Source: Fodinibius roseus
Lineage (GTDB): Bacteria > Bacteroidota > Rhodothermia > Balneolales > Balneolaceae
NCBI RefSeq assembly: GCF_900129315.1
Contig: NZ_FQUS01000005.1
Span: 186,001-250,000 of the forward strand
Direction: 5' to 3'
DNA: 64,000 nt
In this document: piece after piece, positions 1-64,000 of the stretch
Layout: the number at the start of each line of letters is the position of its first letter
Numbering within the stretch: the stretch's first letter is position 1
The notes under the pieces: generated by a model
Told to the model about the DNA's origin: nothing
The model's input: only the letters and a program-made list of their open reading frames with translations
Databases searched by the model: none
Position numbers and translations under genes: made by a program

Positions 1-2
1 TT

Positions 3-452
3 AGTGTAATGATCAATTATATACAACTGCTGAAATCAACTGCCAATAGGGAAAAAACATGGGATAAACTGGTCCGGGATTTTCAGAAAAGGCAGTATGA
101 AAATCCGGAAATAATTATTAGAGCCCAAAGCCCTCAGGATAATATCAGGTTCCGGCTTTCTGATTTTATGTACGCCATGTCCGACGGAAACTATGTGAAA
201 TTCTATCTTCAAGACCAGGATGGTAACACCTCGCGACATATAAAAAGAAATACACTTTCAAATACCGAGGAGCAGTGCAGTAATTACCCAACTATCTTGA
301 GAGTCCATCGCTCCTACATCGTAAATATACATAAGATCGACTCGGTCAGCGGAAATGCCCAGGGATATAAACTGACACTTGCAGATATTGAAGCTCAAAT
401 ACCTGTATCCCGTAGCTATATTGATTCTTTTGAAGCAGCTGTGAAAGACTGA
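3..452 (+). CDS. LytTR-domain transcriptional regulator, 3' part (partial)
   Basis: The visible 147 residues from the first ATG at 9 end in a LytTR DNA-binding domain (about residues 40-145). It shows the usual order: a YVKFYL-like strand, a TLSNTEEQ-like segment, and the RVHRSYIVNIHKI motif that is nearly diagnostic of LytTR. No stop precedes the ATG in this frame up to the window edge, so the gene probably starts outside the window, perhaps with a membrane or receiver module. LytTR proteins bind direct repeats and act as response regulators or membrane-linked regulators. No sensor kinase is visible nearby. Confidence 0.8.
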   Translation, partial: SVMINYIQLLKSTANREKTWDKLVRDFQKRQYENPEIIIRAQSPQDNIRFRLSDFMYAMSDGNYVKFYLQDQDGNTSRHIKRNTLSNTEEQCSNYPTILRVHRSYIVNIHKIDSVSGNAQGYKLTLADIEAQIPVSRSYIDSFEAAVKD

Positions 453-595
453 TCGCAGCTTGTTGTACTACGGCTTTTACATCCACCACAAAATCTTTTC
501 CATTCGTCCCATTCCCCTTTCTTGTAGTCTGAGGGTTACTAATTTAGCCCAAGGTCAGACTTCATTTCATTCCAACATAAACGTATCCCTAATCC

Positions 596-2635
596 ATGAA
601 TACCATACTTTACCATCTGTTCGTATTTGTATTGATTGCTTCCGCGTTCCATCCAGTTCAAGCCCAACAAACACCGTCAGCAACTAATGACTCGGTTCAA
701 AATACAGAAGGAGGTCCCACAGAGTGGGCGGCATACGGTCGAGATTTACAGGGAAGCCGGTATTTACCGGTATCAAAAATTAACCGGGACAATATTCACC
801 AGCTTCATGTTGCCTGGTCCTATCGAACCGGCGAGGCAGAGTCTGAATATGCTACGGAAAAGCCGGCGTCTTTTCAGGCTACACCCGTTATGGTGGATGG
901 GACCCTGTACCTCAGTACTCCCCTGGGACGAGTGGTTGCACTTGACCCGGCAACCGGGGAAGAGCTTTGGGAGTTCGATCCAAATATTGACCGCGATATT
1001 CGATATGGAGATTTTGCCAATCGCGGGGTTTCCGTCTGGTTGGATAAATCAGCATCGGAAAACGATCCATGCAGACGCAGAATTTTCGTGGGCACGGCAC
1101 AATCGCAATTGATAGCATTGGATGCAAAGGAGGGCAAGCGTTGCAGTGGTTTCGGGCGAAATGGATCGGTAAATCTTTTGGAAGGGCTTCGAATACCGCC
1201 TCGTGAACCGGCGGCATTTACTCTCACGTCACCGCCACTCGCAGCAAACGGGCTGGTGGTGGTTGGTTCATCTATCGCGGACAACACCTGGCCCGATCCC
1301 GCAAGCGGTGAGGTCCGGGCCTATGATGCTCGTACCGGGGAGTTGGTATGGAGCTGGGATCCGGTTCCTCAAAATCCGGATGATCCCCCCTATGATGAAT
1401 GGCGGGGAGAAATGGCGCACAAAACCGGCGGGGCGAACGCGTGGTCTGTTCTCTCTGCGGATCCGGATCGCGATCTTGTTTTTATTCCTACGTCCAGTGC
1501 GGCCCCGGACTACTATGGGGTCCTGCGACTGGGCGATAACCGGTATGCCAATTCGATTGTCGCACTCCGGCTTTCCACAGGAGTACGGGTATGGTCATTT
1601 CAAACGGTTCACCACGACTTGTGGGATTATGATAATGCCGCCCCGCCCGCGCTTACAACCATTCGAAAAGACGACGCAGAAATTCCCGCAGTGATACAGG
1701 CCACAAAAACCGGTATGATGTATATCCTCAACCGGGAGACTGGAAAACCGATTTTTCCTGTCCAGGAAAGGCCGGTCCCCGGTAGCGATATTCCGCTGGA
1801 AGAAGCTTCTCCCACGCAGCCTTTTACTGAAGTGACACCATCGCTCAGTCCCCACCAGTTCTCCCTCGAGCAGGTATGGGGTATTACCGAAGAGGATCGT
1901 TCTGCATGTTATGAAACGGTCAAAGGACTGCGGAATGAGGGCATTTTTACCCCGCCAAGCGAACAGGGCACATTGGTTATGCCATCGAATATTGGCGGTG
2001 CGCACTGGGGTGGGGTTGCAGTAGACCCTGTAAAGCAAATAGCCGTGGTTCCTGTCAACAGGACAGCAGCAATGGTGCAGCTGATTCCGCGTGAGAAGTA
2101 TGATCCGGATCAATTGGGAGAAGAGGATAAACGCCTTGGTCACGATTATGAATACAACCCGATGTATGGCACGCCCTATGTGATGCGCCGCCGGCTGCTG
2201 TTGAGTCCGTCGGGGCTGCCATGCAGTCCGCCTCCATTTGGCTCGCTGGTTGCTATTAATCTGAAAACAGGTGACAAGCTCTGGGATGTTCCTCTTGGTT
2301 CTATGTCTCGGTTTGCCAAATCTGATAAAGCGGATTATATCCGTCAGATGGAGAGCTGGGGATCTGTCAATCTCGGTGGACCGATTATCACAGAGGGAGG
2401 GCTTGTGTTTATTGGAGCGGCGTTGAATGACCGGCTGCATGCTTTTGATATTGAAACGGGCCAACTGCTCTGGACCGGAACACTACCCGCAAGCGGTCGG
2501 GCTACTCCGATGAGTTATCAGCTTGCTTCCGGTGAACAGTTTGTGGTGATTTCGGTAGGCGGAGGCGGCTCGTTTGGAGAAGGAGATTATGTTGTGGCAT
2601 TTCGGTTGAACCGTGATAGTCTTCGTATTGATTGA
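596..2635 (+). CDS. Secreted PQQ-dependent dehydrogenase (glucose/quinate type)
   Basis: The 679-residue protein begins with a signal peptide (hydrophobic core followed by VQAQQ near residue 24), so it should act in the periplasm. The rest is an eight-bladed propeller typical of PQQ dehydrogenases: WAAYGRDLQGSRY near the N-terminus, GRVVALDPATGEELW, the HHDLWDYD motif near residue 340 that supplies the PQQ/calcium-site Asp in glucose dehydrogenases, GGAHWGGVAVDP, and a final DIETGQLLW blade. It lacks the five-helix N-terminal membrane domain of E. coli Gcd and has no cytochrome c domain. Electrons must therefore pass to an unseen partner. The sugar or alcohol substrate cannot be read from the sequence. 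It appears monocistronic. Confidence 0.85.
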   Translation: MNTILYHLFVFVLIASAFHPVQAQQTPSATNDSVQNTEGGPTEWAAYGRDLQGSRYLPVSKINRDNIHQLHVAWSYRTGEAESEYATEKPASFQATPVMVDGTLYLSTPLGRVVALDPATGEELWEFDPNIDRDIRYGDFANRGVSVWLDKSASENDPCRRRIFVGTAQSQLIALDAKEGKRCSGFGRNGSVNLLEGLRIPPREPAAFTLTSPPLAANGLVVVGSSIADNTWPDPASGEVRAYDARTGELVWSWDPVPQNPDDPPYDEWRGEMAHKTGGANAWSVLSADPDRDLVFIPTSSAAPDYYGVLRLGDNRYANSIVALRLSTGVRVWSFQTVHHDLWDYDNAAPPALTTIRKDDAEIPAVIQATKTGMMYILNRETGKPIFPVQERPVPGSDIPLEEASPTQPFTEVTPSLSPHQFSLEQVWGITEEDRSACYETVKGLRNEGIFTPPSEQGTLVMPSNIGGAHWGGVAVDPVKQIAVVPVNRTAAMVQLIPREKYDPDQLGEEDKRLGHDYEYNPMYGTPYVMRRRLLLSPSGLPCSPPPFGSLVAINLKTGDKLWDVPLGSMSRFAKSDKADYIRQMESWGSVNLGGPIITEGGLVFIGAALNDRLHAFDIETGQLLWTGTLPASGRATPMSYQLASGEQFVVISVGGGGSFGEGDYVVAFRLNRDSLRID

Positions 2636-3000
2636 AGAAAACCAGCAGGTTAATGATTCTGCACTTATTGGATCTCTGATTACGGCATTGTTTGGGGAAC
2701 TTGCATCGTGTGAGTTTTGAAATTTATCCGGATGGAATGCTCCCGGCTAAAGAAACTGTCGCTACTCTAAGAATTATTTTCGATTCATCTTTTCATATCA
2801 AACGTTGTTTTTGGTCAGAATGTTTGCTCCATCGTAGAGTATGATTCATATAAGATCAATTACCTCTCAGGTAATGAATTTTTATCGATTGCAGAAGTTT
2901 GATCATTATACTTTCGGGTAGGATAGACTAACAATTTTTTTAAAAGGACGTAGATAAGTAATTCTAATGAAAAGACGAAGATGAGAAAATCTTATACTAC
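2636..3000. other. Intergenic stretch without recognised gene
   Basis: This gap lies between two convergent genes. I see no coding pattern, strong hairpin or repeat in it. It is AT-rich toward the right end. Confidence 0.5.
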
Positions 3001-3744
3001 CTACAGTTTATACCATTTTTCTGCATTTTTATAGAAGATTTGTTCCTGCTGCTCTTTCGAGAAATGGTCTTTAATCAGGTCAATATCTCCAGAAGAAAAG
3101 GGTTCTTTTGCTCTTGTCGAAGGTAAGTCGGTACCAAATAATAAGGCTTCTGCATTAATGGAATATATTTTTTTCATTAGTGCAATGGGACTGAAGTCAA
3201 GTCTCCCGAAACCTGTGGCCTTTACCTTTATGCCCTGATCCACTAATTCAAATAGTTTATCTATCCCATCTTTGGTTAGACCCAGATGATCAATGGAAAA
3301 GGGGGGAAGCTGCTGCAGTATATCCCATATATTTTGCAGCGAATTATTTCTGATATATAATTCTGAATGCCAGCCAAATTTCTCGTGCAACCGGTTGGAA
3401 AGGTTAACCATCGTCTCTAATTGTTTCGGGCTTCCCCGAACGATATTAAAACGAACGGCCCGGACTCCCGCCTCAGCAAGTTGAACTAATTTTTCGTGGG
3501 AAATGTCTGCAGGAATATTTGCAACGCCCACAAAATTAGATCCTAATTGGTTCAGCGCATGGAGAAGGTACGTCTGATCAAACGCTTGAAACGAGCCGGA
3601 AACAAGGGCGCCCCCGGACACCTCGTAATCATTCATCCTGGTTTTATAGTCGTCAATAGTAAATTCGGGAGGCAGATATCCCTTGTTTTCCACAAGGGGA
3701 AAATCAAAATTAACAATGTGAAAATGAGCGTCAAATATCTTCAT
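3001..3744 (-). CDS. Amidohydrolase-family TIM-barrel hydrolase
   Basis: This 247-residue protein opens with the metal-binding DAHFH motif (Asp5, His7, His9) of the amidohydrolase superfamily. It continues with a conserved SIDHLGL strand carrying a His near residue 150 and a GTDLP strand near residue 205 carrying the catalytic Asp. Length and order match the amidohydrolase_2 group, which contains 2-pyrone-4,6-dicarboxylate lactonase and related decarboxylases or lactonases. It is probably cytoplasmic, as there is no signal peptide. It stands alone between two plus-strand genes, so context does not reveal the substrate. Confidence 0.8.
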   Translation of the reverse strand: MKIFDAHFHIVNFDFPLVENKGYLPPEFTIDDYKTRMNDYEVSGGALVSGSFQAFDQTYLLHALNQLGSNFVGVANIPADISHEKLVQLAEAGVRAVRFNIVRGSPKQLETMVNLSNRLHEKFGWHSELYIRNNSLQNIWDILQQLPPFSIDHLGLTKDGIDKLFELVDQGIKVKATGFGRLDFSPIALMKKIYSINAEALLFGTDLPSTRAKEPFSSGDIDLIKDHFSKEQQEQIFYKNAEKWYKL

Positions 3745-3934
3745 AAATTTATAAATAGTACGGTATTTGGATAATAAGCAGTATTCGTCGATAGCTTGTA
3801 CAACAGCGAATCTTTTAAGGGGTTGACCATTGCCTACGCACGGCTATATCGCACCTGCTATTTGATAGTTTGCCGAATCTAAGCTACCATATGCTTATAA
3901 TCTATTCAAAAATTCATTATAACAAGAACTCGGA

Positions 3935-4750
3935 ATGGCTGCTCAAAATCGATCCCAATACCGTGAATTTTCACCACCGCCTTCTCTTTCGAAACAGATT
4001 CTTTGCGTCTGGACACAAAAAATTGAAGAAAAGGATGGTCCATATTGTCACTCTATTCTTCCCGACGGTTGCGTGGATATTGTCTGGATTGGAGATATGG
4101 AACCCATGGTAGCCGGACCGGCAACTCACCGTATCCTTGCTCAGCTCCCGGCTGGTACAAATGTTATGGGTGCACGCTTTCAGCCTGGCTGGGCCGGTAG
4201 TTTTCTTGGCCTGCCCGCAGAGGAGCTACTCAACCAACATGTTTCATTAACTGAAATTGCACATCCGGCTGCCCGACAATTGTCTCAAGAAGTTTTTAAT
4301 TACAGATCGGAATCTTCGAGGTTGACTGCCATTATGGAAACATTGGAATCTTACCTGAAAAAGGAACCCTGCATTGATCCTGCGATCCAGGCTTGCGTTA
4401 CCTGGCTTGTCCGTCACCCGGCGGGTCGTATATCTGATCTTGCTTCGCAAACGGGTCTGAGCAATAGGCAAATACGACGGAAGTTTAATGCTGCTGTAGG
4501 CTATGCCCCCAAAACCTTTCAGCGCATCGCACGTTTTCAACGGTTTCTGATGTTGTCTGAAGACGGACCTCTTGGAGTACAAGACCTGGCGGGTTTGGCT
4601 TATGTGGCAGGATATGCGGATCAGGCCCATATGGGTCGTGAGGTGAAGTTGCTGTCTGGTGACCCCCCACAGGTTCTATTGGAAAATAATGCTGTCAGTA
4701 CATTGGCCATGTTTGATTTATTTGACGCTCAGGTAACACGGCAAAATTAA
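3935..4750 (+). CDS. AraC-family regulator with DUF6597-like N-terminal domain
   Basis: The 271 residues split into an N-terminal ligand domain of the DUF6597 kind (SILPDGCVDIVW near residue 45, GARFQPGWAG near residue 88) and a C-terminal AraC/XylS double helix-turn-helix (about residues 155-255; ISDLASQTGLSNRQIRRKF, then VAGYADQAHMGRE). DUF6597-AraC proteins usually regulate adjacent enzymes. The closest candidates are the next AraC gene and the quinone oxidoreductase beyond it. The last 20 residues after the second helix-turn-helix are unlike the family. The inducer is unknown. Confidence 0.85.
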   Translation: MAAQNRSQYREFSPPPSLSKQILCVWTQKIEEKDGPYCHSILPDGCVDIVWIGDMEPMVAGPATHRILAQLPAGTNVMGARFQPGWAGSFLGLPAEELLNQHVSLTEIAHPAARQLSQEVFNYRSESSRLTAIMETLESYLKKEPCIDPAIQACVTWLVRHPAGRISDLASQTGLSNRQIRRKFNAAVGYAPKTFQRIARFQRFLMLSEDGPLGVQDLAGLAYVAGYADQAHMGREVKLLSGDPPQVLLENNAVSTLAMFDLFDAQVTRQN

Positions 4751-4912
4751 TAATATAATGAAAATTGAAGACAGGCAGATGATCACATAGAGTTTTGCTG
4801 TTCATTATCTACTGCTGATAAAAAAGAAAATTCATCAATATATTTACCCGATAGAAACGAGATTTATAGCTTTCGGGTTTGTATTTACTCATCCTGTTTA
4901 CAAAAGTGAATC

Positions 4913-5812
4913 ATGTCTCAAATCAATATATTCCGGGAAATTGACGATTACATCAGAACGCTGGATTTAAATGTGGAGGCCAAACGCTCCGACTTTCTTG
5001 TATTCGATTATGAGCATGCCAACTGGGAGCATTATGACCGGTTGTCGACTTACAGGCAACATTATTTTGAGATCAATCTGGATATCACCAAAGGTTGTGA
5101 TTCTCATGTTGATCAGTTCGAGTTGCCCACCATCACCAACCGGCTTACACTAATCAGTCCCCATCGATTGCAGACCACCGGATCTCACGAAGAAATGGAA
5201 AATGCATGCAAGGGGTATGGTATGTTTTTCAAGCCGGAGTTTATCCATGCTAATCCTGCCAACAATACTTTTTTGAAGGATTTTCCTTTTTTCAGCCACT
5301 TGAATCCACCGGTCATTTCACTAAATAACGACGAGATCGACCTGCTGGCGGATATTATCCGGAAACTTAAATATGAGTATGATACTCGGAGCGTTTTTAG
5401 TAAAGAGATCATTAAAAACTATCTGAACATTCTATTCCTTAAAGCAAAAGAGCTTTATTCATCTCCCTCAAATCGATATAAAAACACGAGTCGTAATCAG
5501 CAGATCTATGATGAGTTCAGATGGCTGGTTCAACAACATTTTCTGGAGCTGACGTCAGTCCGAGCGTACGCGGATGAGATGCACCTTACTCCCAAGTACC
5601 TGTCCGAAACGGTTAAAGATGTCAGCGGGCAGGGAGCGCTCGATATTATTCATCAAACACAACTTAACCATGCCAAGGCCCTGCTTAGGCAAACGCCAAA
5701 GACCGTAAAAGAAGTGGCCTATGCGCTCAATTTTGATAATCCGGAATACTTTTCTGTTTTCTTTAAGCGGCTAAGTGGAGAGAGTCCCTCTCAATTTCGC
5801 ATCTCTGAGTGA
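4913..5812 (+). CDS. AraC-family transcriptional regulator
   Basis: The 299-residue protein has an N-terminal cupin-like AraC ligand domain (HYFEINLD, then LTLISPHRLQTT) and a C-terminal AraC double helix-turn-helix (about residues 200-297; ending NFDNPEYFSVFFKRLSGESPSQFR). The architecture is the same as the regulator at 31.6 kb. It is co-directional with the quinone oxidoreductase 175 bp downstream, a plausible target. No copy of the 18-bp box found elsewhere in this window lies in front of it. Confidence 0.88.
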   Translation: MSQINIFREIDDYIRTLDLNVEAKRSDFLVFDYEHANWEHYDRLSTYRQHYFEINLDITKGCDSHVDQFELPTITNRLTLISPHRLQTTGSHEEMENACKGYGMFFKPEFIHANPANNTFLKDFPFFSHLNPPVISLNNDEIDLLADIIRKLKYEYDTRSVFSKEIIKNYLNILFLKAKELYSSPSNRYKNTSRNQQIYDEFRWLVQQHFLELTSVRAYADEMHLTPKYLSETVKDVSGQGALDIIHQTQLNHAKALLRQTPKTVKEVAYALNFDNPEYFSVFFKRLSGESPSQFRISE

Positions 5813-5987
5813 AGGAATTTCTCAAATATTAGAAATCTTGGGTGGCATACCGTTGACTTTGAAGCTATTCCCATTCCCAATTCCGTAATTTTCAAAGCCT
5901 TTCCCGAGATTTTCTCAAGGCGTTTTTCTATCTGATTTCTGATGTTTGCAAGGGAATCAAATTGAGTAATAAAAACATGACAATAGC

Positions 5988-6986
5988 ATGGACCAACCAG
6001 ATTATAATATACCAGCCAACATGAAAGCCATCGCCATAGACCGTTTTGGTGGCGCCGGCGAACTCAAACTTCAGACGTTGCCGGTCCCCGAGATCGTTCC
6101 CGACGAAGTTCTGATTCGCATCGAGTGGGCAGGCTTGGGATCGTGGGATGTTGAAGAGCGGGAGGGACAATATGCCGAGTATCTTGGAGAGCCGACATTT
6201 CCCTACGTGCTTGGCTGGGAAGGAGCGGGCAGAGTCGCTGCCGTCGGTGAGCGGGTCAGCCGCTTTAAGCAAGGCGACCGGGTGTATGCCGCCAACTTCC
6301 CGAAACATAACGGCGGTGGGTTCTACGCCATGTACGCTGCGGTAAAGGCCGACTGCGTCTCCCATATTCCTGAGAATCTTCCTTCTAATCAGGCGGGGGT
6401 GATGACCGTTGATGCCATAACTGCGCTGACCGGTTTAGATAATGTGCTCAACCTGAAACAGGATCAATCACTCATGATCTTTGGCGCCAGCGGTGGTATT
6501 GGGCATATGGCCGTGCAACTTGCAAAACAGATGGGGGCGCGGGTTTTTGCAGTAGCTTCCGGCGATGATGGCGTGGAGTTCGTTCAACAGCTCGGTGCCG
6601 ATGTTGCCGTAGATGGTCGGCGCGAAGATGTTGTAAAAGCCGCAAAAGATTTTGCACCAGAAGGACTTGATAAGGCGCTTGCCACTGCGGGTGGTGAAGC
6701 AGAAGACCGGGCATTGACAACCGTTCGTGAAGGAGGACGCGTAATTTATCCCAATGGAGTAATTCCCAAACCGAATGTTACTACCGGCATAAATCTCCAG
6801 AACTACGACATGCTGCCCATTGGTCGACAGTCGATTGACAAACTAACCTATCTGATTAACGAGGGACCGTTCAAAGTCCATATTGGAGGCACATTTTTAC
6901 CTGAAGAGATCAAAAAAGCGCACCGGGCGCTTGACGGACATTATCTCGGGAAACTTGTTCTCACATTCCCTAACGGTGAAGATTGA
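5988..6986 (+). CDS. NADPH:quinone oxidoreductase-like MDR dehydrogenase
   Basis: The 332-residue protein is a zinc-free medium-chain dehydrogenase/reductase. It has the GroES-like N-terminal domain (YVLGWEGAGRVAAVGE near residue 70) and a Rossmann domain with the nucleotide-binding stretch SLMIFGASGGIGHMAVQLAK near residue 160. The zinc-ligand cysteines of alcohol dehydrogenases are absent, as in quinone oxidoreductases and enoyl reductases. The expected reaction is NADPH-dependent reduction of quinones or conjugated carbonyls in the cytoplasm. A second start at 6021 (MKAIAIDRFGG) fits the family better than the first. It follows an AraC regulator. Confidence 0.85.
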   Translation: MDQPDYNIPANMKAIAIDRFGGAGELKLQTLPVPEIVPDEVLIRIEWAGLGSWDVEEREGQYAEYLGEPTFPYVLGWEGAGRVAAVGERVSRFKQGDRVYAANFPKHNGGGFYAMYAAVKADCVSHIPENLPSNQAGVMTVDAITALTGLDNVLNLKQDQSLMIFGASGGIGHMAVQLAKQMGARVFAVASGDDGVEFVQQLGADVAVDGRREDVVKAAKDFAPEGLDKALATAGGEAEDRALTTVREGGRVIYPNGVIPKPNVTTGINLQNYDMLPIGRQSIDKLTYLINEGPFKVHIGGTFLPEEIKKAHRALDGHYLGKLVLTFPNGED

Positions 6987-7194
6987 TACGGTTCATGTGA
7001 GATGCATGAAAACATTGTTCATGTACCAGCCAAACAGATCCGAATTCGGATCACGGCAGGCTTGTAGCAGGGCATTGTGCAACTTGTCCTTATTAAACCC
7101 AAGCCAGTTTGTTGTGTCAGCAAAAATTTATCTTACTTATTGAGCACTCGAAATACTATCCAAGAAGTTGCACTCATTAATCGGATTCGGCATA

Positions 7195-8025
7195 TTACCC
7201 ACGAACGAAGTCGAATATTTCGTTATTGACTTCATCGGATGACAGATTATGTCCAAGTCCTTTGGTTACTATTAAATCTGCATCCGACCATTTTCGATCC
7301 AATTCTTCTGCATATGCGAACGGAGCAAAACGGTCGTTTCTGTCATGAATGATCAGTCCCGGTAGATCAAGCTGTTCGGCAAATCGGGATATGGCAATAT
7401 TCTCTAAATCCACACCCGTTTCTTTTTCAAAATAGTTTCGAATACAGCGAAGCGCTTTTTTATTCAGGTCAAGACGCTGCTTAAAATAGGAGAGAAAATC
7501 CTCTGTTTTTCCCGGCGTCCCGATAACAACCAGATGTTCCGCTTTGGGCAGGTTAAATCTGCTGACTGCATAAAACGTGGAAAATGCACCCAGCGAGTGT
7601 CCGATGATCGTATCCAGCTTACCAATCTGTTGACCAAATTGCATAATGACTTCTCCGTACAGGGGCGCTGAGAAAAAATGTCCCCCGGACTGCCCGTGAC
7701 CCGGGGCATCAATGGCATATACCGTATACTGCGAAGTCGGAAATAGGCGGACCAACTCCTTCCACCTGGCTGAATGGCTCTGCCAGCCATGCAGTAGCAA
7801 GATCTTTTTAGGTCCGTATCCCCATTGGTATCCCCGGAGGTTAAGTTCACAATGCTGAAACGAAATCGCTTTCGAACGGTCCAAAAACTGTTGTCCGGCA
7901 GGCGTAATATTTTTCTTTGCAGGCCAACCGAACAGTTTAAATCCGAGCCTGCCCGCATGATTCGGAGCAATATCTGCCATAGCGTTCAAATAGGTTCCGA
8001 TAGTTCGTTCAATTTTTCGTCTCAT
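7195..8025 (-). CDS. Alpha/beta hydrolase
   Basis: The 276-residue alpha/beta hydrolase shows the oxyanion-hole LLLHGWQ strand near residue 90, the nucleophile elbow GHSLGAF near residue 140, the acid in HDRNDRFAP and the catalytic His in KGLGHNLS near the C-terminus, so the triad is complete. The substrate is unknown. It is 50 bp downstream of a TetR gene on the same strand, and a near-perfect copy of the TetR palindrome sits between them. The pair is probably a repressor and its target, induced by a small lipophilic compound. Confidence 0.87.
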   Translation of the reverse strand: MRRKIERTIGTYLNAMADIAPNHAGRLGFKLFGWPAKKNITPAGQQFLDRSKAISFQHCELNLRGYQWGYGPKKILLLHGWQSHSARWKELVRLFPTSQYTVYAIDAPGHGQSGGHFFSAPLYGEVIMQFGQQIGKLDTIIGHSLGAFSTFYAVSRFNLPKAEHLVVIGTPGKTEDFLSYFKQRLDLNKKALRCIRNYFEKETGVDLENIAISRFAEQLDLPGLIIHDRNDRFAPFAYAEELDRKWSDADLIVTKGLGHNLSSDEVNNEIFDFVRG

Positions 8026-8042
8026 TGTATAGTGTTCTATTA

Positions 8043-8058
8043 GATACCGATCGGTATT
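8043..8058. promoter_or_regulatory. Second TetR operator copy, upstream of the hydrolase
   Basis: GATACCGATCGGTATT contains a perfect 14-bp palindrome (8044-8057) and differs by one end base from the 16-bp palindrome in front of the TetR gene. It lies 18 bp upstream of the hydrolase start on the minus strand. A repressor bound here would block hydrolase transcription even if the TetR gene were read through. Confidence 0.75.
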
Positions 8059-8075
8059 TATGGGGTTAAATTTTT

Positions 8076-8666
8076 TTAGTCTTCGATATCCGAAATCATA
8101 CCATTTAAATGTTGTACTGTACTATCCATATCTGCAGTATCGTTTTTCAAACGGCTCATCATGATAGCTCCTTCAAGAAGGGCAATCATTACGCTGCTAA
8201 AATGTTCAGTATTTAAATCGCTCTTTAATTGGTTGTTTCTTTTTCCATTTTCAAGGATTCTCTGAAGGGACGATTCAATCATTCCCAAAAACCGAACGGC
8301 TTTTTTTCTCAGCACAGGATTAGCATCGTCGGCTTCCACGGCGGTGTTCAGCAGGGGACAACCGCCCTGGATGCAGGGGTGAGTCACATAAGTTTTATAA
8401 AAGCTGACAATCGCTCGCAGTTTTTCCGGAGCGGTTTCTGCCATTTTTATTTTTTGCCCGAGCTTATCCATCACCAGCTTAGCCATTTCGTCGAAAGCTG
8501 CCTCTTCCAGCTTCTCCTTATTCTGAAAATGCTTGTAGATCGCACCTTTGGTCAGCCCCGCGGCCTTGGTGATATCACTCAGCGAGGTGGCTTTATACCC
8601 TTTGGTATTAAACAAGCTGCCTGAGTGAGTCAGGATTTTTTCTTTTGTGCGTTCTGGATTTCTCAT
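8076..8666 (-). CDS. TetR/AcrR-family repressor
   Basis: The 196-residue protein has a canonical TetR N-terminal helix-turn-helix (KEKILTHSGSLFNTKGYKAT, then ITKAAGLTKGAIYKHFQNK, residues 8-50) and an all-helical ligand and dimer domain. QGGCPLLNTAVEADD near residue 100 is typical of the TetR_C_16/YcdC-like group. It precedes the alpha/beta hydrolase on the same strand. Two copies of one palindrome, in front of itself and of the hydrolase, indicate autorepression and control of the hydrolase. Confidence 0.9.
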   Translation of the reverse strand: MRNPERTKEKILTHSGSLFNTKGYKATSLSDITKAAGLTKGAIYKHFQNKEKLEEAAFDEMAKLVMDKLGQKIKMAETAPEKLRAIVSFYKTYVTHPCIQGGCPLLNTAVEADDANPVLRKKAVRFLGMIESSLQRILENGKRNNQLKSDLNTEHFSSVMIALLEGAIMMSRLKNDTADMDSTVQHLNGMISDIED

Positions 8667-8674
8667 ATATACAA

Positions 8675-8690
8675 GATACCGATCGGTATC
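8675..8690. promoter_or_regulatory. TetR operator (perfect 16-bp palindrome)
   Basis: GATACCGATCGGTATC is a perfect palindrome 8 bp upstream of the TetR start codon, with an ACCGATCGGT core common in TetR/AcrR operators. The near-identical copy at 8043 makes a chance origin unlikely. Confidence 0.8.
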
Positions 8691-8718
8691 GTAAGGTTCA
8701 ATATATTTTACTGATATA

Positions 8719-8763
8719 TGTCCGATTTATTCAATACTCAAGATTTTCATATAAGTAATTTTG
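8719..8763 (+). promoter_or_regulatory. Degenerate copy of the 18-bp box with -7 element
   Basis: TGTCCGATTTATTCAATA matches the box TGTCGGTTTTATTCwATT except at two positions of the first 14. The sequence exactly 37 bp from its first base is TAATTTTG, a perfect Bacteroidota -7 element (TAnnTTTG). The predicted transcript would begin near 8767 and serve the VOC gene at 8829. The matching geometry is the main argument for including this weaker copy. Confidence 0.6.
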
Positions 8764-8828
8764 TCTATCAGTTACTCATATATTAAAATTCTGTATGAAA
8801 ATAGAACTAATAACCGAAGGTAAACAAA

Positions 8829-9251
8829 ATGAAATCCAGAATAACTGTTATTACCATTGGCGTTGATGACTTGGAACAATCTCTTCAATTTTATCGCGAC
8901 GGACTTGGTTTGTCTACAGAAGGGATCGTCGGAGAAGAATTTGAACACGGGGCGGTGGCCTTCTTTGATCTGCAGAACGGACTCAGATTAGCCATTTGGC
9001 CGCGTGAAAGTATCGCTCACGATACGGGTCTTTCTGAGAGTGAACCCAATCCTGCGGAATTCACTCTTGGCCATAATGTTTCTTCCAAAGCGGAAGTGGA
9101 CGAGGTTATGAAACAGGCGGAAAATGCGGGTGCCCGAATCGCAAAACAAGCTCAGGACACGTTCTGGGGTGGGTATGCCGGCTATTTTCAGGATCCTGAT
9201 GGTCATTTGTGGGAGGTCGTTTGGAATCCAGAGATGTTACCGGAGGATTAA
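8829..9251 (+). CDS. VOC (glyoxalase/bleomycin-resistance fold) protein
   Basis: The 140-residue protein is a single vicinal-oxygen-chelate domain pair. It starts RITVITIGVDDLEQSLQFY and ends with the family hallmark GYFQDPDGHLWEVVW (about residues 117-132). Such proteins are glyoxalase-like lyases, dioxygenases or drug-binding proteins. The exact reaction cannot be read. It is a monocistronic unit with a candidate activator-type promoter directly upstream, so it may belong to the 18-bp-box regulon. Confidence 0.87.
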   Translation: MKSRITVITIGVDDLEQSLQFYRDGLGLSTEGIVGEEFEHGAVAFFDLQNGLRLAIWPRESIAHDTGLSESEPNPAEFTLGHNVSSKAEVDEVMKQAENAGARIAKQAQDTFWGGYAGYFQDPDGHLWEVVWNPEMLPED

Positions 9252-9439
9252 ACGCCAGAGATGGTCAGCAAATTTAGTAAGTATCCTTTCTGGGATTTTA
9301 AGGATAACTAATTGGATAAAAAATTATGAAAGAGAAATACCTTCATTTGGCACCAGCCCGCCTCCTTAGTCTTACTACTATCATCTTCGACTAACGCAAA
9401 AGGCGTTAAGCCGGATTCGATCAGATCAAATATGGGTTT

Positions 9440-9453
9440 TTGATCTATATCAA
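9440..9453. promoter_or_regulatory. Crp/Fnr-type binding site
   Basis: TTGATCTATATCAA is a perfect TTGAT-N4-ATCAA palindrome, the FNR/DNR consensus. It lies in front of a broken CarboxypepD_reg-domain gene. A similar perfect site occurs at 11954. Confidence 0.55.
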
Positions 9454-9583
9454 AAAATATATATAGCCTTAGTCACCACTTGCTATTATTGTGTAATAAA
9501 AAGTGAAGACTCGGCGATGATTTATTGGTGGACATTCCTATGCACAATTCGAAATTTAAAAATACTACTACAAAAACAACCCA

Positions 9584-9854
9584 ATGGTTTATCTTACATT
9601 TTTGTTCATCTTGTTTACAAGTTTTCAGGAGACTCCTGCGGACCAATCAAGCCATATTGATTAATACCATTTCAGGCAAAGTTCGCGCCCGGGATACCGG
9701 AGAGACCCTGCCCAACGCCTCCGTTCAGGTAAAAGGGACGCAAATCGGTACCACAACGAATGCGGATGGCCGGTTTGCGCTGGTTGGTCTTGAAGCGGAT
9801 TCCATTACCATTCGGATTTCCTATGTTGGGTACCGGGCCGAAGAACTTGAATAG
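9584..9854 (+). pseudogene. Broken CarboxypepD_reg-like (TonB receptor/outer-membrane type) gene fragment
   Basis: A peptide starting at 9584 (MVYLTFLFILFTSFQ) looks like a signal peptide but stops at 9662. The following sequence, in the other frame, encodes INTISGKVRARDTGETLPNA and TNADGRFALVGL, a CarboxypepD_reg/DUF4480 beta-sandwich as found at the N-terminus of SusC/TonB receptors, then ends after SYVGYRAEELE. The picture is a gene with an early frameshift and most of its length lost. The single-frame reading from 9525 has an implausible N-terminus. Confidence 0.6.
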
Positions 9855-9939
9855 TCAATTTCAACATTTCAAGCGCCCGCCGCGTAAGCGCAGGGCATGA
9901 TAAGGAGCACTGCTGCTCGACAACTAACCCAATAGTGAG

Positions 9940-10194
9940 ATGAGTTCAGATTTTTCAAACCTCGAAAGGCCGAAACATCCCATGCCGAAGTTCGTCAAAA
10001 AGGCGCTGGAAGAGCGGGGTCTGATGGAGGATTACAGGGAGCGTCCCGCTTACCAGCAAAACGACTATATCGGTTGGATAAACAAGGCGAAACGTCAGGA
10101 AACCAAACAGAAAAGACTCCGCCAGATGCTGCATGAACTCGAAGTGGGCGGGGTATATATGAAGATGGATCATCCTCCCTCGAAAAAAGAATAA
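9940..10194 (+). CDS. Small YdeI/OmpD-associated-family protein
   Basis: The 84-residue protein matches the C-terminal helical module of YdeI/OmpD-associated proteins: PKFVKKALEERGLMEDYRERP, NDYIGWINKAKRQETKQKR and a final LEVGGVYMKM. Short stand-alone versions are common in Bacteroidota. The family has been linked to bacteriocin or peptide resistance, but the biochemical role is unclear. It is a single gene with no apparent operon partners. Confidence 0.72.
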   Translation: MSSDFSNLERPKHPMPKFVKKALEERGLMEDYRERPAYQQNDYIGWINKAKRQETKQKRLRQMLHELEVGGVYMKMDHPPSKKE

Positions 10195-10213
10195 AAAAAG
10201 TTCCTTGCACTCG

Positions 10214-10235
10214 TTCCCAACGTCCTGGTTGGGAA
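10214..10235. repeat. Hairpin TTCCCAAC / GTTGGGAA
   Basis: An 8-bp perfect stem with a 6-nt loop follows the YdeI-like gene. The surrounding CTCGTTCCCAACG words resemble a dispersed intergenic repeat known from many bacteria. There is no T-run, so it is more likely a repeat relic than a terminator. Confidence 0.45.
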
Positions 10236-10315
10236 TGCATAGCCGGAGCTCTTGGTCTCCGAGATGGTTGATCAGGCAACTGCGAATTTGCGAAATATTG
10301 ATGTCACCGCACGCC

Positions 10316-10642
10316 TTACCCATTCCCCAAAACATGTTCCTTGCCCCAACTTGCCATTTCTTTAAACACAGGGGATAGGCTTTCACCTAACTCAGTTAGC
10401 GAATACTCTACACGGGGCGGTATCTCGTTGTATTCTTTTCGTTTGATAAGCCCGTCTTTTTCCAGTTGTCTCAACTGCTCGGTCAGGACTTTTCTTGAAA
10501 TGCCCGGAATACGGACATCAATTTGGCCAAATCGCCTTGTACCTGAGGTGAGATTGTATAAGATGATCGGTTTCCACTTTCCACCAATGAGTTCAAGCAT
10601 TGCTGTAATCGGACATTCTATGTTTTCTTGTGCATCAGTCAT
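10316..10642 (-). CDS. HxlR-family (redox-type) MarR-like regulator
   Basis: The 108-residue winged-helix protein has the HxlR signature: Cys10 in ECPITAMLELIGGKWKPIILYNL, the recognition region PGISRKVLTEQLRQLEKDGLI and the wing PPRVEYSLTELGESL. HxlR relatives such as YodB and HypR sense quinones, diamide or hypochlorite through the N-terminal Cys, which is present here. The divergent neighbour on the plus strand is a decayed NAD(P)-binding reductase, the usual kind of target. An array of GTTACC repeats occupies the shared promoter region. Confidence 0.9.
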   Translation of the reverse strand: MTDAQENIECPITAMLELIGGKWKPIILYNLTSGTRRFGQIDVRIPGISRKVLTEQLRQLEKDGLIKRKEYNEIPPRVEYSLTELGESLSPVFKEMASWGKEHVLGNG

Positions 10643-10646
10643 ATTA

Positions 10647-10697
10647 GTTACCCTGACGTTACCACTTTTTGCCAGTTACCCAGAGGTAACCTGTTAC
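10647..10697. promoter_or_regulatory. HxlR operator array (GTTAC repeats)
   Basis: GTTACC or GTTAC occurs at 10647, 10658, 10675 and about 10693. The copy at 10675 pairs with GGTAAC (10685-10690) as a perfect 6-bp inverted repeat with a 4-bp spacer. The array lies immediately upstream of the HxlR start and faces the divergent broken reductase gene, as expected for an HxlR/MarR operator. Confidence 0.55.
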
Positions 10698-10765
10698 TTT
10701 TTGTAACTATCATAAGTACCTTTTCGAAACCATAATAAATCATTCAATTTAAACATTCAAAGGAT

Positions 10766-10923
10766 ATGGTTTTGGTAGCAGGAGCAACAACACATTTAGG
10801 CGCGGCAACCATGGCATATTTGTTGAAAACACACCAGCCTACAACAGGGTGGTGTTTGCAAGAGACGAAAACAAAACAAGACGCTAATGGCAGACACAAG
10901 ACGAAAGTGAGGGCTAACATCTG
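10766..10923 (+). pseudogene. NmrA/SDR-like NAD(P)-binding reductase remnant
   Basis: The reading MVLVAGATTHLGAATMAYLLK is the Rossmann start of NmrA-like reductases. The expected next segment (YNRVVFARDENKT) is present but in another frame, so the gene is frameshifted about 25 codons in and the rest is missing. It is divergent from the HxlR gene, which often controls exactly this kind of reductase. Confidence 0.65.
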
Positions 10924-10931
10924 ATTTGGTG

Positions 10932-11009
10932 ATGGCCATTATCGTATTGTTTTCTCTTACGTCTTGCTCTGACAAGGAAACCATTGAAACGACTATAAAT
11001 CAACCGTAA
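10932..11009 (+). other. Possible lipoprotein-start fragment (25 codons)
   Basis: A 25-residue reading, MAIIVLFSLTSC followed by SDKETIETT, has a hydrophobic core and a lipobox-like LTSC. It stops almost at once. It may be the surviving beginning of a deleted lipoprotein gene or chance; no function is claimed. Confidence 0.25.
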
Positions 11010-11024
11010 CAAAAAGCGAATGCT

Positions 11025-11399
11025 ATGAAGAACGTATTAATCATCGGTATGGATCCTCATACCATCGACTTTACAAATCCTGAAATCCCGGAAGGTCTGA
11101 CCGCAGAGAAAATTGAAAGAGGGACCCAGACTACACTGGAGAAATTACATTCTTTGGGCTATGAGGCCGAACTATTTTTAATAGAAACAGGTGCTACTGA
11201 TTTAAATAACCTTGAAGAACACCTATCCAAAAAAAACTTCGACGGAATTGTCATAGGAAACGGCATACGAAGCATAGCCACCAACTTCATTTTATTTGAA
11301 CAAATTGTCAATACTGTACATGCCAATGCTCCAACATCTAAAATTATTTTTAATACTCTGCCCACCAACACCGATGAGGCGGTAAAACGCTGGTTGTAG
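11025..11399 (+). CDS. Hypothetical Rossmann-like protein (124 aa)
   Basis: The protein begins MKNVLIIGMDPHTIDF and alternates strands and helices: GYEAELFLIETGA, then FDGIVIGNGIRS, then APTSKIIFNTLP. This suggests a small Rossmann or flavodoxin-like fold. I recognise a family-like look seen in Bacteroidota and Proteobacteria stress loci but no characterised member. It precedes an esterase remnant by about 45 bp. Its start is well placed after an AT-rich leader. Confidence 0.6.
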   Translation: MKNVLIIGMDPHTIDFTNPEIPEGLTAEKIERGTQTTLEKLHSLGYEAELFLIETGATDLNNLEEHLSKKNFDGIVIGNGIRSIATNFILFEQIVNTVHANAPTSKIIFNTLPTNTDEAVKRWL

Positions 11400-11442
11400 A
11401 ATGGGATAACCGAATCGGGACAAACTATCCATTTAAAGAGTT

Positions 11443-11862
11443 ATGGCTCTTAAAGAGAAACTACAAATGCCGTCAAGGGTAGTGTTGATTTCACCGTGGT
11501 TAAATCTTAAGTGCAATACGGAGTCGCATAAAAGAAGAAAGGAAATGGACCCGATTCTTACCACGGATATGTTGCTGGAATATGCGAACTACTATGCCGG
11601 TGATGACCTTGATGAAGCTGATCCAAGTCAATTGAGCTTCACCAGCTTTCCCCCTTTGTTCATTCTGGTCGGCAGTAATGAAATACTGTTTGGTGATTCA
11701 AAACTTTTTTACGAAAAGGTAAAATCGTTGCAACCTCGCACGAAAATGAAAGAATATGAAGATCAAAACCACGTGTGGCTGCTGGCCGATATAGGATCTC
11801 AAGCCTCGCAAGATGCTTTGACAGATATAGAAAAGTTTATTGCCAAAGCAACAAACCGCTAA
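11443..11862 (+). pseudogene. N-terminally truncated HSL-type esterase
   Basis: The 139 residues correspond to the C-terminal half of hormone-sensitive-lipase-like esterases: VVLISPWLNL, the acid segment PLFILVGSNEILFGD and the His segment YEDQNHVWLL. The HGGG oxyanion motif and the GDSAGG nucleophile that should precede ALKEKLQMPSRVVLISPW are missing, and no matching coding sequence lies upstream. The protein would lack the catalytic Ser, so this is a remnant. Confidence 0.7.
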
Positions 11863-11953
11863 CAAAGCAAATGGACGTGTTTTTCAGATCAGCTAAAGAC
11901 ACCACAAGAGACCGACCCAAAGCAGGACTTGATCAGGCATCGATCTATCTTTT

Positions 11954-11967
11954 TTGATCTGCATCAA
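11954..11967. promoter_or_regulatory. Crp/Fnr-type binding site upstream of the cytochrome b-like gene
   Basis: TTGATCTGCATCAA is a perfect TTGAT-N4-ATCAA palindrome 58 bp before the next start codon. A TCATTTTG sequence (one base off TAnnTTTG) begins 35 bp from its first base, which would place the site near -41, the class II activator position. The target encodes a His-rich membrane protein, consistent with oxygen or redox control. Confidence 0.6.
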
Positions 11968-12025
11968 ATGAAATACCGACTTATTTTTTCATTTTGTAAA
12001 TGGAATTTTAAGTAACTGAACAAAA

Positions 12026-12643
12026 ATGAAAATCCGGACTTTACATTATTTCTCAGGGTTACTGATTGTCGTTTTTACAGCACTGCATCTGTTCAATCAT
12101 TTATTCAGCATAGTTGGAGCTGATACCCATATCCAAATGATGGAGTTGCTGCGCACAGTCTATCGCAATAGTTTTGTTGAGTTTGTACTGTTGCTTGCAG
12201 TAGGGGTACAAATTTTCAGCGGACTTGCTCTTGTCTCAAGAAACAAAAGAAGTACTAATATATGGGAAAAAATGCATATTTATTCCGGACTGTATTTAGC
12301 ATTTTTTTTAGCGATTCATACATCAGCAGTACTAACAGGACGATTTCTTCTGGAGCTTGATACCAATGTTTATTTCGGGGCCTCAGGGTTAAATTCTTTT
12401 CCTTATGTCCTGTTTTTTATTCCTTACTACGGATTAGCTATTAGTAGTTTTTTTGTACATATCGCCTGTATTCACTACAAAAGGATGAATAACCAGTTAG
12501 CTGGGCTCACCGTCGAAAGGCAATCAATACTGATTATTATTACAGGAGTTATCATAACTGTAATCATTTTTTATGGATTAACTGATGGGTTTAGAGGGCT
12601 TGAAATTCCAACAGAATACCAATTCCAAAATTTAAATTGTTGA
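12026..12643 (+). CDS. Cytochrome b-like integral membrane protein
   Basis: The 205-residue protein has about five membrane segments. Histidines fall in places typical of di-haem b cytochromes: His7 and LHLFNH (residues 21-25) in the first helix, and MHIYSGLYLAFFLAIH (two His 14 apart) in the third. It resembles the succinate dehydrogenase/fumarate reductase cytochrome b or ferric-reductase fold without matching a named family. The FNR-type site just upstream supports a redox role. No partner subunits are adjacent. Confidence 0.6.
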   Translation: MKIRTLHYFSGLLIVVFTALHLFNHLFSIVGADTHIQMMELLRTVYRNSFVEFVLLLAVGVQIFSGLALVSRNKRSTNIWEKMHIYSGLYLAFFLAIHTSAVLTGRFLLELDTNVYFGASGLNSFPYVLFFIPYYGLAISSFFVHIACIHYKRMNNQLAGLTVERQSILIIITGVIITVIIFYGLTDGFRGLEIPTEYQFQNLNC

Positions 12644-12765
12644 ATTGATAAGTAGCGGCACGATTTATAATAATAACTATATTGATGTAATTGTTGATCC
12701 ATATGAACTGATTTTATCCTGTATTCGAAATACCAAACTGAAATATATCATGGTATTAGTTGACT

Positions 12766-13683
12766 ATGCCTAAAAATCACCCATTTTTTCTCTGCTTATT
12801 ACTCCTATGCTCTGTATCGATATCGCTAAGAGCACAGAGCGACAGCGTGTCTGATATGCAGCCCGTAGAGTCAGAAGCATTTGAAGTGATGCAGCAATTC
12901 TTTGACTATGACCAAACGGTACCTCTGGAAGCTGATGTAATTGGCCGGCTTGAAAAACCGGGATATATCCGTGAGAGGATATCCTTTCGGGGTGCACTTG
13001 GCAGCAAGGTTCCGGGATATTTGGCGCTGCCAACAAACAAAATGGGGCCTTATCCGGTGGTACTTTTGTTGCACGGGGTTACCAGCTCAAAAGAAAGTTG
13101 GTGGGAAGAAAACAGCACGATGAGGAAGTTAACCATTCAACTACTTGAATCCGGTTATGCTGCGCTTTCACTGGATACAGAATATCACGGAGAGCGTTCG
13201 TCGAATAACGAGTTGGATTCTCCAATAGCACTACTCGAGAATGAGCGATTTGTGCAGTACCGAGACATGATCATGCGATCCACTATTGATTACCGACGCG
13301 GGATGGATTATCTGACTACCCGCACGGAGATTGATACCACCCGAATCGGAATGATTGGATACAGTATGGGCGGTATGATGACTTTTATGCTCAGCGCTGT
13401 AGATTCCCGGATCAAAACCTCGGTAGCATGCGTTTCGCCGATTGTGACGGTTCCGTACCTCCCGACAGGAGTCCACCATCACGCTCCTTACATCCATGAA
13501 GTTCCCTTTCTCATGTTAATGGGGAAAAATGATGGACAAAATTATACCGAGGCGCAAGCCCGTCAGCTTCACGATTTAATCGGCAGTGATACCAAGGAGT
13601 TAATTTTCTTTGACAGCGGGCATATGCTGCCTGCTGAGTGGACTGACCGGGCCGTATATTGGATAGGTAAACACTTAAACTAA
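12766..13683 (+). CDS. Secreted alpha/beta hydrolase (dienelactone-hydrolase/acyl-peptidase type)
   Basis: The protein starts at the ATG at 12766 with a signal peptide (MPKNHPFFLCLLLLC...SLRAQS). The hydrolase domain shows VVLLLHGVTSSKESWW near residue 95, the nucleophile motif GYSMGGMMTF near residue 200, an acid in LMLMGKNDGQNY and His in FDSGHMLP. It resembles acetyl-xylan-esterase or dienelactone-type exported hydrolases. The substrate is unknown. A near-FNR site (TTGATCCATATGAA) lies 72 bp upstream, but one half-site is imperfect. Confidence 0.82.
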   Translation: MPKNHPFFLCLLLLCSVSISLRAQSDSVSDMQPVESEAFEVMQQFFDYDQTVPLEADVIGRLEKPGYIRERISFRGALGSKVPGYLALPTNKMGPYPVVLLLHGVTSSKESWWEENSTMRKLTIQLLESGYAALSLDTEYHGERSSNNELDSPIALLENERFVQYRDMIMRSTIDYRRGMDYLTTRTEIDTTRIGMIGYSMGGMMTFMLSAVDSRIKTSVACVSPIVTVPYLPTGVHHHAPYIHEVPFLMLMGKNDGQNYTEAQARQLHDLIGSDTKELIFFDSGHMLPAEWTDRAVYWIGKHLN

Positions 13684-13747
13684 GTTTAGCACAGAAATAG
13701 CGATCTGTTTTTAGTAAAAGTGAAATAAAAAATGAGAGAAACTATTT

Positions 13748-13903
13748 ATGAAAACCTTGAAAAATAAAACAGCACTGGTCACAGGAGCAAGCCGAGGCAT
13801 TGGCCGTGGTATAGCCTTGGCTTTGTCGGAAGCTGGAGTTCAGGTAGCCGTCAATTATTACCAACCAAACGTTCAATATAGATGGGGATTTTATCCTTCA
13901 TAA
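13748..13903 (+). pseudogene. SDR oxidoreductase remnant (first ~36 residues)
   Basis: [19 protein letters not shown] is a perfect SDR start with the TGxxxGxG cofactor motif. After AVNYY the similarity ends and a stop follows 15 codons later. The Asn, Ser, Tyr and Lys catalytic residues are all missing. This is the 5' end of a deleted SDR gene. Confidence 0.75.
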
Positions 13904-13949
13904 TAGGGAAGAGCATTATTCCTCTAATTGGGTTGTCTAATTGTTTATC

Positions 13950-14171
13950 ATGAGCTATAAATCATTATTACAATATATCGGCCGTCACATTACGCTTACG
14001 GATAAAGAGTCAGAGCTATTACAGTCTTTAACCCGGATCTTTAATCAGTTCTACTTTATGTTGGCGAACCATATACGAAAGTGGATAACAATAAGGCCGG
14101 AGAACATTTTTAACGGGCTCTTTCACATGCCAGGACAGGGTCCAAAAACATGTGATTCAGAGGAAGTTTGA
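13950..14171 (+). pseudogene. Crp/Fnr-family N-terminal fragment
   Basis: From the internal Met, SYKSLLQYIGRHITLTDKE is the standard helical start of Bacteroidota Crp/Fnr proteins. The residues that follow do not form the cyclic-nucleotide-binding barrel, and there is no helix-turn-helix. It is probably the beginning of a deleted regulator; the downstream residues may be out of frame or unrelated. Confidence 0.5.
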
Positions 14172-14316
14172 CAACCTGTAATTGATCGAATAAAATAATT
14201 TTGTGAACTATTCAGGCTGGCATTTTGAATGGTATCCTTCACATTTTGGTTACAAATATATGTCCTAACATGTTTACCGGTTAGCAATAGATCTGCGAAT
14301 CAGTATTTGACCGCTG

Positions 14317-14328
14317 ACCGTTAACGGT
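14317..14328. promoter_or_regulatory. Palindrome ACCGTTAACGGT in an empty intergenic stretch
   Basis: A perfect 12-bp palindrome lies in the 290-bp gap before an AraC gene. It may be an operator, but only one copy was seen and no regulator can be assigned. Otherwise nothing was recognised in this gap. Confidence 0.3.
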
Positions 14329-14461
14329 GATCTGTTGTACTTCTATCGTTGATGATAGAGTGGTCTGCGGGTAAAGTCATTAAAGGTTTTCGCTCTTTAA
14401 GCCAACCGATAAATGTGTTATTCCATTTAAATACTGCTTCTTTTTTTAGACAGTCTATCAC

Positions 14462-15292
14462 ATGCAATATCGAGAAATAGATCCTCCGTCAGACTTGCAA
14501 CACATCATTCGGTTCTTATGGATTGCCAGGGCAGATGCCCTCCCTTCGGATTCGGTAGCCTATCGAATCGTTGCAGACGGTTGTCCGGGGATTATCTTTC
14601 AAAAAAGTAATTCCAGTTTTGCTCCGGAAGTCGAGGAGGAAAGCCCACTTCCGAATCTGTTTGTATATGGACAGACCACCAAACATGGGATCCTTCGTTC
14701 CTCCGGCAACGCCTATACCATAGGAGTGAATTTTTATCCATATGCCTTAAAAACCATTTTTGGATTCGATGCCGATGAAGCGATGGATGAGCTGATTAGT
14801 CTGGATGCGTTTGACAACTATTTATACGAGAAGTTGAACGATGCCGATACCACGGAAGACCGGATTGATCATATCTGCGATTTTATCCGTAAGCAGATGG
14901 AAAAGCATGCCTATAAAGATGGTGCTGTAATGCATAGCATTTTGCAGATCAAAAAGAACAGGGGTGATCTCCCGGTATATACCCTCTATAATGATTTGCA
15001 AATATCCGAACGTCAATTTCAGCGGCGATTTAAGCGACAAGTTGGCGTAACCCCCAAACTGTTTACCCGGATCATCCGTTTTCAATCGGCCTTCAACCAG
15101 GTTCGCACCCAGAATTACCGGCAACTTTCGGATGTGGCCTTCGACAACGGTTATGCCGACCAGTCCCACTTTATCCGGGATTTTAAGGAATTTTCAGGAT
15201 TGAATCCCGGTGCCTACGAAAACCGCCGGTTGTCGTTTATTTGCCAACACCGCGAGTGGAATGTGGCGTTTAGTCAGCAGTTAAGATCTTAA
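14462..15292 (+). CDS. AraC-family regulator, DUF6597 type
   Basis: The 276-residue protein has a DUF6597 N-terminal domain (YREIDPPSDLQHIIRFLWIA, VADGCPGIIF, GVNFYPYALKTIFG) and a C-terminal AraC helix-turn-helix pair (LQISERQFQRRFKRQVGVTP, then DVAFDNGYADQSHFIRDFKE, near residues 185-260). It is followed 164 bp later by a paralogue with the same architecture, suggesting an old tandem duplication. No enzyme gene is adjacent in an operon. Confidence 0.85.
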   Translation: MQYREIDPPSDLQHIIRFLWIARADALPSDSVAYRIVADGCPGIIFQKSNSSFAPEVEEESPLPNLFVYGQTTKHGILRSSGNAYTIGVNFYPYALKTIFGFDADEAMDELISLDAFDNYLYEKLNDADTTEDRIDHICDFIRKQMEKHAYKDGAVMHSILQIKKNRGDLPVYTLYNDLQISERQFQRRFKRQVGVTPKLFTRIIRFQSAFNQVRTQNYRQLSDVAFDNGYADQSHFIRDFKEFSGLNPGAYENRRLSFICQHREWNVAFSQQLRS

Positions 15293-15455
15293 TATTTACC
15301 TTTCTAAATAATGCTGGATTGGAATCCAAAGTATCACTCTATTTTGGATGATATTGAGAATGAATCCTACAAAATGAGACATAATCCAGAATAATAGTTA
15401 TTTAAATCAGATAGTATTTTTATCTTATTTCAATCTATAACGTCATCAAATAATT

Positions 15456-16265
15456 GTGTACAAAAGATTAAATATCCGGCAATTTTATCGCCCGTTGCAA
15501 CCCGCTGTAAGTGGGACAAACGGCAAAGTAACGTATTCTGAGATCCAACCAGATGAAAGGTTGCAAGATTTTATCTATTGCTATTGGCAACTCCAAACAA
15601 ACGAAGAACTGGAGGATTCCTTTTGTTATCGAGTGGTTGCTGATGGCTGCATCGATATCTTTTTTGAGTTTGAAAATCCTGATGAATCGTATGTTATGGG
15701 ATTTTCAAATCGCTTTGCCGAATTTTCGCTTGGCAAGTCGTTTAATTACGTAGGCATTCGTTTTTTACCGACGGCATTTGCAGAGCTTTTCGAGATCAAC
15801 GTCTCGGAGCTGACAAATGTTTCCGAATCGTTGGGTAATGTCATTCCCGAAACGGCTGTTTTTATTTCCGGGAATATGCACCGGCAAATGGCGCTCATCG
15901 ATCAGAAACAAATATTGGATCAATATTTTTGCAATCATATTTATCAGTCAATCATCGAGGGTGACCACAGGATTTGGAATGCACTGCATTTAATCTTGGC
16001 CAACCGGGGGGATATACAGCTTTCAAAAGATCTGGATGCTGGCGTAAGTCCGCGTCAATTGCGAAGGTTGTTCAAACAAAAAATTGGCGGGACCGTCAAA
16101 ACGTTCAGCCGAATTGTTCGCTTTCAACATACCTTAGAATTAGTTCAGGGGGACAAACTATCTGGATCTGAATTCTTTGACGCCGGTTATTACGATCAGT
16201 CGCACTTTATCAAAGAATTCAACCAGCTGTATGGGAAAACACCATCCGAGGTGTTGGTTAGCTAA
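15456..16265 (+). CDS. AraC-family regulator, DUF6597 type (tandem paralogue)
   Basis: The domain order matches the preceding gene: an N-terminal DUF6597 domain (YSEIQPDERLQDFIYCYWQL, VVADGCIDIFFEF, VGIRFLPTAFAELF) and a C-terminal AraC domain (DLDAGVSPRQLRRLFKQKIGG, then FFDAGYYDQSHFIKEFNQLYG). The start is a GTG; no ATG occurs in the first 45 codons before conserved residues. The two paralogues share the ILxxNRGD linker. The target is unknown. Confidence 0.82.
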   Translation: MYKRLNIRQFYRPLQPAVSGTNGKVTYSEIQPDERLQDFIYCYWQLQTNEELEDSFCYRVVADGCIDIFFEFENPDESYVMGFSNRFAEFSLGKSFNYVGIRFLPTAFAELFEINVSELTNVSESLGNVIPETAVFISGNMHRQMALIDQKQILDQYFCNHIYQSIIEGDHRIWNALHLILANRGDIQLSKDLDAGVSPRQLRRLFKQKIGGTVKTFSRIVRFQHTLELVQGDKLSGSEFFDAGYYDQSHFIKEFNQLYGKTPSEVLVS

Positions 16266-16311
16266 CCGGCATTCTACTGGTATTTGGGGTAAAATCATAT
16301 AAGCTATTGAT

Positions 16312-16447
16312 AGAGGACTTTGCAAAACGCTCAAAAATCAAACGTGTCATTGTCCCGATAGTTCGGGAAAGTAATCTCCACTTAGAGACTAAAAAAGAGA
16401 TCGCCGCACTACATTCGCGATGACAATAAGGTTTTGCAAAGTCCTCT
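16312..16447. repeat. 136-bp palindromic/MITE-like repeat with 17-bp inverted ends
   Basis: AGAGGACTTTGCAAAAC (16312-16328) and its exact reverse complement (16431-16447) enclose a core with a smaller hairpin (CCCGA...TCGGG) and words such as ATCTCCACTTAGAGAC. These resemble intergenic palindromes common in Bacteroidota genomes. It has no coding capacity and lies between an AraC gene and a VOC gene. Both the folding and the perfect ends suggest a non-autonomous mobile repeat. Confidence 0.65.
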
Positions 16448-16540
16448 GACAGGGAAGAAATGCGGGCTAAAATTGTCCGTTTTTTACAATACCGGCTGTA
16501 CTACTGATGTTAAGTTTGTATCAACCTAAAATTGATACTT

Positions 16541-16996
16541 ATGAAATCATCTTTCCTGTGTTTTCTTATTGGATTATTAACCACCATGCATGTTCAAGCA
16601 CAAACACAAAAACAGTCAGCGATGAAACTGAATGCCGGAATTATCACTGAAAAGCTACCCGAGACCAAAGCATTCTATACCGAAATTCTTGGTTTTGGTA
16701 TAACGTATGAAAATGAGTTTTATCTCTTAATGCATACGCCAAATAAACAGGCAGAAATCAGTTTTTTATTGCCGGATCACCCGTCCCAGCAGCCGCTATT
16801 CAAAGATGCATTTTCAGGCAAAGGCGTTTATCTTACGATAGAAGTAGAGGATGTAGATGCAAAATACCAAGAGCTAAAAGAAAAGGGCGCCGATATTAAA
16901 ATTGATCTGCGCGATGAACCGTGGGGAGATCGCCATTTTGCCATTGAGGATCCCAATGGCGTAGGTATTGATATTGTAGAATATCATCAGCCGTAA
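16541..16996 (+). CDS. Exported VOC (glyoxalase-fold) protein
   Basis: The start at 16541 gives a signal peptide (MKSSFLCFLIGLLTTMHVQAQ) followed by one VOC domain of about 125 residues: MKLNAGIITEKLPETKAFY, LTIEVEDVDAKYQELKEKGA, and the closing DPNGVGIDIVEY. VOC proteins are normally cytoplasmic, so a predicted export signal is unusual. It faces a convergent HxlR gene. The substrate is unknown. Confidence 0.8.
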   Translation: MKSSFLCFLIGLLTTMHVQAQTQKQSAMKLNAGIITEKLPETKAFYTEILGFGITYENEFYLLMHTPNKQAEISFLLPDHPSQQPLFKDAFSGKGVYLTIEVEDVDAKYQELKEKGADIKIDLRDEPWGDRHFAIEDPNGVGIDIVEYHQP

Positions 16997-17058
16997 CATC
17001 CAAATGAATATCGGTATATTTTTATGAAAAGCGGGAAATGTGCTTGGAGGGGATAATG

Positions 17059-17421
17059 TCAATTATTTTCTATTTTTTCCCGATGCATCTCACCCCAGTC
17101 CGACATTTTTTCTAACATACTTTTCATGGAATGTCCGAGTTCTGTAAGCTCGTACTCCACACGCGGCGGTACTTCCGGGTGCACGATGCGGTTGATCAGT
17201 TGATCCTCCTCCAGCTCATCCAATTGTTTGGCCAACATGCGCTCGGAAATGCCGGTCAGCAGGTCGCGCAGCTGACTGAATCGCAATCGCTCATCTTCCA
17301 TCAATGCCCAGAGAATACTTCCTTTCCACCGATCGCCGATTAAATTCAGGGTGTAAGCCATGCCGCAGGTCGCCTTAAGTCGCTCTTCGTTAAGCCAGTT
17401 TGTAGAGGTCTGTTTTCTCAT
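17059..17421 (-). CDS. HxlR-family regulator
   Basis: The 120-residue winged-helix protein has the HxlR pattern: Cys19 in LKATCGMAYTLNLIGDRWK, recognition region LTGISERMLAKQLDELEEDQLI, and wing PPRVEYELTELGHSM. The N-terminal Cys suggests thiol-based sensing as in YodB-type relatives. It is divergent from the DoxX gene, which is a usual target, and a CTTACA/TGTAAG inverted repeat lies between them. Confidence 0.9.
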   Translation of the reverse strand: MRKQTSTNWLNEERLKATCGMAYTLNLIGDRWKGSILWALMEDERLRFSQLRDLLTGISERMLAKQLDELEEDQLINRIVHPEVPPRVEYELTELGHSMKSMLEKMSDWGEMHREKIENN

Positions 17422-17544
17422 ATGATTTATTCGATTTCAGCATGAAAAGATTTATCAAGAATACAATCAAAGTTGATGAGGAAAGCGTTCGCCTATTTTG
17501 AATGCAAATCAGATAATTGCTCTTTCAAGTCCATAGTGCCAATA

Positions 17545-17580
17545 CTTACAAAATTGTAAGCTTCTATAAATTCTGTAAGG
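17545..17580. promoter_or_regulatory. Candidate HxlR operator between the regulator and doxX
   Basis: CTTACAAAATTGTAAG (17545-17560) is a nearly perfect inverted repeat. A further half-site, CTGTAAGG, follows at 17573-17580. The site is about 90 bp upstream of the DoxX start and 125 bp from the HxlR start. Confidence 0.5.
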
Positions 17581-17651
17581 TCTTCTAAAACTATTTCCTA
17601 GCTCTTAGTTTCGCCTTCACATTAATATTTAACAACCAAAATTATAGACTA

Positions 17652-18026
17652 ATGAGTTTAGTAATACAAGCAATACATTGGATTTCAATTACAGCTTTCA
17701 GTTTCATATTTGGGTATGCCGGAGTAAAGAAATTGTACCAGGAAGAAACCATGATGATGGGGATGGAGGAATTGGGTTTCGGGGTAACCTGGACTTTTGC
17801 GATTGGCTTGGCAGAAGTTCTGGGCACTATTGGAGTGCTTGCTGGCATCTTTGTTCATCCCGTCAAAATCATTTCTGTACTCCTGTTGATGCCGTTTGCC
17901 ATCGGAGCATTTACCATGCATATGGGGCATCAGCATCCATTCAGTATCTACTGGCAGTCTTTGGCGGTTTGTGTACTCAGTATCGTTATCCTCTGGACAG
18001 ATGATAGCTTTAAGCTGGTGCTTTAA
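17652..18026 (+). CDS. DoxX-family membrane protein
   Basis: The 124-residue protein has four membrane segments with DoxX features: FIFGYAGVKKLYQEE after the first helix, GLAEVLGTIGVLAG in the second and FTMHMGHQHPF before the fourth. DoxX proteins are quinone- or thiol-stress-associated membrane proteins often controlled by HxlR regulators, as the divergent gene suggests here. The stop is 28 bp before a copy of the 18-bp box that belongs to the next gene. Confidence 0.85.
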   Translation: MSLVIQAIHWISITAFSFIFGYAGVKKLYQEETMMMGMEELGFGVTWTFAIGLAEVLGTIGVLAGIFVHPVKIISVLLLMPFAIGAFTMHMGHQHPFSIYWQSLAVCVLSIVILWTDDSFKLVL

Positions 18027-18054
18027 TTTTGATGCTGTCAAAAAAAACCTTGCG

Positions 18055-18099
18055 TGTCGGTTTTATTCTATTTCAGAAGCTTTAGTTCTCATACTCTTT
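18055..18099 (+). promoter_or_regulatory. 18-bp box with -7 element, upstream of hydrolase
   Basis: TGTCGGTTTTATTCTATT is followed, 37 bp from its first base, by TACTCTTT in the slot of the -7 element. The hydrolase start is 85 bp from the box. Of the six copies, this has the weakest -7 element. Confidence 0.65.
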
Positions 18100-18139
18100 C
18101 ACTTTAAAATAAAGATTTAAAAAAAATACAAGATCCAAA

Positions 18140-18943
18140 ATGAATCGTCTACATCTATGGGGAAACACGCATTTTTATGAAGATTTAAATCAGGATAAAA
18201 ACGAGACGATAGTCTTGGTTCATGGACATCCCTTTACCCATACCATGTGGAAATATCAGTATGGTGTGCTGAATGATTTTAGACTCGTCTTGCCTGATCT
18301 AAAGGGATATGGCAAAACCGATTATAAGTTCAGAAAAATATATATAGAAGAGCATGCACTTGATCTGGCGATGCTGTTAGATCGTCTGGATATCGAGCAG
18401 GTACACTTAATTGGGTTATCTATGGGAACACAAATCATCGTAGAATTTGCAAGGTTGTTTCCCCATCGTATTAAATCCTTGGTGATTTGTGCAGGCAGCC
18501 CCAGGGCTGAAAATGAAACATCCTACAATGAACGACTTACATTGGCTGAGCAAATAAGTTCTGAGGGGATGAAAGCGTATACTGAGCAGGATATCCATAA
18601 GTATATCCATCCCGAAACAATGAAAGAAAAAGGTGAAGTATACCAGCACTTATATGATATGATGGTCAACACTGAAATGGAGGATGCTGCTGCTTCACAC
18701 CGGGGAAGAGCTGAGCGAAGAGATAACTTTGATTATCTAAATCGTATTGAAGTTCCAGCGTTAGTTATTGCCGGAAAAGAGGATTATTTCTTTGAGGTTT
18801 CGGATGTCAAAGAAGTAGCCGAGCAAATTCCTCATTCTTCGTTTAAGATTAATGAGCAATCCGGACACCTGCCGAATATGGAACAACCAGATATCTTTAA
18901 TTCCTATTTGACAGAATTTTATAAAGAAAATGATTTTAAATAG
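18140..18943 (+). CDS. Alpha/beta hydrolase (haloperoxidase/dehalogenase-like)
   Basis: The 267-residue cytoplasmic hydrolase has IVLVHGHPFTHTMW near residue 28, the nucleophile elbow GLSMGTQ near residue 95, the acid in VIAGKEDYFF and His in NEQSGHLPNMEQP, so the triad is complete. The HGHPF oxyanion segment is typical of 3-oxoadipate enol-lactonase and haloperoxidase-like enzymes. It is a single-gene unit under a candidate 18-bp-box promoter. Confidence 0.88.
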   Translation: MNRLHLWGNTHFYEDLNQDKNETIVLVHGHPFTHTMWKYQYGVLNDFRLVLPDLKGYGKTDYKFRKIYIEEHALDLAMLLDRLDIEQVHLIGLSMGTQIIVEFARLFPHRIKSLVICAGSPRAENETSYNERLTLAEQISSEGMKAYTEQDIHKYIHPETMKEKGEVYQHLYDMMVNTEMEDAAASHRGRAERRDNFDYLNRIEVPALVIAGKEDYFFEVSDVKEVAEQIPHSSFKINEQSGHLPNMEQPDIFNSYLTEFYKENDFK

Positions 18944-19013
18944 GTGGTAAACTTACCATCACGAAGGAATTCCAATAAAAGTATATAAGTATAATTTTTA
19001 GTCACTATATAGA

Positions 19014-19604
19014 ATGAAGGAAAGAATTAATAAACACAATTCAGTGCAAAATAAGACAGCATTTATTACGGGAGCTACCAGCGGTATTGGAGAAGCTACG
19101 GCCGATCATTTGACCAATAAACCAGTTCCTTCAGTAACCCTAAATACCACTGACCGAGCTACTGTTGATCTATCGAATATTACAGGGCGTGTAGTTGTCT
19201 ATTGTTTTCCGAAGATGGGACGTTCGGCTGATGAAAAAGATCCAGACGGATGGAGTCAAATACCGGGGGCATATGGGTGTACTCAGGAATCGTGTAGTTT
19301 CAGGGATCACTATCAAGAATTGAGAGATCTCGGTGTGAATGAGGTATTCGGCCTTTCCCTGCAGTCAATTAATCATCAGCGTGAGGCACGCGACCGAGTC
19401 CAGTTACCATTTGAACTTTTGAGTGATGTTGATCACGAATTTACCAATCAGTTACAGCTACCCACCTTTGAAGTTGAGGGTGAGACTTATCACAAACGTC
19501 TTACTATGGTACTTGCTGATGGGACCATCGAACATGTATTTTATCCTGTCTTTCCGCCCGACGAGCATGCGAATGAGGTAGTGGAGTGGCTAACGAAATA
19601 TTAA
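19014..19604 (+). CDS. Chimeric protein: SDR N-terminus fused in frame to a peroxiredoxin
   Basis: Residues 12-31 (VQNKTAFITGATSGIGEATA) are the first strand, glycine loop and helix of an SDR. From about residue 32 (DHLTNKPVPSVTL) the protein is an AhpC/TSA-type peroxiredoxin with its two Cys in GAYGCTQESCSFRDHY (peroxidatic and resolving), FGLSLQSINHQREA, LPFELLSDVDHEF and the C-terminal FYPVFPPDEHA. The peroxiredoxin portion looks nearly complete, so peroxide reduction may persist. The SDR part is too short to bind cofactor alone. A deletion joining two adjacent genes is the simplest origin. The start may also be internal. Confidence 0.78.
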   Translation: MKERINKHNSVQNKTAFITGATSGIGEATADHLTNKPVPSVTLNTTDRATVDLSNITGRVVVYCFPKMGRSADEKDPDGWSQIPGAYGCTQESCSFRDHYQELRDLGVNEVFGLSLQSINHQREARDRVQLPFELLSDVDHEFTNQLQLPTFEVEGETYHKRLTMVLADGTIEHVFYPVFPPDEHANEVVEWLTKY

Positions 19605-19840
19605 GGAAATGTTTAATTCGCTGAACGGAAATAATTCTCAAATAGATTAATGGATTGCCCAGTTTCCGTTGGTTATTGAAGCGCCCAGCAATTTATCCGT
19701 TTCTCTCGTGATCTTGGGTTATTCGACTACATGGAAATGTTAGTCGATTTTCCTAATGGAAGCAAATAACATGTTAGTCGATATAGTCGAGACATATCTT
19801 TTTCGAAAAAAGCTAGGTATAGATAGATTATTCTTAATTC

Positions 19841-20782
19841 TCATATATTGTTAGCTGAGTATAAAGGCTCTTTACCTTGTGCATATCGATTGATATTGTC
19901 AACGACGATGCGGGCTGTTCCTTTGAATGATGCATTTGTAACACCTCCAATATGCGGAGTAGCAATAACATTGTGTTGGAATAGAGGATGATCGGGATTA
20001 ACGGGCTCTTCGGCAAAAACATCTAATCCTGCACCCGCCAGGTGCTCTGTTTGGAGTATGTGAAGCAAGGCATCGTGGTTGAGAAACCCACCACGGGCAA
20101 TATTAATGAAAAAGGCACCGGGTTTTATAGCCTGTAATTCAGGCTTATCGATAAAATGATGACGGGAAACCCTGTAGTTGAGACACAATATCACATAGTC
20201 GGCGTTATGTACGGCTTCGGTATAGTCCGATAAGCCAAAGAGCCTATCAACTCCGGATGGCACTCCACGTTCTGGGTACTCATGGATGCCGGTAACATGC
20301 ATATCCAGGCTATGGAGGCGTCTGGCAAGTGCCCTGCCAATACCCCCCAGTCCTATGATGCACGCCCTTTTTCCGAAAAGAGTCTGTCCTATGGGTCTAC
20401 CGACCTCTCTGGCTTGCAGGACATTCTGGATCTCATGAAACTTTCTGGACAGCATCATCATAAGCATGATCGCATGTTCTGCTACAGATTCGGCATTTCC
20501 TGATTCTGCACTCGGCACACGTGCCACCCATATTTTATTTCGAGTGGCAGCTTCGATATCAACAACTCCTAATCCAACGCCGAATTGCTGTACTAGACCA
20601 AAATTCCCCTGTTTCATAAGTTTTTCATCGACATTCGTAATAAAAGGGATGATTACATCGGTCTTTGCAACATGATCCTGAACCCTATTTTCGGGACAGA
20701 TGCGTAAATTATAGTCTGAAAGAAGTGGCTTTAGGTGGTCAATTGCATTTGAAAAGCCTTCACCACAAAAAAGAATATTCAT
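19841..20782 (-). CDS. D-isomer-specific 2-hydroxyacid dehydrogenase
   Basis: The 313-residue protein has the two-domain fold: an NAD-binding loop IIGLGGIGRALARRL near residue 145, the catalytic Arg in FINIARGGFLN near residue 232, Glu in VFAEEPVNPDHPL near residue 260 and His in ATPHIGG near residue 283. All key residues are present. It would oxidise or reduce a 2-hydroxy/2-keto acid using NAD(H). The substrate, such as a phosphoglycerate-like or glyoxylate-like acid, is not readable. It is monocistronic. Confidence 0.88.
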   Translation of the reverse strand: MNILFCGEGFSNAIDHLKPLLSDYNLRICPENRVQDHVAKTDVIIPFITNVDEKLMKQGNFGLVQQFGVGLGVVDIEAATRNKIWVARVPSAESGNAESVAEHAIMLMMMLSRKFHEIQNVLQAREVGRPIGQTLFGKRACIIGLGGIGRALARRLHSLDMHVTGIHEYPERGVPSGVDRLFGLSDYTEAVHNADYVILCLNYRVSRHHFIDKPELQAIKPGAFFINIARGGFLNHDALLHILQTEHLAGAGLDVFAEEPVNPDHPLFQHNVIATPHIGGVTNASFKGTARIVVDNINRYAQGKEPLYSANNI

Positions 20783-20919
20783 AACTTGAGAATATGCCTG
20801 CTCTTAGTAGGAAATTAGTCTTTTATCCAAAATAAGTAGCATCGTTAATAAATCGTTTTAATAAATTGTAAAGGATAGGGGGTAAGATCATCCGCCCATT
20901 TTTATTTAGATTAAAAGGT

Positions 20920-21051
20920 ATGGGATTGGTGATTTTTTTATCAGAACAAACAAATGAATCTACAACTCAGCATATAGACATTATTTTTTCGGATATCGAG
21001 ATGCCGGATCTGTCGGGGATCGACTTTCCCATTTTATTCAGTTGTTTGTAA
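20920..21051 (+). pseudogene. Response-regulator receiver fragment
   Basis: The 43-codon reading contains DIIFSDIEMPDLSGIDF, the phosphoacceptor-Asp strand and loop of LytR-type receivers, then stops. The first strand and the DNA-binding domain are missing. It is a short relic of a two-component regulator. Confidence 0.6.
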
Positions 21052-21156
21052 AGCATGTGTCCAGATATGCTGTCGATCAGTAGATCATATACAGCATTAC
21101 TTCCGGTTTTAGCCGATTACTGTCAGATTCTGGACGAACCAGAGGGTTGAACTGGT

Positions 21157-21594
21157 TTAGTTATATTCTTTTTGATAGTCTGATCTTCCTTCTTTGATGA
21201 TATAAAACAGTAGTATCCTCGACATGCGTTTTTCCTCCATATTCTGTAGGAGCGTGTGCAGGATGTTACGGGGTTCATTGAACATTTCCCCCTGCTGAAA
21301 AATTGCTTCCGGTTTACCTTTGAGCTTAATTTTTACACTGCCATCCAGCACATAGCCAAATAGTTCGGCATCGTGCCGATGGGCAACGGTATCGGTAAAC
21401 GCCGGCGGGACCTCAAGCACCTTGCTGTAAAGCTCATATCCTTCGAGCTCTGGATCAGAAAGGGCTTGTCTCAAGACCGGGACATGTCCGAGTTCCTGCT
21501 TCTCCGATTGACCGGTAGAATCATCCGGTGATAGGAATACCAATAGAATGCAAGCTATGACTACTATTCCAAGCTGTTGATTAAATCGTCTCAT
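21157..21594 (-). CDS. Exported cupin-domain protein
   Basis: The 145-residue protein has an N-terminal hydrophobic segment (LGIVVIACILLVFL, residues 8-21) that is a signal or anchor. A single cupin barrel follows, with metal-ligand-like HRHDAELFGYVLDGSVKIKLKG near residue 75 and a final strand SRILLFYIIK. It lies 39 bp downstream of the CMD gene on the same strand, so the two are likely cotranscribed under the MocR regulator. Its reaction is unknown; similar proteins are annotated as cupins in quinone or peroxide detoxification loci. Confidence 0.78.
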   Translation of the reverse strand: MRRFNQQLGIVVIACILLVFLSPDDSTGQSEKQELGHVPVLRQALSDPELEGYELYSKVLEVPPAFTDTVAHRHDAELFGYVLDGSVKIKLKGKPEAIFQQGEMFNEPRNILHTLLQNMEEKRMSRILLFYIIKEGRSDYQKEYN

Positions 21595-21633
21595 ATGTTG
21601 AAAATATTTTTAGACTTAATTGAATAACAATTT

Positions 21634-22068
21634 CTAATCCTTTTCCGGCATTAGGTGAGAGGATATGGCAATACGGTTCCAGCTGTTGATGGTGATGGCC
21701 GTAAATACTACTTGCGCAAATTGTTGTTCGCCCAACACGGCGATGGCTTCTTCATATACCTCATCCGGGATCCCCCCGTCTGAAATCGTCGTCACCTCTT
21801 CGGTCACCTTCAGGGCAATTTCTTCTTGTTCAGTAAAGAAAGGGGTTTCCCACCAGGCGCTGAGGCCGTAAAGTCGCTGTTCGGTTTCTCCCAGGTCACG
21901 AGCATCTTTGGTGTGCATGTTTATACAGAATCCGCAGCCGTTCATTTGGGAGGCCCTTATTTTAATCAGCTCTTTGAGTTTGGGATCAAGGTCAAACGCC
22001 TCCAACTGGGTTTCTGCTACGGACATCGCTTCGTAAATGCGCGGTTCTGTTTTCTTAAAAAGACTCAT
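21634..22068 (-). CDS. Carboxymuconolactone decarboxylase/AhpD-like protein
   Basis: The 144-residue CMD protein has the AhpD-type CxxC motif in QMNGCGFCINMHTKDA (Cys-x-x-Cys with His three residues on, near residue 47) and LYGLSAWWETPFFTEQEEIAL. These proteins are thiol-dependent peroxidase-like or hydroperoxide-related enzymes. It is divergent from a MocR regulator with a direct-repeat operator between them, which is the standard arrangement for MocR-controlled CMD genes. Confidence 0.88.
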   Translation of the reverse strand: MSLFKKTEPRIYEAMSVAETQLEAFDLDPKLKELIKIRASQMNGCGFCINMHTKDARDLGETEQRLYGLSAWWETPFFTEQEEIALKVTEEVTTISDGGIPDEVYEEAIAVLGEQQFAQVVFTAITINSWNRIAISSHLMPEKD

Positions 22069-22133
22069 ATTCTATCTTCTGTTCTTTGTGGTGATTTGTT
22101 TGCTTGAGTATATTTATTTATTGGACTATCATT

Positions 22134-22164
22134 ATAGACCAATATGAATAAACCAGATAGACCA
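22134..22164. promoter_or_regulatory. MocR direct-repeat operator
   Basis: ATAGACCA occurs at 22134-22141 and 22157-22164, a 23-bp start-to-start spacing, or about two helical turns. Both copies lie between the divergent CMD and MocR genes, immediately in front of the MocR ATG. Tandem sites are known for MocR/PdxR-type dimers. Confidence 0.6.
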
Positions 22165-22166
22165 GA

Positions 22167-23633
22167 ATGCTTCCGCTGGATAAACTCATTACAATTGACA
22201 AGTCATCCAATACGGCCGTTTATCTGCAGATATCCAACACGATGATTCACCAAATTCGTAGCGGACGGCTACGTAAGGGAACAAAACTGCCGGGATCCCG
22301 AAAATTAGCAGAGTCGTTACAGGTTCACCGGAATACCTTGCTGGCAGCATACGACGAGCTGCAGGCCCAGGGATGGATAGAGACGGAACCCCGAAAAGGA
22401 ACGTTTGTAGTACAGGATTTGCCGGACATCCAGCCGCAGGGTATTGTTCAAACAACTCCAAAGGCAACGTATCCCAGGGAAACCGCATTCACAGTTGATG
22501 AAAGCAGGATTGTGCAGTTTCCCTCTGGCCAACCGTCGCATGAGTTTGAATTGACCATCGACGATGGATTTCCCGACATACGAGAAGCCCCCATAGAAGC
22601 GTATACGCGTGAGTTGCGAAGCCTTTCCAGGCGAAGTGTATTCAATAAGTATTACCGGTACGGTAGCCCGGAGGGAGTGAACTATCTCCGGGAAACGCTA
22701 TCTTCCTTTTTGAATGATTCCAGGGGACTGCCGATTTCGCCCGGAAATATTATGATAACAAACGGGGCACAAATGGGCATTTATCTGACCGCTCGCCTTC
22801 TCATCCGGCCCGGAGATCATGTCATTGTTGGTGATCCCTGTTTCTGGGGAGCAACCCGGACCTTACAGCAAACGGGAGCCGAGATTAACAGGGTTCCGGT
22901 CGATGGTTCGGGCATGGATATAGATGCGGTTGAAAGGCTTTGTAAGAAAAAGGAGATCAAATTGCTGTATATTATTACCCATCACCAGCATCCGACCACG
23001 GTTACCCTTTCGCCCAAACGGAGGATTCGTCTGCTTGAATTGGCCGCTGAATATGATTTTGCTATTATTGAAGATGACTACGACTACAATTTTCATTATG
23101 CCAGCAGTCCCATTCTGCCGATGGCCAGCCTAGATCAACACGGAAACGTTATTTATATTGGAACACTGAGTAAGACCCTGGTCCCATCCATCCGGATGGG
23201 GTTTGTCGTTGCACCTGAAAATTTCATAACAGCTGTTTCTCACCAGCGAAGAGCCGTGGACTGGCAAGGAGACAGTTTGAAGGAGGTAGCTATCGCCAGG
23301 CTATATGAGAATGGAACAATGGATCGGCATATAAAAAAGATGATTCGTCTTTACCGGGAGCGGCGTGATCGTTTTTGCGGGCTCTTGCAACAAAAAATCG
23401 GAGATCGCGTTTCATTTGACAAACCAGACGGCGGCATGTCCGCCTGGGCAACCTTTCTTGATAATGATCTGAACACTGTTGAAGAAAAATCCAGGGAAAG
23501 AGGTTTGCGAATTCCCAACAGCAGGGTCTACAATAAGGGGTCGGTCTATAATACCATCCGTCTGGGTTTTGCTTCCCTCAACTTCAAAGAGCAGGAAAGA
23601 GCTGTTGAAATATTATCTAAGTCGCTCAGCTAA
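22167..23633 (+). CDS. MocR-family regulator (GntR wHTH + aminotransferase-like domain)
   Basis: The 488 residues comprise a GntR winged helix (residues 10-80; NTAVYLQISNTMIHQIRSG, then LPGSRKLAESLQVHRNTLLAAYDEL) and an aminotransferase fold I domain with IITNGAQMG, IIEDDYDYNF and the PLP-binding Lys in YIGTLSKTLVPSIRMGF near residue 335. MocR/PdxR proteins use PLP-bound amino compounds as signals and are usually activators of the divergent gene, here the CMD-cupin pair. The start codon overlaps the operator region, which suggests a very short or absent leader. Confidence 0.92.
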   Translation: MLPLDKLITIDKSSNTAVYLQISNTMIHQIRSGRLRKGTKLPGSRKLAESLQVHRNTLLAAYDELQAQGWIETEPRKGTFVVQDLPDIQPQGIVQTTPKATYPRETAFTVDESRIVQFPSGQPSHEFELTIDDGFPDIREAPIEAYTRELRSLSRRSVFNKYYRYGSPEGVNYLRETLSSFLNDSRGLPISPGNIMITNGAQMGIYLTARLLIRPGDHVIVGDPCFWGATRTLQQTGAEINRVPVDGSGMDIDAVERLCKKKEIKLLYIITHHQHPTTVTLSPKRRIRLLELAAEYDFAIIEDDYDYNFHYASSPILPMASLDQHGNVIYIGTLSKTLVPSIRMGFVVAPENFITAVSHQRRAVDWQGDSLKEVAIARLYENGTMDRHIKKMIRLYRERRDRFCGLLQQKIGDRVSFDKPDGGMSAWATFLDNDLNTVEEKSRERGLRIPNSRVYNKGSVYNTIRLGFASLNFKEQERAVEILSKSLS

Positions 23634-23657
23634 GGTTGTTATAGATTGACCACGTAA

Positions 23658-23780
23658 ACTATTCGTAGCCGTGCCCCAAGAGTTAAATACCAATTGACAG
23701 ACTTTGGGGAAGAGCTCTGTGAGATATTACAATCTCTTTGCGACTGGACGAAAGCACTCGAAGAATCGGTGGGTGGATAA
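23658..23780 (+). pseudogene. HxlR C-terminal fragment
   Basis: The reading RAPRVKYQLTDFGEELCEI and on to LCDWTKALEESVGG is the wing and last helix of an HxlR regulator. The helix-turn-helix half is gone and a stop lies just upstream. It is a remnant of a third HxlR gene. Confidence 0.65.
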
Positions 23781-23793
23781 GTAGTTTAAAATC

Positions 23794-24021
23794 TCACGCT
23801 AATTCCCGGCGTATTCTGCTGAAGGATTGCTGGGTGATCTGCAGGTAGGAAGCGATGTATTGCTGGGGGACCTTAAAACCAATGAGGTTGGATATCTTGC
23901 CGATGGACAAGAAATGATCACCCGGCTTGTAGGTCTTGGCTTCATAGAGTCCTGCTACATAATCCAGCTCTTTATCAGAGAGAATCCCGCCAAAACTCAA
24001 CGCGTTGATAAGATTTTCCAT
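23794..24021 (-). pseudogene. Crp/Fnr-family gene with in-frame internal deletion
   Basis: Residues 1-49 are a normal Bacteroidota Crp/Fnr start (MENLINALSFGGILSDKELD to LSIGKISNLIGF). Residues 50-75 are a normal recognition helix and end (VPQQYIASYLQITQQSFSRI). Roughly 100 residues between them are missing: most of the cyclic-nucleotide-binding barrel, the dimer helix and the first part of the helix-turn-helix. The frame is intact across the junction. The product could not bind DNA as a normal dimer. Confidence 0.72.
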
Positions 24022-24039
24022 CGTTATTAACAGTAAGGT

Positions 24040-25074
24040 TTATACTAGTCCAAACTCGTTAACGCTCTTGGCACAAGAGAGCACAGCTTCACGGTTGGGC
24101 AATGGTTTCCAATCTAACAAATTTTGGGCTTTCGAGTAATCGACTTTTCGTTCCACTCCCAGATCAATGAGTATTGGCTGAAGTGAAGCATCGAAATAGG
24201 ATAACAGTCGAACCAGGAAATCTGGCAGTATTCGTTTGGGGATCTTTTTGTCTGGGTACTCCTGACGCAGCATGTCAGCTACCTCTTTAAACTTCAGGAA
24301 ACCAGCCGAGCCAATAAAGCGTTCGTTGGCAGCTTCAGGATGTTCCATTGCCCGGATCAGCAGAACGGCAACAGACCGTACATCCACAATGTCAAAACCG
24401 ATGTCGGGCATGCTGCCGTCCAGCATTTTTATGACGATATTAGCAGAAGTTCCGAAATCCTTCTCCAATACCGGTCCCAGTATGGCACCCGGGCAGACGG
24501 TTGTCAGTTCCATGCCACTGTGATCTTGGTCCATAAATTCCCAGCTGGCTTTTTCAGCGATGGTTTTACTGCGAAAATAAGGTGTCGTATCCTCTTTGTT
24601 TTGGGTGTTCGTCCAGTCGGATTCGGAATACATGCCGCTACGGTCACCGTTGTTTCTTCCATAAATGATGGAACCGACTGATGAAGTGAGTACCACTCTT
24701 TTTACATTATGGGCTGCCGCGGCCTTGAGTACAATCAGCGTGCCGTTTTTGGCTGGGATGATCAGATCATCTTCGTTGTCCGGGAGCTCCCGTGGAAAAG
24801 GAGAGGCAATATGCTGAACGAATTCCATGCCGGGCATCAGCGCCGGGCATCAGCTTGTCCCAAACTTGGTCATCTGTCAGATCGGCCTCGGCAAAATGTA
24901 AACGGCCCATATGCGAAGTATGCCGAGAGATTGTCTTTTGATGCTTTTCGCCCGATCCATATTCCGTAGCGTGCCAGTGACTTCTTACCCTTTTTCCAGC
25001 AGTTGAATAGTGGTGTGTGATCCCAAAAATCCAGTGATCCCGGTGAGGAGCACTTTTTTTGGTTTACCTTCCAT
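24040..25074 (-). pseudogene. NAD-dependent epimerase/dihydroflavonol-reductase-like pseudogene
   Basis: The gene starts at the ATG at 25074 with KKVLLTGITGFLGSHTTIQLLEKG, then meets a TAA. Coding resumes (EVTGTLRNMDRAKSIK), shifts frame, continues (HMGRLHFAEADLTDDQVWDKLMPG), and is shifted again by a perfect 13-bp tandem duplication. From there a 265-residue reading is intact to the end, with the YxxxK-like region and C-terminal domain (EYPDKKIPKRILPDFLVRLL). Three independent lesions show it is inactive. Confidence 0.82.
24829..24854. repeat. 13-bp tandem duplication inside the epimerase pseudogene
   Basis: GCCGGGCATCAGC occurs twice in direct succession. Removing one copy restores the reading frame through KLMPGMEFVQH, so the duplication itself caused one of the frameshifts. 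Confidence 0.85.
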
Positions 25075-25390
25075 AGTGTTAGTTAGCTTAGAATTAAAAT
25101 GACACTACCAAGATAAAGACTAAGGCAGTCATTTCTTTTAACATTTGGTAAGAAATGGCGGTTTATTAGGGCAGCTGATCATATATCCAATGGATGCGAT
25201 GCTCAAAAAGTAAGTCTAAAAATGAGATTCAATTTATGAGTGATATCAGATACCCAAGTATGGCTGTAAATTTTTTCCTTCGAAAAGGGGGCGCTTAAGA
25301 AGTAGAATTGGGGAAATAATCCGCAAGAATCGGATTTTCTTCTCCGCCAACCATTGCTAACTTCATATTAAAATAAAGATATCATAAGTC
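25075..25390. other. Intergenic stretch with candidate operator before the Ada gene
   Basis: This 316-bp gap holds no recognisable gene. TCCGCAAGAATCGG at 25320-25333 recurs at 26293-26306 before an SDR. TAACTTCA, a possible -7 element, begins 38 bp from the motif. One 14-bp match is weak evidence by itself. Confidence 0.35.
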
Positions 25391-25879
25391 ATGATTGATT
25401 ATCAGCGTGTAGCTAAAGCCATTACCTATATAAAAGAACATGCCATCGAGCAGCCCAACCTGGATGATGTTGCTGAAGCGGTGCATCTCAGTCCTTACCA
25501 TTTCCATCGGATGTTCAAAGAGTGGGCTGGTGTCACACCGAAGGAATTTTTGCAGTATATTAGCTTGAACCATGCCAAAAGGTTGTTAGATAAAAACCAA
25601 ACCATCGAAGAAGCGATCTTTCACACCGGGCTTTCCAGCAGCAGCCGACTGCATGATCTGTTTGTCAATATCGAAGGCATGACGCCCGGGGAGTTTAAAA
25701 ATCAGGGGCAATCGCTTGATATCCGCTATCATTTCAGTGAAAGTCCCTTTGGCCATATCCTGGTTGCTTCGACAGGCAAAGGCATTGGCGAATACCGCTG
25801 GGGCAGCACGCGTAAGACGGCTATTATTGGATGGGAGGCTGCACAAATATTTGAAGAAAATCATGCTCAGACAGATTAA
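25391..25879 (+). pseudogene. Ada-type AraC/alkyltransferase with in-frame deletion of the active site
   Basis: Residues 1-105 form an intact AraC domain of the Ada type (DDVAEAVHLSPYHFHRMFKEW, then HTGLSSSSRLHDLFVNIEGMTP). Residues 110-131 begin the O6-methylguanine-DNA methyltransferase module (YHFSESPFGHILVASTGKGI). The sequence then jumps to the very end of that module (GEYRWGSTRKTAIIGWEAAQ). About 100 residues are missing, including the PCHRV alkyl-acceptor Cys. It could still bind DNA but could not repair alkylguanine. It overlaps the next gene by 17 bp. Confidence 0.78.
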
Positions 25880-26123
25880 GTTAGGTGTCACAACCTCGGC
25901 TCAAAAACGAAGAATCCGGTCGCTCATTAAAGGTGGTCAAATCACGCTGGCCGGAAACCGAAATTTAAAAATATACGGTCAGCTGGATTGCAGCTCGGGC
26001 AAGCGGATGAAAGCTGAAAACCGGGTATTTTTCAGAAATCGAGAAGGCGCGATACGACAAGGCTACCGTCCCTGCGGACACTGCATGGGAGAAGAATATA
26101 AAAAATGGCAGAAAAAGAGTTAA
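25863..26123 (+). CDS. Stand-alone Ada metal-binding (methylphosphotriester) domain protein
   Basis: The true start is the ATG at 25863, giving 86 residues that match the Ada N-terminal zinc domain: GGNRxLKIYG-like (AGNRNLKIYGQLDCSSGKRM), ENRVFFRNREGAIRQGYRPCGHCM. Three Cys are visible in the expected region (the LDCSSGKRM and PCGHC positions). In Ada, this domain accepts methyl groups from DNA phosphotriesters. It overlaps the truncated AraC/MGMT gene by 17 bp, so together they carry the Ada domains in reversed order minus the alkylguanine centre. Confidence 0.78.
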   Translation: MLRQIKLGVTTSAQKRRIRSLIKGGQITLAGNRNLKIYGQLDCSSGKRMKAENRVFFRNREGAIRQGYRPCGHCMGEEYKKWQKKS

Positions 26124-26292
26124 TTTAAGGTCAGCTCGATGAAAGAAAGGAGGGCTTTTATACTGACAATGAACAATTTCCGACTACCATTGGTCCCACC
26201 TCCCCTCGACTCAATCCAAAAAAGTAGTTCATGAAAGGGGCTCTCCCTAACCACTTATTCCTGTATGTAGAAACCTTTCTTTCCCAAGGTAT

Positions 26293-26306
26293 TCCGCAAG
26301 AATCGG
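26293..26306 (+). promoter_or_regulatory. Shared 14-bp motif upstream of SDR
   Basis: TCCGCAAGAATCGG is identical to 25320-25333 and sits 82 bp before the SDR start (71 bp for the Ada gene). AACCAT follows at 15-16 bp in both. Similar placement suggests a common regulator, but a 14-bp match can arise by chance in 64 kb. Confidence 0.3.
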
Positions 26307-26374
26307 GTGTTAGAATAACCACAACCATCCGACATTTAGTTGTATTATAATTGTAAATATTAAAAAAGATTACA

Positions 26375-27130
26375 ATGGATAAGCAAGACAAAACAGTTCT
26401 TATAACAGGCGGAACAAGTGGAATGGGATTGGCTACAGCCCGGGCATTTATCCAGGATGGAGCTGAAGTGATTATCACCGGCCGCCACCAGGATACGATC
26501 AATAAAACCGTCAACGAGTTGGGGACGGGAGCCCATGGCATTGTTTCTGATGCAGGAAATATGTTGGACCTCAACATGCTACAAGAACAAATAAAAGAAA
26601 TTACATCTTATGTAGATATTCTGTTTGTAAACGCTGGATACGGAAAGTTTGCCCCTGTTGAAGCTGTTACAGAAGAACACTTCGATGAGCTGTTTAATGT
26701 GTTAGTTAAAGGCACCTTTTTTACGGTCCAGCAAGTGTTACCTTTGATAAAGGAAGGTGGTGCCATTATCCTCAATACCTCTGTGGTTACAGAGGCAGGA
26801 TTTTCAAACATGTCAGTATACTCCGCGGCGAAGTCGGCGGTACAATCTTTCATTAAAACTATGGCTGCCGAATGTGCGGCCAAAAATATCCGGGTTAATG
26901 GCGTAAGTCCCGGGTATATTGACACCAATATCTGGGAGAAGACCGGTCTTTCGGCCGAACAAATCGAAGGGCAAATTGAAGCCATAACACCCACTATTCC
27001 CTTTAATCGTTTTGGAGATCCTGATGAAGTGGCTGAAGCGGTCTGTTTCCTGGCTTCTGATGAGGCCTCTTATATTCATGGAACAGAAATTGTTATCGAT
27101 GGAGGTTATTCTGAGATCAACGGAAGTTAA
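26375..27130 (+). CDS. SDR-family oxidoreductase
   Basis: The 251-residue classical SDR has TGGTSGMGLA (cofactor loop), ADG-like DAGNM, FVNAGYG, ILNTSV with the catalytic Ser, YSAAKSAV (Tyr and Lys), and a C-terminal DGGYSE. All catalytic residues are present. It would reduce or oxidise a carbonyl or alcohol with NAD(P). It is similar to the truncated SDR at 37.5 kb, which shares its KVVLVTGGSSGMGFA-like start. It is monocistronic and convergent with AlkA. Confidence 0.9.
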   Translation: MDKQDKTVLITGGTSGMGLATARAFIQDGAEVIITGRHQDTINKTVNELGTGAHGIVSDAGNMLDLNMLQEQIKEITSYVDILFVNAGYGKFAPVEAVTEEHFDELFNVLVKGTFFTVQQVLPLIKEGGAIILNTSVVTEAGFSNMSVYSAAKSAVQSFIKTMAAECAAKNIRVNGVSPGYIDTNIWEKTGLSAEQIEGQIEAITPTIPFNRFGDPDEVAEAVCFLASDEASYIHGTEIVIDGGYSEINGS

Positions 27131-27139
27131 TCTCAAATA

Positions 27140-28030
27140 CTAACTCAGTTTTCTCCAGAGATAAATATTCAGATATGATTCCCACCCGCGAAAAGGCTTG
27201 AAAAAGTTTTCTATTTCACTTCGGGTGGGTTTTCTATCTAAGTTCATGATCGATGAGACCGCACTTTGTAAGCCAGTATCCCCATACGTAATACAGTTCA
27301 TTTTCTGGAGTGATTTCATCAGCACATAATTGGCCGTCCAATCCCCCACCCCTCTGATTGTTTTCAGCTGCGTTACCATTTGCTGGTATGTTTCCTGATT
27401 TTGCAGCTGCTGTTTCGAGAAATCGCCGCGGACAAACTGCCGCGCAATACCAATGATATATTCCGCTTTACGACGCGAAAACTGCATATCCCTGAGGGAT
27501 TCTACCGATAAAGCTGCCAACACTTCTGGCTCGGGAAAGAAGTAATGTTTTGTGGAATCATGCTTCAAAAAGCTACCATAGTTTTCAACCAGCCTCCGCT
27601 TTAATTTATATGCAAAGGTAAGGTTAATCTGCTGACCAATGACGCACCAGCACAGGGCCTCAAAAAGGTCGGGGATGCCCATCAGCCGCAGGCCATGATA
27701 CCGGGTGCTCATCCACGAAAACTGTTCGTGTTGGTCCAGCAATTGATAGAAAGGCTGCAGTTCTCGTTTTAGATCGAACCACTCGGTTACATATTGCGTT
27801 GCTTTTGTCAGATTCAGCTCTCCTGCAATCCGCTCTACTTTCAGTGTATCTGATCTTGGAGAGATTTTAATCAATCCCTGCTCTTTGCCAATGCGAAGTG
27901 GTTTTAACACCGCTTTACCTTCAATGGTGTAAAGGCAGTCATCATAGCCGCGATCCAGGAAATGAAGGCATTCGGCAAAGTTAAAAATATGCGGCGTGTT
28001 CAGCTGAGCGGTATCATGGTGAAATTCCAT
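27140..28030 (-). CDS. alkA: DNA-3-methyladenine glycosylase II (AlkA-like)
   Basis: The HhH-GPD glycosylase starts best at MEFHHDTAQL (28030). An N-terminal AlkA domain precedes the helix-hairpin-helix TIRGVGDWTANYVLMKSL and the catalytic Asp in CITYGDTGLQSAV (roughly residue 240). WCVIGQQINLTFAYKLKRRL is the typical GQQxS-like helix. It excises alkylated purines from DNA. AlkA belongs to the Ada response in many bacteria, and Ada-derived genes lie 1-2.6 kb away, so this was probably an adaptive-response cluster. Confidence 0.88.
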   Translation of the reverse strand: MEFHHDTAQLNTPHIFNFAECLHFLDRGYDDCLYTIEGKAVLKPLRIGKEQGLIKISPRSDTLKVERIAGELNLTKATQYVTEWFDLKRELQPFYQLLDQHEQFSWMSTRYHGLRLMGIPDLFEALCWCVIGQQINLTFAYKLKRRLVENYGSFLKHDSTKHYFFPEPEVLAALSVESLRDMQFSRRKAEYIIGIARQFVRGDFSKQQLQNQETYQQMVTQLKTIRGVGDWTANYVLMKSLQKMNCITYGDTGLQSAVSSIMNLDRKPTRSEIENFFKPFRGWESYLNIYLWRKLS

Positions 28031-28165
28031 AGCCTGTAGTATAACCAACCGACCTCTTAATACCACCCACTTTTTGCGGGATTCGTATGATATACTTGTA
28101 TAACCAGACAGCTATGTATTGGTAATCAAATAGTTAGATAACTAAACTACAAGGAATTGGTTTTA

Positions 28166-28282
28166 ATGCAGCGAGATGTATTTCAAGCAATAGCTGATCC
28201 TACACGCAGGGGCATCTTAGATCTTCTGGCTGAACAGAAACTGCCAGCCAATAAAGTAGCCAGTAATTTTGATATGTTGTGA
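28166..28282 (+). pseudogene. ArsR-family regulator fragment (38 codons)
   Basis: [20 protein letters not shown] and the following [18 protein letters not shown] is the exact start of the ArsR regulators that pair with SRPBCC (AHSA1) genes. A stop follows at codon 39, before the recognition helix. The expected SRPBCC partner is absent, so the rest of the operon was deleted. Confidence 0.72.
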
Positions 28283-28314
28283 CCGACGATATCCTATTAA
28301 AGTTCAAACAATAA

Positions 28315-29445
28315 TTATTGCTTACCATTCTTATATAGCGGATAATCGGTATATCCTTCCGCCCCTCCGCCGAAATAGGTATCCGGATCTCCCTGAGCCA
28401 ATGGGAAATCGTGTTTCAGCCGATAGGGTAAATCCGGATTGGCAATAAATGGCCGTCCGAAACCAATCATATCCGCCCAGCCTTGCTCGAGGGCAGAGAC
28501 CGCTTTTTGTTTGTTGTATTTCCCCGAATAAATCATAGTACCGGAAAAGGCGTCCCGCAGTGACTGTTTAAATGCCACGGGCATGAGCGGTGCATCATCC
28601 CAATCCGCTTCTGCTATATGGATATACGCTATATCGAACTCGTCCAGCATTTCAGCCACGGCAAGATAGGTTTCTTTGGGATGGTCATCTTTTGTGCCAT
28701 TTAAGGTTGTTAACGGCGCCAAGCGGACACCCACTTTTTTGGGTCCGAGTACATCCACAACTTCGCGGGTAACCTCCCGGAGAAAACGGAGCCTGTTTTT
28801 CAGGGAGCCTCCGTATTTATCTGTTCTGTTACTGGATTGTGAGTCCAGGAATTGATTGATCAGGTAGCCATTGGCCCCGTGCAGTTCAATACCATCAAAG
28901 CCGGCCTCTTGTGCGTTTGTAGCCGCTTTCCCAAAATCTTTGATCGTCTGTTTGATTTCAGGGATGGTAAGTGCTCGTGGCTTCGAATGTTGCACCATTT
29001 TGCCGATACCTGATTCAGGCCCCTTTCCATCCGGTGCGACATACACTTCAACGCCGTCAGCGACCAGTGCAGAAGAAGAGACGGGAGCTTTTTGTTCGGG
29101 TTGAAAAGAGGTGTGGGAAAGGCGGCCAACATGCCACAGCTGGGCAAAAATGAGCCCATCTTTTTCATGAACGGCGTCGGTAACTTTACGCCATCCTGCA
29201 ACCTGCTTGGGGGAATGAATGCCCGGCGTCCAGGCGTAGCCCTGTCCCTGCTGACTGATTTGCGTACCCTCAGTAATAACCAATCCGGCTTCCGCTCGCT
29301 GTTGATAATAACGTGCCATCAGGTCGGTTGCTACATTACCTTTGCCCGCCCGTGAACGAGTCATGGGCGGCATTACAATTCGGTTTGTTGTTTTGTAAGA
29401 TCCTAATGAATGAGATGTAAATAGAATATTGAAATCGCTACTCAT
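28315..29445 (-). CDS. Alkene reductase, old yellow enzyme family (NemA-like)
   Basis: The 376-residue FMN TIM-barrel enzyme has VMPPMTRSRAG near residue 25, LITEGTQIS-like VITEGTQISQQGQGY, QLWHVGR, the substrate-anion-binding pair His189/Asn192 in GIELHGANGYLINQFL, KVGVRLAP and a C-terminal GFGRPFIANPDLPYRL. It should reduce activated C=C bonds, nitroaromatics or maleimides with NAD(P)H. It is co-directional with the AKR gene upstream, with a 33-bp gap, so they likely form an operon divergent from an AraC regulator. A close paralogue lies at 32.6 kb. Confidence 0.92.
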   Translation of the reverse strand: MSSDFNILFTSHSLGSYKTTNRIVMPPMTRSRAGKGNVATDLMARYYQQRAEAGLVITEGTQISQQGQGYAWTPGIHSPKQVAGWRKVTDAVHEKDGLIFAQLWHVGRLSHTSFQPEQKAPVSSSALVADGVEVYVAPDGKGPESGIGKMVQHSKPRALTIPEIKQTIKDFGKAATNAQEAGFDGIELHGANGYLINQFLDSQSSNRTDKYGGSLKNRLRFLREVTREVVDVLGPKKVGVRLAPLTTLNGTKDDHPKETYLAVAEMLDEFDIAYIHIAEADWDDAPLMPVAFKQSLRDAFSGTMIYSGKYNKQKAVSALEQGWADMIGFGRPFIANPDLPYRLKHDFPLAQGDPDTYFGGGAEGYTDYPLYKNGKQ

Positions 29446-29478
29446 GGATAAATAACTTTTTTGAATTTTGATGGGAGG

Positions 29479-30537
29479 TTAGACTAATGGCGGATTAAGC
29501 TTCCTAAATCCTTCCTGCCGACGATAGGGCCAGTAGGGGTAAGCGGCCGGTTTTTCACTGACGTCATCCAGCCGGGCCACCTGTTCTGGGCTAAGATTCC
29601 AGCCTACCGCGCCAAGGTTATCGCGAAGTTGTTCCTCGTTTCGGGCCCCAATGATTACAGAAGAAACGGTAGGTCGTTGCAGTAACCAGTTGATAGCAAT
29701 TTGCGGGATCGATTTGCCCGTTTCTTCCGCAATTTCATCCATAACATCAACCACATCGTACAGCAATTCATCATTGACGGGAGGACCGGCATTGGCGGTC
29801 TCATGCAGACGACTTTTTTCAGGTAGTGGCTGGTCGCGGCGGATCTTTCCAGTCAGTCGTCCCCAACCCAGCGGACTCCAGACCATCGCACCTACACCCT
29901 GATCCTGTCCCAGCGGCATGAGTTCCCACTCATAATCACGTCCCACCAGCGAGTAATAGCTTTGGTTGACGACATAGCGCGGGTAGCCGTATCTCTCGGA
30001 GATGGCAAGTGATTTCATCAGTTGCCAGCCCGAGAAATTCGAGACGCCCACGTAGCGCACCTTGCCGGAGCGTATAAGATCGTCAAGCGTGGAAAGAACT
30101 TCCTTAATTGGTGTTGACCCGTCAAAAGCGTGGATTTGCAGCAGGTCGATGTAGTCGGTTTGGAGGCGTTTTAGAGACGCATTCACGGCGCGGAGCAGCC
30201 GGTGGCGTGAAGATCCCGCATCATGCGGACCGTCACCCATCGGCAGGGTCGTTTTGGTGGAGATCATGAGTTGGTCTCGTCGTCCCTTGATGGCTTCGCC
30301 CAGGATCTCTTCCGAAGCGCCATTGGAATAAACATCAGCCGTATCAAATAAATTTACCCCGGCTTCCAGGCAGATATCGATCAACCGGCGGGCCTGCTCA
30401 ACGTCTGTATCACCCCAGTGGCTAAACAGGGGACCGTTACCGCCAAATGTTCCGGCTCCAAAACTCAGGGCGGGTACCTTCAGTCCCGAGGCGCCAAGAT
30501 TTCGATACTCCATGTTGTTGTCAGATTGTGACTCCAT
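29479..30537 (-). CDS. Aldo/keto reductase
   Basis: Starting at MESQSDNNMEYRNLG (30537) gives 352 residues of an AKR barrel. The catalytic tetrad is visible: Asp and Tyr in FDTADVYSNGASEE, Lys in ISTKTTLPMG, His in LLQIHAFDG. The NADPH pocket is seen in VIIGARNEEQLRDNLGAV. It reduces aldehydes or ketones, likely toxic electrophiles. It precedes the OYE gene in the same direction and is divergent from an AraC gene. Confidence 0.9.
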   Translation of the reverse strand: MESQSDNNMEYRNLGASGLKVPALSFGAGTFGGNGPLFSHWGDTDVEQARRLIDICLEAGVNLFDTADVYSNGASEEILGEAIKGRRDQLMISTKTTLPMGDGPHDAGSSRHRLLRAVNASLKRLQTDYIDLLQIHAFDGSTPIKEVLSTLDDLIRSGKVRYVGVSNFSGWQLMKSLAISERYGYPRYVVNQSYYSLVGRDYEWELMPLGQDQGVGAMVWSPLGWGRLTGKIRRDQPLPEKSRLHETANAGPPVNDELLYDVVDVMDEIAEETGKSIPQIAINWLLQRPTVSSVIIGARNEEQLRDNLGAVGWNLSPEQVARLDDVSEKPAAYPYWPYRRQEGFRKLNPPLV

Positions 30538-30664
30538 TTTTGTGTAAGTTTTGTTTGTATTTTTGATTGAAACTATCTCAATGCAGTGTTGTACCTCAAT
30601 AAACGGCATGAAGACGTACCGGCCGTTGTATAATTTTGATATCCTTTTGTAAACAGACAGCATA

Positions 30665-31513
30665 ATGAAGCGATACGTACAGTTTGAGCCTTTCATCATT
30701 GAAGATTTTGAGACGGATCACTGGGATCACCCGAAACACCGGCATAATCATTTTGAGGTTATCCTCATCATGCACGGGAGCGGAAAGCATATCGTTGATG
30801 AGCATGAAATGGATTATACGGGTGGAGATCTTTTCCTGCTACGGCCGGAGGATTCTCATGAGTTTAACGTCGATCAAACCACGCGTTTTATCTACTTCAA
30901 ATTCACGCAGCTGTATGTTTCTAACAATAATTTCCAAGTGCCCGAAAATTGGAATCGAGAGATAGACCTGCTTCTGCGGAAATCACAAGTATCCCACGGA
31001 AGCCTGATTCATTCTGCCGAAGATATAGCAATGACCCGAAAGCTAATGGAGATGATATCCATGGAATGGCAACGTTCTGCAAAGCGGTATAAGGAAACTA
31101 TCTTTCAACTATTCTCAGTGATACTGACGCTGATCAAGCGCAATCAATCGCAACCTTACGAAAAATTCGAAGGGGATGATACTTCCAGGATTGAATCGAT
31201 CCTCTACTACATCGAATGCAATATTCATGATCCCGATGCCTTAAGCGCAGCAAAGATTGCGGATGAGTTTTACTTATCGCCCAATTATATCGGCTCCTTT
31301 TTCAAACGAAATATGGAAGTAACACTGAGCGACTATATTTCAGAATACCGCTATAAATTAATTGAACAACGGCTCCGCTATAGCCAGGATTCCATCAGCG
31401 AGATTGCAATGGACTTTGGTTTTTTCGACGCCAGTCATCTGAATAAGTTTTTTAAAAAGCATTTCGGGGATAGTCCTTCTGATTACCGTATAGACGTGGA
31501 GCAAAAAGATTAG
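30665..31513 (+). CDS. AraC-family regulator (cupin sensor)
   Basis: The 282-residue protein has a cupin N-terminal domain (HRHNHFEVILIMHGSGKHIVDE, LLRPEDSHEFNV) and a C-terminal AraC domain (IADEFYLSPNYIGSFFKRNM, then IAMDFGFFDASHLNKFFKKHFG, residues 195-275). It is divergent from the AKR-OYE operon across a 127-bp shared promoter region and most likely controls it. A second, unrelated AraC gene follows after about 100 bp. Confidence 0.9.
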   Translation: MKRYVQFEPFIIEDFETDHWDHPKHRHNHFEVILIMHGSGKHIVDEHEMDYTGGDLFLLRPEDSHEFNVDQTTRFIYFKFTQLYVSNNNFQVPENWNREIDLLLRKSQVSHGSLIHSAEDIAMTRKLMEMISMEWQRSAKRYKETIFQLFSVILTLIKRNQSQPYEKFEGDDTSRIESILYYIECNIHDPDALSAAKIADEFYLSPNYIGSFFKRNMEVTLSDYISEYRYKLIEQRLRYSQDSISEIAMDFGFFDASHLNKFFKKHFGDSPSDYRIDVEQKD

Positions 31514-31529
31514 CAATTCTTAAATTTGA

Positions 31530-31574
31530 TGTCGGTTTTATTCTATTCTACAGTGAATGAGGCAGATATCTTAA
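31530..31574 (+). promoter_or_regulatory. 18-bp box with -7 element, upstream of AraC
   Basis: TGTCGGTTTTATTCTATT is followed, 37 bp from its first base, by TATCTTAA. The predicted transcript starts around 31578 and leads into the AraC gene at 31615. That regulator is the only DNA-binding protein of this type carrying the box in its own promoter, which makes it the first candidate for the box-binding protein. Confidence 0.7.
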
Positions 31575-31614
31575 CCTAATCAGAAATACTACTGTGAATT
31601 TTCTGCCAGAGGTT

Positions 31615-32538
31615 ATGATGAGAGAAACTAATGAGATCCCACTAATAAGCAGGGAGAATTACCAAAAAAGGTATTACAAAAATGAAGAAAGTCGAGTGGG
31701 GCCTATCTCCTTACAACACTTTGCGATAGATTGTAGGTCAAAGCTCCGGGATACCATTGAGCCCCACCGCCTCAATTTTTATCAGATGTTTATTGTTACC
31801 GGTGGTGAAGGTGTCCAAACGTTTGGTATCAATCGGCACTATCTTCGGGAAAACATGCTGTGCTTTGTTAGTCCTGATATGATTACATCATGGCAGTCTG
31901 AAGTCGATAAACATGACGGTTATATATGCTCTTTTTCGAGCGATTTTTTTAATCTGGGCAGAGAAGATAAGCGATTACTGAAAGAACTCCCCTTCTTTCG
32001 GATTGATTGTGGTTCCGTTTTACACTTGACAGATGAGCAAACACAGGATTACCTGTCGCTATTTGAGTCGATGTATCAGGAGCTTAATCACCACAGTACT
32101 ATTTCTGAGGATATTCTCCGCAGCTCTCTTCAACTGTTGTTGCATAAAGCTCATGCGTTATACGAAAATAATGAATGTGAGGTTGTTCAGGCTGTTAACA
32201 AAACAGAACTGCGGCTTATGAAGTCTTTCCAAGAGTTGTATTTAAAAGATTTTGATCCACTAAAAGAACATCAGCCAGTATCCATAAAAAAGGTAGCCGA
32301 ATATGCGGATGACCTTGGAGTTACTCAAAACCATCTTAACGATACCGTAAAATCTGTGACTGGAAAATCGGCCGGGCGTCTTATCAAAGATCAACTCATA
32401 AAGCAGGCCACCATGTACCTCAAGCAATCCTCGCTTGATATAAGTGAAATTGCCTTTCGACTGGGATACGAAGATCCATCCTACTTTTCCCGGTACTTTA
32501 AAAAGCATACCGGGCGAACCCCTTCCTCTGTTCGGTAA
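31615..32538 (+). CDS. AraC-family regulator, candidate controller of the 18-bp-box regulon
   Basis: From the ATG at 31615 (a GTG at 31594 is also possible but would leave only about 15 nt of leader) the protein has about 307 residues. The cupin-like sensor contains LNFYQMFIVTGGEGVQTFGI and LCFVSPDMITSWQSE. The C-terminal AraC domain contains KKVAEYADDLGVTQNHLND and EIAFRLGYEDPSYFSRYFKK. Architecture matches the regulator at 4.9 kb. It lies between an AraC gene and an OYE gene, and its own promoter carries the box, suggesting autoregulation. Confidence 0.88.
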   Translation: MMRETNEIPLISRENYQKRYYKNEESRVGPISLQHFAIDCRSKLRDTIEPHRLNFYQMFIVTGGEGVQTFGINRHYLRENMLCFVSPDMITSWQSEVDKHDGYICSFSSDFFNLGREDKRLLKELPFFRIDCGSVLHLTDEQTQDYLSLFESMYQELNHHSTISEDILRSSLQLLLHKAHALYENNECEVVQAVNKTELRLMKSFQELYLKDFDPLKEHQPVSIKKVAEYADDLGVTQNHLNDTVKSVTGKSAGRLIKDQLIKQATMYLKQSSLDISEIAFRLGYEDPSYFSRYFKKHTGRTPSSVR

Positions 32539-32641
32539 TCTGTATTTTCTACTATCATACCTGTAAAACCTACTAACAAAGATCTGGCACGTTCTTATAT
32601 GTTGTTCGCAAATGAATTATATGGTAAACGAACAGCATATT

Positions 32642-33784
32642 ATGACTTCAGAAAAACTTTTTCTCCCACATACAGTAGGATCCTATACGACTGAAAACCA
32701 CATTGTGATGCCCCCGATGACCCGTTCCCGTGCCGAAGCGGGAAATGTGCCCACGGAATTAATGGCTGAATATTATCGCCAACGGGCCAGTGCGGGCTTA
32801 ATCATTACTGAAGGCACACAAATCAGTCAACAGGGGCAGGGGTATGCCTGGACGCCCGGAATCTATTCTTCCGAGCAGATAGCAGGATGGCGCAAAGTTA
32901 CCGAGGCCGTTCATGAAAAGGATGGACTCATCTTTGCTCAACTATGGCATGTGGGCCGAGTTTCTCATACTTCATTTCAACCCAATGGTGAAGCCCCGGT
33001 GTCTTCTTCACCGCTTGTGGCCGAAGGCGTCAAGGTATATGTAGCTCCAGAGGGAAAGGGACCTGAATCGAAAGCAGGGAAAATGGTGCAGCACTCGAAA
33101 CCCCGAGCATTAACTATCCCTGAGATACAAGATATAATTGACGATTTTGCCCAGGCAGCTTTAAATGCCCAAAAGGCGGGCTTTGATGGCGTAGAAATTC
33201 TGGGAGCTTATGGTTATCTGATCAATCAGTTTTTGGATTCCCAGGTTAATAATCGAACCGACAGGTATGGTGGCTCCCTGCATAACAGGCTCCGTTTTTT
33301 GCGAGAGGTCACGGAGGCAGTGGTTGCCATCTTGGGGAGAAACAAGGTGGGGATTCGCCTGGATCCGTTAACCTCATTGAACGGGTCTAAGGATGATCAC
33401 CCGAAAGAAACCTACTTGGCTGTAATTGAAATGCTTGAAGAAATAGGTATTGCCTATGTTCATATTGCAGAAGCTGATTCCGACTCGTATGAAGTCCCTC
33501 CGATGCCGGCATCGTTTCGGGAATCAATGAGAGAAGCATTCTCAGGCACTATAATTTGTACTGGGCTATACGATAAGGAAAAGGCCCAACACGCACTGAA
33601 GAATAACTGGGCTGACATGATTGGTTTTGGACGCCCATTTATTGCCAATCCTGATTTGCCCTACCGCCTGCGGTATGATCTCCCGCTGGCTGAGGCAGAC
33701 CCAGACACTTTTTATGGAGGTGGTGCTAAAGGATATACTGATTATCCTACGATATCTAAAGTTAACAGTAAAATGGAAGCATAG
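32642..33784 (+). CDS. Old yellow enzyme paralogue lacking the His/Asn substrate pair
   Basis: The 380-residue protein is closely similar to the OYE at 28.3 kb through VMPPMTRSRAEAGN, ITEGTQISQQGQGYAWTPGI, QLWHVGR and GFGRPFIANPDLPYRL. At the active site, GVEILGAYGYLINQFL has Leu187 and Tyr190 where the paralogue has His189 and Asn192. These residues normally hydrogen-bond the substrate carbonyl or nitro group, so activity is likely changed or lost. The FMN-binding parts look intact. The start at 32642 fits the paralogue; 32612 is an alternative. Confidence 0.9.
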   Translation: MTSEKLFLPHTVGSYTTENHIVMPPMTRSRAEAGNVPTELMAEYYRQRASAGLIITEGTQISQQGQGYAWTPGIYSSEQIAGWRKVTEAVHEKDGLIFAQLWHVGRVSHTSFQPNGEAPVSSSPLVAEGVKVYVAPEGKGPESKAGKMVQHSKPRALTIPEIQDIIDDFAQAALNAQKAGFDGVEILGAYGYLINQFLDSQVNNRTDRYGGSLHNRLRFLREVTEAVVAILGRNKVGIRLDPLTSLNGSKDDHPKETYLAVIEMLEEIGIAYVHIAEADSDSYEVPPMPASFRESMREAFSGTIICTGLYDKEKAQHALKNNWADMIGFGRPFIANPDLPYRLRYDLPLAEADPDTFYGGGAKGYTDYPTISKVNSKMEA

Positions 33785-33801
33785 ATATCCAAATAAACTT
33801 A

Positions 33802-33846
33802 TGTCGGTTTTATTCTATTTCCCGATTCCCAGATCAGATACCTTGC
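33802..33846 (+). promoter_or_regulatory. 18-bp box with -7 element, upstream of NAD(P)H-binding gene
   Basis: TGTCGGTTTTATTCTATT is followed, 37 bp from its first base, by TACCTTGC. The next gene starts 71-80 bp from the box. The preceding OYE gene ends only 17 bp before it. Confidence 0.7.
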
Positions 33847-33872
33847 GATAAGTCAGAATAGAAACTAAGATC

Positions 33873-34502
33873 ATGAATACCATGAAACTACTGGTTTTTG
33901 GTGCTACCGGCAGCATCGGTAGTCAGATCATTGAGCAGGCACTGGAGCAGGGGCACCGGGTAACGGCATTTTCCCGTTCCGCATCTAAGTTGGATTTCGA
34001 TCCAAATCTTGAAACGGTGGAAGGTAATGTGCTGGATTTTGATTCGGTTGCGGAAGCTATGCCTGATTATGAAGCTGTTTTTGTGGCGCTGGGAGCCGGC
34101 AGTAAGGGGACCGTACGATCCGAAGGAACCCGAAATATCATTGGGGCGATGCAACAACAGGGCGTCCGCCGGTTGATCTGTCTCTCCACGCTGGGAGTGG
34201 GAGAGAGCCGGGGTAACCTTAACTTCTTCTGGAAGTATATCATGTTTGGGCTACTGCTTCGGAAGGCGTTTGCCGATCATCAGAAGCAGGAGCAACTTGT
34301 CAAAGATAGTGATTTGGACTGGACGATTGTGCGTCCCGGAGCTTTTACGGATGATGGATTAACAGGAGAATATAAACACGGCTTTCCGGGAGATGACAAA
34401 AGTGTTGAGCTAAAAATCTCCCGTGCAGATGTAGCTGATTTCATGCTAAAGCAACTTCATGATGATCAATATCTGCACAAAACGCCGGGGGTATCGTATT
34501 GA
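33873..34502 (+). CDS. NAD(P)H-binding atypical SDR (NmrA-like, SDR_a5)
   Basis: The 209-residue protein starts KLLVFGATGSIGSQIIEQAL, a Rossmann glycine loop, with VEGNVLDFDSVAEAM, VFVALGAG, GVRRLICLSTLGVG and LDWTIVRPGAFTDD, as in the NAD(P)H azoreductase and biliverdin-reductase-like group. It likely binds NADPH and acts as a reductase or redox sensor. The start may be either 33873 or 33882. It may head a short operon with the small membrane genes after it and has an 18-bp-box promoter. Confidence 0.87.
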   Translation: MNTMKLLVFGATGSIGSQIIEQALEQGHRVTAFSRSASKLDFDPNLETVEGNVLDFDSVAEAMPDYEAVFVALGAGSKGTVRSEGTRNIIGAMQQQGVRRLICLSTLGVGESRGNLNFFWKYIMFGLLLRKAFADHQKQEQLVKDSDLDWTIVRPGAFTDDGLTGEYKHGFPGDDKSVELKISRADVADFMLKQLHDDQYLHKTPGVSY

Positions 34503-34539
34503 ACTTGAATATTTCAACTTATCAATCAATAAAGTTATA

Positions 34540-34740
34540 ATGATGGATTCTATAGAAGAGAACACAAGCGAAAATCATAGCGGATTACTGGCTTTGGGAG
34601 TCGTTTTTCTAGCCGTAGGTGCCACCTTTTTGGCGACTTCTACTGTCAGTACCTGGATCTCATGGGCTTTTATTGTTGTATCGGGGATTTATTTGCTAAA
34701 ATATTTGGGTAAAAGGATTGGCGATACATTGAGAGGCTAA
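34540..34740 (+). CDS. Small two-helix membrane protein
   Basis: The 66-residue protein from the ATG at 34540 has an acidic N-terminus and two hydrophobic helices (LLALGVVFLAVGATFLATS, then ISWAFIVVSGIYLLKYL) joined by a short loop. I do not recognise the family. It is followed after 4 bp by a DUF1772 gene, so the two are cotranscribed. Confidence 0.65.
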   Translation: MMDSIEENTSENHSGLLALGVVFLAVGATFLATSTVSTWISWAFIVVSGIYLLKYLGKRIGDTLRG

Positions 34741-34744
34741 GTAA

Positions 34745-35230
34745 ATGGAATTATATTTTTTGATTTTACATCCTCTCGTCATGTTGGGCAGCGGGCTCAT
34801 GGCGGGCCTCTTTTTCATTTTCTCCACGTGCGTAATGAAGGCGCTTGAGGGACTCCGTCCACCCGAAGGAATTACGGCCATGCAATCCATCAACCGAACG
34901 ATCAAAAACCCGCTGTTTGCCTTGGTCTTCTGGGGTACGCCGGTGGCCTGCTTGTTATTGATGATCTCAACACTTTTCCACTGGCAGGGACTCCCCTCCA
35001 TCTTTCTTCTTGCAGGCGGTGTATGTTACCTGGCTGGTGGATTGCTAGTTACGTTGATCATCCATGTACCGATGAATAATAAGCTGGCTACACTCCACAG
35101 GGATGCCCCAAATGCTGCTAATTTCTGGGCCAATTATGTTAGCCGGTGGACAAGGTGGAATCACCTGCGAACGGTAATGACATTGATAGCATTGACCCTG
35201 TTTCTTTGGTATGCTATGTCAATAAACTAA
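34745..35230 (+). CDS. DUF1772 (anthrone oxygenase-like) membrane protein
   Basis: The 161-residue protein has four membrane helices and the DUF1772 pattern: LGSGLMAGLFFIFSTCVMKAL, IHVPMNNKLATL after the third helix, and FWANYVSRWTRWNHLRTV before the fourth. Fungal relatives are anthrone oxygenases. The bacterial role is unknown but the family is frequent in redox-stress operons. It follows the small membrane gene by 4 bp and is followed closely by a GNAT gene. Confidence 0.85.
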   Translation: MELYFLILHPLVMLGSGLMAGLFFIFSTCVMKALEGLRPPEGITAMQSINRTIKNPLFALVFWGTPVACLLLMISTLFHWQGLPSIFLLAGGVCYLAGGLLVTLIIHVPMNNKLATLHRDAPNAANFWANYVSRWTRWNHLRTVMTLIALTLFLWYAMSIN

Positions 35231-35256
35231 ATCCATTTGATTCAAATGAGGTTTGT

Positions 35257-35775
35257 ATGAGTCAGTTATCACCAAATATTAGTTTGCGAATAGCTACGCC
35301 TGATGATCAGGCTTTGTTAGAGCATTGGGATAAGCAGCCTCATGTGGAAGCAGCAGCCCCTAATGATGACCTGGATTGGGAGCAGGAATTGAATAGAAAA
35401 TCTAAATGGGAAGAAAGGTTTATTGCCGAGCTCAATGGACGTCCCATTGGTTTTCTGCAGATTATCGATGCGGCGCGGGAAGAAACCCATTACTGGGGCG
35501 AAACAGAGGAGGGACACAAGGCCATTGATATTTGGATCGGCGAAGCAGATGACCTCGGAAGAGGTTACGGAACCGAAATGATGAAATTGGCACTGGACAG
35601 GTGTTTTTCTGATCCTGAAGTAAAAGCTGTGCTCATCGATCCGCTTGAGAGTAATACCAAAGCACATAAGTTTTATCGACGCCTGGGATTTCAATTCGTA
35701 GAACGTCGCCGGTTTGGTGAGGACGATTGCCTGGTGTTCAGGCTGTATCGTGACATTGGAATTTTACAGTTATGA
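35257..35775 (+). CDS. GNAT N-acetyltransferase (AAC(6')-like)
   Basis: Starting at MSQLSPNISLRIATPDD (35257) gives 172 residues. The GNAT fold is clear: HWDKQPHV near residue 20, RPIGFLQIID, the acetyl-CoA loop GRGYGTEMMKLAL near residue 110 and NTKAHKFYRRLGFQFVERR. The LLxxWxxxPHV start and IDIWIG strand resemble aminoglycoside 6'-N-acetyltransferase relatives, but resistance activity is not implied. It may be the last gene of the operon starting at 33.9 kb. Confidence 0.85.
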   Translation: MSQLSPNISLRIATPDDQALLEHWDKQPHVEAAAPNDDLDWEQELNRKSKWEERFIAELNGRPIGFLQIIDAAREETHYWGETEEGHKAIDIWIGEADDLGRGYGTEMMKLALDRCFSDPEVKAVLIDPLESNTKAHKFYRRLGFQFVERRRFGEDDCLVFRLYRDIGILQL

Positions 35776-35852
35776 AAGCAAACAATAATGAAGGCGTTCA
35801 GCAGCCAGAAGATCCTCCGATTATTCTTATTAACTAATAACCACACTGGGTT

Positions 35853-35879
35853 TGTCACGTTTGGGGTAGGTATTTTGTC
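35853..35879 (+). promoter_or_regulatory. ECF41-type promoter of the first ECF41 sigma gene
   Basis: TGTCACG is followed after exactly 16 bp by TGTC. The published ECF41 target promoter is TGTCACA-N16-CGTC. The promoter is 40 bp upstream of the sigma-factor start, as expected for autoregulation. The same two elements with the same spacer recur in front of the downstream CMD gene. Confidence 0.8.
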
Positions 35880-35918
35880 TTACTATATAACTGTAGCTTT
35901 TAATAGGTCATTTTGACA

Positions 35919-36758
35919 ATGAAGGACTATCAAAACCTACTCTTTCCGTACGCCTATAATGTATTGGGTTCGAAAGCCGATGCCAGAGATGCTATTCAGG
36001 ATGTAATGACAAAGTATGCCGGATTAGATTCGGAGGTGAAGAATGAAAAAAGTTATTTGATCCGAGCTGTTATTAATCAGTCAATTAACCTAAAGGACAA
36101 GCAAAAGCGAAAAACCAGTCTTGAGGATTCCTGGTTGCCTGAACCCATAGAAACAACCACGGCCGATGAAAATATTATTGCAGAAGATATCCTTTCCTAT
36201 TCCTTGCTGTTTCTGTTAGAGCAGCTAAATCCTAAGGAACGTGCCGTTTTTATTCTTAAAGAGGCATTTGCCTATTCCCATAAGGAGATTGCCGAAGTTC
36301 TGTCTGTGAAGGTCGCATATTCCAGGAAATTACTGAGTAGGGCAAGGGCGAAAGTCAGAAAAACAGATCAAAAGCCCGGAGATATTCAGGGTTTTGGGGC
36401 ATACCGGAATCAGATCGAGCGATATATCAAAGCTATTCGGAGCCGGGATACTGAGAAGCTCCAAAGTATGCTTGCTGATGATGTTACGCTTTATGCTGAT
36501 GGCGGGGATGAAATCAATGTTGTGCAGCGAATATGCAGAGGACGCCCGGAAGTGGCCGACCTGTTGGTATTTGCATATCACAAATTTCAACGTTCACAGT
36601 CACTGAGGTTTACAGAGATCAATCACCAGCCCGCGCTGTTATTTTGTGAGGGAGACGAGATAAAAGCATGTCAGGTGTATCATTTTGGTGAAGATGGACA
36701 GACTATCCGCCGGATTTGTAACATTCTGGATCCGGATAAGCTAAAGGATATTGTTTAA
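35919..36758 (+). CDS. ECF41-family sigma factor with C-terminal SnoaL-like domain
   Basis: The 279-residue protein has sigma-70 region 2 (residues 5-65), the ECF41 linker motif WLPEP (72-76), region 4 (about 100-160; LNPKERAVFILKEAFAYSHKEIAEVL) and a SnoaL/NTF2-like extension (about 170-275). The extension has the DGGDE motif and a terminal NILDPDKL, matching the NPxKL motif of ECF41. In characterised ECF41 members the extension is a fused regulator rather than an enzyme, and no separate anti-sigma is needed. The next gene is the typical COE partner, a CMD protein. Confidence 0.93.
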   Translation: MKDYQNLLFPYAYNVLGSKADARDAIQDVMTKYAGLDSEVKNEKSYLIRAVINQSINLKDKQKRKTSLEDSWLPEPIETTTADENIIAEDILSYSLLFLLEQLNPKERAVFILKEAFAYSHKEIAEVLSVKVAYSRKLLSRARAKVRKTDQKPGDIQGFGAYRNQIERYIKAIRSRDTEKLQSMLADDVTLYADGGDEINVVQRICRGRPEVADLLVFAYHKFQRSQSLRFTEINHQPALLFCEGDEIKACQVYHFGEDGQTIRRICNILDPDKLKDIV

Positions 36759-36769
36759 TGTAGATCACC

Positions 36770-36796
36770 TGTCACGTTTGACCTTTCTTGCCTGTC
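36770..36796 (+). promoter_or_regulatory. ECF41-type promoter of the CMD gene
   Basis: TGTCACG-N16-TGTC is identical in both core elements and spacer length to the promoter in front of the sigma gene, and is 51 bp before the CMD start. Together they define the specificity of this sigma factor. Confidence 0.82.
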
Positions 36797-36846
36797 TTAT
36801 GTACTGAAGTAATCACATAAATGCTAAAACCTAAAAAGAGGTAACA

Positions 36847-37308
36847 ATGACAGAACGAATATCATATCAAGATGTCGTACCAGAATTAATCAAAGGGTTA
36901 AATAACATCGAACAGCAACTAAAAAAAACCGGTCTCGATTTAAAATTACTGGAGCTTGTAAAGTATCGTGTCTCGCAGATCAATGGCTGTGCATATTGCC
37001 TGGATATGCATCACAAAGAGCTTTTAGAAATGGGAGAGGAAGAGCTGCGGATGCATTCGCTTCCGGCGTGGAGAGAATGCCTCTTTTATACGGACAAAGA
37101 AAGAGCCGTTTTAGCTTTTGCTGAAGCCGTGACAAAAGCCGATTCTGAAGGGGTAGATGACCAGGTCTTTGAGTCATTGACTAAATTTTATTCCAAATCA
37201 GAGATTGCTGCTTTAACAGTGGGAATAACGCAGATAAATACGTGGAATCGAATCAACAAAGTCTTTGGGACCACCCCGGGAAACTATATTGTTGGACAGC
37301 AGGGGTAA
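36847..37308 (+). CDS. CMD/AhpD-like protein, target of the first ECF41 sigma
   Basis: The 153-residue protein has the AhpD-type motif QINGCAYCLDMHHKEL (Cys-x-x-Cys-x3-His near residue 48) and MHSLPAWRECLFYTDKERAVLAFAEA. It is expected to be a thiol peroxidase-like or organic-peroxide-related enzyme. Its own promoter matches that of the upstream ECF41 gene, the standard ECF41-COE arrangement. Confidence 0.9.
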   Translation: MTERISYQDVVPELIKGLNNIEQQLKKTGLDLKLLELVKYRVSQINGCAYCLDMHHKELLEMGEEELRMHSLPAWRECLFYTDKERAVLAFAEAVTKADSEGVDDQVFESLTKFYSKSEIAALTVGITQINTWNRINKVFGTTPGNYIVGQQG

Positions 37309-37327
37309 TCTGGCAACTTTTTATTAA

Positions 37328-37372
37328 TGTCGGTTTTATTCAATTGCCGAGCTTGCTCTTCTTATATATTTC
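37328..37372 (+). promoter_or_regulatory. 18-bp box with -7 element, upstream of terminator and broken SDR
   Basis: TGTCGGTTTTATTCAATT is followed, 37 bp from its first base, by TATATTTC. A strong hairpin with a T-run lies about 75-100 bp into the predicted transcript, before the broken SDR gene. The promoter may therefore make a short RNA. Confidence 0.65.
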
Positions 37373-37445
37373 CAATGCTGAACTGTTACAATTAGTCAGC
37401 TACAATAGCTTGACTCTCTTGATCACACCTAAATAAATACACACT

Positions 37446-37478
37446 CTTGCAGAGCGGTGGAAGCTCTGCAAGGTTTTT
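37446..37478 (+). terminator. Rho-independent terminator-like hairpin
   Basis: CTTGCAGAGC and GCTCTGCAAG form a perfect 10-bp stem around a 7-nt loop, followed by G and five T. It lies between a box promoter and the start of the truncated SDR, so it either ends a short transcript or attenuates the SDR remnant. Confidence 0.75.
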
Positions 37479-37496
37479 AAACAATTGAAGCCAAAT

Positions 37497-37775
37497 ATGG
37501 ACAGTCAACGTTTTAACAATAAAGTAGTACTTGTAACGGGTGGTAGCTCAGGAATGGGATTTGCTTCCGCGAAGTTGTTTGCTGATGAGGGTGCGGATGT
37601 CGTCATCACAGGCCGAAACCTGGAAAAGCTTGAATCTGCAGCCGAAAAAATTGACAGTGAAAAGGTGCTGTCCGTTCAGGGTGATGTTGGCGATATGAAT
37701 CACCTTGATAATTTGGCACAAAAGATTCATGACACCTTCGGCAAACTGGATATTCTCTTTGCCAATGCGGGTTAG
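37497..37775 (+). pseudogene. SDR oxidoreductase truncated at the NAG motif
   Basis: From the ATG at 37497 the reading is a perfect SDR beginning (KVVLVTGGSSGMGFASAKLF, VVITGRNLEKLE, VQGDVGDMN) and ends exactly after LDILFANAG with a TAG. The Ser/Tyr/Lys catalytic half is absent. It is related to the intact SDR at 26.4 kb. Confidence 0.82.
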
Positions 37776-37889
37776 TACACGTGAAAGGTTAGAATTGAAA
37801 TTTGTCTCTATATTTAGCGAATGAGACATAATTCTACGTAGATACTCGTATGAAAAAGATACAAAAAAAAAGACTAAAATGACCATAAA

Positions 37890-38579
37890 ATGAAGAATAA
37901 AAAAGTACTCGTTGTTGGAGGTAGCTTCGGTATTGGGCTCACTGTAGCCAAACAGGCTCAAGGGCATGGTGCTTACGTCATCATAGCTTCGCGTAATACA
38001 ACCGAGAGAAAGAAGGAACTACTCCAAGAGCTGCCGGAAGAATCAATTGATCTCTATGATTTGGATATAACATCGTCATCAGCCCAGAACGATTTATTTG
38101 CACAAATAAGTGAAATTGATCATCTGGTTATTACGGTGAAGCCCGAAATCAGTTCTGCTCCTTTTCAAGAAACCAGTGTTCAAGAAGCCAAAGAGGCTTT
38201 CGAGACTAAGTTGTGGGGAGCCTATCAGCTGATTCAGGCAGCCCAACCCTTTATCGCCGAAAATGGCAGTATTATTCTGACAAGCGGAATTGCCGGGGAA
38301 AAGATATTCCGGGGTGCATCTACCATTGCTCTCATCAACAGTGCTACGGAAACATTAGGGCGATCGCTGGCCGTGGAATTGGCTCCGGTGAGGGTTAATG
38401 TGGTAAGTCCCGGATTTGTTAAACCAAAGCCCCAAGCCCTGCAGAATATGGCCAACAATTTTCCCGTTCCCCGATTGGCTTCCCCTGATGAGATTGCCTC
38501 AGCTTATCTAAGACTCATGGAGAACCAATATGTGACCGGAACAGTAACGGTTGTAGATGGTGGTGCTACGTTGATTTGA
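37890..38579 (+). CDS. Atypical SDR lacking the YxxxK pair
   Basis: The 229-residue protein has an SDR glycine loop (VVGGSFGIGLTVAKQA), an acidic DLDIT segment, the Ser-carrying strand SIILTSGIAG and the C-terminal VSPGFVKPK...GTVTVVDGGATLI. At the catalytic position, RGASTIALINSATE has Ile146 and Asn150 where classical SDRs have Tyr and Lys. It may still bind NAD(P) but is unlikely to do normal hydride transfer; related non-YxxxK SDRs exist. It starts 115 bp after the broken SDR. Confidence 0.85.
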   Translation: MKNKKVLVVGGSFGIGLTVAKQAQGHGAYVIIASRNTTERKKELLQELPEESIDLYDLDITSSSAQNDLFAQISEIDHLVITVKPEISSAPFQETSVQEAKEAFETKLWGAYQLIQAAQPFIAENGSIILTSGIAGEKIFRGASTIALINSATETLGRSLAVELAPVRVNVVSPGFVKPKPQALQNMANNFPVPRLASPDEIASAYLRLMENQYVTGTVTVVDGGATLI

Positions 38580-38688
38580 TGGTGAATACATTATAAATAA
38601 TAATTTGAAATTGCTTAAATAGGCAACGTAATGTATCCTGTTTTCGATTAAGAAAATGTTTTTATAAAAATGTAAGGTGGTTTAAATA

Positions 38689-39273
38689 ATGCTTAACAGA
38701 ATTTGTGTGTACTGTGGATCAAGTCCCGGGAAAAGGGAAGAATATACGGCGGGTGCAAAAAAGCTGGCCGAATTATTAGTACAACAGAATGTTGAATTAG
38801 TATATGGCGGAGCCAGTGTAGGAATAATGGGAGCGCTTGCCGATACGGTTTTGGAAAATGGTGGAAAGGTAACCGGTATCATCCCGGAAGATCTGGTGAA
38901 AAAAGAAGTCGCTCATAAGGGACTAACAGATTTGCAGGTCGTCTCGTCCATGCATGAAAGAAAGTTTGCAATGGCGGAACAGTCGGATGGGTTTATTGCC
39001 TTGCCCGGCGGACTTGGAACCATTGAGGAACTATTCGAAGTACTTACGTGGAGTCAGCTTGGATTTCACCAAAAACCCGTCGGACTGCTCAACGTTTGCG
39101 GGTATTATGATCATCTTTCTTCATTTTTAGACCATGCCGTTTCTGAGGAGTTTGTAAAACAAGACCACCGTCAGATACTGATGGTGGAAGATAATCCCAA
39201 AGCATTGGTTAGTCGGTTTGAACATTATGAAGCTCCGGCGGTAGATAAGTGGATAAGCAGAGACAGCACATAG
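38689..39273 (+). CDS. LOG-family nucleotide 5'-monophosphate phosphoribohydrolase
   Basis: The 194-residue protein matches TIGR00730 LOG proteins: ICVYCGSSPGKREEY at the start, VYGGASVGIMGALAD, the catalytic Arg in SMHERKFAMAEQSD and the signature LPGGLGTIEELFEVLTW near residue 105. These enzymes release ribose 5-phosphate from AMP or cytokinin-like nucleotides. It is single and close to full family length. Confidence 0.92.
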   Translation: MLNRICVYCGSSPGKREEYTAGAKKLAELLVQQNVELVYGGASVGIMGALADTVLENGGKVTGIIPEDLVKKEVAHKGLTDLQVVSSMHERKFAMAEQSDGFIALPGGLGTIEELFEVLTWSQLGFHQKPVGLLNVCGYYDHLSSFLDHAVSEEFVKQDHRQILMVEDNPKALVSRFEHYEAPAVDKWISRDST

Positions 39274-39535
39274 TTTCAAAAAATTTTTCTGACTTCCCGT
39301 GAATTTTCCCGACTACAGCAAGTAAAACGGAATGTTCACGTATGTCATATTTTATGAATTGTATTTATCGCGCTATACGTATCCACCGCGCCCGTAAAAA
39401 ACTGCGCGGTCTGTTTACCACCTGTTGCCACATCCGGTTTGATGCCAATGGAGAGTTTGCCGGCTGTACTATTAAGGATCACTGTGGGCCCCTCTAGGAA
39501 CTGCAAGATCAGTTGTGCGACATGAACAATTGAGA
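39274..39535. other. Intergenic stretch without a supported gene
   Basis: A 68-codon minus-strand reading (39345-39551) includes GPTVILNSTAGKLSIGIKP but overlaps the box promoter at 39536 and has no recognised homologue in memory. It could be a remnant. Nothing else is recognised. Confidence 0.35.
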
Positions 39536-39580
39536 TGTCGGTTTTATTCAATCGCTAAGGAATCCACTTGCCTATCTTTT
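39536..39580 (+). promoter_or_regulatory. 18-bp box with -7 element, upstream of ClpP-like gene
   Basis: TGTCGGTTTTATTCAATC is followed, 37 bp from its first base, by TATCTTTT. The ClpP-like gene starts 121 bp from the box, giving a predicted leader of about 70 nt. Confidence 0.68.
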
Positions 39581-39656
39581 TCTTGAGCGGAGTTACGAAA
39601 CCGTTCTAATTGGACTCCAGAATTAATGACACTGATAACTTAACAAGTAGTATTCT

Positions 39657-40226
39657 ATGGCCTCATTTAAACCTATACCCGTAAAACGATCGATTACCGA
39701 ACGTCTTTTAGATTCAAGGATCGTCATAATCAATGGAGAAATTACCCAGGAACTGGTGGGTAAGGTGGCCGGTAAGTTGCTGGCTTTGTCGGCAGAATCC
39801 AATGAGCCGATTACCCTGTTTATTCACTCGCAGGGCGGACATGTTGATTCCGGTCATGCCATTTATGATGCCATTCGCTTTGTGGATGCGCAGGTGCGCA
39901 TCGTTGGAAACGGCTGGGTAGCCAGCGCCGGGGCCTTAATCTACGTTTCTGTCTCCAAAGAAAACCGATATTGCCTGCCGAATACGCGATTTCTGCTTCA
40001 CCAACCGAGTGGTGGTGTGCAGGGAAGTGGCAGTGATATTGCCATTGAAGCTGAGGAAATTGTAAAAATGAGACAGCGATTGAACGACATTATTGCTGAT
40101 GCCACAGGTCAACCTTTGGAGAAAGTGGAACAAGATACTCAGCGCAACTTCTGGCTGACAGCTGAAGAGGCGAAGGAGTATGGACTGGTGGGAACTATTG
40201 TCGAGCATGTATCAGAAGTAAGCTGA
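39657..40226 (+). CDS. ClpP-family serine peptidase with Ser-His-Asn triad
   Basis: The 189-residue ClpP-fold protein has TLFIHSQGGHVDSGHAIYD, the nucleophile Ser90 in GWVASAGALIY, His115 in RFLLHQPSGG and the C-terminal TAEEAKEYGLVGTI. The third triad residue, Asp in RDxF of most ClpP, is Asn164 here (DTQRNFW); Listeria ClpP1 shows a similar Asp-to-Asn change. It is separate from clpX and probably an accessory paralogue of the housekeeping ClpP. A box promoter precedes it, suggesting stress-regulated expression. Confidence 0.87.
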   Translation: MASFKPIPVKRSITERLLDSRIVIINGEITQELVGKVAGKLLALSAESNEPITLFIHSQGGHVDSGHAIYDAIRFVDAQVRIVGNGWVASAGALIYVSVSKENRYCLPNTRFLLHQPSGGVQGSGSDIAIEAEEIVKMRQRLNDIIADATGQPLEKVEQDTQRNFWLTAEEAKEYGLVGTIVEHVSEVS

Positions 40227-40344
40227 AATGGTAATGTCGCAAACCACCCGCAGAGTTGCCGTAATCTTACCGTACTAAGTGTTCCATGAAATTTTATTCT
40301 TATTGATAGCAAAGAAGCGAAAAGTTGAATGAAACCCCAATTTT

Positions 40345-40737
40345 ATGATAACGAATGTAATCCAGGTAACCATTTTTGTAAAAGATCAGGAAGAAGCCAA
40401 AAAATTCTATACTGAAAAGCTGGGATTTGTAGTGCGCAATGAAATGGATTTCGGGGAAGATTGGAAATATCTGACTGTTGCTCCGAATGAATCCAATGAG
40501 ACTGTTCTTGAACTGGCACAAGCTGACAGCACGGAGAAGCAAGCATTAATTGGTAACCAGGCAGGAGATCTTCCCGTGGTTATGTTTAAATCCGATGATA
40601 TTGAGAAAGGTTATGAGGAGCTGCATGAGCGAGACGTTCAATTTGAAGGTCAGCCCAAAGAAGTGCCCGGCGGTAAAGGGGTCAGGTTTCAGGATCTGGA
40701 CGGCAACCTGTTTGATCTTTATGAACCACAACAATGA
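40345..40737 (+). CDS. VOC-family protein
   Basis: The 130-residue protein is a VOC domain: VIQVTIFVKDQEEAKKFYTEKLGF at the start, a central VMFKSDDIEKGYEELHERDVQF and the closing FQDLDGNLFDLYEP. It resembles extradiol-dioxygenase-like or glyoxalase-like proteins of unknown substrate. An alpha/beta hydrolase remnant begins 9 bp after its stop, suggesting a former operon. Confidence 0.88.
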   Translation: MITNVIQVTIFVKDQEEAKKFYTEKLGFVVRNEMDFGEDWKYLTVAPNESNETVLELAQADSTEKQALIGNQAGDLPVVMFKSDDIEKGYEELHERDVQFEGQPKEVPGGKGVRFQDLDGNLFDLYEPQQ

Positions 40738-40746
40738 CAGGTAAAT

Positions 40747-40854
40747 ATGGGACGGATCAGATCTAAAGATGGCTCGGCTATGTATTTTGAGCGGAAGGGA
40801 GAAGGTCCACCGCTTATTCTTATGCCATACTTGATTTATTTTGTTAATTCTTAG
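40747..40854 (+). pseudogene. Alpha/beta hydrolase N-terminal fragment
   Basis: RIRSKDGSAMYFERKGEGPP and LILM is the standard start of small alpha/beta hydrolases just before the oxyanion HG strand. The reading then changes and stops after 35 codons. The catalytic triad is missing. Confidence 0.7.
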
Positions 40855-40866
40855 TTTGAACAAATT

Positions 40867-41454
40867 ATGAGTGATCACAAACGAAAAGTCATAATCTATG
40901 TGGGAGAAAGGTCAACAACGAATCTTGTAAAACAAGGTGAGAATAAGATTATTCTGGTACGTGCTCCTGATCCTGCCTCGGCTGCAGAGCTGGCCGTTGA
41001 TCAGGTTAATCAGGGAGCTGATTGCATTGAATTATGTGGTGGAACAGGTTTTAAGTGGCTCACAGCCGTAAAGTCAGCAATAGATAATCGGATTCCTATT
41101 GGACTGGTAACCTATCCTTTTGAGTCAATTACCGGGGCGGCGAATTTTAAAGCAAGATATGAGTCAGGTGGTAGCCAACAAAAGGAAGGGGAGGTTTTTC
41201 TTGTATTAGCTGATAAAGCAAATCCCAATATGGACCGGATAAAACAGAAGCATGAGGCCGGATGGACGACCTTTGTTGCGGTTTCGGGCAAATCCGAAGC
41301 GGCAGAAGAAGCGAAGAATCTCCATAAAAAAGGTGCTACCCTGATTGAATTGTATGGCGGACTAAATTTTACGGACGCGGATATAATTCATGAAGCAACA
41401 GATGGCCAGGTTCCTGTTGGAGTTGCTTCGTACTATGTAAATGACAAAAGATAG
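40867..41454 (+). CDS. Tandem DUF6506-domain protein
   Basis: The 195-residue protein contains two copies of one module. Copy 1 has VNQGADCIELCGGTGFKWLTA and IPIGLVTYPFES. Copy 2 has HKKGATLIELYGGLNFTDADI and VPVGVASYYV. Both match the DUF6506 pattern GxxxIELCGG...PVGxVxY, a roughly 100-residue family of unknown function with a Rossmann-like look. The second copy has Tyr in place of the Cys of the ELCGG motif. No partner gene is evident. Confidence 0.7.
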   Translation: MSDHKRKVIIYVGERSTTNLVKQGENKIILVRAPDPASAAELAVDQVNQGADCIELCGGTGFKWLTAVKSAIDNRIPIGLVTYPFESITGAANFKARYESGGSQQKEGEVFLVLADKANPNMDRIKQKHEAGWTTFVAVSGKSEAAEEAKNLHKKGATLIELYGGLNFTDADIIHEATDGQVPVGVASYYVNDKR

Positions 41455-41614
41455 ACACCCATGCTAAGAAATAAAGACCGATCGGCATCCCGATCAATTT
41501 GAATGAGTTTTTTCAGGAGGTGTAATTCTTGCACAACTGGATTACTTAATGTCTTAAAACTGGATTATTTAGCTCATCCAAAAAAGTAGTACATTTTTAT
41601 TGAAATAAACAGTA

Positions 41615-41926
41615 ATGGAAATTCAAACCATGAAGTCTCATAAAGACATTGCAACTTTTCTTATGCGTTTAGCATTGGCAGCTACCTTTTTGTAAGCAGT
41701 AGCTTCTCGCTTGGGTTTATGGGGAGAGCATTCGGCTGGGTGGAATAGTTTTTTAGCTTACACTGCAGATGTTAACTCTTATGCACCACCAGAGATTGTG
41801 CCATTTTTAGCCATTGCAGCTACAGTGTTAGAGATAACTTTTTCAGTGTTGCTAATCACAGGGTATAAAACCCGACTGGCCGCCTATGGAGCTTCTGTGC
41901 TGACTCTTCTTTTTGCCTGCATTTGA
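41615..41926 (+). pseudogene. DoxX-family gene with nonsense codon and lost 3' end
   Basis: From the ATG at 41615 the reading HKDIATFLMRLALAATFL meets TAA, then continues in the same frame with AVASRLGLWG, FLAIAATVLEITFSVLLITG and RLAAYGASVLTLLFACI, a DoxX protein. The single TAA probably replaced a Ser codon. The last helix is shifted into another frame. Two lesions make it inactive. Confidence 0.75.
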
Positions 41927-42013
41927 TGATCAAGAGAGACTTTGAAGTACCTTCTTATCAATCCACTTGTTTACAAGGGAGGGATTTGGGGAAAAGTGGT
42001 AGTATAATGGTCT

Positions 42014-42670
42014 CTATGAAAGAATCTTTTCCCAGTTTTGTTTCCCGAAATCATCCAGAATCACATCAGCTTTGCTTAAATCCTGATCCCCCGAATGGGG
42101 ATTTCTATAACCGATGCACCTCATTCCGGCTGCTTTGGCAGCACGTACGCCATTTTCCGAGTCCTCAATGACACAACATTGCTCTGGAGGAGTTTGGCTC
42201 AATGTTGATGCCTTGAGAAATATCATCGGATCAGGTTTGGATCGCTCCAGTTCGGCTCCACTGATGGTAATTGGAAAATATGTTTTAAGATTAAGTTTAT
42301 TGAGGACAAACTTGATCTCTTCGCGTGTTGCTGATGATGCAAGAACCAGGCTTTTATTGTGTTTATAAAAATGTCGGATCAGACGCTTTATCCCGGAAAT
42401 ATGGTTTAACTTTTCCGTATTGGAAAGATGCTTCAGGTATCGTTGCTGCTTTTCGGCAAGGATTTTATCGGCGGATACGGGGAGTTGGTATTTATCAATT
42501 ATATCCTCCCACATTTCATGGGCCGAGGTACCAACGTATTGCCAGTGTTCCTCTGTTGTAATTTCTAATCCCAGTTCATGAAATAACTCTTGTTCAATCT
42601 TCATATGAATGGGTTCGCTGTCAACAATAACCCCGTCCATATCGAAAATAATGGTCGTTATTTGTTTCAT
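42014..42670 (-). CDS. HAD-superfamily phosphatase/phosphomutase
   Basis: The 218-residue protein is a HAD hydrolase of the beta-phosphoglucomutase-like group: nucleophile Asp10 in IIFDMDGVIVDSEP, an alpha-helical cap, motif II Ser in LVLASSATREE, motif III Lys in SGAELERSKPDP and motif IV in CCVIEDSENGVRAAKAAG. The probable substrate is a sugar phosphate, but beta-phosphoglucomutase activity cannot be claimed. Monocistronic. Confidence 0.9.
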   Translation of the reverse strand: MKQITTIIFDMDGVIVDSEPIHMKIEQELFHELGLEITTEEHWQYVGTSAHEMWEDIIDKYQLPVSADKILAEKQQRYLKHLSNTEKLNHISGIKRLIRHFYKHNKSLVLASSATREEIKFVLNKLNLKTYFPITISGAELERSKPDPMIFLKASTLSQTPPEQCCVIEDSENGVRAAKAAGMRCIGYRNPHSGDQDLSKADVILDDFGKQNWEKILS

Positions 42671-42711
42671 GGACTCAATTTTTGATTGTTAACGGTTTTA
42701 TTATTATAGGA

Positions 42712-42867
42712 GTCTGCCGGACTTAGAGGACACGGGGAGCGCCAGACAATTTGAGTCAGGTTTTGGGGTCTTTTGAGGCGAATAGTGGGCCTATTTAACG
42801 AAAGAGAGCTCGGAAACCGGCCAAACATACGACTGACTCGTAGTAGATATTGCTAAGTCCGACAGAC
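42712..42867. repeat. 156-bp segment bounded by 15-bp inverted repeats
   Basis: GTCTGCCGGACTTAG (42712-42726) and CTAAGTCCGACAGAC (42853-42867) are inverted repeats with one mismatch. The segment is non-coding and similar in size to the element at 16312. It may be a small non-autonomous transposable relic. The rest of the 42671-42999 gap contains nothing recognisable. Confidence 0.4.
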
Positions 42868-42999
42868 GCCCGGGACTCAGTTATCCCAATCGTAGACTGA
42901 CGCTCTTTCTTTTCTACGGCTGGGATTATTCCTCACAAATTTCTTGATCGGTCAGCTATCGGGATGATGCTCCATTTCGTGCTCCATTTGGTTTATAAT

Positions 43000-43278
43000 C
43001 TAATAATTTTTTTTGATACCGTTCCGGATAAGTTCAAATGCACTCAATTTGGCATATTTCCTGAGGATTAAATGCAGGATCAGGGTCATCCCAAAGATGG
43101 TCAGGGCTATGCCTCCGGGGATGAGGGCAGGGGAAAGGAATTCTGAAGGGAGCGAGAGCGGTACGACAAACTCCAGGACTATAGCAGCCAAAAAAGGAAT
43201 TCCAAAGACAATCTCGAAAGTCTGCCACCAATTCCTGTGTGCGACATCGTTTGCTGTTGCTTCTGACTTGTTGTTCAT
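43000..43278 (-). CDS. Truncated isoprenylcysteine methyltransferase-like membrane protein
   Basis: From MNNKSEAT (43278) the 92 residues contain two hydrophobic helices (IVFGIPFLAAIVLEFVV and LIPGGIALTIFGMTLILHLIL) that match the N-terminal half of ICMT/PEMT-like methyltransferase family proteins. The C-terminal SAM-binding part with GPY/SRNP motifs is missing. It is either a small membrane protein or a truncated gene. No partner is evident. Confidence 0.5.
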   Translation of the reverse strand: MNNKSEATANDVAHRNWWQTFEIVFGIPFLAAIVLEFVVPLSLPSEFLSPALIPGGIALTIFGMTLILHLILRKYAKLSAFELIRNGIKKNY

Positions 43279-43347
43279 AGCTGGTATCTCAGATCTCGGC
43301 TTAAGGCATCGAATGCAGATTGCAGACATTGTTTTAGTAGTAAAAGT

Positions 43348-43821
43348 CTACATACGTTCAGTTGGTTTCACTGATATATCCGTTTTCACCGAATTGGCAA
43401 TAAAACACTGCTCATGGGCTTCGTGATGAATGTCACTCTCCTCTTTTTCAGTGGGTTGACTTCTTTTTGCGTACTGCACTTCCGGCTTCAGGGTTACTTC
43501 GGTGATAGCTAATTTTCCCTCTCCGTTTTTCTGCATCACTCCCTTTGCCTTATCTTCGTATTTTTCCACGACAAATCCCCGCCTGGCGGCAATGGACAGA
43601 AACCACAGCATATGGCAACTGGAAAGAGAGGCGATGAATGCCTCCTCGGGATCTATAGCCGATTCGTCTGAATAGGGTATAGGCACTACCTGTGGCGAGG
43701 AGGAGGCGCGCAGGGTTTCGCCACCGTCAAAATGCCAGTTGTGGGCGCGGGAATAACGGCTGTCAGTAAATTTCTCATCATCGTGAAGGGACCAGGAAAT
43801 GGTGGCAGAATAGAGAGACAT
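43348..43821 (-). CDS. OsmC/Ohr-family peroxiredoxin-like protein
   Basis: The 157-residue protein has the OsmC fold with both redox Cys: the first in ASLSSCHMLWFLSIAARRGF and the second in HEAHEQCFIANSVKTDI. Such proteins reduce organic hydroperoxides using dithiols. It lies 51 bp downstream of the second ECF41 sigma gene on the same strand, so it could be part of that operon, following the CMD-sigma pair. Confidence 0.88.
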   Translation of the reverse strand: MSLYSATISWSLHDDEKFTDSRYSRAHNWHFDGGETLRASSSPQVVPIPYSDESAIDPEEAFIASLSSCHMLWFLSIAARRGFVVEKYEDKAKGVMQKNGEGKLAITEVTLKPEVQYAKRSQPTEKEESDIHHEAHEQCFIANSVKTDISVKPTERM

Positions 43822-43872
43822 GATTAACTCTTTGTGATGTTATGCTTGAAGGATATGATTTAATATCAGCAA

Positions 43873-44763
43873 TTATGAGAGCTGTTTTTTGGCTGTACCG
43901 AGTTTATTGGGATTTAGCACTACGTATATGCTTTCTATTTTTTGCTCTTCTATATGAAAAGACCAAACATTATACAACTGGCCTTCCACCCGGATAATCA
44001 TGCCGGGCTCACCATTAACGGAAGTGTATTCGAGCCACCATTTTTTACCTTCGGGTGCTTGTTTTTGAATACCCACCAGAAAGCGGGCAATTTTGTTGCT
44101 TCCGTAAATCGGCTTTCGGGCAGCGGTTACCTTACCGCCGCCGTCAGAGTAGAGAACAGAGTCCTCGGCCAGCAAGGCTTCTACTTCCGCCAAGTCCTGG
44201 CGCTGGACTGCCTCCAGCAAAGCTTTGACGAGCCCCTGCTGTGCGGCCGGCTTACGTTCGAACACTGGCTTTCGATCGTGAATCTGATCCCGTGCCCGCT
44301 GGGCAATTTTACGGCAGTGTGCGGTCGACTTGTTTACAACGTCCGAAATGGTTTCATAGTCATATTCGAACAATTCCCGGAGAATAAATACGGCCCGCTG
44401 AACCGGCGAAAGCTCATCCAGGATCACCAGCATGGCCATAGAAAGCGATTCGGCCAGTTCCAGTTCTTCATCGGGAGTCCGGGTGGGTGCTTCCAGCAGG
44501 GGTTCCGGGAGGTTGGGGCCGATATACCTCTCCCGCTGGTGGCGGGCTTTCTTCAGCTCATCGAGGCATATACGGTGTACCACCGTTGAAAAAAAAGCTG
44601 CCGGCGACCGGATGGTTTCCATATCCTGCTTTTGCCAGCGCAGCCAGGCTTCCTGCACGACATCCTCGGCGGGAGCGACCCTGCCCAGCATTCCGTAGGC
44701 TTGCCGAAACAGACGGAGACGTTGCTGTTCAAAAATATCGGTGAGCTTATGTTGTTTAGTCAT
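43873..44763 (-). CDS. ECF41-family sigma factor (second copy)
   Basis: The best start is MTKQHKLTDIFEQQ (44763), giving 296 residues. Region 2 includes GRVAPAEDVVQEAWLRWQ. The ECF41 linker NLPEP follows (near residue 80). Region 4 has LSPVQRAVFILRELFEYDYETIS. The SnoaL-like extension carries the full ECF41 DGGGK motif (VLYSDGGGKVTAA) and ends VVLNPNKL. The upstream CMD gene on the same strand, 87 bp away, carries a canonical ECF41 promoter. No matching promoter lies directly before the sigma gene itself. Confidence 0.93.
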   Translation of the reverse strand: MTKQHKLTDIFEQQRLRLFRQAYGMLGRVAPAEDVVQEAWLRWQKQDMETIRSPAAFFSTVVHRICLDELKKARHQRERYIGPNLPEPLLEAPTRTPDEELELAESLSMAMLVILDELSPVQRAVFILRELFEYDYETISDVVNKSTAHCRKIAQRARDQIHDRKPVFERKPAAQQGLVKALLEAVQRQDLAEVEALLAEDSVLYSDGGGKVTAARKPIYGSNKIARFLVGIQKQAPEGKKWWLEYTSVNGEPGMIIRVEGQLYNVWSFHIEEQKIESIYVVLNPNKLGTAKKQLS

Positions 44764-44849
44764 ATTGGATGTTATCGGGTAACGCCCTGTCGGGTTGAAA
44801 AAAAACCGGCAGTGCCGCAATGCGTTTCCAAATTATGTTAATAAAATAT

Positions 44850-45437
44850 TTACTGATTATCCGCCCAAATCGCGCACAATTCATCAGAGCCGATGTTCAC
44901 CGGGGCGTTCATCAGGTTAAAGAAATTTTCAATGGCATTAAGCATTGTAATTTGTACGATTTCCCGTTCGCTGAACTGGGCTTGCAGACGCTCAAACGTT
45001 TCGTCTGAAACATGTTTGTTTCGTGTGGCTTCATCCGCATAAGCGAGGGCTGCTTTTTCGGCCGGTGTGAACCGATCACTGTTTTCAAACCGGAGCAGGT
45101 CTTTGAATTTTTTTTCATCGAGTTCGTTCTTGTGGGCCGATGCCTTAGCGATATCAACGCAAAAAGCACAACCGTTCAAGGTAGCTACATAGACCTTAAT
45201 CAGGTGTTTTAGCGTTTCATCAAGTTCAATGGCTTCTTCTGTTTGCATGATTTTCCGGGACAGGCCCAGCGCCTTCGGAAACCGTGCATAGTGTACTTTC
45301 AGTGGGGTAATGACTTTGCCCATTAAGCGCTTGCTGTACCAGTAGGCTATTTTCAATTTCAGCGACGCTGGCTGTTCGATGGGTTCGAGCCGGGGAGTGG
45401 AAACTTGCTGGTTCAGGGATGAAATAGCAGTATTCAT
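44850..45437 (-). CDS. CMD-family protein, partner of the second ECF41 sigma
   Basis: The 195-residue protein is longer than the other CMD proteins here, with an extra 60-residue N-terminus. It has the CxxC motif in TLNGCAFCVDIAKASAHKN near residue 90, but the following His of the AhpD motif is Ala. ERLQAQFSEREIVQITMLNAIENFFNLMNAP is the typical C-terminal helix. It precedes the ECF41 gene. A canonical ECF41 promoter lies about 130 bp upstream. Confidence 0.88.
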   Translation of the reverse strand: MNTAISSLNQQVSTPRLEPIEQPASLKLKIAYWYSKRLMGKVITPLKVHYARFPKALGLSRKIMQTEEAIELDETLKHLIKVYVATLNGCAFCVDIAKASAHKNELDEKKFKDLLRFENSDRFTPAEKAALAYADEATRNKHVSDETFERLQAQFSEREIVQITMLNAIENFFNLMNAPVNIGSDELCAIWADNQ

Positions 45438-45572
45438 AATTTTGATTGGTTATGTTTTGGGAGAATATTCATCTTCCAGTATTCCGGATCCGCCAGATTT
45501 CGTAAAATCCACTTTCCCAGACAAATACGTACAGGTTGAAATCTGACGGATCTTGTAGGGCTTTACTATAGT

Positions 45573-45599
45573 GACGAGCCAGCCCTTTCATTTGTGACA
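45573..45599 (-). promoter_or_regulatory. Canonical ECF41 promoter of the second ECF41 locus
   Basis: On the minus strand TGTCACA is followed after exactly 16 bp by CGTC, identical to the published ECF41 consensus. It points at the CMD-sigma pair. The -10 differs from that of the first locus (TGTC), suggesting separate specificity. Confidence 0.8.
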
Positions 45600-45726
45600 C
45601 CAAACTTTTAGAAACCCTTGCAAAACCGTTTTTTTGGCCAATATCGGCGTTATCGGCCGGTTGAAATTCTCGTATATAAGCTATATGCCCCGAGGGCACC
45701 CTCCATCTGGTCGTGACCCTGAACAA

Positions 45727-46114
45727 AATCCTGGTTATTCAAAGGCTTCTGTTAATCAGTTTTATTTCAAAGAAAAGATCCTGTAGTTGCCGGGCAGTCA
45801 ATTGTATTTACCTTCAAACGGTCAACTTCAGGGAAGCTTATATGATACAATTTTTATTTACTGTAGTTGCTCTGCTTATCCGTTTTTGTTGAGAAAAGGA
45901 CTACTATTCTGTAATAGGAAAAGTTGCGGGAATTGATATTTGCACTAATAAAGTCTGGGTTATTCAGGTAGAATTTAACGAGTATAGACAATACATTACA
46001 TTAAGAATGTTGTTATGCAGGAAAATTTTATGTCATCTACAAGACTTGCCAAAGGATAACCGGTTACCTGCTTACTAAGACGCCAACCGTTCTCGAATCT
46101 AAACGCGTCGTATT
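45727..46114. other. Intergenic stretch before the histidine kinase
   Basis: A 388-bp AT-rich gap between divergent genes with no recognisable coding sequence. A TAACCGGTTA palindrome near 46057 is the only visible structure. Confidence 0.4.
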
Positions 46115-47965
46115 ATGTCAGTAAAGAACATTGACCTATTTTTTAAAGAAAATCCGAATCCGATGTGAATTTATGATCTGGAGAGCCTTCGGATTCTTGA
46201 TGTTAATGGAGCCGCCCTGTCATTATACGGTTATTCCAGGCAGGAAATGCTTTCTCTTACCATCAAAGATCTTGGTCCCCGGCAGGAGGTACCCAAATTA
46301 CTCGAATTTCTGAAGGAACAAAAAAACGCTTTCGATGATGCGGGCATCTGGAGACATCAAGCGAAGGATGGGCAAGACCTTTACGTCAATATTATGTCGC
46401 ATCCAATTAAGACAGAGGAGAAAAAATGTGAGTTGATCGTTGCCAGGGATGTAACCAAACAGGTAAAGACAGAAGCCAAACACAGGGAAGAGCAACAGAT
46501 ACTTGACTTACTTACGGAGAAATTACCCGGTACGTTTTACCTCTTCGATACCGAGGGTAATATGCTTCGTTGGAATGACTATACGGAAGAGGTTACCGGG
46601 TACACATCGGAAGAAATTTCCGATATGAATGTGTTGGATTTTTTCGCTCCCCAGGATCGACCTATTATAGCCTCCGCTATACAACAAGTATTGAGGAAAG
46701 GATATACTGAATTAGAAGGTAGACTAAAAGACAAATCAGGCTCACACATTCCGCTTTATTTAAAAGCCAGCAGGGTTCAGATGAAGGGGAAAGACAGAAT
46801 CCTGGGTATCGGGATCGATATATCGTCTTTACGAGAGACGCAGAACAAACTGGAGGAAGCCAATGAAAAGCTGAATACGGCTCAGCGAATTGCAAAAATG
46901 GGGTACTGGGCTCATAATCTGATTGAGAATGAATCAGAATGGTCTGAGGAAGTGTATAACATTTGGGAGGTTGATCCTGATACGTTAGAGCCCAGTTTCG
47001 AGAGTCTGCTTGAGACCATCCATCCGGAGGACAGAGAACTGTTCTTGAGAGATGTGGAAGAAGCTTTTCCGGATGAGGATTTTTATGACTCGGAACATAG
47101 AATCATTACTCCGGAAGGCAAAGTAAAGTGGATACTGGAACGAATAACACTCAACCGGGATGAAAACGGAAAGCCGCTGATGTTGGAAGGCATCGCCCAG
47201 GACATTACCGAAAAGAAAAAGCATGAACAAGCGATCAGTGAGTCATTGGAAGAGAAAGACACTCTTCTTGCAGAAATTCACCACAGGGTTAAAAATAATC
47301 TCGCAATCATTTCCGGGTTAATGGAACTGGAAGCGATGGAATCGGACAGCGGTGAGCTAAAACAAAGGCTTAGGGACAGCCAAACCCGCATCAACTCTAT
47401 TGCCCTGACACATGAAATTCTGTACCAACAGCAACATTTTGCCAGGATTGAATTCGGGGAAAATATAAAGCGGCTGGTTGTAAAGACGGTGAAGACTTTT
47501 AATGGCAATGTGGAGCTGAGATACGATACGGCTTCAGTGGAACTAAATATTAATCAGGCACTGCCTTGTGCGTTGATCGTGAATGAATTGGTAACGAATG
47601 CTTTAAAACATGCCTTCTACGGTGGCAACGGTGCGGTTCTGGAAATCGAGCTGTATTCTGAAAACGAGGAAGTGTATCTGAGAGTCAGCGACAACGGCAA
47701 AGGACTACCAGAAAATATCGACGTTGAAAATCCTAAGACTCTCGGCATGCAATTGGTGGATACGTTAAAAGATCAACTTGATGCAGAGCTTAACATAAGT
47801 ACCGGAAACGGAACCACATTTGAATTAAGGTTTAAAAAAACGATACAAAAGGAATTGGAAGCTCTTTTAAAAGTATGCCGATATCGAGACTTGATTCATT
47901 TTAAACTAATTGGAAGATGTATACCCTTAATAAGTGTAGTTATCATTGTATTGGAGTTGTGCTAA
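46115..47965 (+). pseudogene. PAS-HisKA_2 histidine kinase with an in-frame TGA
   Basis: The gene starts at 46115 (SVKNIDLFFKENPNPM) and meets TGA at 46166, where the motif NPNPMWIYDLESLRILDVN expects Trp, a one-base TGG-to-TGA change. The frame continues uninterrupted: first PAS, second PAS (GTFYLFDTEGNMLRWND), third PAS (YWAHNLIENESEWSEEV), HisKA_2 with His in AEIHHRVKNNLAIISG, and HATPase_c with NELVTNALKHAF and DNGKG. There are no membrane helices. The C-terminal 35 residues after FELRFKK are unusual. A shorter start at 46247 would omit part of the first PAS. Confidence 0.75.
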
Positions 47966-48070
47966 TGAGCAGTATTACCTTAACACCCTCTAACGGCATC
48001 ACAAAAACTAATATTCAGGAGTAAAGTGGAAACTATTGAGTGGAGTGATTTTAAAAAAGTAGATATTATA

Positions 48071-48932
48071 GGGGCTTTGCAGAACCCCTTATTTTCGATG
48101 TTGACGTTCATAATTTGTAGATTTCGGTTACATTTTCCAATATAGCCATTAACATTCCTGTTTATCATGAATAACCGCCATCAACTCAGCATTCTGGATC
48201 AATGGGCTAGCGAGTCAGGTCAGGTTTCGCGCTCGAGGCGGCGGCTGGCCGAGGCCCCCTCGGGCCAAATCGATACCGATGCCGATGCCACCCAGAAAGG
48301 CGGCACCCACTATTTTGGGTACAAAGGCCATATTGGCGTGGATGTGGGCAGCAAACTGATTCGTCAGGTGAGCTTTACGGGCGCCTCCCCCCATGACAGC
48401 ACCGAGCTGGAGGCGCTGCTGTCCGGCGACGAGCGGGCGGTCTTCGGCGACAAGGCCTATCCCTCTAAGGACGTTAAGATAACATGTCGCGAGCAAGGCG
48501 TCTATTACGGTATCTCTGGACAAGGCCTACCGCAACAATCCGCTCAGCGCGGCCCAAAAGCAGCGCAACAAGCGCAAGCGTCGGGTGCGGCGCTACGTCG
48601 AGCACCCGTTTGCGGCGATCAAAGATCGCTACGGAATGCGCTGGGCCACCGCCAAAAACAAGCTGCGCAACAAAGCCCGGTCCACCGGGAGCGCAATCTG
48701 CTGGAACATCGAGCGCTCCATCAGCTGGGCCAAAAAGAAACCAAACGTGCTCCCGGCCAGAGTCGGCTAATGGGTGAGGTGTACCCAATAGCGGCTAAAA
48801 TGGCCACTTGGCCCGATTTTCCGGGCCAAAAACTGAGATATTATTATGGTTAAGCTAAATTTAGCCCGTTTTAGAAACATAAAACCACGAAAATTCAGAA
48901 AACCCGAAAAGGGTCAGTAATTCAAAGCCCCC
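48071..48932 (+). mobile_element. IS5-family (IS427-like) insertion sequence remnant
   Basis: The element begins GGGGCTTTGC and ends in the inverted word CAAAGCCCCC, with TA on both sides, fitting TA target duplication of IS427-type elements. Its GC-rich transposase region contrasts sharply with the AT-rich neighbours, indicating transfer. It is shorter than typical elements because the 5' part of the transposase is missing. Confidence 0.72.
48167..48770 (+). pseudogene. IS5-family transposase, 5'-deleted and frameshifted
   Basis: The frame from 48167 encodes IDTDADATQKGGTHYFGYKG and VFGDKAYPSKDV, two catalytic DDE-core segments. The frame shifts near 48516. The remainder, LDKAYRNNPLSAAQKQRNKR through VEHPFAAIKDRYGMRWATAK to the C-terminal KKPNVLPARVG, lies in the next frame. 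The N-terminal DNA-binding region is missing. The frameshift could be programmed in some IS427 members, but the missing 5' part makes this copy defective. Confidence 0.8.
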
Positions 48933-49008
48933 TAATAATCAACCAAATTACGGATCCAGCTATACCTATTACTAGCAGTGCTAAAAATATAAATGTCTTC
49001 GATTTCAT
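48922..49008 (-). other. Possible truncated small membrane ORF ending in the IS terminus
   Basis: A 28-codon minus-strand reading, MKSKTFIFLALLVIGIAG then SVIWLIIRGL, is a single membrane helix whose stop codon lies in the IS inverted repeat. It follows the PII-like gene by 29 bp. It may be the beginning of a gene cut by the IS insertion. Confidence 0.35.
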
Positions 49009-49037
49009 AAGATTTATCTGAATTTATTTCGAGCTTG

Positions 49038-49397
49038 TTAGTGCGTATGCCTTTCACTTTGTAAAAAGTCATCACCGGTTTTTCCACTTCGGATATGAAT
49101 CGATTGCGATACCGGGGTTACATAGATAATTCCATCTCCGGGCTGACCGCTTCGGGCGTGGTTTTGGATAATCTTAATAACTTCTTCCGTGTCGTCCTGG
49201 CTGCAGACCACAACCAGTTTTACAATATCAGAGAACCGTTCGGCAATGCTGATCGAAAGTTGCGCTTTTTGGGGATCGGACATGCGACCGAGGCCCATAA
49301 CATCAATGAGGGTCATGCAACAGAAGCCCTGGGCTTCCAGTCCGTCAATAACTTCTTCTGCTTTTCGTTTGCGAATAAATGCTTTTATTTCATTCAT
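49038..49397 (-). CDS. PII-like protein of the metal-efflux-associated group (PII-NG type)
   Basis: The 119-residue protein from MNEIKAF has a PII/GlnB-like fold: KAFIRKRKAEEVIDGLEAQGF, a short T-loop without the uridylylated Tyr, VVVCSQDDTEEVIKIIQNHA and SGQPGDGIIYVTPV, which matches the C-terminal PII signature. PII proteins encoded next to CusA/CzcA pumps form the PII-NG group and are thought to sense metal or energy status for the pump. It is the last gene of the cusCBA-like set. Confidence 0.82.
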   Translation of the reverse strand: MNEIKAFIRKRKAEEVIDGLEAQGFCCMTLIDVMGLGRMSDPQKAQLSISIAERFSDIVKLVVVCSQDDTEEVIKIIQNHARSGQPGDGIIYVTPVSQSIHIRSGKTGDDFLQSERHTH

Positions 49398-49454
49398 AGT
49401 TGCCACCGTTTATTGAAATATGGGGACTCCCCAAAGCGAGGAGCCCATAATTTG

Positions 49455-52400
49455 TTAATTGGTTATTTGTTGGTCTTCGCTTGTCGCTGCTAATTTCTTT
49501 ACTTCCCGGCTTTTCCATAGGTAGTAGATGACCGGCAACACAACCAGGCTGAGTACGGTTGCCGATATCATTCCGCCCACCATTGGGGCCGCTATCCGTT
49601 TCATTACTGTTGCCCCGGTCCCCGTACCCCACATAATTGGGAGCAGCCCGCCGGTGATGGCACAAACCGTCATAAATATCGGGCGGATACGCTGAGCTGA
49701 CCCCTCAAAGATGGCTTGCTTAAGGTCGTCGAGATTCTTCATCTTGTCGTTATATTTGCGATTGTTATATGCATTATCCAGGTAGGTAAGCATGATCACG
49801 CCAATCTCGGCGGCCACACCGGCAAGGGCGATAGCACCCACTCCTACGGCTACACTGAGGTTATACCCCAGGATATACATCAGCCAGAAGGAGCCGACCA
49901 GCGAAAAGGGTAGTGTGAGCAGCACAATCAGGCTTTCCTGCAGGTTTTTAAAGTTAAAATACAGCAGCAAGAAAATGATTAGCAGAGTAATCGGGACCAC
50001 CACCTGCAGACGCTTTTTGGCGCGTTCCATGTACTCGTATTGACCGCTCCAGGCCAGGCTGTAGCCGGAGGGCAGGTCCAGGCGCTGGTCTACCGTCTGT
50101 CGAGCCTGTTCTACATAGCCTCCTATGTCAGAGGTGGTGAGATCTACGTACACCCAACTGGAATAGCGGGCGTTCTCGGTTTTGATCACCGGGGCGTCTT
50201 TGCGAATCTGCAGGTCGGCCACGTATTCAATGGGTATTTGCGCTCCAGATGGGGTAGGAATTAACACCCGACCGAGGTCCGTAAGGTTTTCACGGGTCTC
50301 ACGGGCGTACCGCACGTTAACGGGATAGCGTTCCAGTCCCTCCACAGTTTCGGTCACGTTCATACCACCGATGGCTGACTGAATTACATCCTGCACGTCA
50401 CCGGTCGTCAGGCCGTACCGGGCGGCTTCCCTTCGGTTGATATTGAAGTCCAGATAATTGCCGCCCGTCGTCTTATCGGCAAACACACTCAGTGTACCGG
50501 GTACATCGCGCACCACTGAGGCGATATCCTGGCTGAGATCCGAAAGCGTCTGCAGGTTGGGTCCGGTTACCTTGATGCCGATTGGCGTCTTAATTCCGGT
50601 CGAAAGCATATCGATCCGGGTTTTAATCGGCATGGTCCAGGCGTTGGTAAGGCCTGGAATCTTGATGGCCTCGTCCATCTGTTGCTTTAGTTTGTCCATC
50701 GTCATGCCCTCGCGCCACTGTTCTTCAGGCTTGAGTTGGATGATAGTCTCGAACATGGAGAGCGGGGCCGGGTCGGTTGAGGTCTGTGCACGTCCCGATT
50801 TGCCAAATACCGATTCTACTTCCGGGAAGCTGGCAATGATCTTGTCAGTCTGCTGCAGCAGCTCTTTCGCCTTGGTGATGCTAATGCCGGGATCGGTAGT
50901 GGGCATATAAAGAAGGTCACCCTCTTCGATGGGAGGCATAAACTCCGAACCCAGTCGCTGCAGGGGCACAATGGAAATGGCCAGTATAGCTATAGAGGCG
51001 ATGACAGTGGTCCATTTAAAACGCAGAGCCAAATTGATTACCGGCCTGTAGATCCAAATCAGAAACCGGTTGACCGGGTTCTTGTGTTCCGGCTGAATTT
51101 TTCCGCGAATCAGGTACCCCATTAGCACCGGGACGAGTGTGACCGAGAGCAGGGCCGCTGCGGCCATAGCATAGGTTTTGGTAAAGGCCAGGGGCTTAAA
51201 GAGCCGGCCTTCCTGCCCCTCGAGGGCAAAGATCGGCAGGAATGAGACTGTGATGATCAGCAGGGAGAAAAACAGGGCGGGGCCCACCTCTTTGGACGCA
51301 TCGATAATAATTCGCCAGTGTCCTTTCTTCCCCCGATCCTTCTCCAGGTGTTTATGGGCATTTTCCACCATCACGATGGCTGCATCCACCATGGCCCCGA
51401 TTGCAATAGCAATGCCGCTCAGCGACATGATGTTGGCGTTGATACCCTGGAAGTACATCACCAGGAAGGCTGCCAAAATACCGATCGGCAAGCTGATAAT
51501 AGCCACCAGTGAACTCCTGAAGTGCAGCAGGAATATCATGACGATAATGGCAACGACAATACTTTCTTCCAAGAGTTTGTGCTCCAAGAAAGCAATAGCT
51601 CGGTTGATCAGGCTGGACCGGTCGTAGGCCGTTTTAATGGTTACGCCTTCGGGCAGGCCGCTTTTGAGCTCTTCCAGCTTCTTCTTCACGTTGTCAATGG
51701 TTTGCAGAGCATTTTCGCCGTAGCGCATTACGACCACGCCACCGACCGTTTCTCCCTCACCGTTCCAGTCAGCTACACCGCGGCGCAGGTCTGGACCTAT
51801 TTGAACATTGGCCACATTGCGAATAGTCACCGGGGTGCCGTTACCATCGCTGCCGATCGGTACATCTTCTACATCTGCTACAGTCTGAATGTACCCCTTG
51901 CCACGGACCATAAACTCGGTTTCACTCATCTCCACCAGGCGGCCACCTACGTCATTGTTACTGCGCTTGATAGCCATTTTCACTTTCGACAATGGGATAT
52001 CATAGGCCAGCAGTTTATCCGGATCCACTTCGACCTGATACTGTTTGACGTGTCCTCCCACACTGGCAACTTCAGCTACCCCATCCACACTGAGTAGTTC
52101 GTATTTCAGGAACCAATCCTGGATAGAGCGCAATTGCTGGAGATCGTATTGGTCGCCTCCGTCCAATACATACTCGTAAACCCATCCAACACCGGTAGCA
52201 TCCGGACCGAGGGTGGGGGTAACGCCCTCAGGCAGGTTGCTTCCTGCCGTATTGAGATATTCCAGTACCCGGCTTCGGGCCCAGTACATATCGGTATCAT
52301 CCTCAAAAATGATATAGATAAAGGAAAGTCCGAAGAAGGAGTAGCCACGTACTGTTTTTGTATTGGGAACCGACATCATGGTGGTGGTCAGCGGATAAGT

Positions 52401-52595
52401 AACCTGATCTTCGACCACCTGCGGGGCCTGGCCGGGATACTTGGTGAATACAATGACCTGGACATCACTGAGGTCCGGAATGGCGTCCACCGGGGTTTGG
52501 TACATCACATAGGTGCCGCCTGCCAGCAAGAGAATGCTGGCGATAATTACCATAAAGCGGTTGTTGACGGATAGTTCAATTATTTTCTGTAGCAT
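49455..52595 (-). CDS. cusA: CusA-like heavy-metal RND efflux pump
   Basis: The 1046-residue RND inner-membrane pump has 12 expected membrane helices and two large periplasmic loops. CusA/SilA features are clear: VDAIPDLSDVQVIVFTKYPGQAP, QVVEDQVTYPLTTTMMSVPN, SFFGLSFIYIIFEDDTDMYWAR and the helix-4 proton-relay motif GAMVDAAIVMVENAHKHLEK near residue 405. It exports Cu(I)/Ag(I) using the proton gradient with the adaptor and outer-membrane proteins encoded immediately upstream. Metal choice is inferred from family resemblance. Confidence 0.93.
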   Translation of the reverse strand: MLQKIIELSVNNRFMVIIASILLLAGGTYVMYQTPVDAIPDLSDVQVIVFTKYPGQAPQVVEDQVTYPLTTTMMSVPNTKTVRGYSFFGLSFIYIIFEDDTDMYWARSRVLEYLNTAGSNLPEGVTPTLGPDATGVGWVYEYVLDGGDQYDLQQLRSIQDWFLKYELLSVDGVAEVASVGGHVKQYQVEVDPDKLLAYDIPLSKVKMAIKRSNNDVGGRLVEMSETEFMVRGKGYIQTVADVEDVPIGSDGNGTPVTIRNVANVQIGPDLRRGVADWNGEGETVGGVVVMRYGENALQTIDNVKKKLEELKSGLPEGVTIKTAYDRSSLINRAIAFLEHKLLEESIVVAIIVMIFLLHFRSSLVAIISLPIGILAAFLVMYFQGINANIMSLSGIAIAIGAMVDAAIVMVENAHKHLEKDRGKKGHWRIIIDASKEVGPALFFSLLIITVSFLPIFALEGQEGRLFKPLAFTKTYAMAAAALLSVTLVPVLMGYLIRGKIQPEHKNPVNRFLIWIYRPVINLALRFKWTTVIASIAILAISIVPLQRLGSEFMPPIEEGDLLYMPTTDPGISITKAKELLQQTDKIIASFPEVESVFGKSGRAQTSTDPAPLSMFETIIQLKPEEQWREGMTMDKLKQQMDEAIKIPGLTNAWTMPIKTRIDMLSTGIKTPIGIKVTGPNLQTLSDLSQDIASVVRDVPGTLSVFADKTTGGNYLDFNINRREAARYGLTTGDVQDVIQSAIGGMNVTETVEGLERYPVNVRYARETRENLTDLGRVLIPTPSGAQIPIEYVADLQIRKDAPVIKTENARYSSWVYVDLTTSDIGGYVEQARQTVDQRLDLPSGYSLAWSGQYEYMERAKKRLQVVVPITLLIIFLLLYFNFKNLQESLIVLLTLPFSLVGSFWLMYILGYNLSVAVGVGAIALAGVAAEIGVIMLTYLDNAYNNRKYNDKMKNLDDLKQAIFEGSAQRIRPIFMTVCAITGGLLPIMWGTGTGATVMKRIAAPMVGGMISATVLSLVVLPVIYYLWKSREVKKLAATSEDQQITN

Positions 52596-52652
52596 GTTCT
52601 TAAATCTCCAAAATAGTTAATGGGGGGTTGTGCTATAGCTTTGTCTGTGGAA

Positions 52653-54077
52653 TCACATATTCATGTTTGAATGATCGGTAGTGTCTTCCGGCATCTCCTT
52701 ATGGTTCATTTCACTACCCGAGCTGTCCATGGTCTCCATTTCCATGTCAGGGGTATCTTGTTTTTGCTGGAGCATTTTCTGGATGGCTTCCTGCAGACGG
52801 CTCTCGCTGTCAAAGAGGAACTGGGCTGAGGTTACAATCTTTTCGCCTGGCTGCACGCCTTCCAGTATCTCAATTTCATTATTGCGCTGGCCGCCTTCCA
52901 TGCCCAAAGTCACTTCACGTGGCTCAAAAGCTCCTTCTCCCTTGGCAACAAAAACGATATTTCGTTCCCCGGTTCGGATGATGGCCTCATTGGGAATGAC
53001 CGTAACATTGTTCTTGGGACGCGATTGGATACGGACGTTGGTGAACATTCCTGGTTTCAATTCAAGGTTGGGATTTGTAAACTCCAGGCGCACTTGAACG
53101 GTTCTGGTCTTCTGGTCCAGGCTGGGATATACGTAGCCCACAGTTCCCTGGTAGGTTTTGCCCGGCTGGTAGGAAAGTTCCATCCGGGCGGGTTGTCCTT
53201 CTTTAATCCAGGGCACTTCGTAGTCGTATATGCTGGTTTGCACCCAAACAGTTGAAAGATCAGCAATTTTATAGGCCGGTGTACCTGATTTGATAAATTC
53301 ACCTTCCACCGCATTCTTGTGAAGTACAACGCCGGTAGCAGGAGACTTTAATGTCACCGCTTTTTTAACTTCGCCGCTTTGTTCGAGTTCTTTTATCTCG
53401 GAATCAGGAATATCCCAGTATTCCAGTCGCTTTCGGGTGGCTTCAAGTAGGCTGTTACCTCCGGCGCGGATTTGGTCAAAACTGCTGGAACCCACTTTGT
53501 CTCTTGTTTTGAGAGCCAGCAGGTATTCTCGCTGGGTGGTAACCAGCTCCGGTGAATAGATGCTAAATAACGGTTGTCCCCGTTGGACCATTTTACCCGT
53601 GTAATCTACATGAAGTTGTTCTACCCATCCGGAGACTTTGGGATTTACGTTGTACAGCTTTTGCTCATCATATTCGACCTTGCCAACGGCACTGACCGTA
53701 GTGGAAAGATCTTTTTGCTGAACCGTTGCCGTTCGCACATTCATATTTTGGACAACGACCGGATTGATTGTAACCATCCCTTCCGAACTGTTGGCTTCAT
53801 CAGCATAAACGGGCACCAGGTCCATTCCCATCTTGGATTTGCCCGGTTTGTCGTATATCTCACTGGGATTCATCGGGGCCTGCCAATACAGTATTTCTCG
53901 GTCTCCCTTTTGGGAGGCTTCTGATTGCGTATCCTTCTGAATATCATCATGCTGCATCTCTTCAGCAGCCTGAGGAATTGAAGCAGTCGTATCTGTTGAT
54001 TGTGTCCCCAGCCAGTAGCCGCCCAGTGTAAAGATGGCAATTACACCCAGGGAAAGAAGTATAGATTTGGTATTCAT
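52653..54077 (-). CDS. cusB: CusB-like periplasmic adaptor
   Basis: Starting at MNTKSILLSLGV (54077) gives 474 residues. A membrane anchor precedes YWQAPMNPSEIYDKPGKSKMGMDLVPVYAD, the heavy-metal-binding (HMBD/YHS-like) N-terminal module of CusB-type adaptors. Barrel-sandwich and alpha-hairpin regions follow (VSGWVEQLHVDYTGKMVQRGQPL, SPELVTTQREYLLAL). The C-terminus is Met- and His-rich (DMEMETMDSSGSEMNHKEM), a likely extra Cu/Ag-binding tail. It is 57 bp upstream of cusA and bridges it to the outer-membrane channel. Confidence 0.92.
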   Translation of the reverse strand: MNTKSILLSLGVIAIFTLGGYWLGTQSTDTTASIPQAAEEMQHDDIQKDTQSEASQKGDREILYWQAPMNPSEIYDKPGKSKMGMDLVPVYADEANSSEGMVTINPVVVQNMNVRTATVQQKDLSTTVSAVGKVEYDEQKLYNVNPKVSGWVEQLHVDYTGKMVQRGQPLFSIYSPELVTTQREYLLALKTRDKVGSSSFDQIRAGGNSLLEATRKRLEYWDIPDSEIKELEQSGEVKKAVTLKSPATGVVLHKNAVEGEFIKSGTPAYKIADLSTVWVQTSIYDYEVPWIKEGQPARMELSYQPGKTYQGTVGYVYPSLDQKTRTVQVRLEFTNPNLELKPGMFTNVRIQSRPKNNVTVIPNEAIIRTGERNIVFVAKGEGAFEPREVTLGMEGGQRNNEIEILEGVQPGEKIVTSAQFLFDSESRLQEAIQKMLQQKQDTPDMEMETMDSSGSEMNHKEMPEDTTDHSNMNM

Positions 54078-54114
54078 GGTGTTGGTTCTCATTGTTCTGT
54101 TTTTCTAAAATGGT

Positions 54115-55395
54115 TTAAAGGTCGGTGCCGGTTAGGGCTTCCAGTTCTGCTACAGCCTTATGGTAATCGGCCACAAATCGATGGTAATCGAGGCGAAATT
54201 CAAAAAGTGTTAGCTCACTGTCGAGCAGGGAAAGGAAGTCCACTTTATCATTTTGATAACCGGCCATCGAAGATTCCAGCGACTCTTCGGCCTGCGGAAT
54301 AATGCCGGTTTTATAGAGGTCAACCAGCCTCCGGTGTTTTTCAAGGTTGGTCAACGACTGCTGGAGCATTTGTTCAACGGAGTTTGCTACATTTCGGTAG
54401 CGATATTCCACGGAAGATTGCCTAATGCGGGTCTCCTGCACCTTCTTGTCCTGCTTTTTGTTGTAAAAGAGTGGAATCTTGACATTGAACATGGCTGAAA
54501 CAAAATCGTAGCCCGCCATTCCGTTTTGAAGTTCATTGCGTTGGGTATAGGCCAGCCCTACCGCAAAATCGGGATAGCGGTCTTTCTGGGCCAAATCTAC
54601 CTGTTGCCCACTTTGTTTTACAGCCGTTTTCCATGCAGAGAGCATGGGACTGGTGCTGTCGGCTTGCTGGATGAGTGAGCTTAATTCGTACTCCTCCGGT
54701 TTCGGTTCGGAAGCCAACGCTCTCCCAAGCGGGGCATCTGCCGGCTGATTTATCAGTGTGTTAATTTGGGCCTGCATCGCTTCACGCTGCTGGCGAAGTT
54801 TGAGTTCGCGGTCAATCATCTTGGAAAGGGCCACCTGTGCTCGCAGTACATCTTGCTGAATGCCCTTGCCCACGCCATATCGCGTTTCCGCGATTTCCAC
54901 GAATTCCCTGAGCAACTCCTGATTGCCGGCGACGGTAGCCAGGGCTTGATCTATGTAATAGAGATCGTAATAGGCCTGCTTGGTTTTCTTTATCAGCTGA
55001 TTTTTGAGCTCCTGATATTGGTGCAAAGTTATGTCCGACTCACTGCGCGCAATGTCTCCTTTCAGCCCGAGCTTACCCGGGAAAGGAAAAGGCTGCATCA
55101 GGGAAATTTGCTTGCCGGTCATCGGTTCCTGGTCCAGGGCAAAGCTGTTGACCGGCAAATTCATTAGATTTAAGCCCAGTGTCGGATCGGGCAACGCTTC
55201 CTGCTGCGATATTCGGGTTTTGCTGGCCTCCCATCCCTGAAAGGAAGATTGTAGTTCAGGATTTTGGACCAATACTTTTTGGATCAGTTCATCCAGAACA
55301 AGCGTTGAATCATTAGTCTGTCCTTTTACTGCCAATGGGGATATCAACAATAATGAAAGGAGTACTATCAGGGGCGCAAAGATGATTTTGTTCAT
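54115..55395 (-). CDS. cusC: TolC-family outer-membrane channel (CusC-like)
   Basis: The 426-residue protein has a signal peptide (FAPLIVLLSLLLISPLAVKGQ) and a TolC/OEP fold with two repeated coiled-coil regions (for example LPDPTLGLNLMNLPVNSFAL, EFVEIAETRYGVGKGIQQDVL and its later counterpart DLYKTGIIPQAEESLESSMAGY). It is first in the minus-strand set that continues with the adaptor and pump and is divergent from the czc-like set. Confidence 0.9.
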   Translation of the reverse strand: MNKIIFAPLIVLLSLLLISPLAVKGQTNDSTLVLDELIQKVLVQNPELQSSFQGWEASKTRISQQEALPDPTLGLNLMNLPVNSFALDQEPMTGKQISLMQPFPFPGKLGLKGDIARSESDITLHQYQELKNQLIKKTKQAYYDLYYIDQALATVAGNQELLREFVEIAETRYGVGKGIQQDVLRAQVALSKMIDRELKLRQQREAMQAQINTLINQPADAPLGRALASEPKPEEYELSSLIQQADSTSPMLSAWKTAVKQSGQQVDLAQKDRYPDFAVGLAYTQRNELQNGMAGYDFVSAMFNVKIPLFYNKKQDKKVQETRIRQSSVEYRYRNVANSVEQMLQQSLTNLEKHRRLVDLYKTGIIPQAEESLESSMAGYQNDKVDFLSLLDSELTLFEFRLDYHRFVADYHKAVAELEALTGTDL

Positions 55396-55612
55396 AGTTA
55401 TTGCTGTGTATTTAATTCAGTCAATGGTAAAAAAGAGTTTTTTATCTTATTTCTGACTAAGCTAACACCAACTTCCTTAAATGAACCTTAAATCATCCCG
55501 GGGTTTTCAATAAAAAGCAAAATAAATCCTGTACTTTTCCCTAACATTTAAGATTTGAAAGAAACCCAATAATTTACTTCATTTTTGGTATTAATAGCCC
55601 ATTTGACTATAA

Positions 55613-56053
55613 TTGGACGTGTCTAACCAAAAAGCCCATACCGCCAAAACAATTTTATCCCAAGTTGTATTGCTTGGATGTCTTTTCTGTGTGTTGTTTG
55701 GGCAAGGCACGCATTTCCATGAAATCATTTTACATCTGGATGATCATCTTGATATACATGCTCACGTACATGCGCATGAAAGTAATGATCAACCCTTTCA
55801 GGCAGACTCTGAACGAGACACTCATCAACATGAGGTAAACAAAGCTACTGATATTATTGGTACGCTTACGACCTCAATTCAGGTTACCCCTGATGTTAAG
55901 ACGCATGCGATACTTTCATTTGATGAAGGTCATGAGCTGTCTAACCGGGTGATCGATGAAACACCTTCCATATTTGATCTGCCGCCACCAAGGTCGGTAG
56001 GCAATCAATATTACCTCTCTTCTTTTTCTCTTCGTGGCCCTCCTTTAGCTTAA
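55613..56053 (+). CDS. His-rich exported metal-binding protein
   Basis: The 146-residue protein has an N-terminal signal or anchor helix (TILSQVVLLGCLFCVLFG) and a histidine-rich stretch (HFHEIILHLDDHLDIHAHVHAHE, in pieces) followed by HQHEVNK. The end, DLPPPRSVGNQYYLSSFSLRGPP, is typical of small proteins that precede CzcC-like genes in Bacteroidota. It probably binds Zn/Co/Cu in the periplasm. There is no ATG in a good place; TTG at 55613 or GTG at 55619 are the candidate starts. Confidence 0.68.
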   Translation: MDVSNQKAHTAKTILSQVVLLGCLFCVLFGQGTHFHEIILHLDDHLDIHAHVHAHESNDQPFQADSERDTHQHEVNKATDIIGTLTTSIQVTPDVKTHAILSFDEGHELSNRVIDETPSIFDLPPPRSVGNQYYLSSFSLRGPPLA

Positions 56054-56116
56054 CTTTCCCTTATCTAGGGACTTCCCTTTCCTAATTGTACCATTTAAAA
56101 AAACAACTTAACCACC

Positions 56117-57355
56117 ATGACAAGGTATATACGGTGGACTCTATTGCTGTTATTATTTCCAGCGATGGTCCATGCCCAATCAACATCTATTTCACTCGAA
56201 GAAGCCGTCGAGCTTTTTAAGCAAAACAGTCTCCAGCAGGAACTGGCCCGATATGATCAACTCCGCAAACAGGGAGAAGCCATTCGGTACAAGGCGTATC
56301 CCAATCCCCAGGTAAGCGTGTACCGCGAGCAGCTAAATGCCGGCACGCTCGACTACCAGGAAACCACTTACCAGGTTTCTCAACCTATTGAGCTGTTGGG
56401 GCAACCCTTCCTGCGCAGTCGCAGTGCTTCCAAATCACAAAAGGCGGCCCAGCTACAATTTGAATATGATCGGCTCCAGCTGATCCGGCAGGTAAAAACC
56501 TTATATGCCGAGTACTGGCAACTGTCAGAAAAGCTCGACATATACAGTCGTGCACTGGAGGTTATTCGAAAAGCACGTTCCGCTGCCAAGGCACGCCAGG
56601 CGGAGGGCACGTTCTCTGGGCTACAGGTGCAGCGCTTTAACGTGGAACTCAGTCGATATCGGAAACAACGCGACCAGGTTCAACTGAATCTCCAGCAAAC
56701 AGGCAATCGGTTGGCCACTTATTTGTTTTCAGGGCAAGCCTTGGGTACCCAGATCCAACCTTCAGATAGCTTATCAATTATGCCCATCAACATACAAGAG
56801 CAGGCGCTCATTCAATATGCGCTTGCCAATAGGGCAGACCTGGTAGCCCTAGAGCAAATGCTCGGGGCCTCCGAGCTGCAATACAAGGTTGAAAAACGGG
56901 ATCGTTTGCCCGACCTGAATGTTAATTTCGGTTATAAAAATCAGTCGGACGGCTCCGAGGGATTTGTCATTGGCGGCTCCATCAAGCTTCCCATCTTTAA
57001 CCAAAACAGGGGCAATGTAACGATTACCCGGGCGCAGACGCGTTCGCGCCAGACCGAACTGACCTTAAAGCAGCAAGCGGTACGCAACCAGGTTGCAACG
57101 GCTTACGAGCGAGTCGAACTCGTGTTGGAGCAGTGGCAGTCGATGCAGGAAGACGCGATGGACGTGTCCATGCTGGAAGCAGCACGCGCGGCCTACCAGC
57201 AGGGACGCTATTCGCTGGTTGAATTGCTCGATGCTACCCAGGCTTACGTTGATGGTCAGACGATGATTTATGAAACCATAGCCGATTATAACCAGGCACT
57301 TTTTGAATTGGACCTGCAGTCGGCAGGACGAATCTCAGAATCTCAAAACAACTAA
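56117..57355 (+). CDS. czcC: CzcC-like TolC-family outer-membrane channel
   Basis: The 412-residue protein has a signal peptide (WTLLLLLFPAMVHAQ) and a TolC/OEP fold with repeated coiled coils (NPQVSVYREQLNAG, YQVSQPIELLGQPFLRS, EVIRKARSAAKARQAEGTFS, and near the end AARAAYQQGRYSLVELLDAT). The QPIELLGQ start of the first hairpin is typical of CzcC. It heads the plus-strand efflux set. Confidence 0.88.
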   Translation: MTRYIRWTLLLLLFPAMVHAQSTSISLEEAVELFKQNSLQQELARYDQLRKQGEAIRYKAYPNPQVSVYREQLNAGTLDYQETTYQVSQPIELLGQPFLRSRSASKSQKAAQLQFEYDRLQLIRQVKTLYAEYWQLSEKLDIYSRALEVIRKARSAAKARQAEGTFSGLQVQRFNVELSRYRKQRDQVQLNLQQTGNRLATYLFSGQALGTQIQPSDSLSIMPINIQEQALIQYALANRADLVALEQMLGASELQYKVEKRDRLPDLNVNFGYKNQSDGSEGFVIGGSIKLPIFNQNRGNVTITRAQTRSRQTELTLKQQAVRNQVATAYERVELVLEQWQSMQEDAMDVSMLEAARAAYQQGRYSLVELLDATQAYVDGQTMIYETIADYNQALFELDLQSAGRISESQNN

Positions 57356-57359
57356 TACT

Positions 57360-57635
57360 ATGAAACGCTTACTTCTTATTCTTTCAATCGCAGCAGGACT
57401 AACGATAACAGGATGTGGCTCAGACGATTCCGGACACAGCCACGGCGAAGGTGCTGACCACTCTCATGGTCAGGAAACCGAACAGCATGCTCCACATAAT
57501 GAGATGGATGAGGCCCATCAGCATGAAAATGAAGAAGAACACGGACACCCGCATGACACAGCGGATAATACAGATACACAATCTGAAAGCGAGGAGGAGC
57601 ATTCTCACTCCGGCGAATCAGATCACGAGCATTAG
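57360..57635 (+). CDS. Small His-rich lipoprotein, duplicate of the CzcB N-terminus
   Basis: The 91-residue protein has a lipobox (LTITGCGS, Cys near residue 20) and a His/Glu/Asp-rich tail with about 20 histidines (GHSHGEGADHSHGQ, HQHENEEEHGHPHD). The first 40 residues closely match the start of the CzcB-like protein 60 bp downstream (CGSGDSGHSHGEGSDHSHGQ). It is therefore probably a duplication that left a stand-alone periplasmic metal sponge. Its start overlaps the end of czcC by a few bases. Confidence 0.78.
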   Translation: MKRLLLILSIAAGLTITGCGSDDSGHSHGEGADHSHGQETEQHAPHNEMDEAHQHENEEEHGHPHDTADNTDTQSESEEEHSHSGESDHEH

Positions 57636-57694
57636 TGTCTGTTAAATCTGTAAAACGACAACAAATTTTCTGAAATATAAAATATTCAATAACT

Positions 57695-59440
57695 ATGAAA
57701 CGCTTATTTGTAACAACCTCTATTTTAGTCGGCTTGCTGTTAGCCGGATGTGGTTCGGGTGACTCCGGGCATAGCCACGGCGAAGGATCTGACCATTCTC
57801 ACGGTCAAGAGACGCAAACGGAGCAGCAATCTTCGCAAGAAACACAAGAAGGGCACGGCCACCCCCACCCCGGTGAAGACGAGAGCCAAACGGAAGAAGA
57901 CGGCCAGCATTCCCATGATGTTGAGACCCATACAGATCATGCAAACGATAATGAAACGGGCTCCCAGGCAGCCGTAGTGGAGTCGGAAGGTGCCGGTGCG
58001 GTGACCCACTGGACCAACGAGACCGAACTCTTTATGGAGTACCCGGAAATCATCGTTGGCCAGGAAGCCACGTTTGCGGTTCACCTAACCCGGTTATCTG
58101 ATTTTGCCCCTTTATCCAATTCTACCGTTACGTTTGCGTTGGAATCTTCCGAGGGTGCACAATTGTCAGTGACCGAAAATGAGGTGCAGATCCCCGGTAT
58201 TTATGGTCCGGATTTAACCTTTGACCAGGCGGGTCGTTATGATTTAACCATTATGATCAGTGGTATGGTGAACGATACGATGCAGGTCAATGGCATTCCT
58301 GTGTATAACTCTGCTAGTGAAATTCCACAAACGCACGCCGAGGAAGATCCCAATCTGATCACCTTTTTAAAGGAGCAGCAGTGGGATATTCCATTTGGTA
58401 CGCAGGAGGTCCAGCAACGAACGCTTACCGAGACCGTAGATGCCACCGGTGAAATTATGGCGGCGCAGAATAGCCAGGCCGTTGTTTCCGCTCCTTTTTC
58501 AGGCATTATCCTGTCCAGCCAAAACGGCAACCTGCCGGTTGTCGGACAGCAGCTGCAAAAAGGAGCTTCAATGGCGGTATTAAATCCTGCGATCCAATCG
58601 GGAGGCGGCGACAATTACGCCCAGCAGTTTATCAATGCCCAGTCTGAGCTGGAGCTGGCCGAGGCCAGTCTGGAACGCTCCAAGCGTTTGTACCAAAAAG
58701 AGGCGATTCCACAGATCGAACTTCATAAGGCTCGCATTGAGTACCGACAGGCATTGACGCGCTACCAGACGATCAATGAAGTAATACAGGTGGATACGGC
58801 TGCTGTCGAAGGCTATGGTAAATCAGCCGAATCCTACCGGTTTGCGCTCAAGGCTCCCCTCAGTGGGACTATTATTCAGTCCTATGTCACGCCCGGCATG
58901 CAGGTTGAGGCGGGTCAGCCGTTGTATCGCATTGCAAATGCCTCCAGGGTGTGGCTCAAGGCCCATGTTCCCGCTGCCCAGCAGAGCCGTATTGCCAATG
59001 CCAACCAGGCGGCATTTCGGGTGCAGGGTGATAACCGACTGTATGAAGTTAGTGAGCTGGATGGACGATTAATCAGCCGCGGGAATAGCATTGATCCGAA
59101 AAATCGCACATTGTCCCTGATTTATGAGCTCGACAATACTCAAAATAGGTTGCCCTTAGGCATGTTCTCTACGGTACATATCAATACTGATACCAAAGAG
59201 AATGTTATGGCAATTCCGCAGTCCGCGTTAATTGAGGAGGAAGGAAACTACAACGTGTACGTGCATGTCTCCGGTGAATCCTTTCGAAAGCAGCGGGTTA
59301 CGACCGGCATTGAACATCGCGGATGGGTGGAAATTACCTCCGGCCTGCAAGGTGGAGAGCATGTAGTGACCGAAAATGCCTATCAGGTAAAACTGGCTTC
59401 GCTTTCGTCGGAAGCTCCCTCCCACGGACACTCTCACTAA
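57695..59440 (+). CDS. czcB: CzcB-like periplasmic adaptor with His-rich lipoprotein N-terminus
   Basis: The 581-residue protein has a lipobox Cys in LLLAGCGSG, a His-rich stretch (to about residue 75), an added beta domain (HWTNETELFMEYPEIIVGQEAT, about 95-205), then the adaptor core with TVDATGEIMAAQNSQAVVSAPFSGII, a hairpin helix and APLSGTIIQSYVTPGMQVEAGQ. The C-terminus again ends in His (SHGHSH). The extra beta domain is found in Bacteroidota CzcB proteins. It couples CzcA to CzcC and probably delivers Zn/Co/Cd. Confidence 0.9.
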   Translation: MKRLFVTTSILVGLLLAGCGSGDSGHSHGEGSDHSHGQETQTEQQSSQETQEGHGHPHPGEDESQTEEDGQHSHDVETHTDHANDNETGSQAAVVESEGAGAVTHWTNETELFMEYPEIIVGQEATFAVHLTRLSDFAPLSNSTVTFALESSEGAQLSVTENEVQIPGIYGPDLTFDQAGRYDLTIMISGMVNDTMQVNGIPVYNSASEIPQTHAEEDPNLITFLKEQQWDIPFGTQEVQQRTLTETVDATGEIMAAQNSQAVVSAPFSGIILSSQNGNLPVVGQQLQKGASMAVLNPAIQSGGGDNYAQQFINAQSELELAEASLERSKRLYQKEAIPQIELHKARIEYRQALTRYQTINEVIQVDTAAVEGYGKSAESYRFALKAPLSGTIIQSYVTPGMQVEAGQPLYRIANASRVWLKAHVPAAQQSRIANANQAAFRVQGDNRLYEVSELDGRLISRGNSIDPKNRTLSLIYELDNTQNRLPLGMFSTVHINTDTKENVMAIPQSALIEEEGNYNVYVHVSGESFRKQRVTTGIEHRGWVEITSGLQGGEHVVTENAYQVKLASLSSEAPSHGHSH

Positions 59441-59479
59441 TTGAGCATAGAAATTTAAAATTTATTAAACAGAACTGAT

Positions 59480-62400
59480 ATGTTAGATGCAATTATTAAA
59501 GGATCGCTGAAACAGCGGCTTTTTGTGGTCATCGGTTCCCTGGCTTTGCTTATTGCGGGGATCTATGTGGTCATCAAGATGCCCGTTGATGTGTTCCCTG
59601 ATCTGACGGCTCCCACCGTGACGGTGATGACCGAAGCGCATGGTATGGCCCCGGAGGAAGTGGAGCAGCTTGTAACTCTGCCGATTGAAACGGCTACCAA
59701 TGGTGCCAGCGGCGTGCGACGGGTGCGCTCGGCTACCTCCAAAGGATTCTCCATCGTCTGGGTAGAATTCGAATGGGGCACCGATATTTATCAAGCCCGC
59801 CAAATCGTCAATGAAAAACTCTCGCTGGTAAGCAATAGATTGCCGGAAGAAGTGCCGCCACCGGTGATGGCGCCGATCTCTTCCATTATGGGAGAAATTA
59901 TGCTGGTGAGTGTAGAAAGCGACCGGCATTCGGAACTGGAAATACGGACCGCTGCCGACTGGGAAATACGACGCCGCCTGCTGGCGATTCCCGGGGTGGC
60001 CCAGGTGGTGCCCATTGGCGGCGGACTCAAGCAGTACCAGGTCCGCGTTGATCCGGACAAGCTGAAAGCCTACGATGTAACACTGGACCAGGTGATGGAG
60101 GCTACCGAATCCTCCAACCAAAACTTTTCTGGGGGGTTTTTCCAGGAGTACAGCCAGCAATATACCATTCGTGGTATTGGACGGGCTAACTCGCTGGAAG
60201 ATATCAGGCAATCGGTAGTGACTGAACGCAACAACCAACCGATTACTATCGGCGATGTTGCTAATGTAACGATTGATGCCGCTCAGAAAATTGGTGACGC
60301 TTCTGTCAATGGGGATCAGGCGGTAATTATCTCGATCAAGAAACAGCCGGATATCAATACCCTTGATCTAACGGATCGCGTCGATGAAACGCTGGCACAA
60401 ATTGAGCAGAATTTGCCTGAAGGGTTTACCATCAATACCCATATTTTCCGGCAGGCTGACTTTATCGACCTGGCTATTGAAAACGTCATTGAGGCGTTAC
60501 GGGATGGAGCTATACTCGTGGTGATTATCCTGCTGCTTTTCCTGGCTAACTTCCGTACGACGATGATTTCCCTCACGGCCATACCGTTGGCGCTCATTAC
60601 CTCGGTATTTGTACTCGAGTTTTTCGATATCACCATCAATACGATGACCTTAGGGGGAATGGCGATTGCTATCGGGGTGATTGTGGATGATGCGATCATT
60701 GATGTCGAGAACGTGTTCAGGCGGCTTCGGGAGAATGCCAAGCTCCCGGAGTCGGAGCAGAAATCGGCGATGCAGGTGGTGTTTGAAGGATCCAAGGAAA
60801 TACGGACCTCGATTATTAATGCCACACTGATCATCATGATCGTCTTTATTCCACTCTTTTTTTTGAGTGGGCTGCAGGGACGTATGCTAAAGCCACTAGG
60901 GCTCTCCTATATCGTGTCCATCGGAGCCTCCCTGGTCATTGCAATGACGGTAACGCCCGTGCTTTGTTACTACCTGTTGCCGGGACAGGCGGCAAAAGGC
61001 AAGCTGGAAGAAAGCTGGTTTACCAAAAAACTTAAATCCGGTTATGATCGTGTGCTGAATAGCGTTCTTCGCTATAAAAAAAGTGTGCTGACCGGCACGC
61101 TGGTCCTGTTTTTGGGTACACTGGTTATGGTACCGTACCTGGGTAGCTCTTTTCTGCCAGAATTTAATGAAGGCACACTGGTGATCAGCGCCGTCACTAT
61201 TCCCGGCACCGGGCTGGATGAGTCCAACGAAATTGGAAAGCGCATTGAGAATATTCTGCTGGACCATCCGGCGGTTACCAGTACGGCACGGCGTACGGGC
61301 CGTGCGGAGCTTTCCGAACATGCGCAAGGGGTTAATGCCTCTGAAATTAATGTGGATTTAGATATTCCGGAAGGCACGACCAAGGAGCAGGTCCTGGAAG
61401 AGCTGCGGTCTGATTTAAGCATAGTCTCCGGAACCAATATCACGATTGGTCAACCTCTTGGACACCGTATTGACCACATGCTCTCGGGAACGCGGGCCAA
61501 CATCGCTGTGAAGATTTTTGGACCCGATCTGTACCGCTTGCGTACACTGGCCGAGCAGGTACGAGGCCAGATGGAGGGCGTCCAAGGCGTTGTGGACCTC
61601 TCAGTTGAACAGCAGCAGAATGTCCCACAAATCCAGATTCGTCCCGATCGACGAGCTCTGGCGCGTTATGGCATGAACATCGGCGACCTGTCAGAAAAAG
61701 TAGACGTGGCCTTTGCTGGGGAAACGGTCTCCCAGATTATTGAAGGGGACCGGTTGTTTGACCTGATGGTTCGCTACGATGAGGAACACAGAGGAAGTAT
61801 CCAGGCTGTGAAAAATGCTGAATTAACGCTTGAAGACGGGACTGTGGTTCCGCTTTCAGAGTTGGCCAGCATCAAATCGCGCAGCGGTCCGAATACCATC
61901 AGCCGCGAGAACGTGCAGCGTAAAATTGTGGTTTCGGCCAACGTGGCCGGGCGCGACCTGAGGGGTACCGTGAATGCGATCAGCGCCAATGTCTCAGAGA
62001 ATGTCAATTTTCCACAGGGCTACTTTGTGGAATATGGCGGACAGTTTGAGAGTCAGGCACAAGCCACCCGTACCATCTCACTGCTGAGTATCGTTGCGAT
62101 TCTGCTCATTTATATGCTGCTGTATCTGGAGTTCAGCTCCCTTAAAACAGCTCTGCTGGTGATGGTCAACCTGCCCTTTGCCCTGATCGGCGGTATTTTT
62201 ATCGTGTGGTTTACCAGCGGTATCGTATCCATCGCCTCATTAGTTGGGTTTATTACGCTGTTCGGTATTGCCACAAGAAACGGAATACTGATTGTTTCCC
62301 ACTACCAGTACCTGCGTTGGGAGGAAGGCAAATCTTTCATGGATGCTATCCGCCAAGGTGCCATGGAGAGGCTCAACCCCATCCTGATGACAGCGCTCAC

Positions 62401-62578
62401 TGCTGGGCTTGCCTTGATCCCGTTGGCACTGGCAGCCGGTGAGCCGGGCAACGAGATACAGTCACCCATGGCACAGGTAATTCTGGGTGGACTCATAAGT
62501 TCCACCTTACTTAACATGATTGTGATACCTGCTTTGTTGGCACAATTTGAAAAAAATGATTCTGTAGCGTTGTCCTAA
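59480..62578 (+). CDS. czcA: CzcA-like heavy-metal RND efflux pump
   Basis: The 1032-residue RND pump shares VDVFPDLTAPTVTVMTEAHG, MAPEEVEQLVTLPIETATNG, ATSKGFSIVWVEFEWGTDIY and the helix-4 motif GVIVDDAIIDVENVFRRLREN near residue 405. These features are of the CzcA/CzrA side of the HME-RND family and differ from the CusA on the opposite strand. It exports divalent metals such as Co, Zn or Cd by proton antiport. A strong terminator follows. Confidence 0.92.
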   Translation: MLDAIIKGSLKQRLFVVIGSLALLIAGIYVVIKMPVDVFPDLTAPTVTVMTEAHGMAPEEVEQLVTLPIETATNGASGVRRVRSATSKGFSIVWVEFEWGTDIYQARQIVNEKLSLVSNRLPEEVPPPVMAPISSIMGEIMLVSVESDRHSELEIRTAADWEIRRRLLAIPGVAQVVPIGGGLKQYQVRVDPDKLKAYDVTLDQVMEATESSNQNFSGGFFQEYSQQYTIRGIGRANSLEDIRQSVVTERNNQPITIGDVANVTIDAAQKIGDASVNGDQAVIISIKKQPDINTLDLTDRVDETLAQIEQNLPEGFTINTHIFRQADFIDLAIENVIEALRDGAILVVIILLLFLANFRTTMISLTAIPLALITSVFVLEFFDITINTMTLGGMAIAIGVIVDDAIIDVENVFRRLRENAKLPESEQKSAMQVVFEGSKEIRTSIINATLIIMIVFIPLFFLSGLQGRMLKPLGLSYIVSIGASLVIAMTVTPVLCYYLLPGQAAKGKLEESWFTKKLKSGYDRVLNSVLRYKKSVLTGTLVLFLGTLVMVPYLGSSFLPEFNEGTLVISAVTIPGTGLDESNEIGKRIENILLDHPAVTSTARRTGRAELSEHAQGVNASEINVDLDIPEGTTKEQVLEELRSDLSIVSGTNITIGQPLGHRIDHMLSGTRANIAVKIFGPDLYRLRTLAEQVRGQMEGVQGVVDLSVEQQQNVPQIQIRPDRRALARYGMNIGDLSEKVDVAFAGETVSQIIEGDRLFDLMVRYDEEHRGSIQAVKNAELTLEDGTVVPLSELASIKSRSGPNTISRENVQRKIVVSANVAGRDLRGTVNAISANVSENVNFPQGYFVEYGGQFESQAQATRTISLLSIVAILLIYMLLYLEFSSLKTALLVMVNLPFALIGGIFIVWFTSGIVSIASLVGFITLFGIATRNGILIVSHYQYLRWEEGKSFMDAIRQGAMERLNPILMTALTAGLALIPLALAAGEPGNEIQSPMAQVILGGLISSTLLNMIVIPALLAQFEKNDSVALS

Positions 62579-62640
62579 CATGTTACCTGCAGAAATCGGG
62601 GAGTTAACCAACGATGTCATACGACCGGGATATTCCCCGA

Positions 62641-62675
62641 GGCTGTTACTGTTTGACCGCAGTAACAGCCTTTTT
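62641..62675 (+). terminator. Rho-independent terminator after czcA
   Basis: GGCTGTTACTG and CAGTAACAGCC form a perfect 11-bp stem with an 8-nt loop, followed by TTTTT. It lies 63 bp after the czcA stop and closes the operon. Confidence 0.9.
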
Positions 62676-62730
62676 ATTATTAGTTTGATATTACTGGATC
62701 GTAAATTATTGGTAAATAAAGACTAGGATT

Positions 62731-63087
62731 ATGAAATTTCTCATTCTAAAATATGCAGTGACGGCCTTTGTCATCGTCTTGGTTTCGGAAGTGGCCAAGA
62801 GAACCGACCGGTTGGGCGCGCTCTTGGCTTCGCTTCCCTTTGTTACTATCATGGTGATGGTTTGGCTCTATATTGAAGGACAGGGAGACGAAAAAATCAG
62901 TAATCATGCCTTCTATACCTTTTGGTATGTGATTCCTACGCTGCCGATGTTTCTGGCTATGCCGGTGCTATTAAAGAATGGCATTAGCTTTTGGTGGTCG
63001 CTCGCCGCTTGTGTAGGAATCACCGTTATTTGCTTCGTTATTACCGCTTTTGTTGCGAAAAATTTTGGGATAACTTTGATTCCTTAG
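62731..63087 (+). CDS. DUF3147 membrane protein
   Basis: The 118-residue protein has four membrane helices and the DUF3147 look (KYAVTAFVIVLVSEVAKRTDRLGALLASLP, then FWYVIPTLPMFLAMPVLLK). The role is unknown; the family is often found near metal-efflux genes. The czc terminator separates it from the pump, so it has its own promoter. Confidence 0.82.
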   Translation: MKFLILKYAVTAFVIVLVSEVAKRTDRLGALLASLPFVTIMVMVWLYIEGQGDEKISNHAFYTFWYVIPTLPMFLAMPVLLKNGISFWWSLAACVGITVICFVITAFVAKNFGITLIP

Positions 63088-63209
63088 GAATGTACTACAT
63101 GCTTTAGGGACCTGAATTAACTTTTAATTTCGACTGGCCGAGGACCAATGGAGTGCGGTGATTTGGCAATGCCCTTCTTCCTTCTTAAGAACAGCCAGTT
63201 CGAGACTGT

Positions 63210-63587
63210 TTAGATCCAATTTTCTATCGCTGTAGGTGCCCCAAGTTCGCGAGTGAGTTGAGACCCAGGCGGTATTGCGGCGGTATTGCCTTTAATCGTC
63301 ACATTTCGTGCTTCAACTTCCCGTTTCATGGCACTCAGAAATTTCCCGTCAGAATGAAAGTGGTGAGACAAGTATTCCTCCTTTGTTTCAATATTGCCAC
63401 CTTCAAGGATTCGTACAGATTCTGATAGCAGGTTTTGGGCTGTCTGACTGTCATTATCGATAATGGCCCGATGGAATGCGTCAAGCGTCTTGATTACACT
63501 TTTCTCTGATGCAGAAGGCTGACTTACAGATATAGAAGTTCCTATTATAAATAATAGAGCTGCAGTTAATGATATTCGAGTAAACAT
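63210..63587 (-). CDS. Exported SnoaL/NTF2-like (DUF4440) protein
   Basis: The 125-residue protein has a signal peptide (FTRISLTAALLFIIGTSISV) and an NTF2-like half-fold: VIKTLDAFHRAIIDNDSQTA, LLSESVRILEGGNIETKEEYLSHH and FLSAMKREVEARN. It resembles DUF4440 proteins, but the C-terminal strand that usually ends the fold is replaced by a short unrelated end, so the 3' part may be altered. It sits 17 bp upstream of the gene at the window edge. Confidence 0.6.
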   Translation of the reverse strand: MFTRISLTAALLFIIGTSISVSQPSASEKSVIKTLDAFHRAIIDNDSQTAQNLLSESVRILEGGNIETKEEYLSHHFHSDGKFLSAMKREVEARNVTIKGNTAAIPPGSQLTRELGAPTAIENWI

Positions 63588-63603
63588 AACGTAGTTTTAA
63601 TGA

Positions 63604-64000
63604 TTAATTGAGTTGCGTTAAGGTCATCCGATCAATAAGTATGGTTCCAGTTCCATTTAGCTTTAGCCCCACACTTCCAGCCTCGGGAGCATCGCCATGT
63701 CCATGGACCACCATCTCTTTGTTGATGTAGCCGCGGAAATGCGTGCCGTTGCCAACCGTACGAATAAAGAGCATGCCCGAAGCTGAATAGGATTCTTCGG
63801 CAAATACTTGACGGTTGCCCCCGCTTACCCGTCCCTGGGATACGGTGCCATCAGAAGACAGCATCACAAAATCATAATTTTGGGCATCTTGCATGTGGTT
63901 GACGAGAGATATCTCTCCATTGAAATCAGACAGATCCAGGTAGTAATCGACCTGCACGTTTTGGAATGACTCTTTCCCAACAAAGAAATTCGTGGTAGAG
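63604..64000 (-). CDS. Exported beta-sandwich (LamG/DUF1080-like) protein, 3' part (partial)
   Basis: The gene runs off the window: the frame stays open to its last bases upstream of the GTG at 63957. Visible residues form beta strands (VDYYLDLSDFNGEISLVNHM, NYDFVMLSSDGTV, FIRTVGNGTHFRGYINKEMV) and end GTILIDRMTLTQL. This matches the concanavalin-like lectin/glucanase fold of 3-keto-disaccharide hydrolase-type domains. The N-terminus and any catalytic part are not visible. Confidence 0.6.
   Translation of the reverse strand, partial: STTNFFVGKESFQNVQVDYYLDLSDFNGEISLVNHMQDAQNYDFVMLSSDGTVSQGRVSGGNRQVFAEESYSASGMLFIRTVGNGTHFRGYINKEMVVHGHGDAPEAGSVGLKLNGTGTILIDRMTLTQLN

Follow-up and report, generated by a model that had tools for sequence, protein, structure and literature searches.

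Within a 64,000-nucleotide stretch of the Fodinibius roseus genome (hereafter the window), we describe what are probably two ECF41-type circuits of different descent, in which an Asn-type sigma factor (sigma1) goes with the -10 word TGTC, an Asp-type sigma factor (sigma2) goes with CGTC, and each word is matched to the Asp or Asn residue of its sigma factor. Sequence comparisons across about 170 relatives suggest that the first base of the -10 word follows the identity of this one residue, Asp68 in sigma2 and Asn57 in sigma1, being C where the residue is Asp and T or G where it is Asn.

Sigma factor loci and promoter sites

The first locus comprises sigma1 (35919–36758, + strand), an ECF41-like sigma factor of 279 aa with a SnoaL-like tail, recognized by Pfam and NCBIfam models, and CMD1 (36847–37308, + strand), an AhpD/carboxymuconolactone-decarboxylase-like protein of 153 aa (PF02627, 1.3e-17) and presumed sigma1 target. 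The start of sigma1 is most likely the ATG at 35919, which matches the starts of relatives, rather than a TTG at 35913. At the second locus, CMD2 (44850–45437, − strand), a CMD-family protein of 195 aa and presumed sigma2 target (PF02627, 2e-11; synteny in the genus), lies upstream of sigma2 (43873–44763, − strand), a canonical ECF41/SigJ-type sigma factor of 296 aa (match to SigJ, PDB 5xe7, 3.8e-40). An OsmC-like gene (43348–43821, − strand; PF02566, 5.7e-15) follows 51 bases 3′ of sigma2 and, judging by this spacing, is probably co-transcribed with CMD2 and sigma2.

Both sigma factors matched PF04542 and PF08281 above cut-off, with a weak SnoaL_2 match at the C-terminus, and they are 29% identical to each other. 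With the NCBIfam SigX4 model (TIGR02957, cut-off 323.25 bits), sigma2 scored 330.6 bits, and it also passed the cut-off of the SigJ subfamily model, whereas sigma1 scored 218.4 bits, SigX4 being its best model of all yet below the curated cut-off; because it falls below the SigX4/SigJ cut-offs, we term sigma1 ECF41-like and place it in a divergent clade. Among the ECF41 motifs, sigma2 has NLPEP (N replacing the W of WLPEP), DGGGK and NPNKL, and sigma1 has WLPEP, DGG (lacking the K of DGGxK) and DPDKL; in the sigma1 clade LPEP and DGG are each present in 44 of 47 members and (D/N)PxKL in 37 of 47. The Pfam scan of neighbors of sigma1 and sigma2 revealed no anti-sigma gene, and an Rfam scan of positions 35000–46500 gave no credible match. 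An open reading frame at 45469–45726 was rejected as a gene, having no Pfam match and overlapping a dispersed repeat and the promoter site P3.

The earlier note had placed TGTCACG-N16-TGTC before the sigma1 and CMD1 genes and TGTCACA-N16-CGTC before the CMD2-sigma2 pair, and our pattern search confirmed all three, with spacers of exactly 16 bases: P1 (35853–35879, + strand) before sigma1, P2 (36770–36796, + strand) before CMD1, its first base 12 bases past the sigma1 stop, and P3 (45573–45599, − strand) as the promoter of the CMD2-sigma2 operon. P1 and P2 share the extended words TGTCACGTTTG ... TGTCTTA; the P1 layout is the same in a same-genus relative (L054/L075) and at a paralogous locus, sigma3, and the position of P2 is kept in relatives. 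With its upstream CMD2 and P3, sigma2 has the neighbor and the promoter expected of an ECF41 sigma factor, while sigma1 has the CMD neighbor and N16 spacing of ECF41, with TGTCACG and TGTC against the ECF41 words TGTCACA and CGTC. The window holds no further match to TGTCACR-N14..18-YGTC; among 100 shuffles the mean was 0.27 and none reached three.

Searching the 5.08-Mb assembly for both motifs, as the earlier note had proposed, sorted them into two gene sets, both very small. The best four TGTCACGTTT-N13-TGTC sites of the genome are the sigma1/CMD1 pair and the sigma3/CMD3 pair, and the only exact TGTCACA-N16-CGTC is P3, ahead of the sigma2 operon. The sigma3/CMD3 locus lies elsewhere in the genome (contig 18), beyond the window; sigma3, the third homologue, is 62% identical to sigma1, and it is preceded by TGTCACGTTT..TGTCTTA, with a one-mismatch copy before CMD3. 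The other three N16 YGTC sites comprise two inside long open frames and one 286 bases ahead of the next long frame. For neither sigma factor did the genome yield a wide regulon, as sites of sigma1 type at up to two mismatches (22 matches against 36 in the reversed control), CGTC sites at up to one mismatch (32 against 42) and TGTT/CGTT sites did not exceed the reversed control. Sets this small agree with the published description of ECF41 sigma factors as controlling a single local target (PMC3426412).

That a loose form of the pattern stays at background genome-wide (24 matches, 23 in the reversed control) could be read to mean that P1–P3 are chance matches and not promoters. We give this reading next to no credence, given that the sites immediately precede sigma and CMD genes, in positions conserved across dozens of species, and that the genome's closest fits all fall at sigma1-type loci. 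Scanning the surroundings of a first set of 174 non-redundant ECF41-like sigma factors (TGTCAC, a spacer of 16 and GT(C/T) fixed; first -10 base and seventh -35 base free) gave 123 sites against 3 in the reversed control, and on this control together with the shuffles we reject a chance origin.

One region 2 residue and the first -10 base

Promoters of the sigma1 clade, which is Bacteroidota-type and ECF41-like, read TGTCAC(G/A)TTTT-N12-TGT(C/T) in Chitinophaga, Aquimarina, Flagellimonas, Sphingobacterium, Pedobacter and others, and in 14 of 47 cases a site stands both before the sigma gene and after it, ahead of the next gene. Relatives of sigma2 within the same family keep TGTCACA-N16-CGTC about 50–75 bases before the CMD start. 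Spacing and words are conserved in relatives, with the split between the sigma1 clade and the canonical CGTC clade retained. The earlier proposal of a paired divergence of promoter and sigma factor is strongly supported: promoter signatures group according to sigma clade, and the -10 word varies in step with a single region 2 residue. A sigma1 homologue is present in a same-genus relative (G008), with a Fodinibius salsisoli match at 65% identity; in searches of 59 relatives' genomes and 395 genomes of the phylum, the close sigma1 type was found within the class only here and in G008, a distribution that suggests a putative horizontal gain of the sigma1-type locus.

We calculated weighted mutual information over all alignment columns with no prior choice of column; the Asp68/Asn57 position had been suspected by eye before the scan. 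For the first -10 base this position ranked top (0.95, next column 0.49), while the fourth -10 base returned no strong column, the second and third being fixed by the pattern. Asn57 of sigma1 is encoded at 36087–36089 (AAC, + strand) and its counterpart, Asp68 of sigma2, at 44560–44562 (GAT, − strand). Of the 27 Asp sites in the first set, 25 had C, and the 81 Asn sites had T in 72, G in 9 and C in none; Thr and Ser types occurred with any first -10 base and followed no rule. Since 71 of the 174 sigma factors had no site of the scanned pattern, the residue rule is tested only where a recognizable site exists.

A held-out set was gathered after the rule had been fixed, drawing on Bacilli genomes plus alphaproteobacterial and one cyanobacterial plasmid; sigma factors sharing 85% identity or more with the first set were removed. 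Here 60 of 61 Asp sites had C and 11 of 12 Asn sites had T, the two exceptions being second sites of sigma factors that also own a rule-obeying site. Combining the sets gave 168 non-redundant sigma/promoter pairs that span several phyla, 65 of them collected after the rule was fixed. By the majority base of each sigma factor, all 79 of the Asp type had C and all 75 of the Asn type had T or G (Fisher p = 7e-46, uncorrected for kinship).

Shared ancestry alone might produce such a pattern, with the sigma factors tolerating each other's -10 word and serving one shared response with no insulation. That sigma1 and sigma2 belong to clades far apart in the tree, that the sigma1 type is rare in the class, that the -35 words overlap, and that one Asp-type sigma factor (L062) has a TGTC site besides its two CGTC sites are all compatible with it. 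Tolerance would, however, let the -10 words drift, so that the strictness of the Asp/Asn pattern counts against this reading: across 154 sigma factors, Asn never goes with C and Asp, per sigma factor, never goes without it. The switches also recur within clades and within single genomes. A tree from which the key column had been left out gave seven inferred Asp/Asn changes, and by the majority base per sigma factor all seven contrasts ran as predicted; among supported branches five of five agreed, although with five contrasts the sign test reached only p = 0.06. Nested switches include an Asn-type sigma factor with TGTC adjoining an Asp/CGTC group (L268) and an Asp-type one with CGTT within an Asn/GGTT group (L154), and in each of seven genomes, among them that of F. 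roseus, the two types occur together, both with the word predicted for them. We therefore consider ancestry alone unlikely and prefer the residue-matched pairing, to which residues other than Asp68/Asn57 may also contribute.

The closest solved relative of both proteins is Mycobacterium tuberculosis SigJ (PDB 5xe7), which has Asp aligned at the key position, unlike the Asn of sigma1. In an alignment with the SigH part of 6jcy, Asn57 of sigma1 falls on the last Asn of ‘tntyin’, and with the published SigH numbering (Trp81, Ile85, Asn88, Tyr90, Ile91, Asn92; PMC6411747) this makes it the equivalent of SigH Asn92. The M. tuberculosis SigH-RNAP open complex shows Asn92 bonded to the template C of the -11 base pair (PMC6411747), a pair that directly adjoins the variable first -10 base. 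SigH is not an ECF41 sigma factor, and the excerpted text of that paper does not name Asn92 as the source of the preference at the base upstream of G-11.

The seventh base of the -35 word

For the -10 word the case came out stronger than the earlier note had put it; for the -35 word, where that note had treated TGTCACG and TGTCACA as distinct signatures, it came out weaker: the seventh base is no clean discriminator, being G in 78% and A in 22% of sigma1-clade sites, against A in 98% of Asp-type sites, with A7 in the sigma1 clade sometimes at only one of the two promoters of a locus. It is loosely associated with a residue of the σ4 helix-turn-helix, such that a G7 site occurs in 43 of 59 His-type sigma factors against 7 of 109 others (Tyr, Phe or Leu set against His), an association for which tree-based support was not significant. 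Reporter assays in Bacillus licheniformis, where Ecf41Bli failed to activate three predicted sites that carry G or C at position 7 (PMC3426412), are compatible with some role for this base. One might thus suppose that discrimination is real and made mainly at the -35 element, read by σ4, with the -10 residue a passenger, for which both the His association and these reporters speak. We judge this very improbable, as the overlap between types and the lack of significant tree support weaken the seventh base as main discriminator, the column scan for the first -10 base ranks the -10 residue first, and L154 combines G7 with CGTT.

Proposed mechanism, precedents and significance

We propose that the difference in -10 words stems from a difference in the residue that faces the element's upstream edge. 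From there it would contact the first base directly, with Asp68 in sigma2 favoring C and Asn57 in sigma1 favoring T (or G): a carboxylate would act purely as a hydrogen-bond acceptor, suited to the amino group of C, whereas an amide could also donate a hydrogen bond to O4 of T or O6 of G. Such chemistry would fit all residue classes, with Thr and Ser able to act either way. Sigma1 would most likely drive CMD1 as well as itself, each from a separate TGTCACG-N16-TGTC promoter, so that it would be autoregulated, and sigma2 would drive the CMD2-sigma2(-OsmC) operon from its one TGTCACA-N16-CGTC promoter. From the matched residues and words, little cross-talk between the two circuits would be expected in vivo, in line with the insulation that the earlier note suggested. 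The CMD and OsmC products suggest that the stress is of the peroxide or thiol type, which we presume from what is generally held of these families. The SnoaL-like tails would gate sigma activity in response to a small signal, as published for ECF41, whose C-terminal domain is described as a built-in regulator (PMC3426412; review, PMC8999054).

The ECF41 sigma factors of B. licheniformis and Rhodobacter sphaeroides (Wecke et al. 2012, PMC3426412) resemble those described here in their σ2/σ4 domains, WLPEP linker, fused C-terminal domain, CMD neighbor as target, and TGTCACA-N16(±1)-CGTC (or TGTT) promoter. The sigma1 clade departs from them in its divergent sequence, its TGTCAC(G/A)TTTT-N12-TGT(C/T) word and its usually separate promoters for sigma and CMD genes. 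The earlier note took CGTC as the published ECF41 consensus and the paired divergence as new; the co-divergence is strongly supported, but variation of the -10 word was already published, with TGTT reported as well as CGTC (PMC3426412), although in the excerpted text of that study the -10 word is not tied to a residue. A general ECF specificity code linking DNA-contacting residues of σ2/σ4 to promoter bases across ECFs is also available (Todor et al. 2020, PNAS, as described in PMC8103513), and it may already hold the pair formed by Asp/Asn and the first -10 base. Both ECF41 -10 word variation and a general residue-base code were thus known before.

Taken more broadly, we lean, with less assurance than for the two circuits themselves, towards a single Asp/Asn exchange (Asp68 of sigma2, Asn57 of sigma1, Asn92 of SigH) that switches the first -10 base between C and T/G in ECF41-type sigma factors and that evolution has used repeatedly to separate paralogous circuits in one cell, the Bacteroidota-type clade with TGTCACGTTTT-N12-TGTC being an undescribed product. 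Many ECF sigma factors share one cell and must not misfire, and a rule that links one residue to one base with almost no exceptions would give an account of how paralogous ECF41 circuits separate. It would make the -10 word of uncharacterized ECF41 sigma factors readable from the protein. It also brings out a divergent Bacteroidota-type clade, which would escape searches with the published TGTCACA-CGTC consensus, and the residue/base pair would offer a small handle for the design of orthogonal sigma/promoter pairs.

Residue and -10 word variants in other genomes

An additional ECF41-like subgroup was found in Actinomycetota (L123, L125, L127, L128, L130, L138 and L144), with TGTCAC(A/G)-N16-GGTT sited 3' of the sigma gene. 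When classed by the residue corresponding to Asp68 of sigma2 (the window's canonical ECF41 factor) and Asn57 of sigma1 (its first ECF41-like factor), a position that tracks the first -10 base, this GGTT subgroup is Asn-type and L131 is Ser-type. Placed within an Asn/GGTT group, L154 (Herbidospora sakaeratensis) is a natural mix, pairing a -10 CGTT with Asp and a -35 TGTCACG with a sigma4 His. The only clearly mixed case is L062 from a same-genus genome, where an Asp-type sigma has three sites close by, namely TGTC upstream of sigma and two CGTC downstream.

Dispersed element and leader at the second circuit

The -35 word of P3, the promoter of the sigma2/CMD2 circuit, lies ~10 bases downstream of the end of a copy of a dispersed element of ~140-150 bp (window 45607-45755, aligned core 45610-45750). 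This MITE-like element carries imperfect terminal inverted repeats (AGAAGCCTTTGAAAA.. / ..GGTTTTGCAAAGGCTTCT) and is present in the genome in at least 40 copies at 77-85% identity. The CMD2 leader exceeds that in relatives by ~90-100 bases and contains a region with a 15-bp inverted repeat (window 45487-45552, minus strand; arms GATCCGTCAGATTTC / GAAATCTGGCGGATC) that folds into a hairpin lacking a T run, with a z-score against shuffles of just -1.8.

Disrupted frames and CMD motifs

Within sigma3, the sigma1 paralog on contig 18 of the same genome, a frameshift (L053 4574-4723, minus strand) falls in an A-rich tract close to the gene's 5' end and may reflect slippage, decay or sequencing error; its CMD gene and both its promoters are nonetheless intact. 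In the window, a truncated short-chain dehydrogenase frame (37485-37775; 96 aa, N-terminal half only) is directly followed by a complete SDR gene (37890-38579). CMD1 (36847-37308) possesses CAYCLDMH, an AhpD-like CxxCxxxH pattern, whereas CMD2 (44850-45437) possesses CAFCVDIA; because the latter lacks the His, the chemistry of the two targets may differ.
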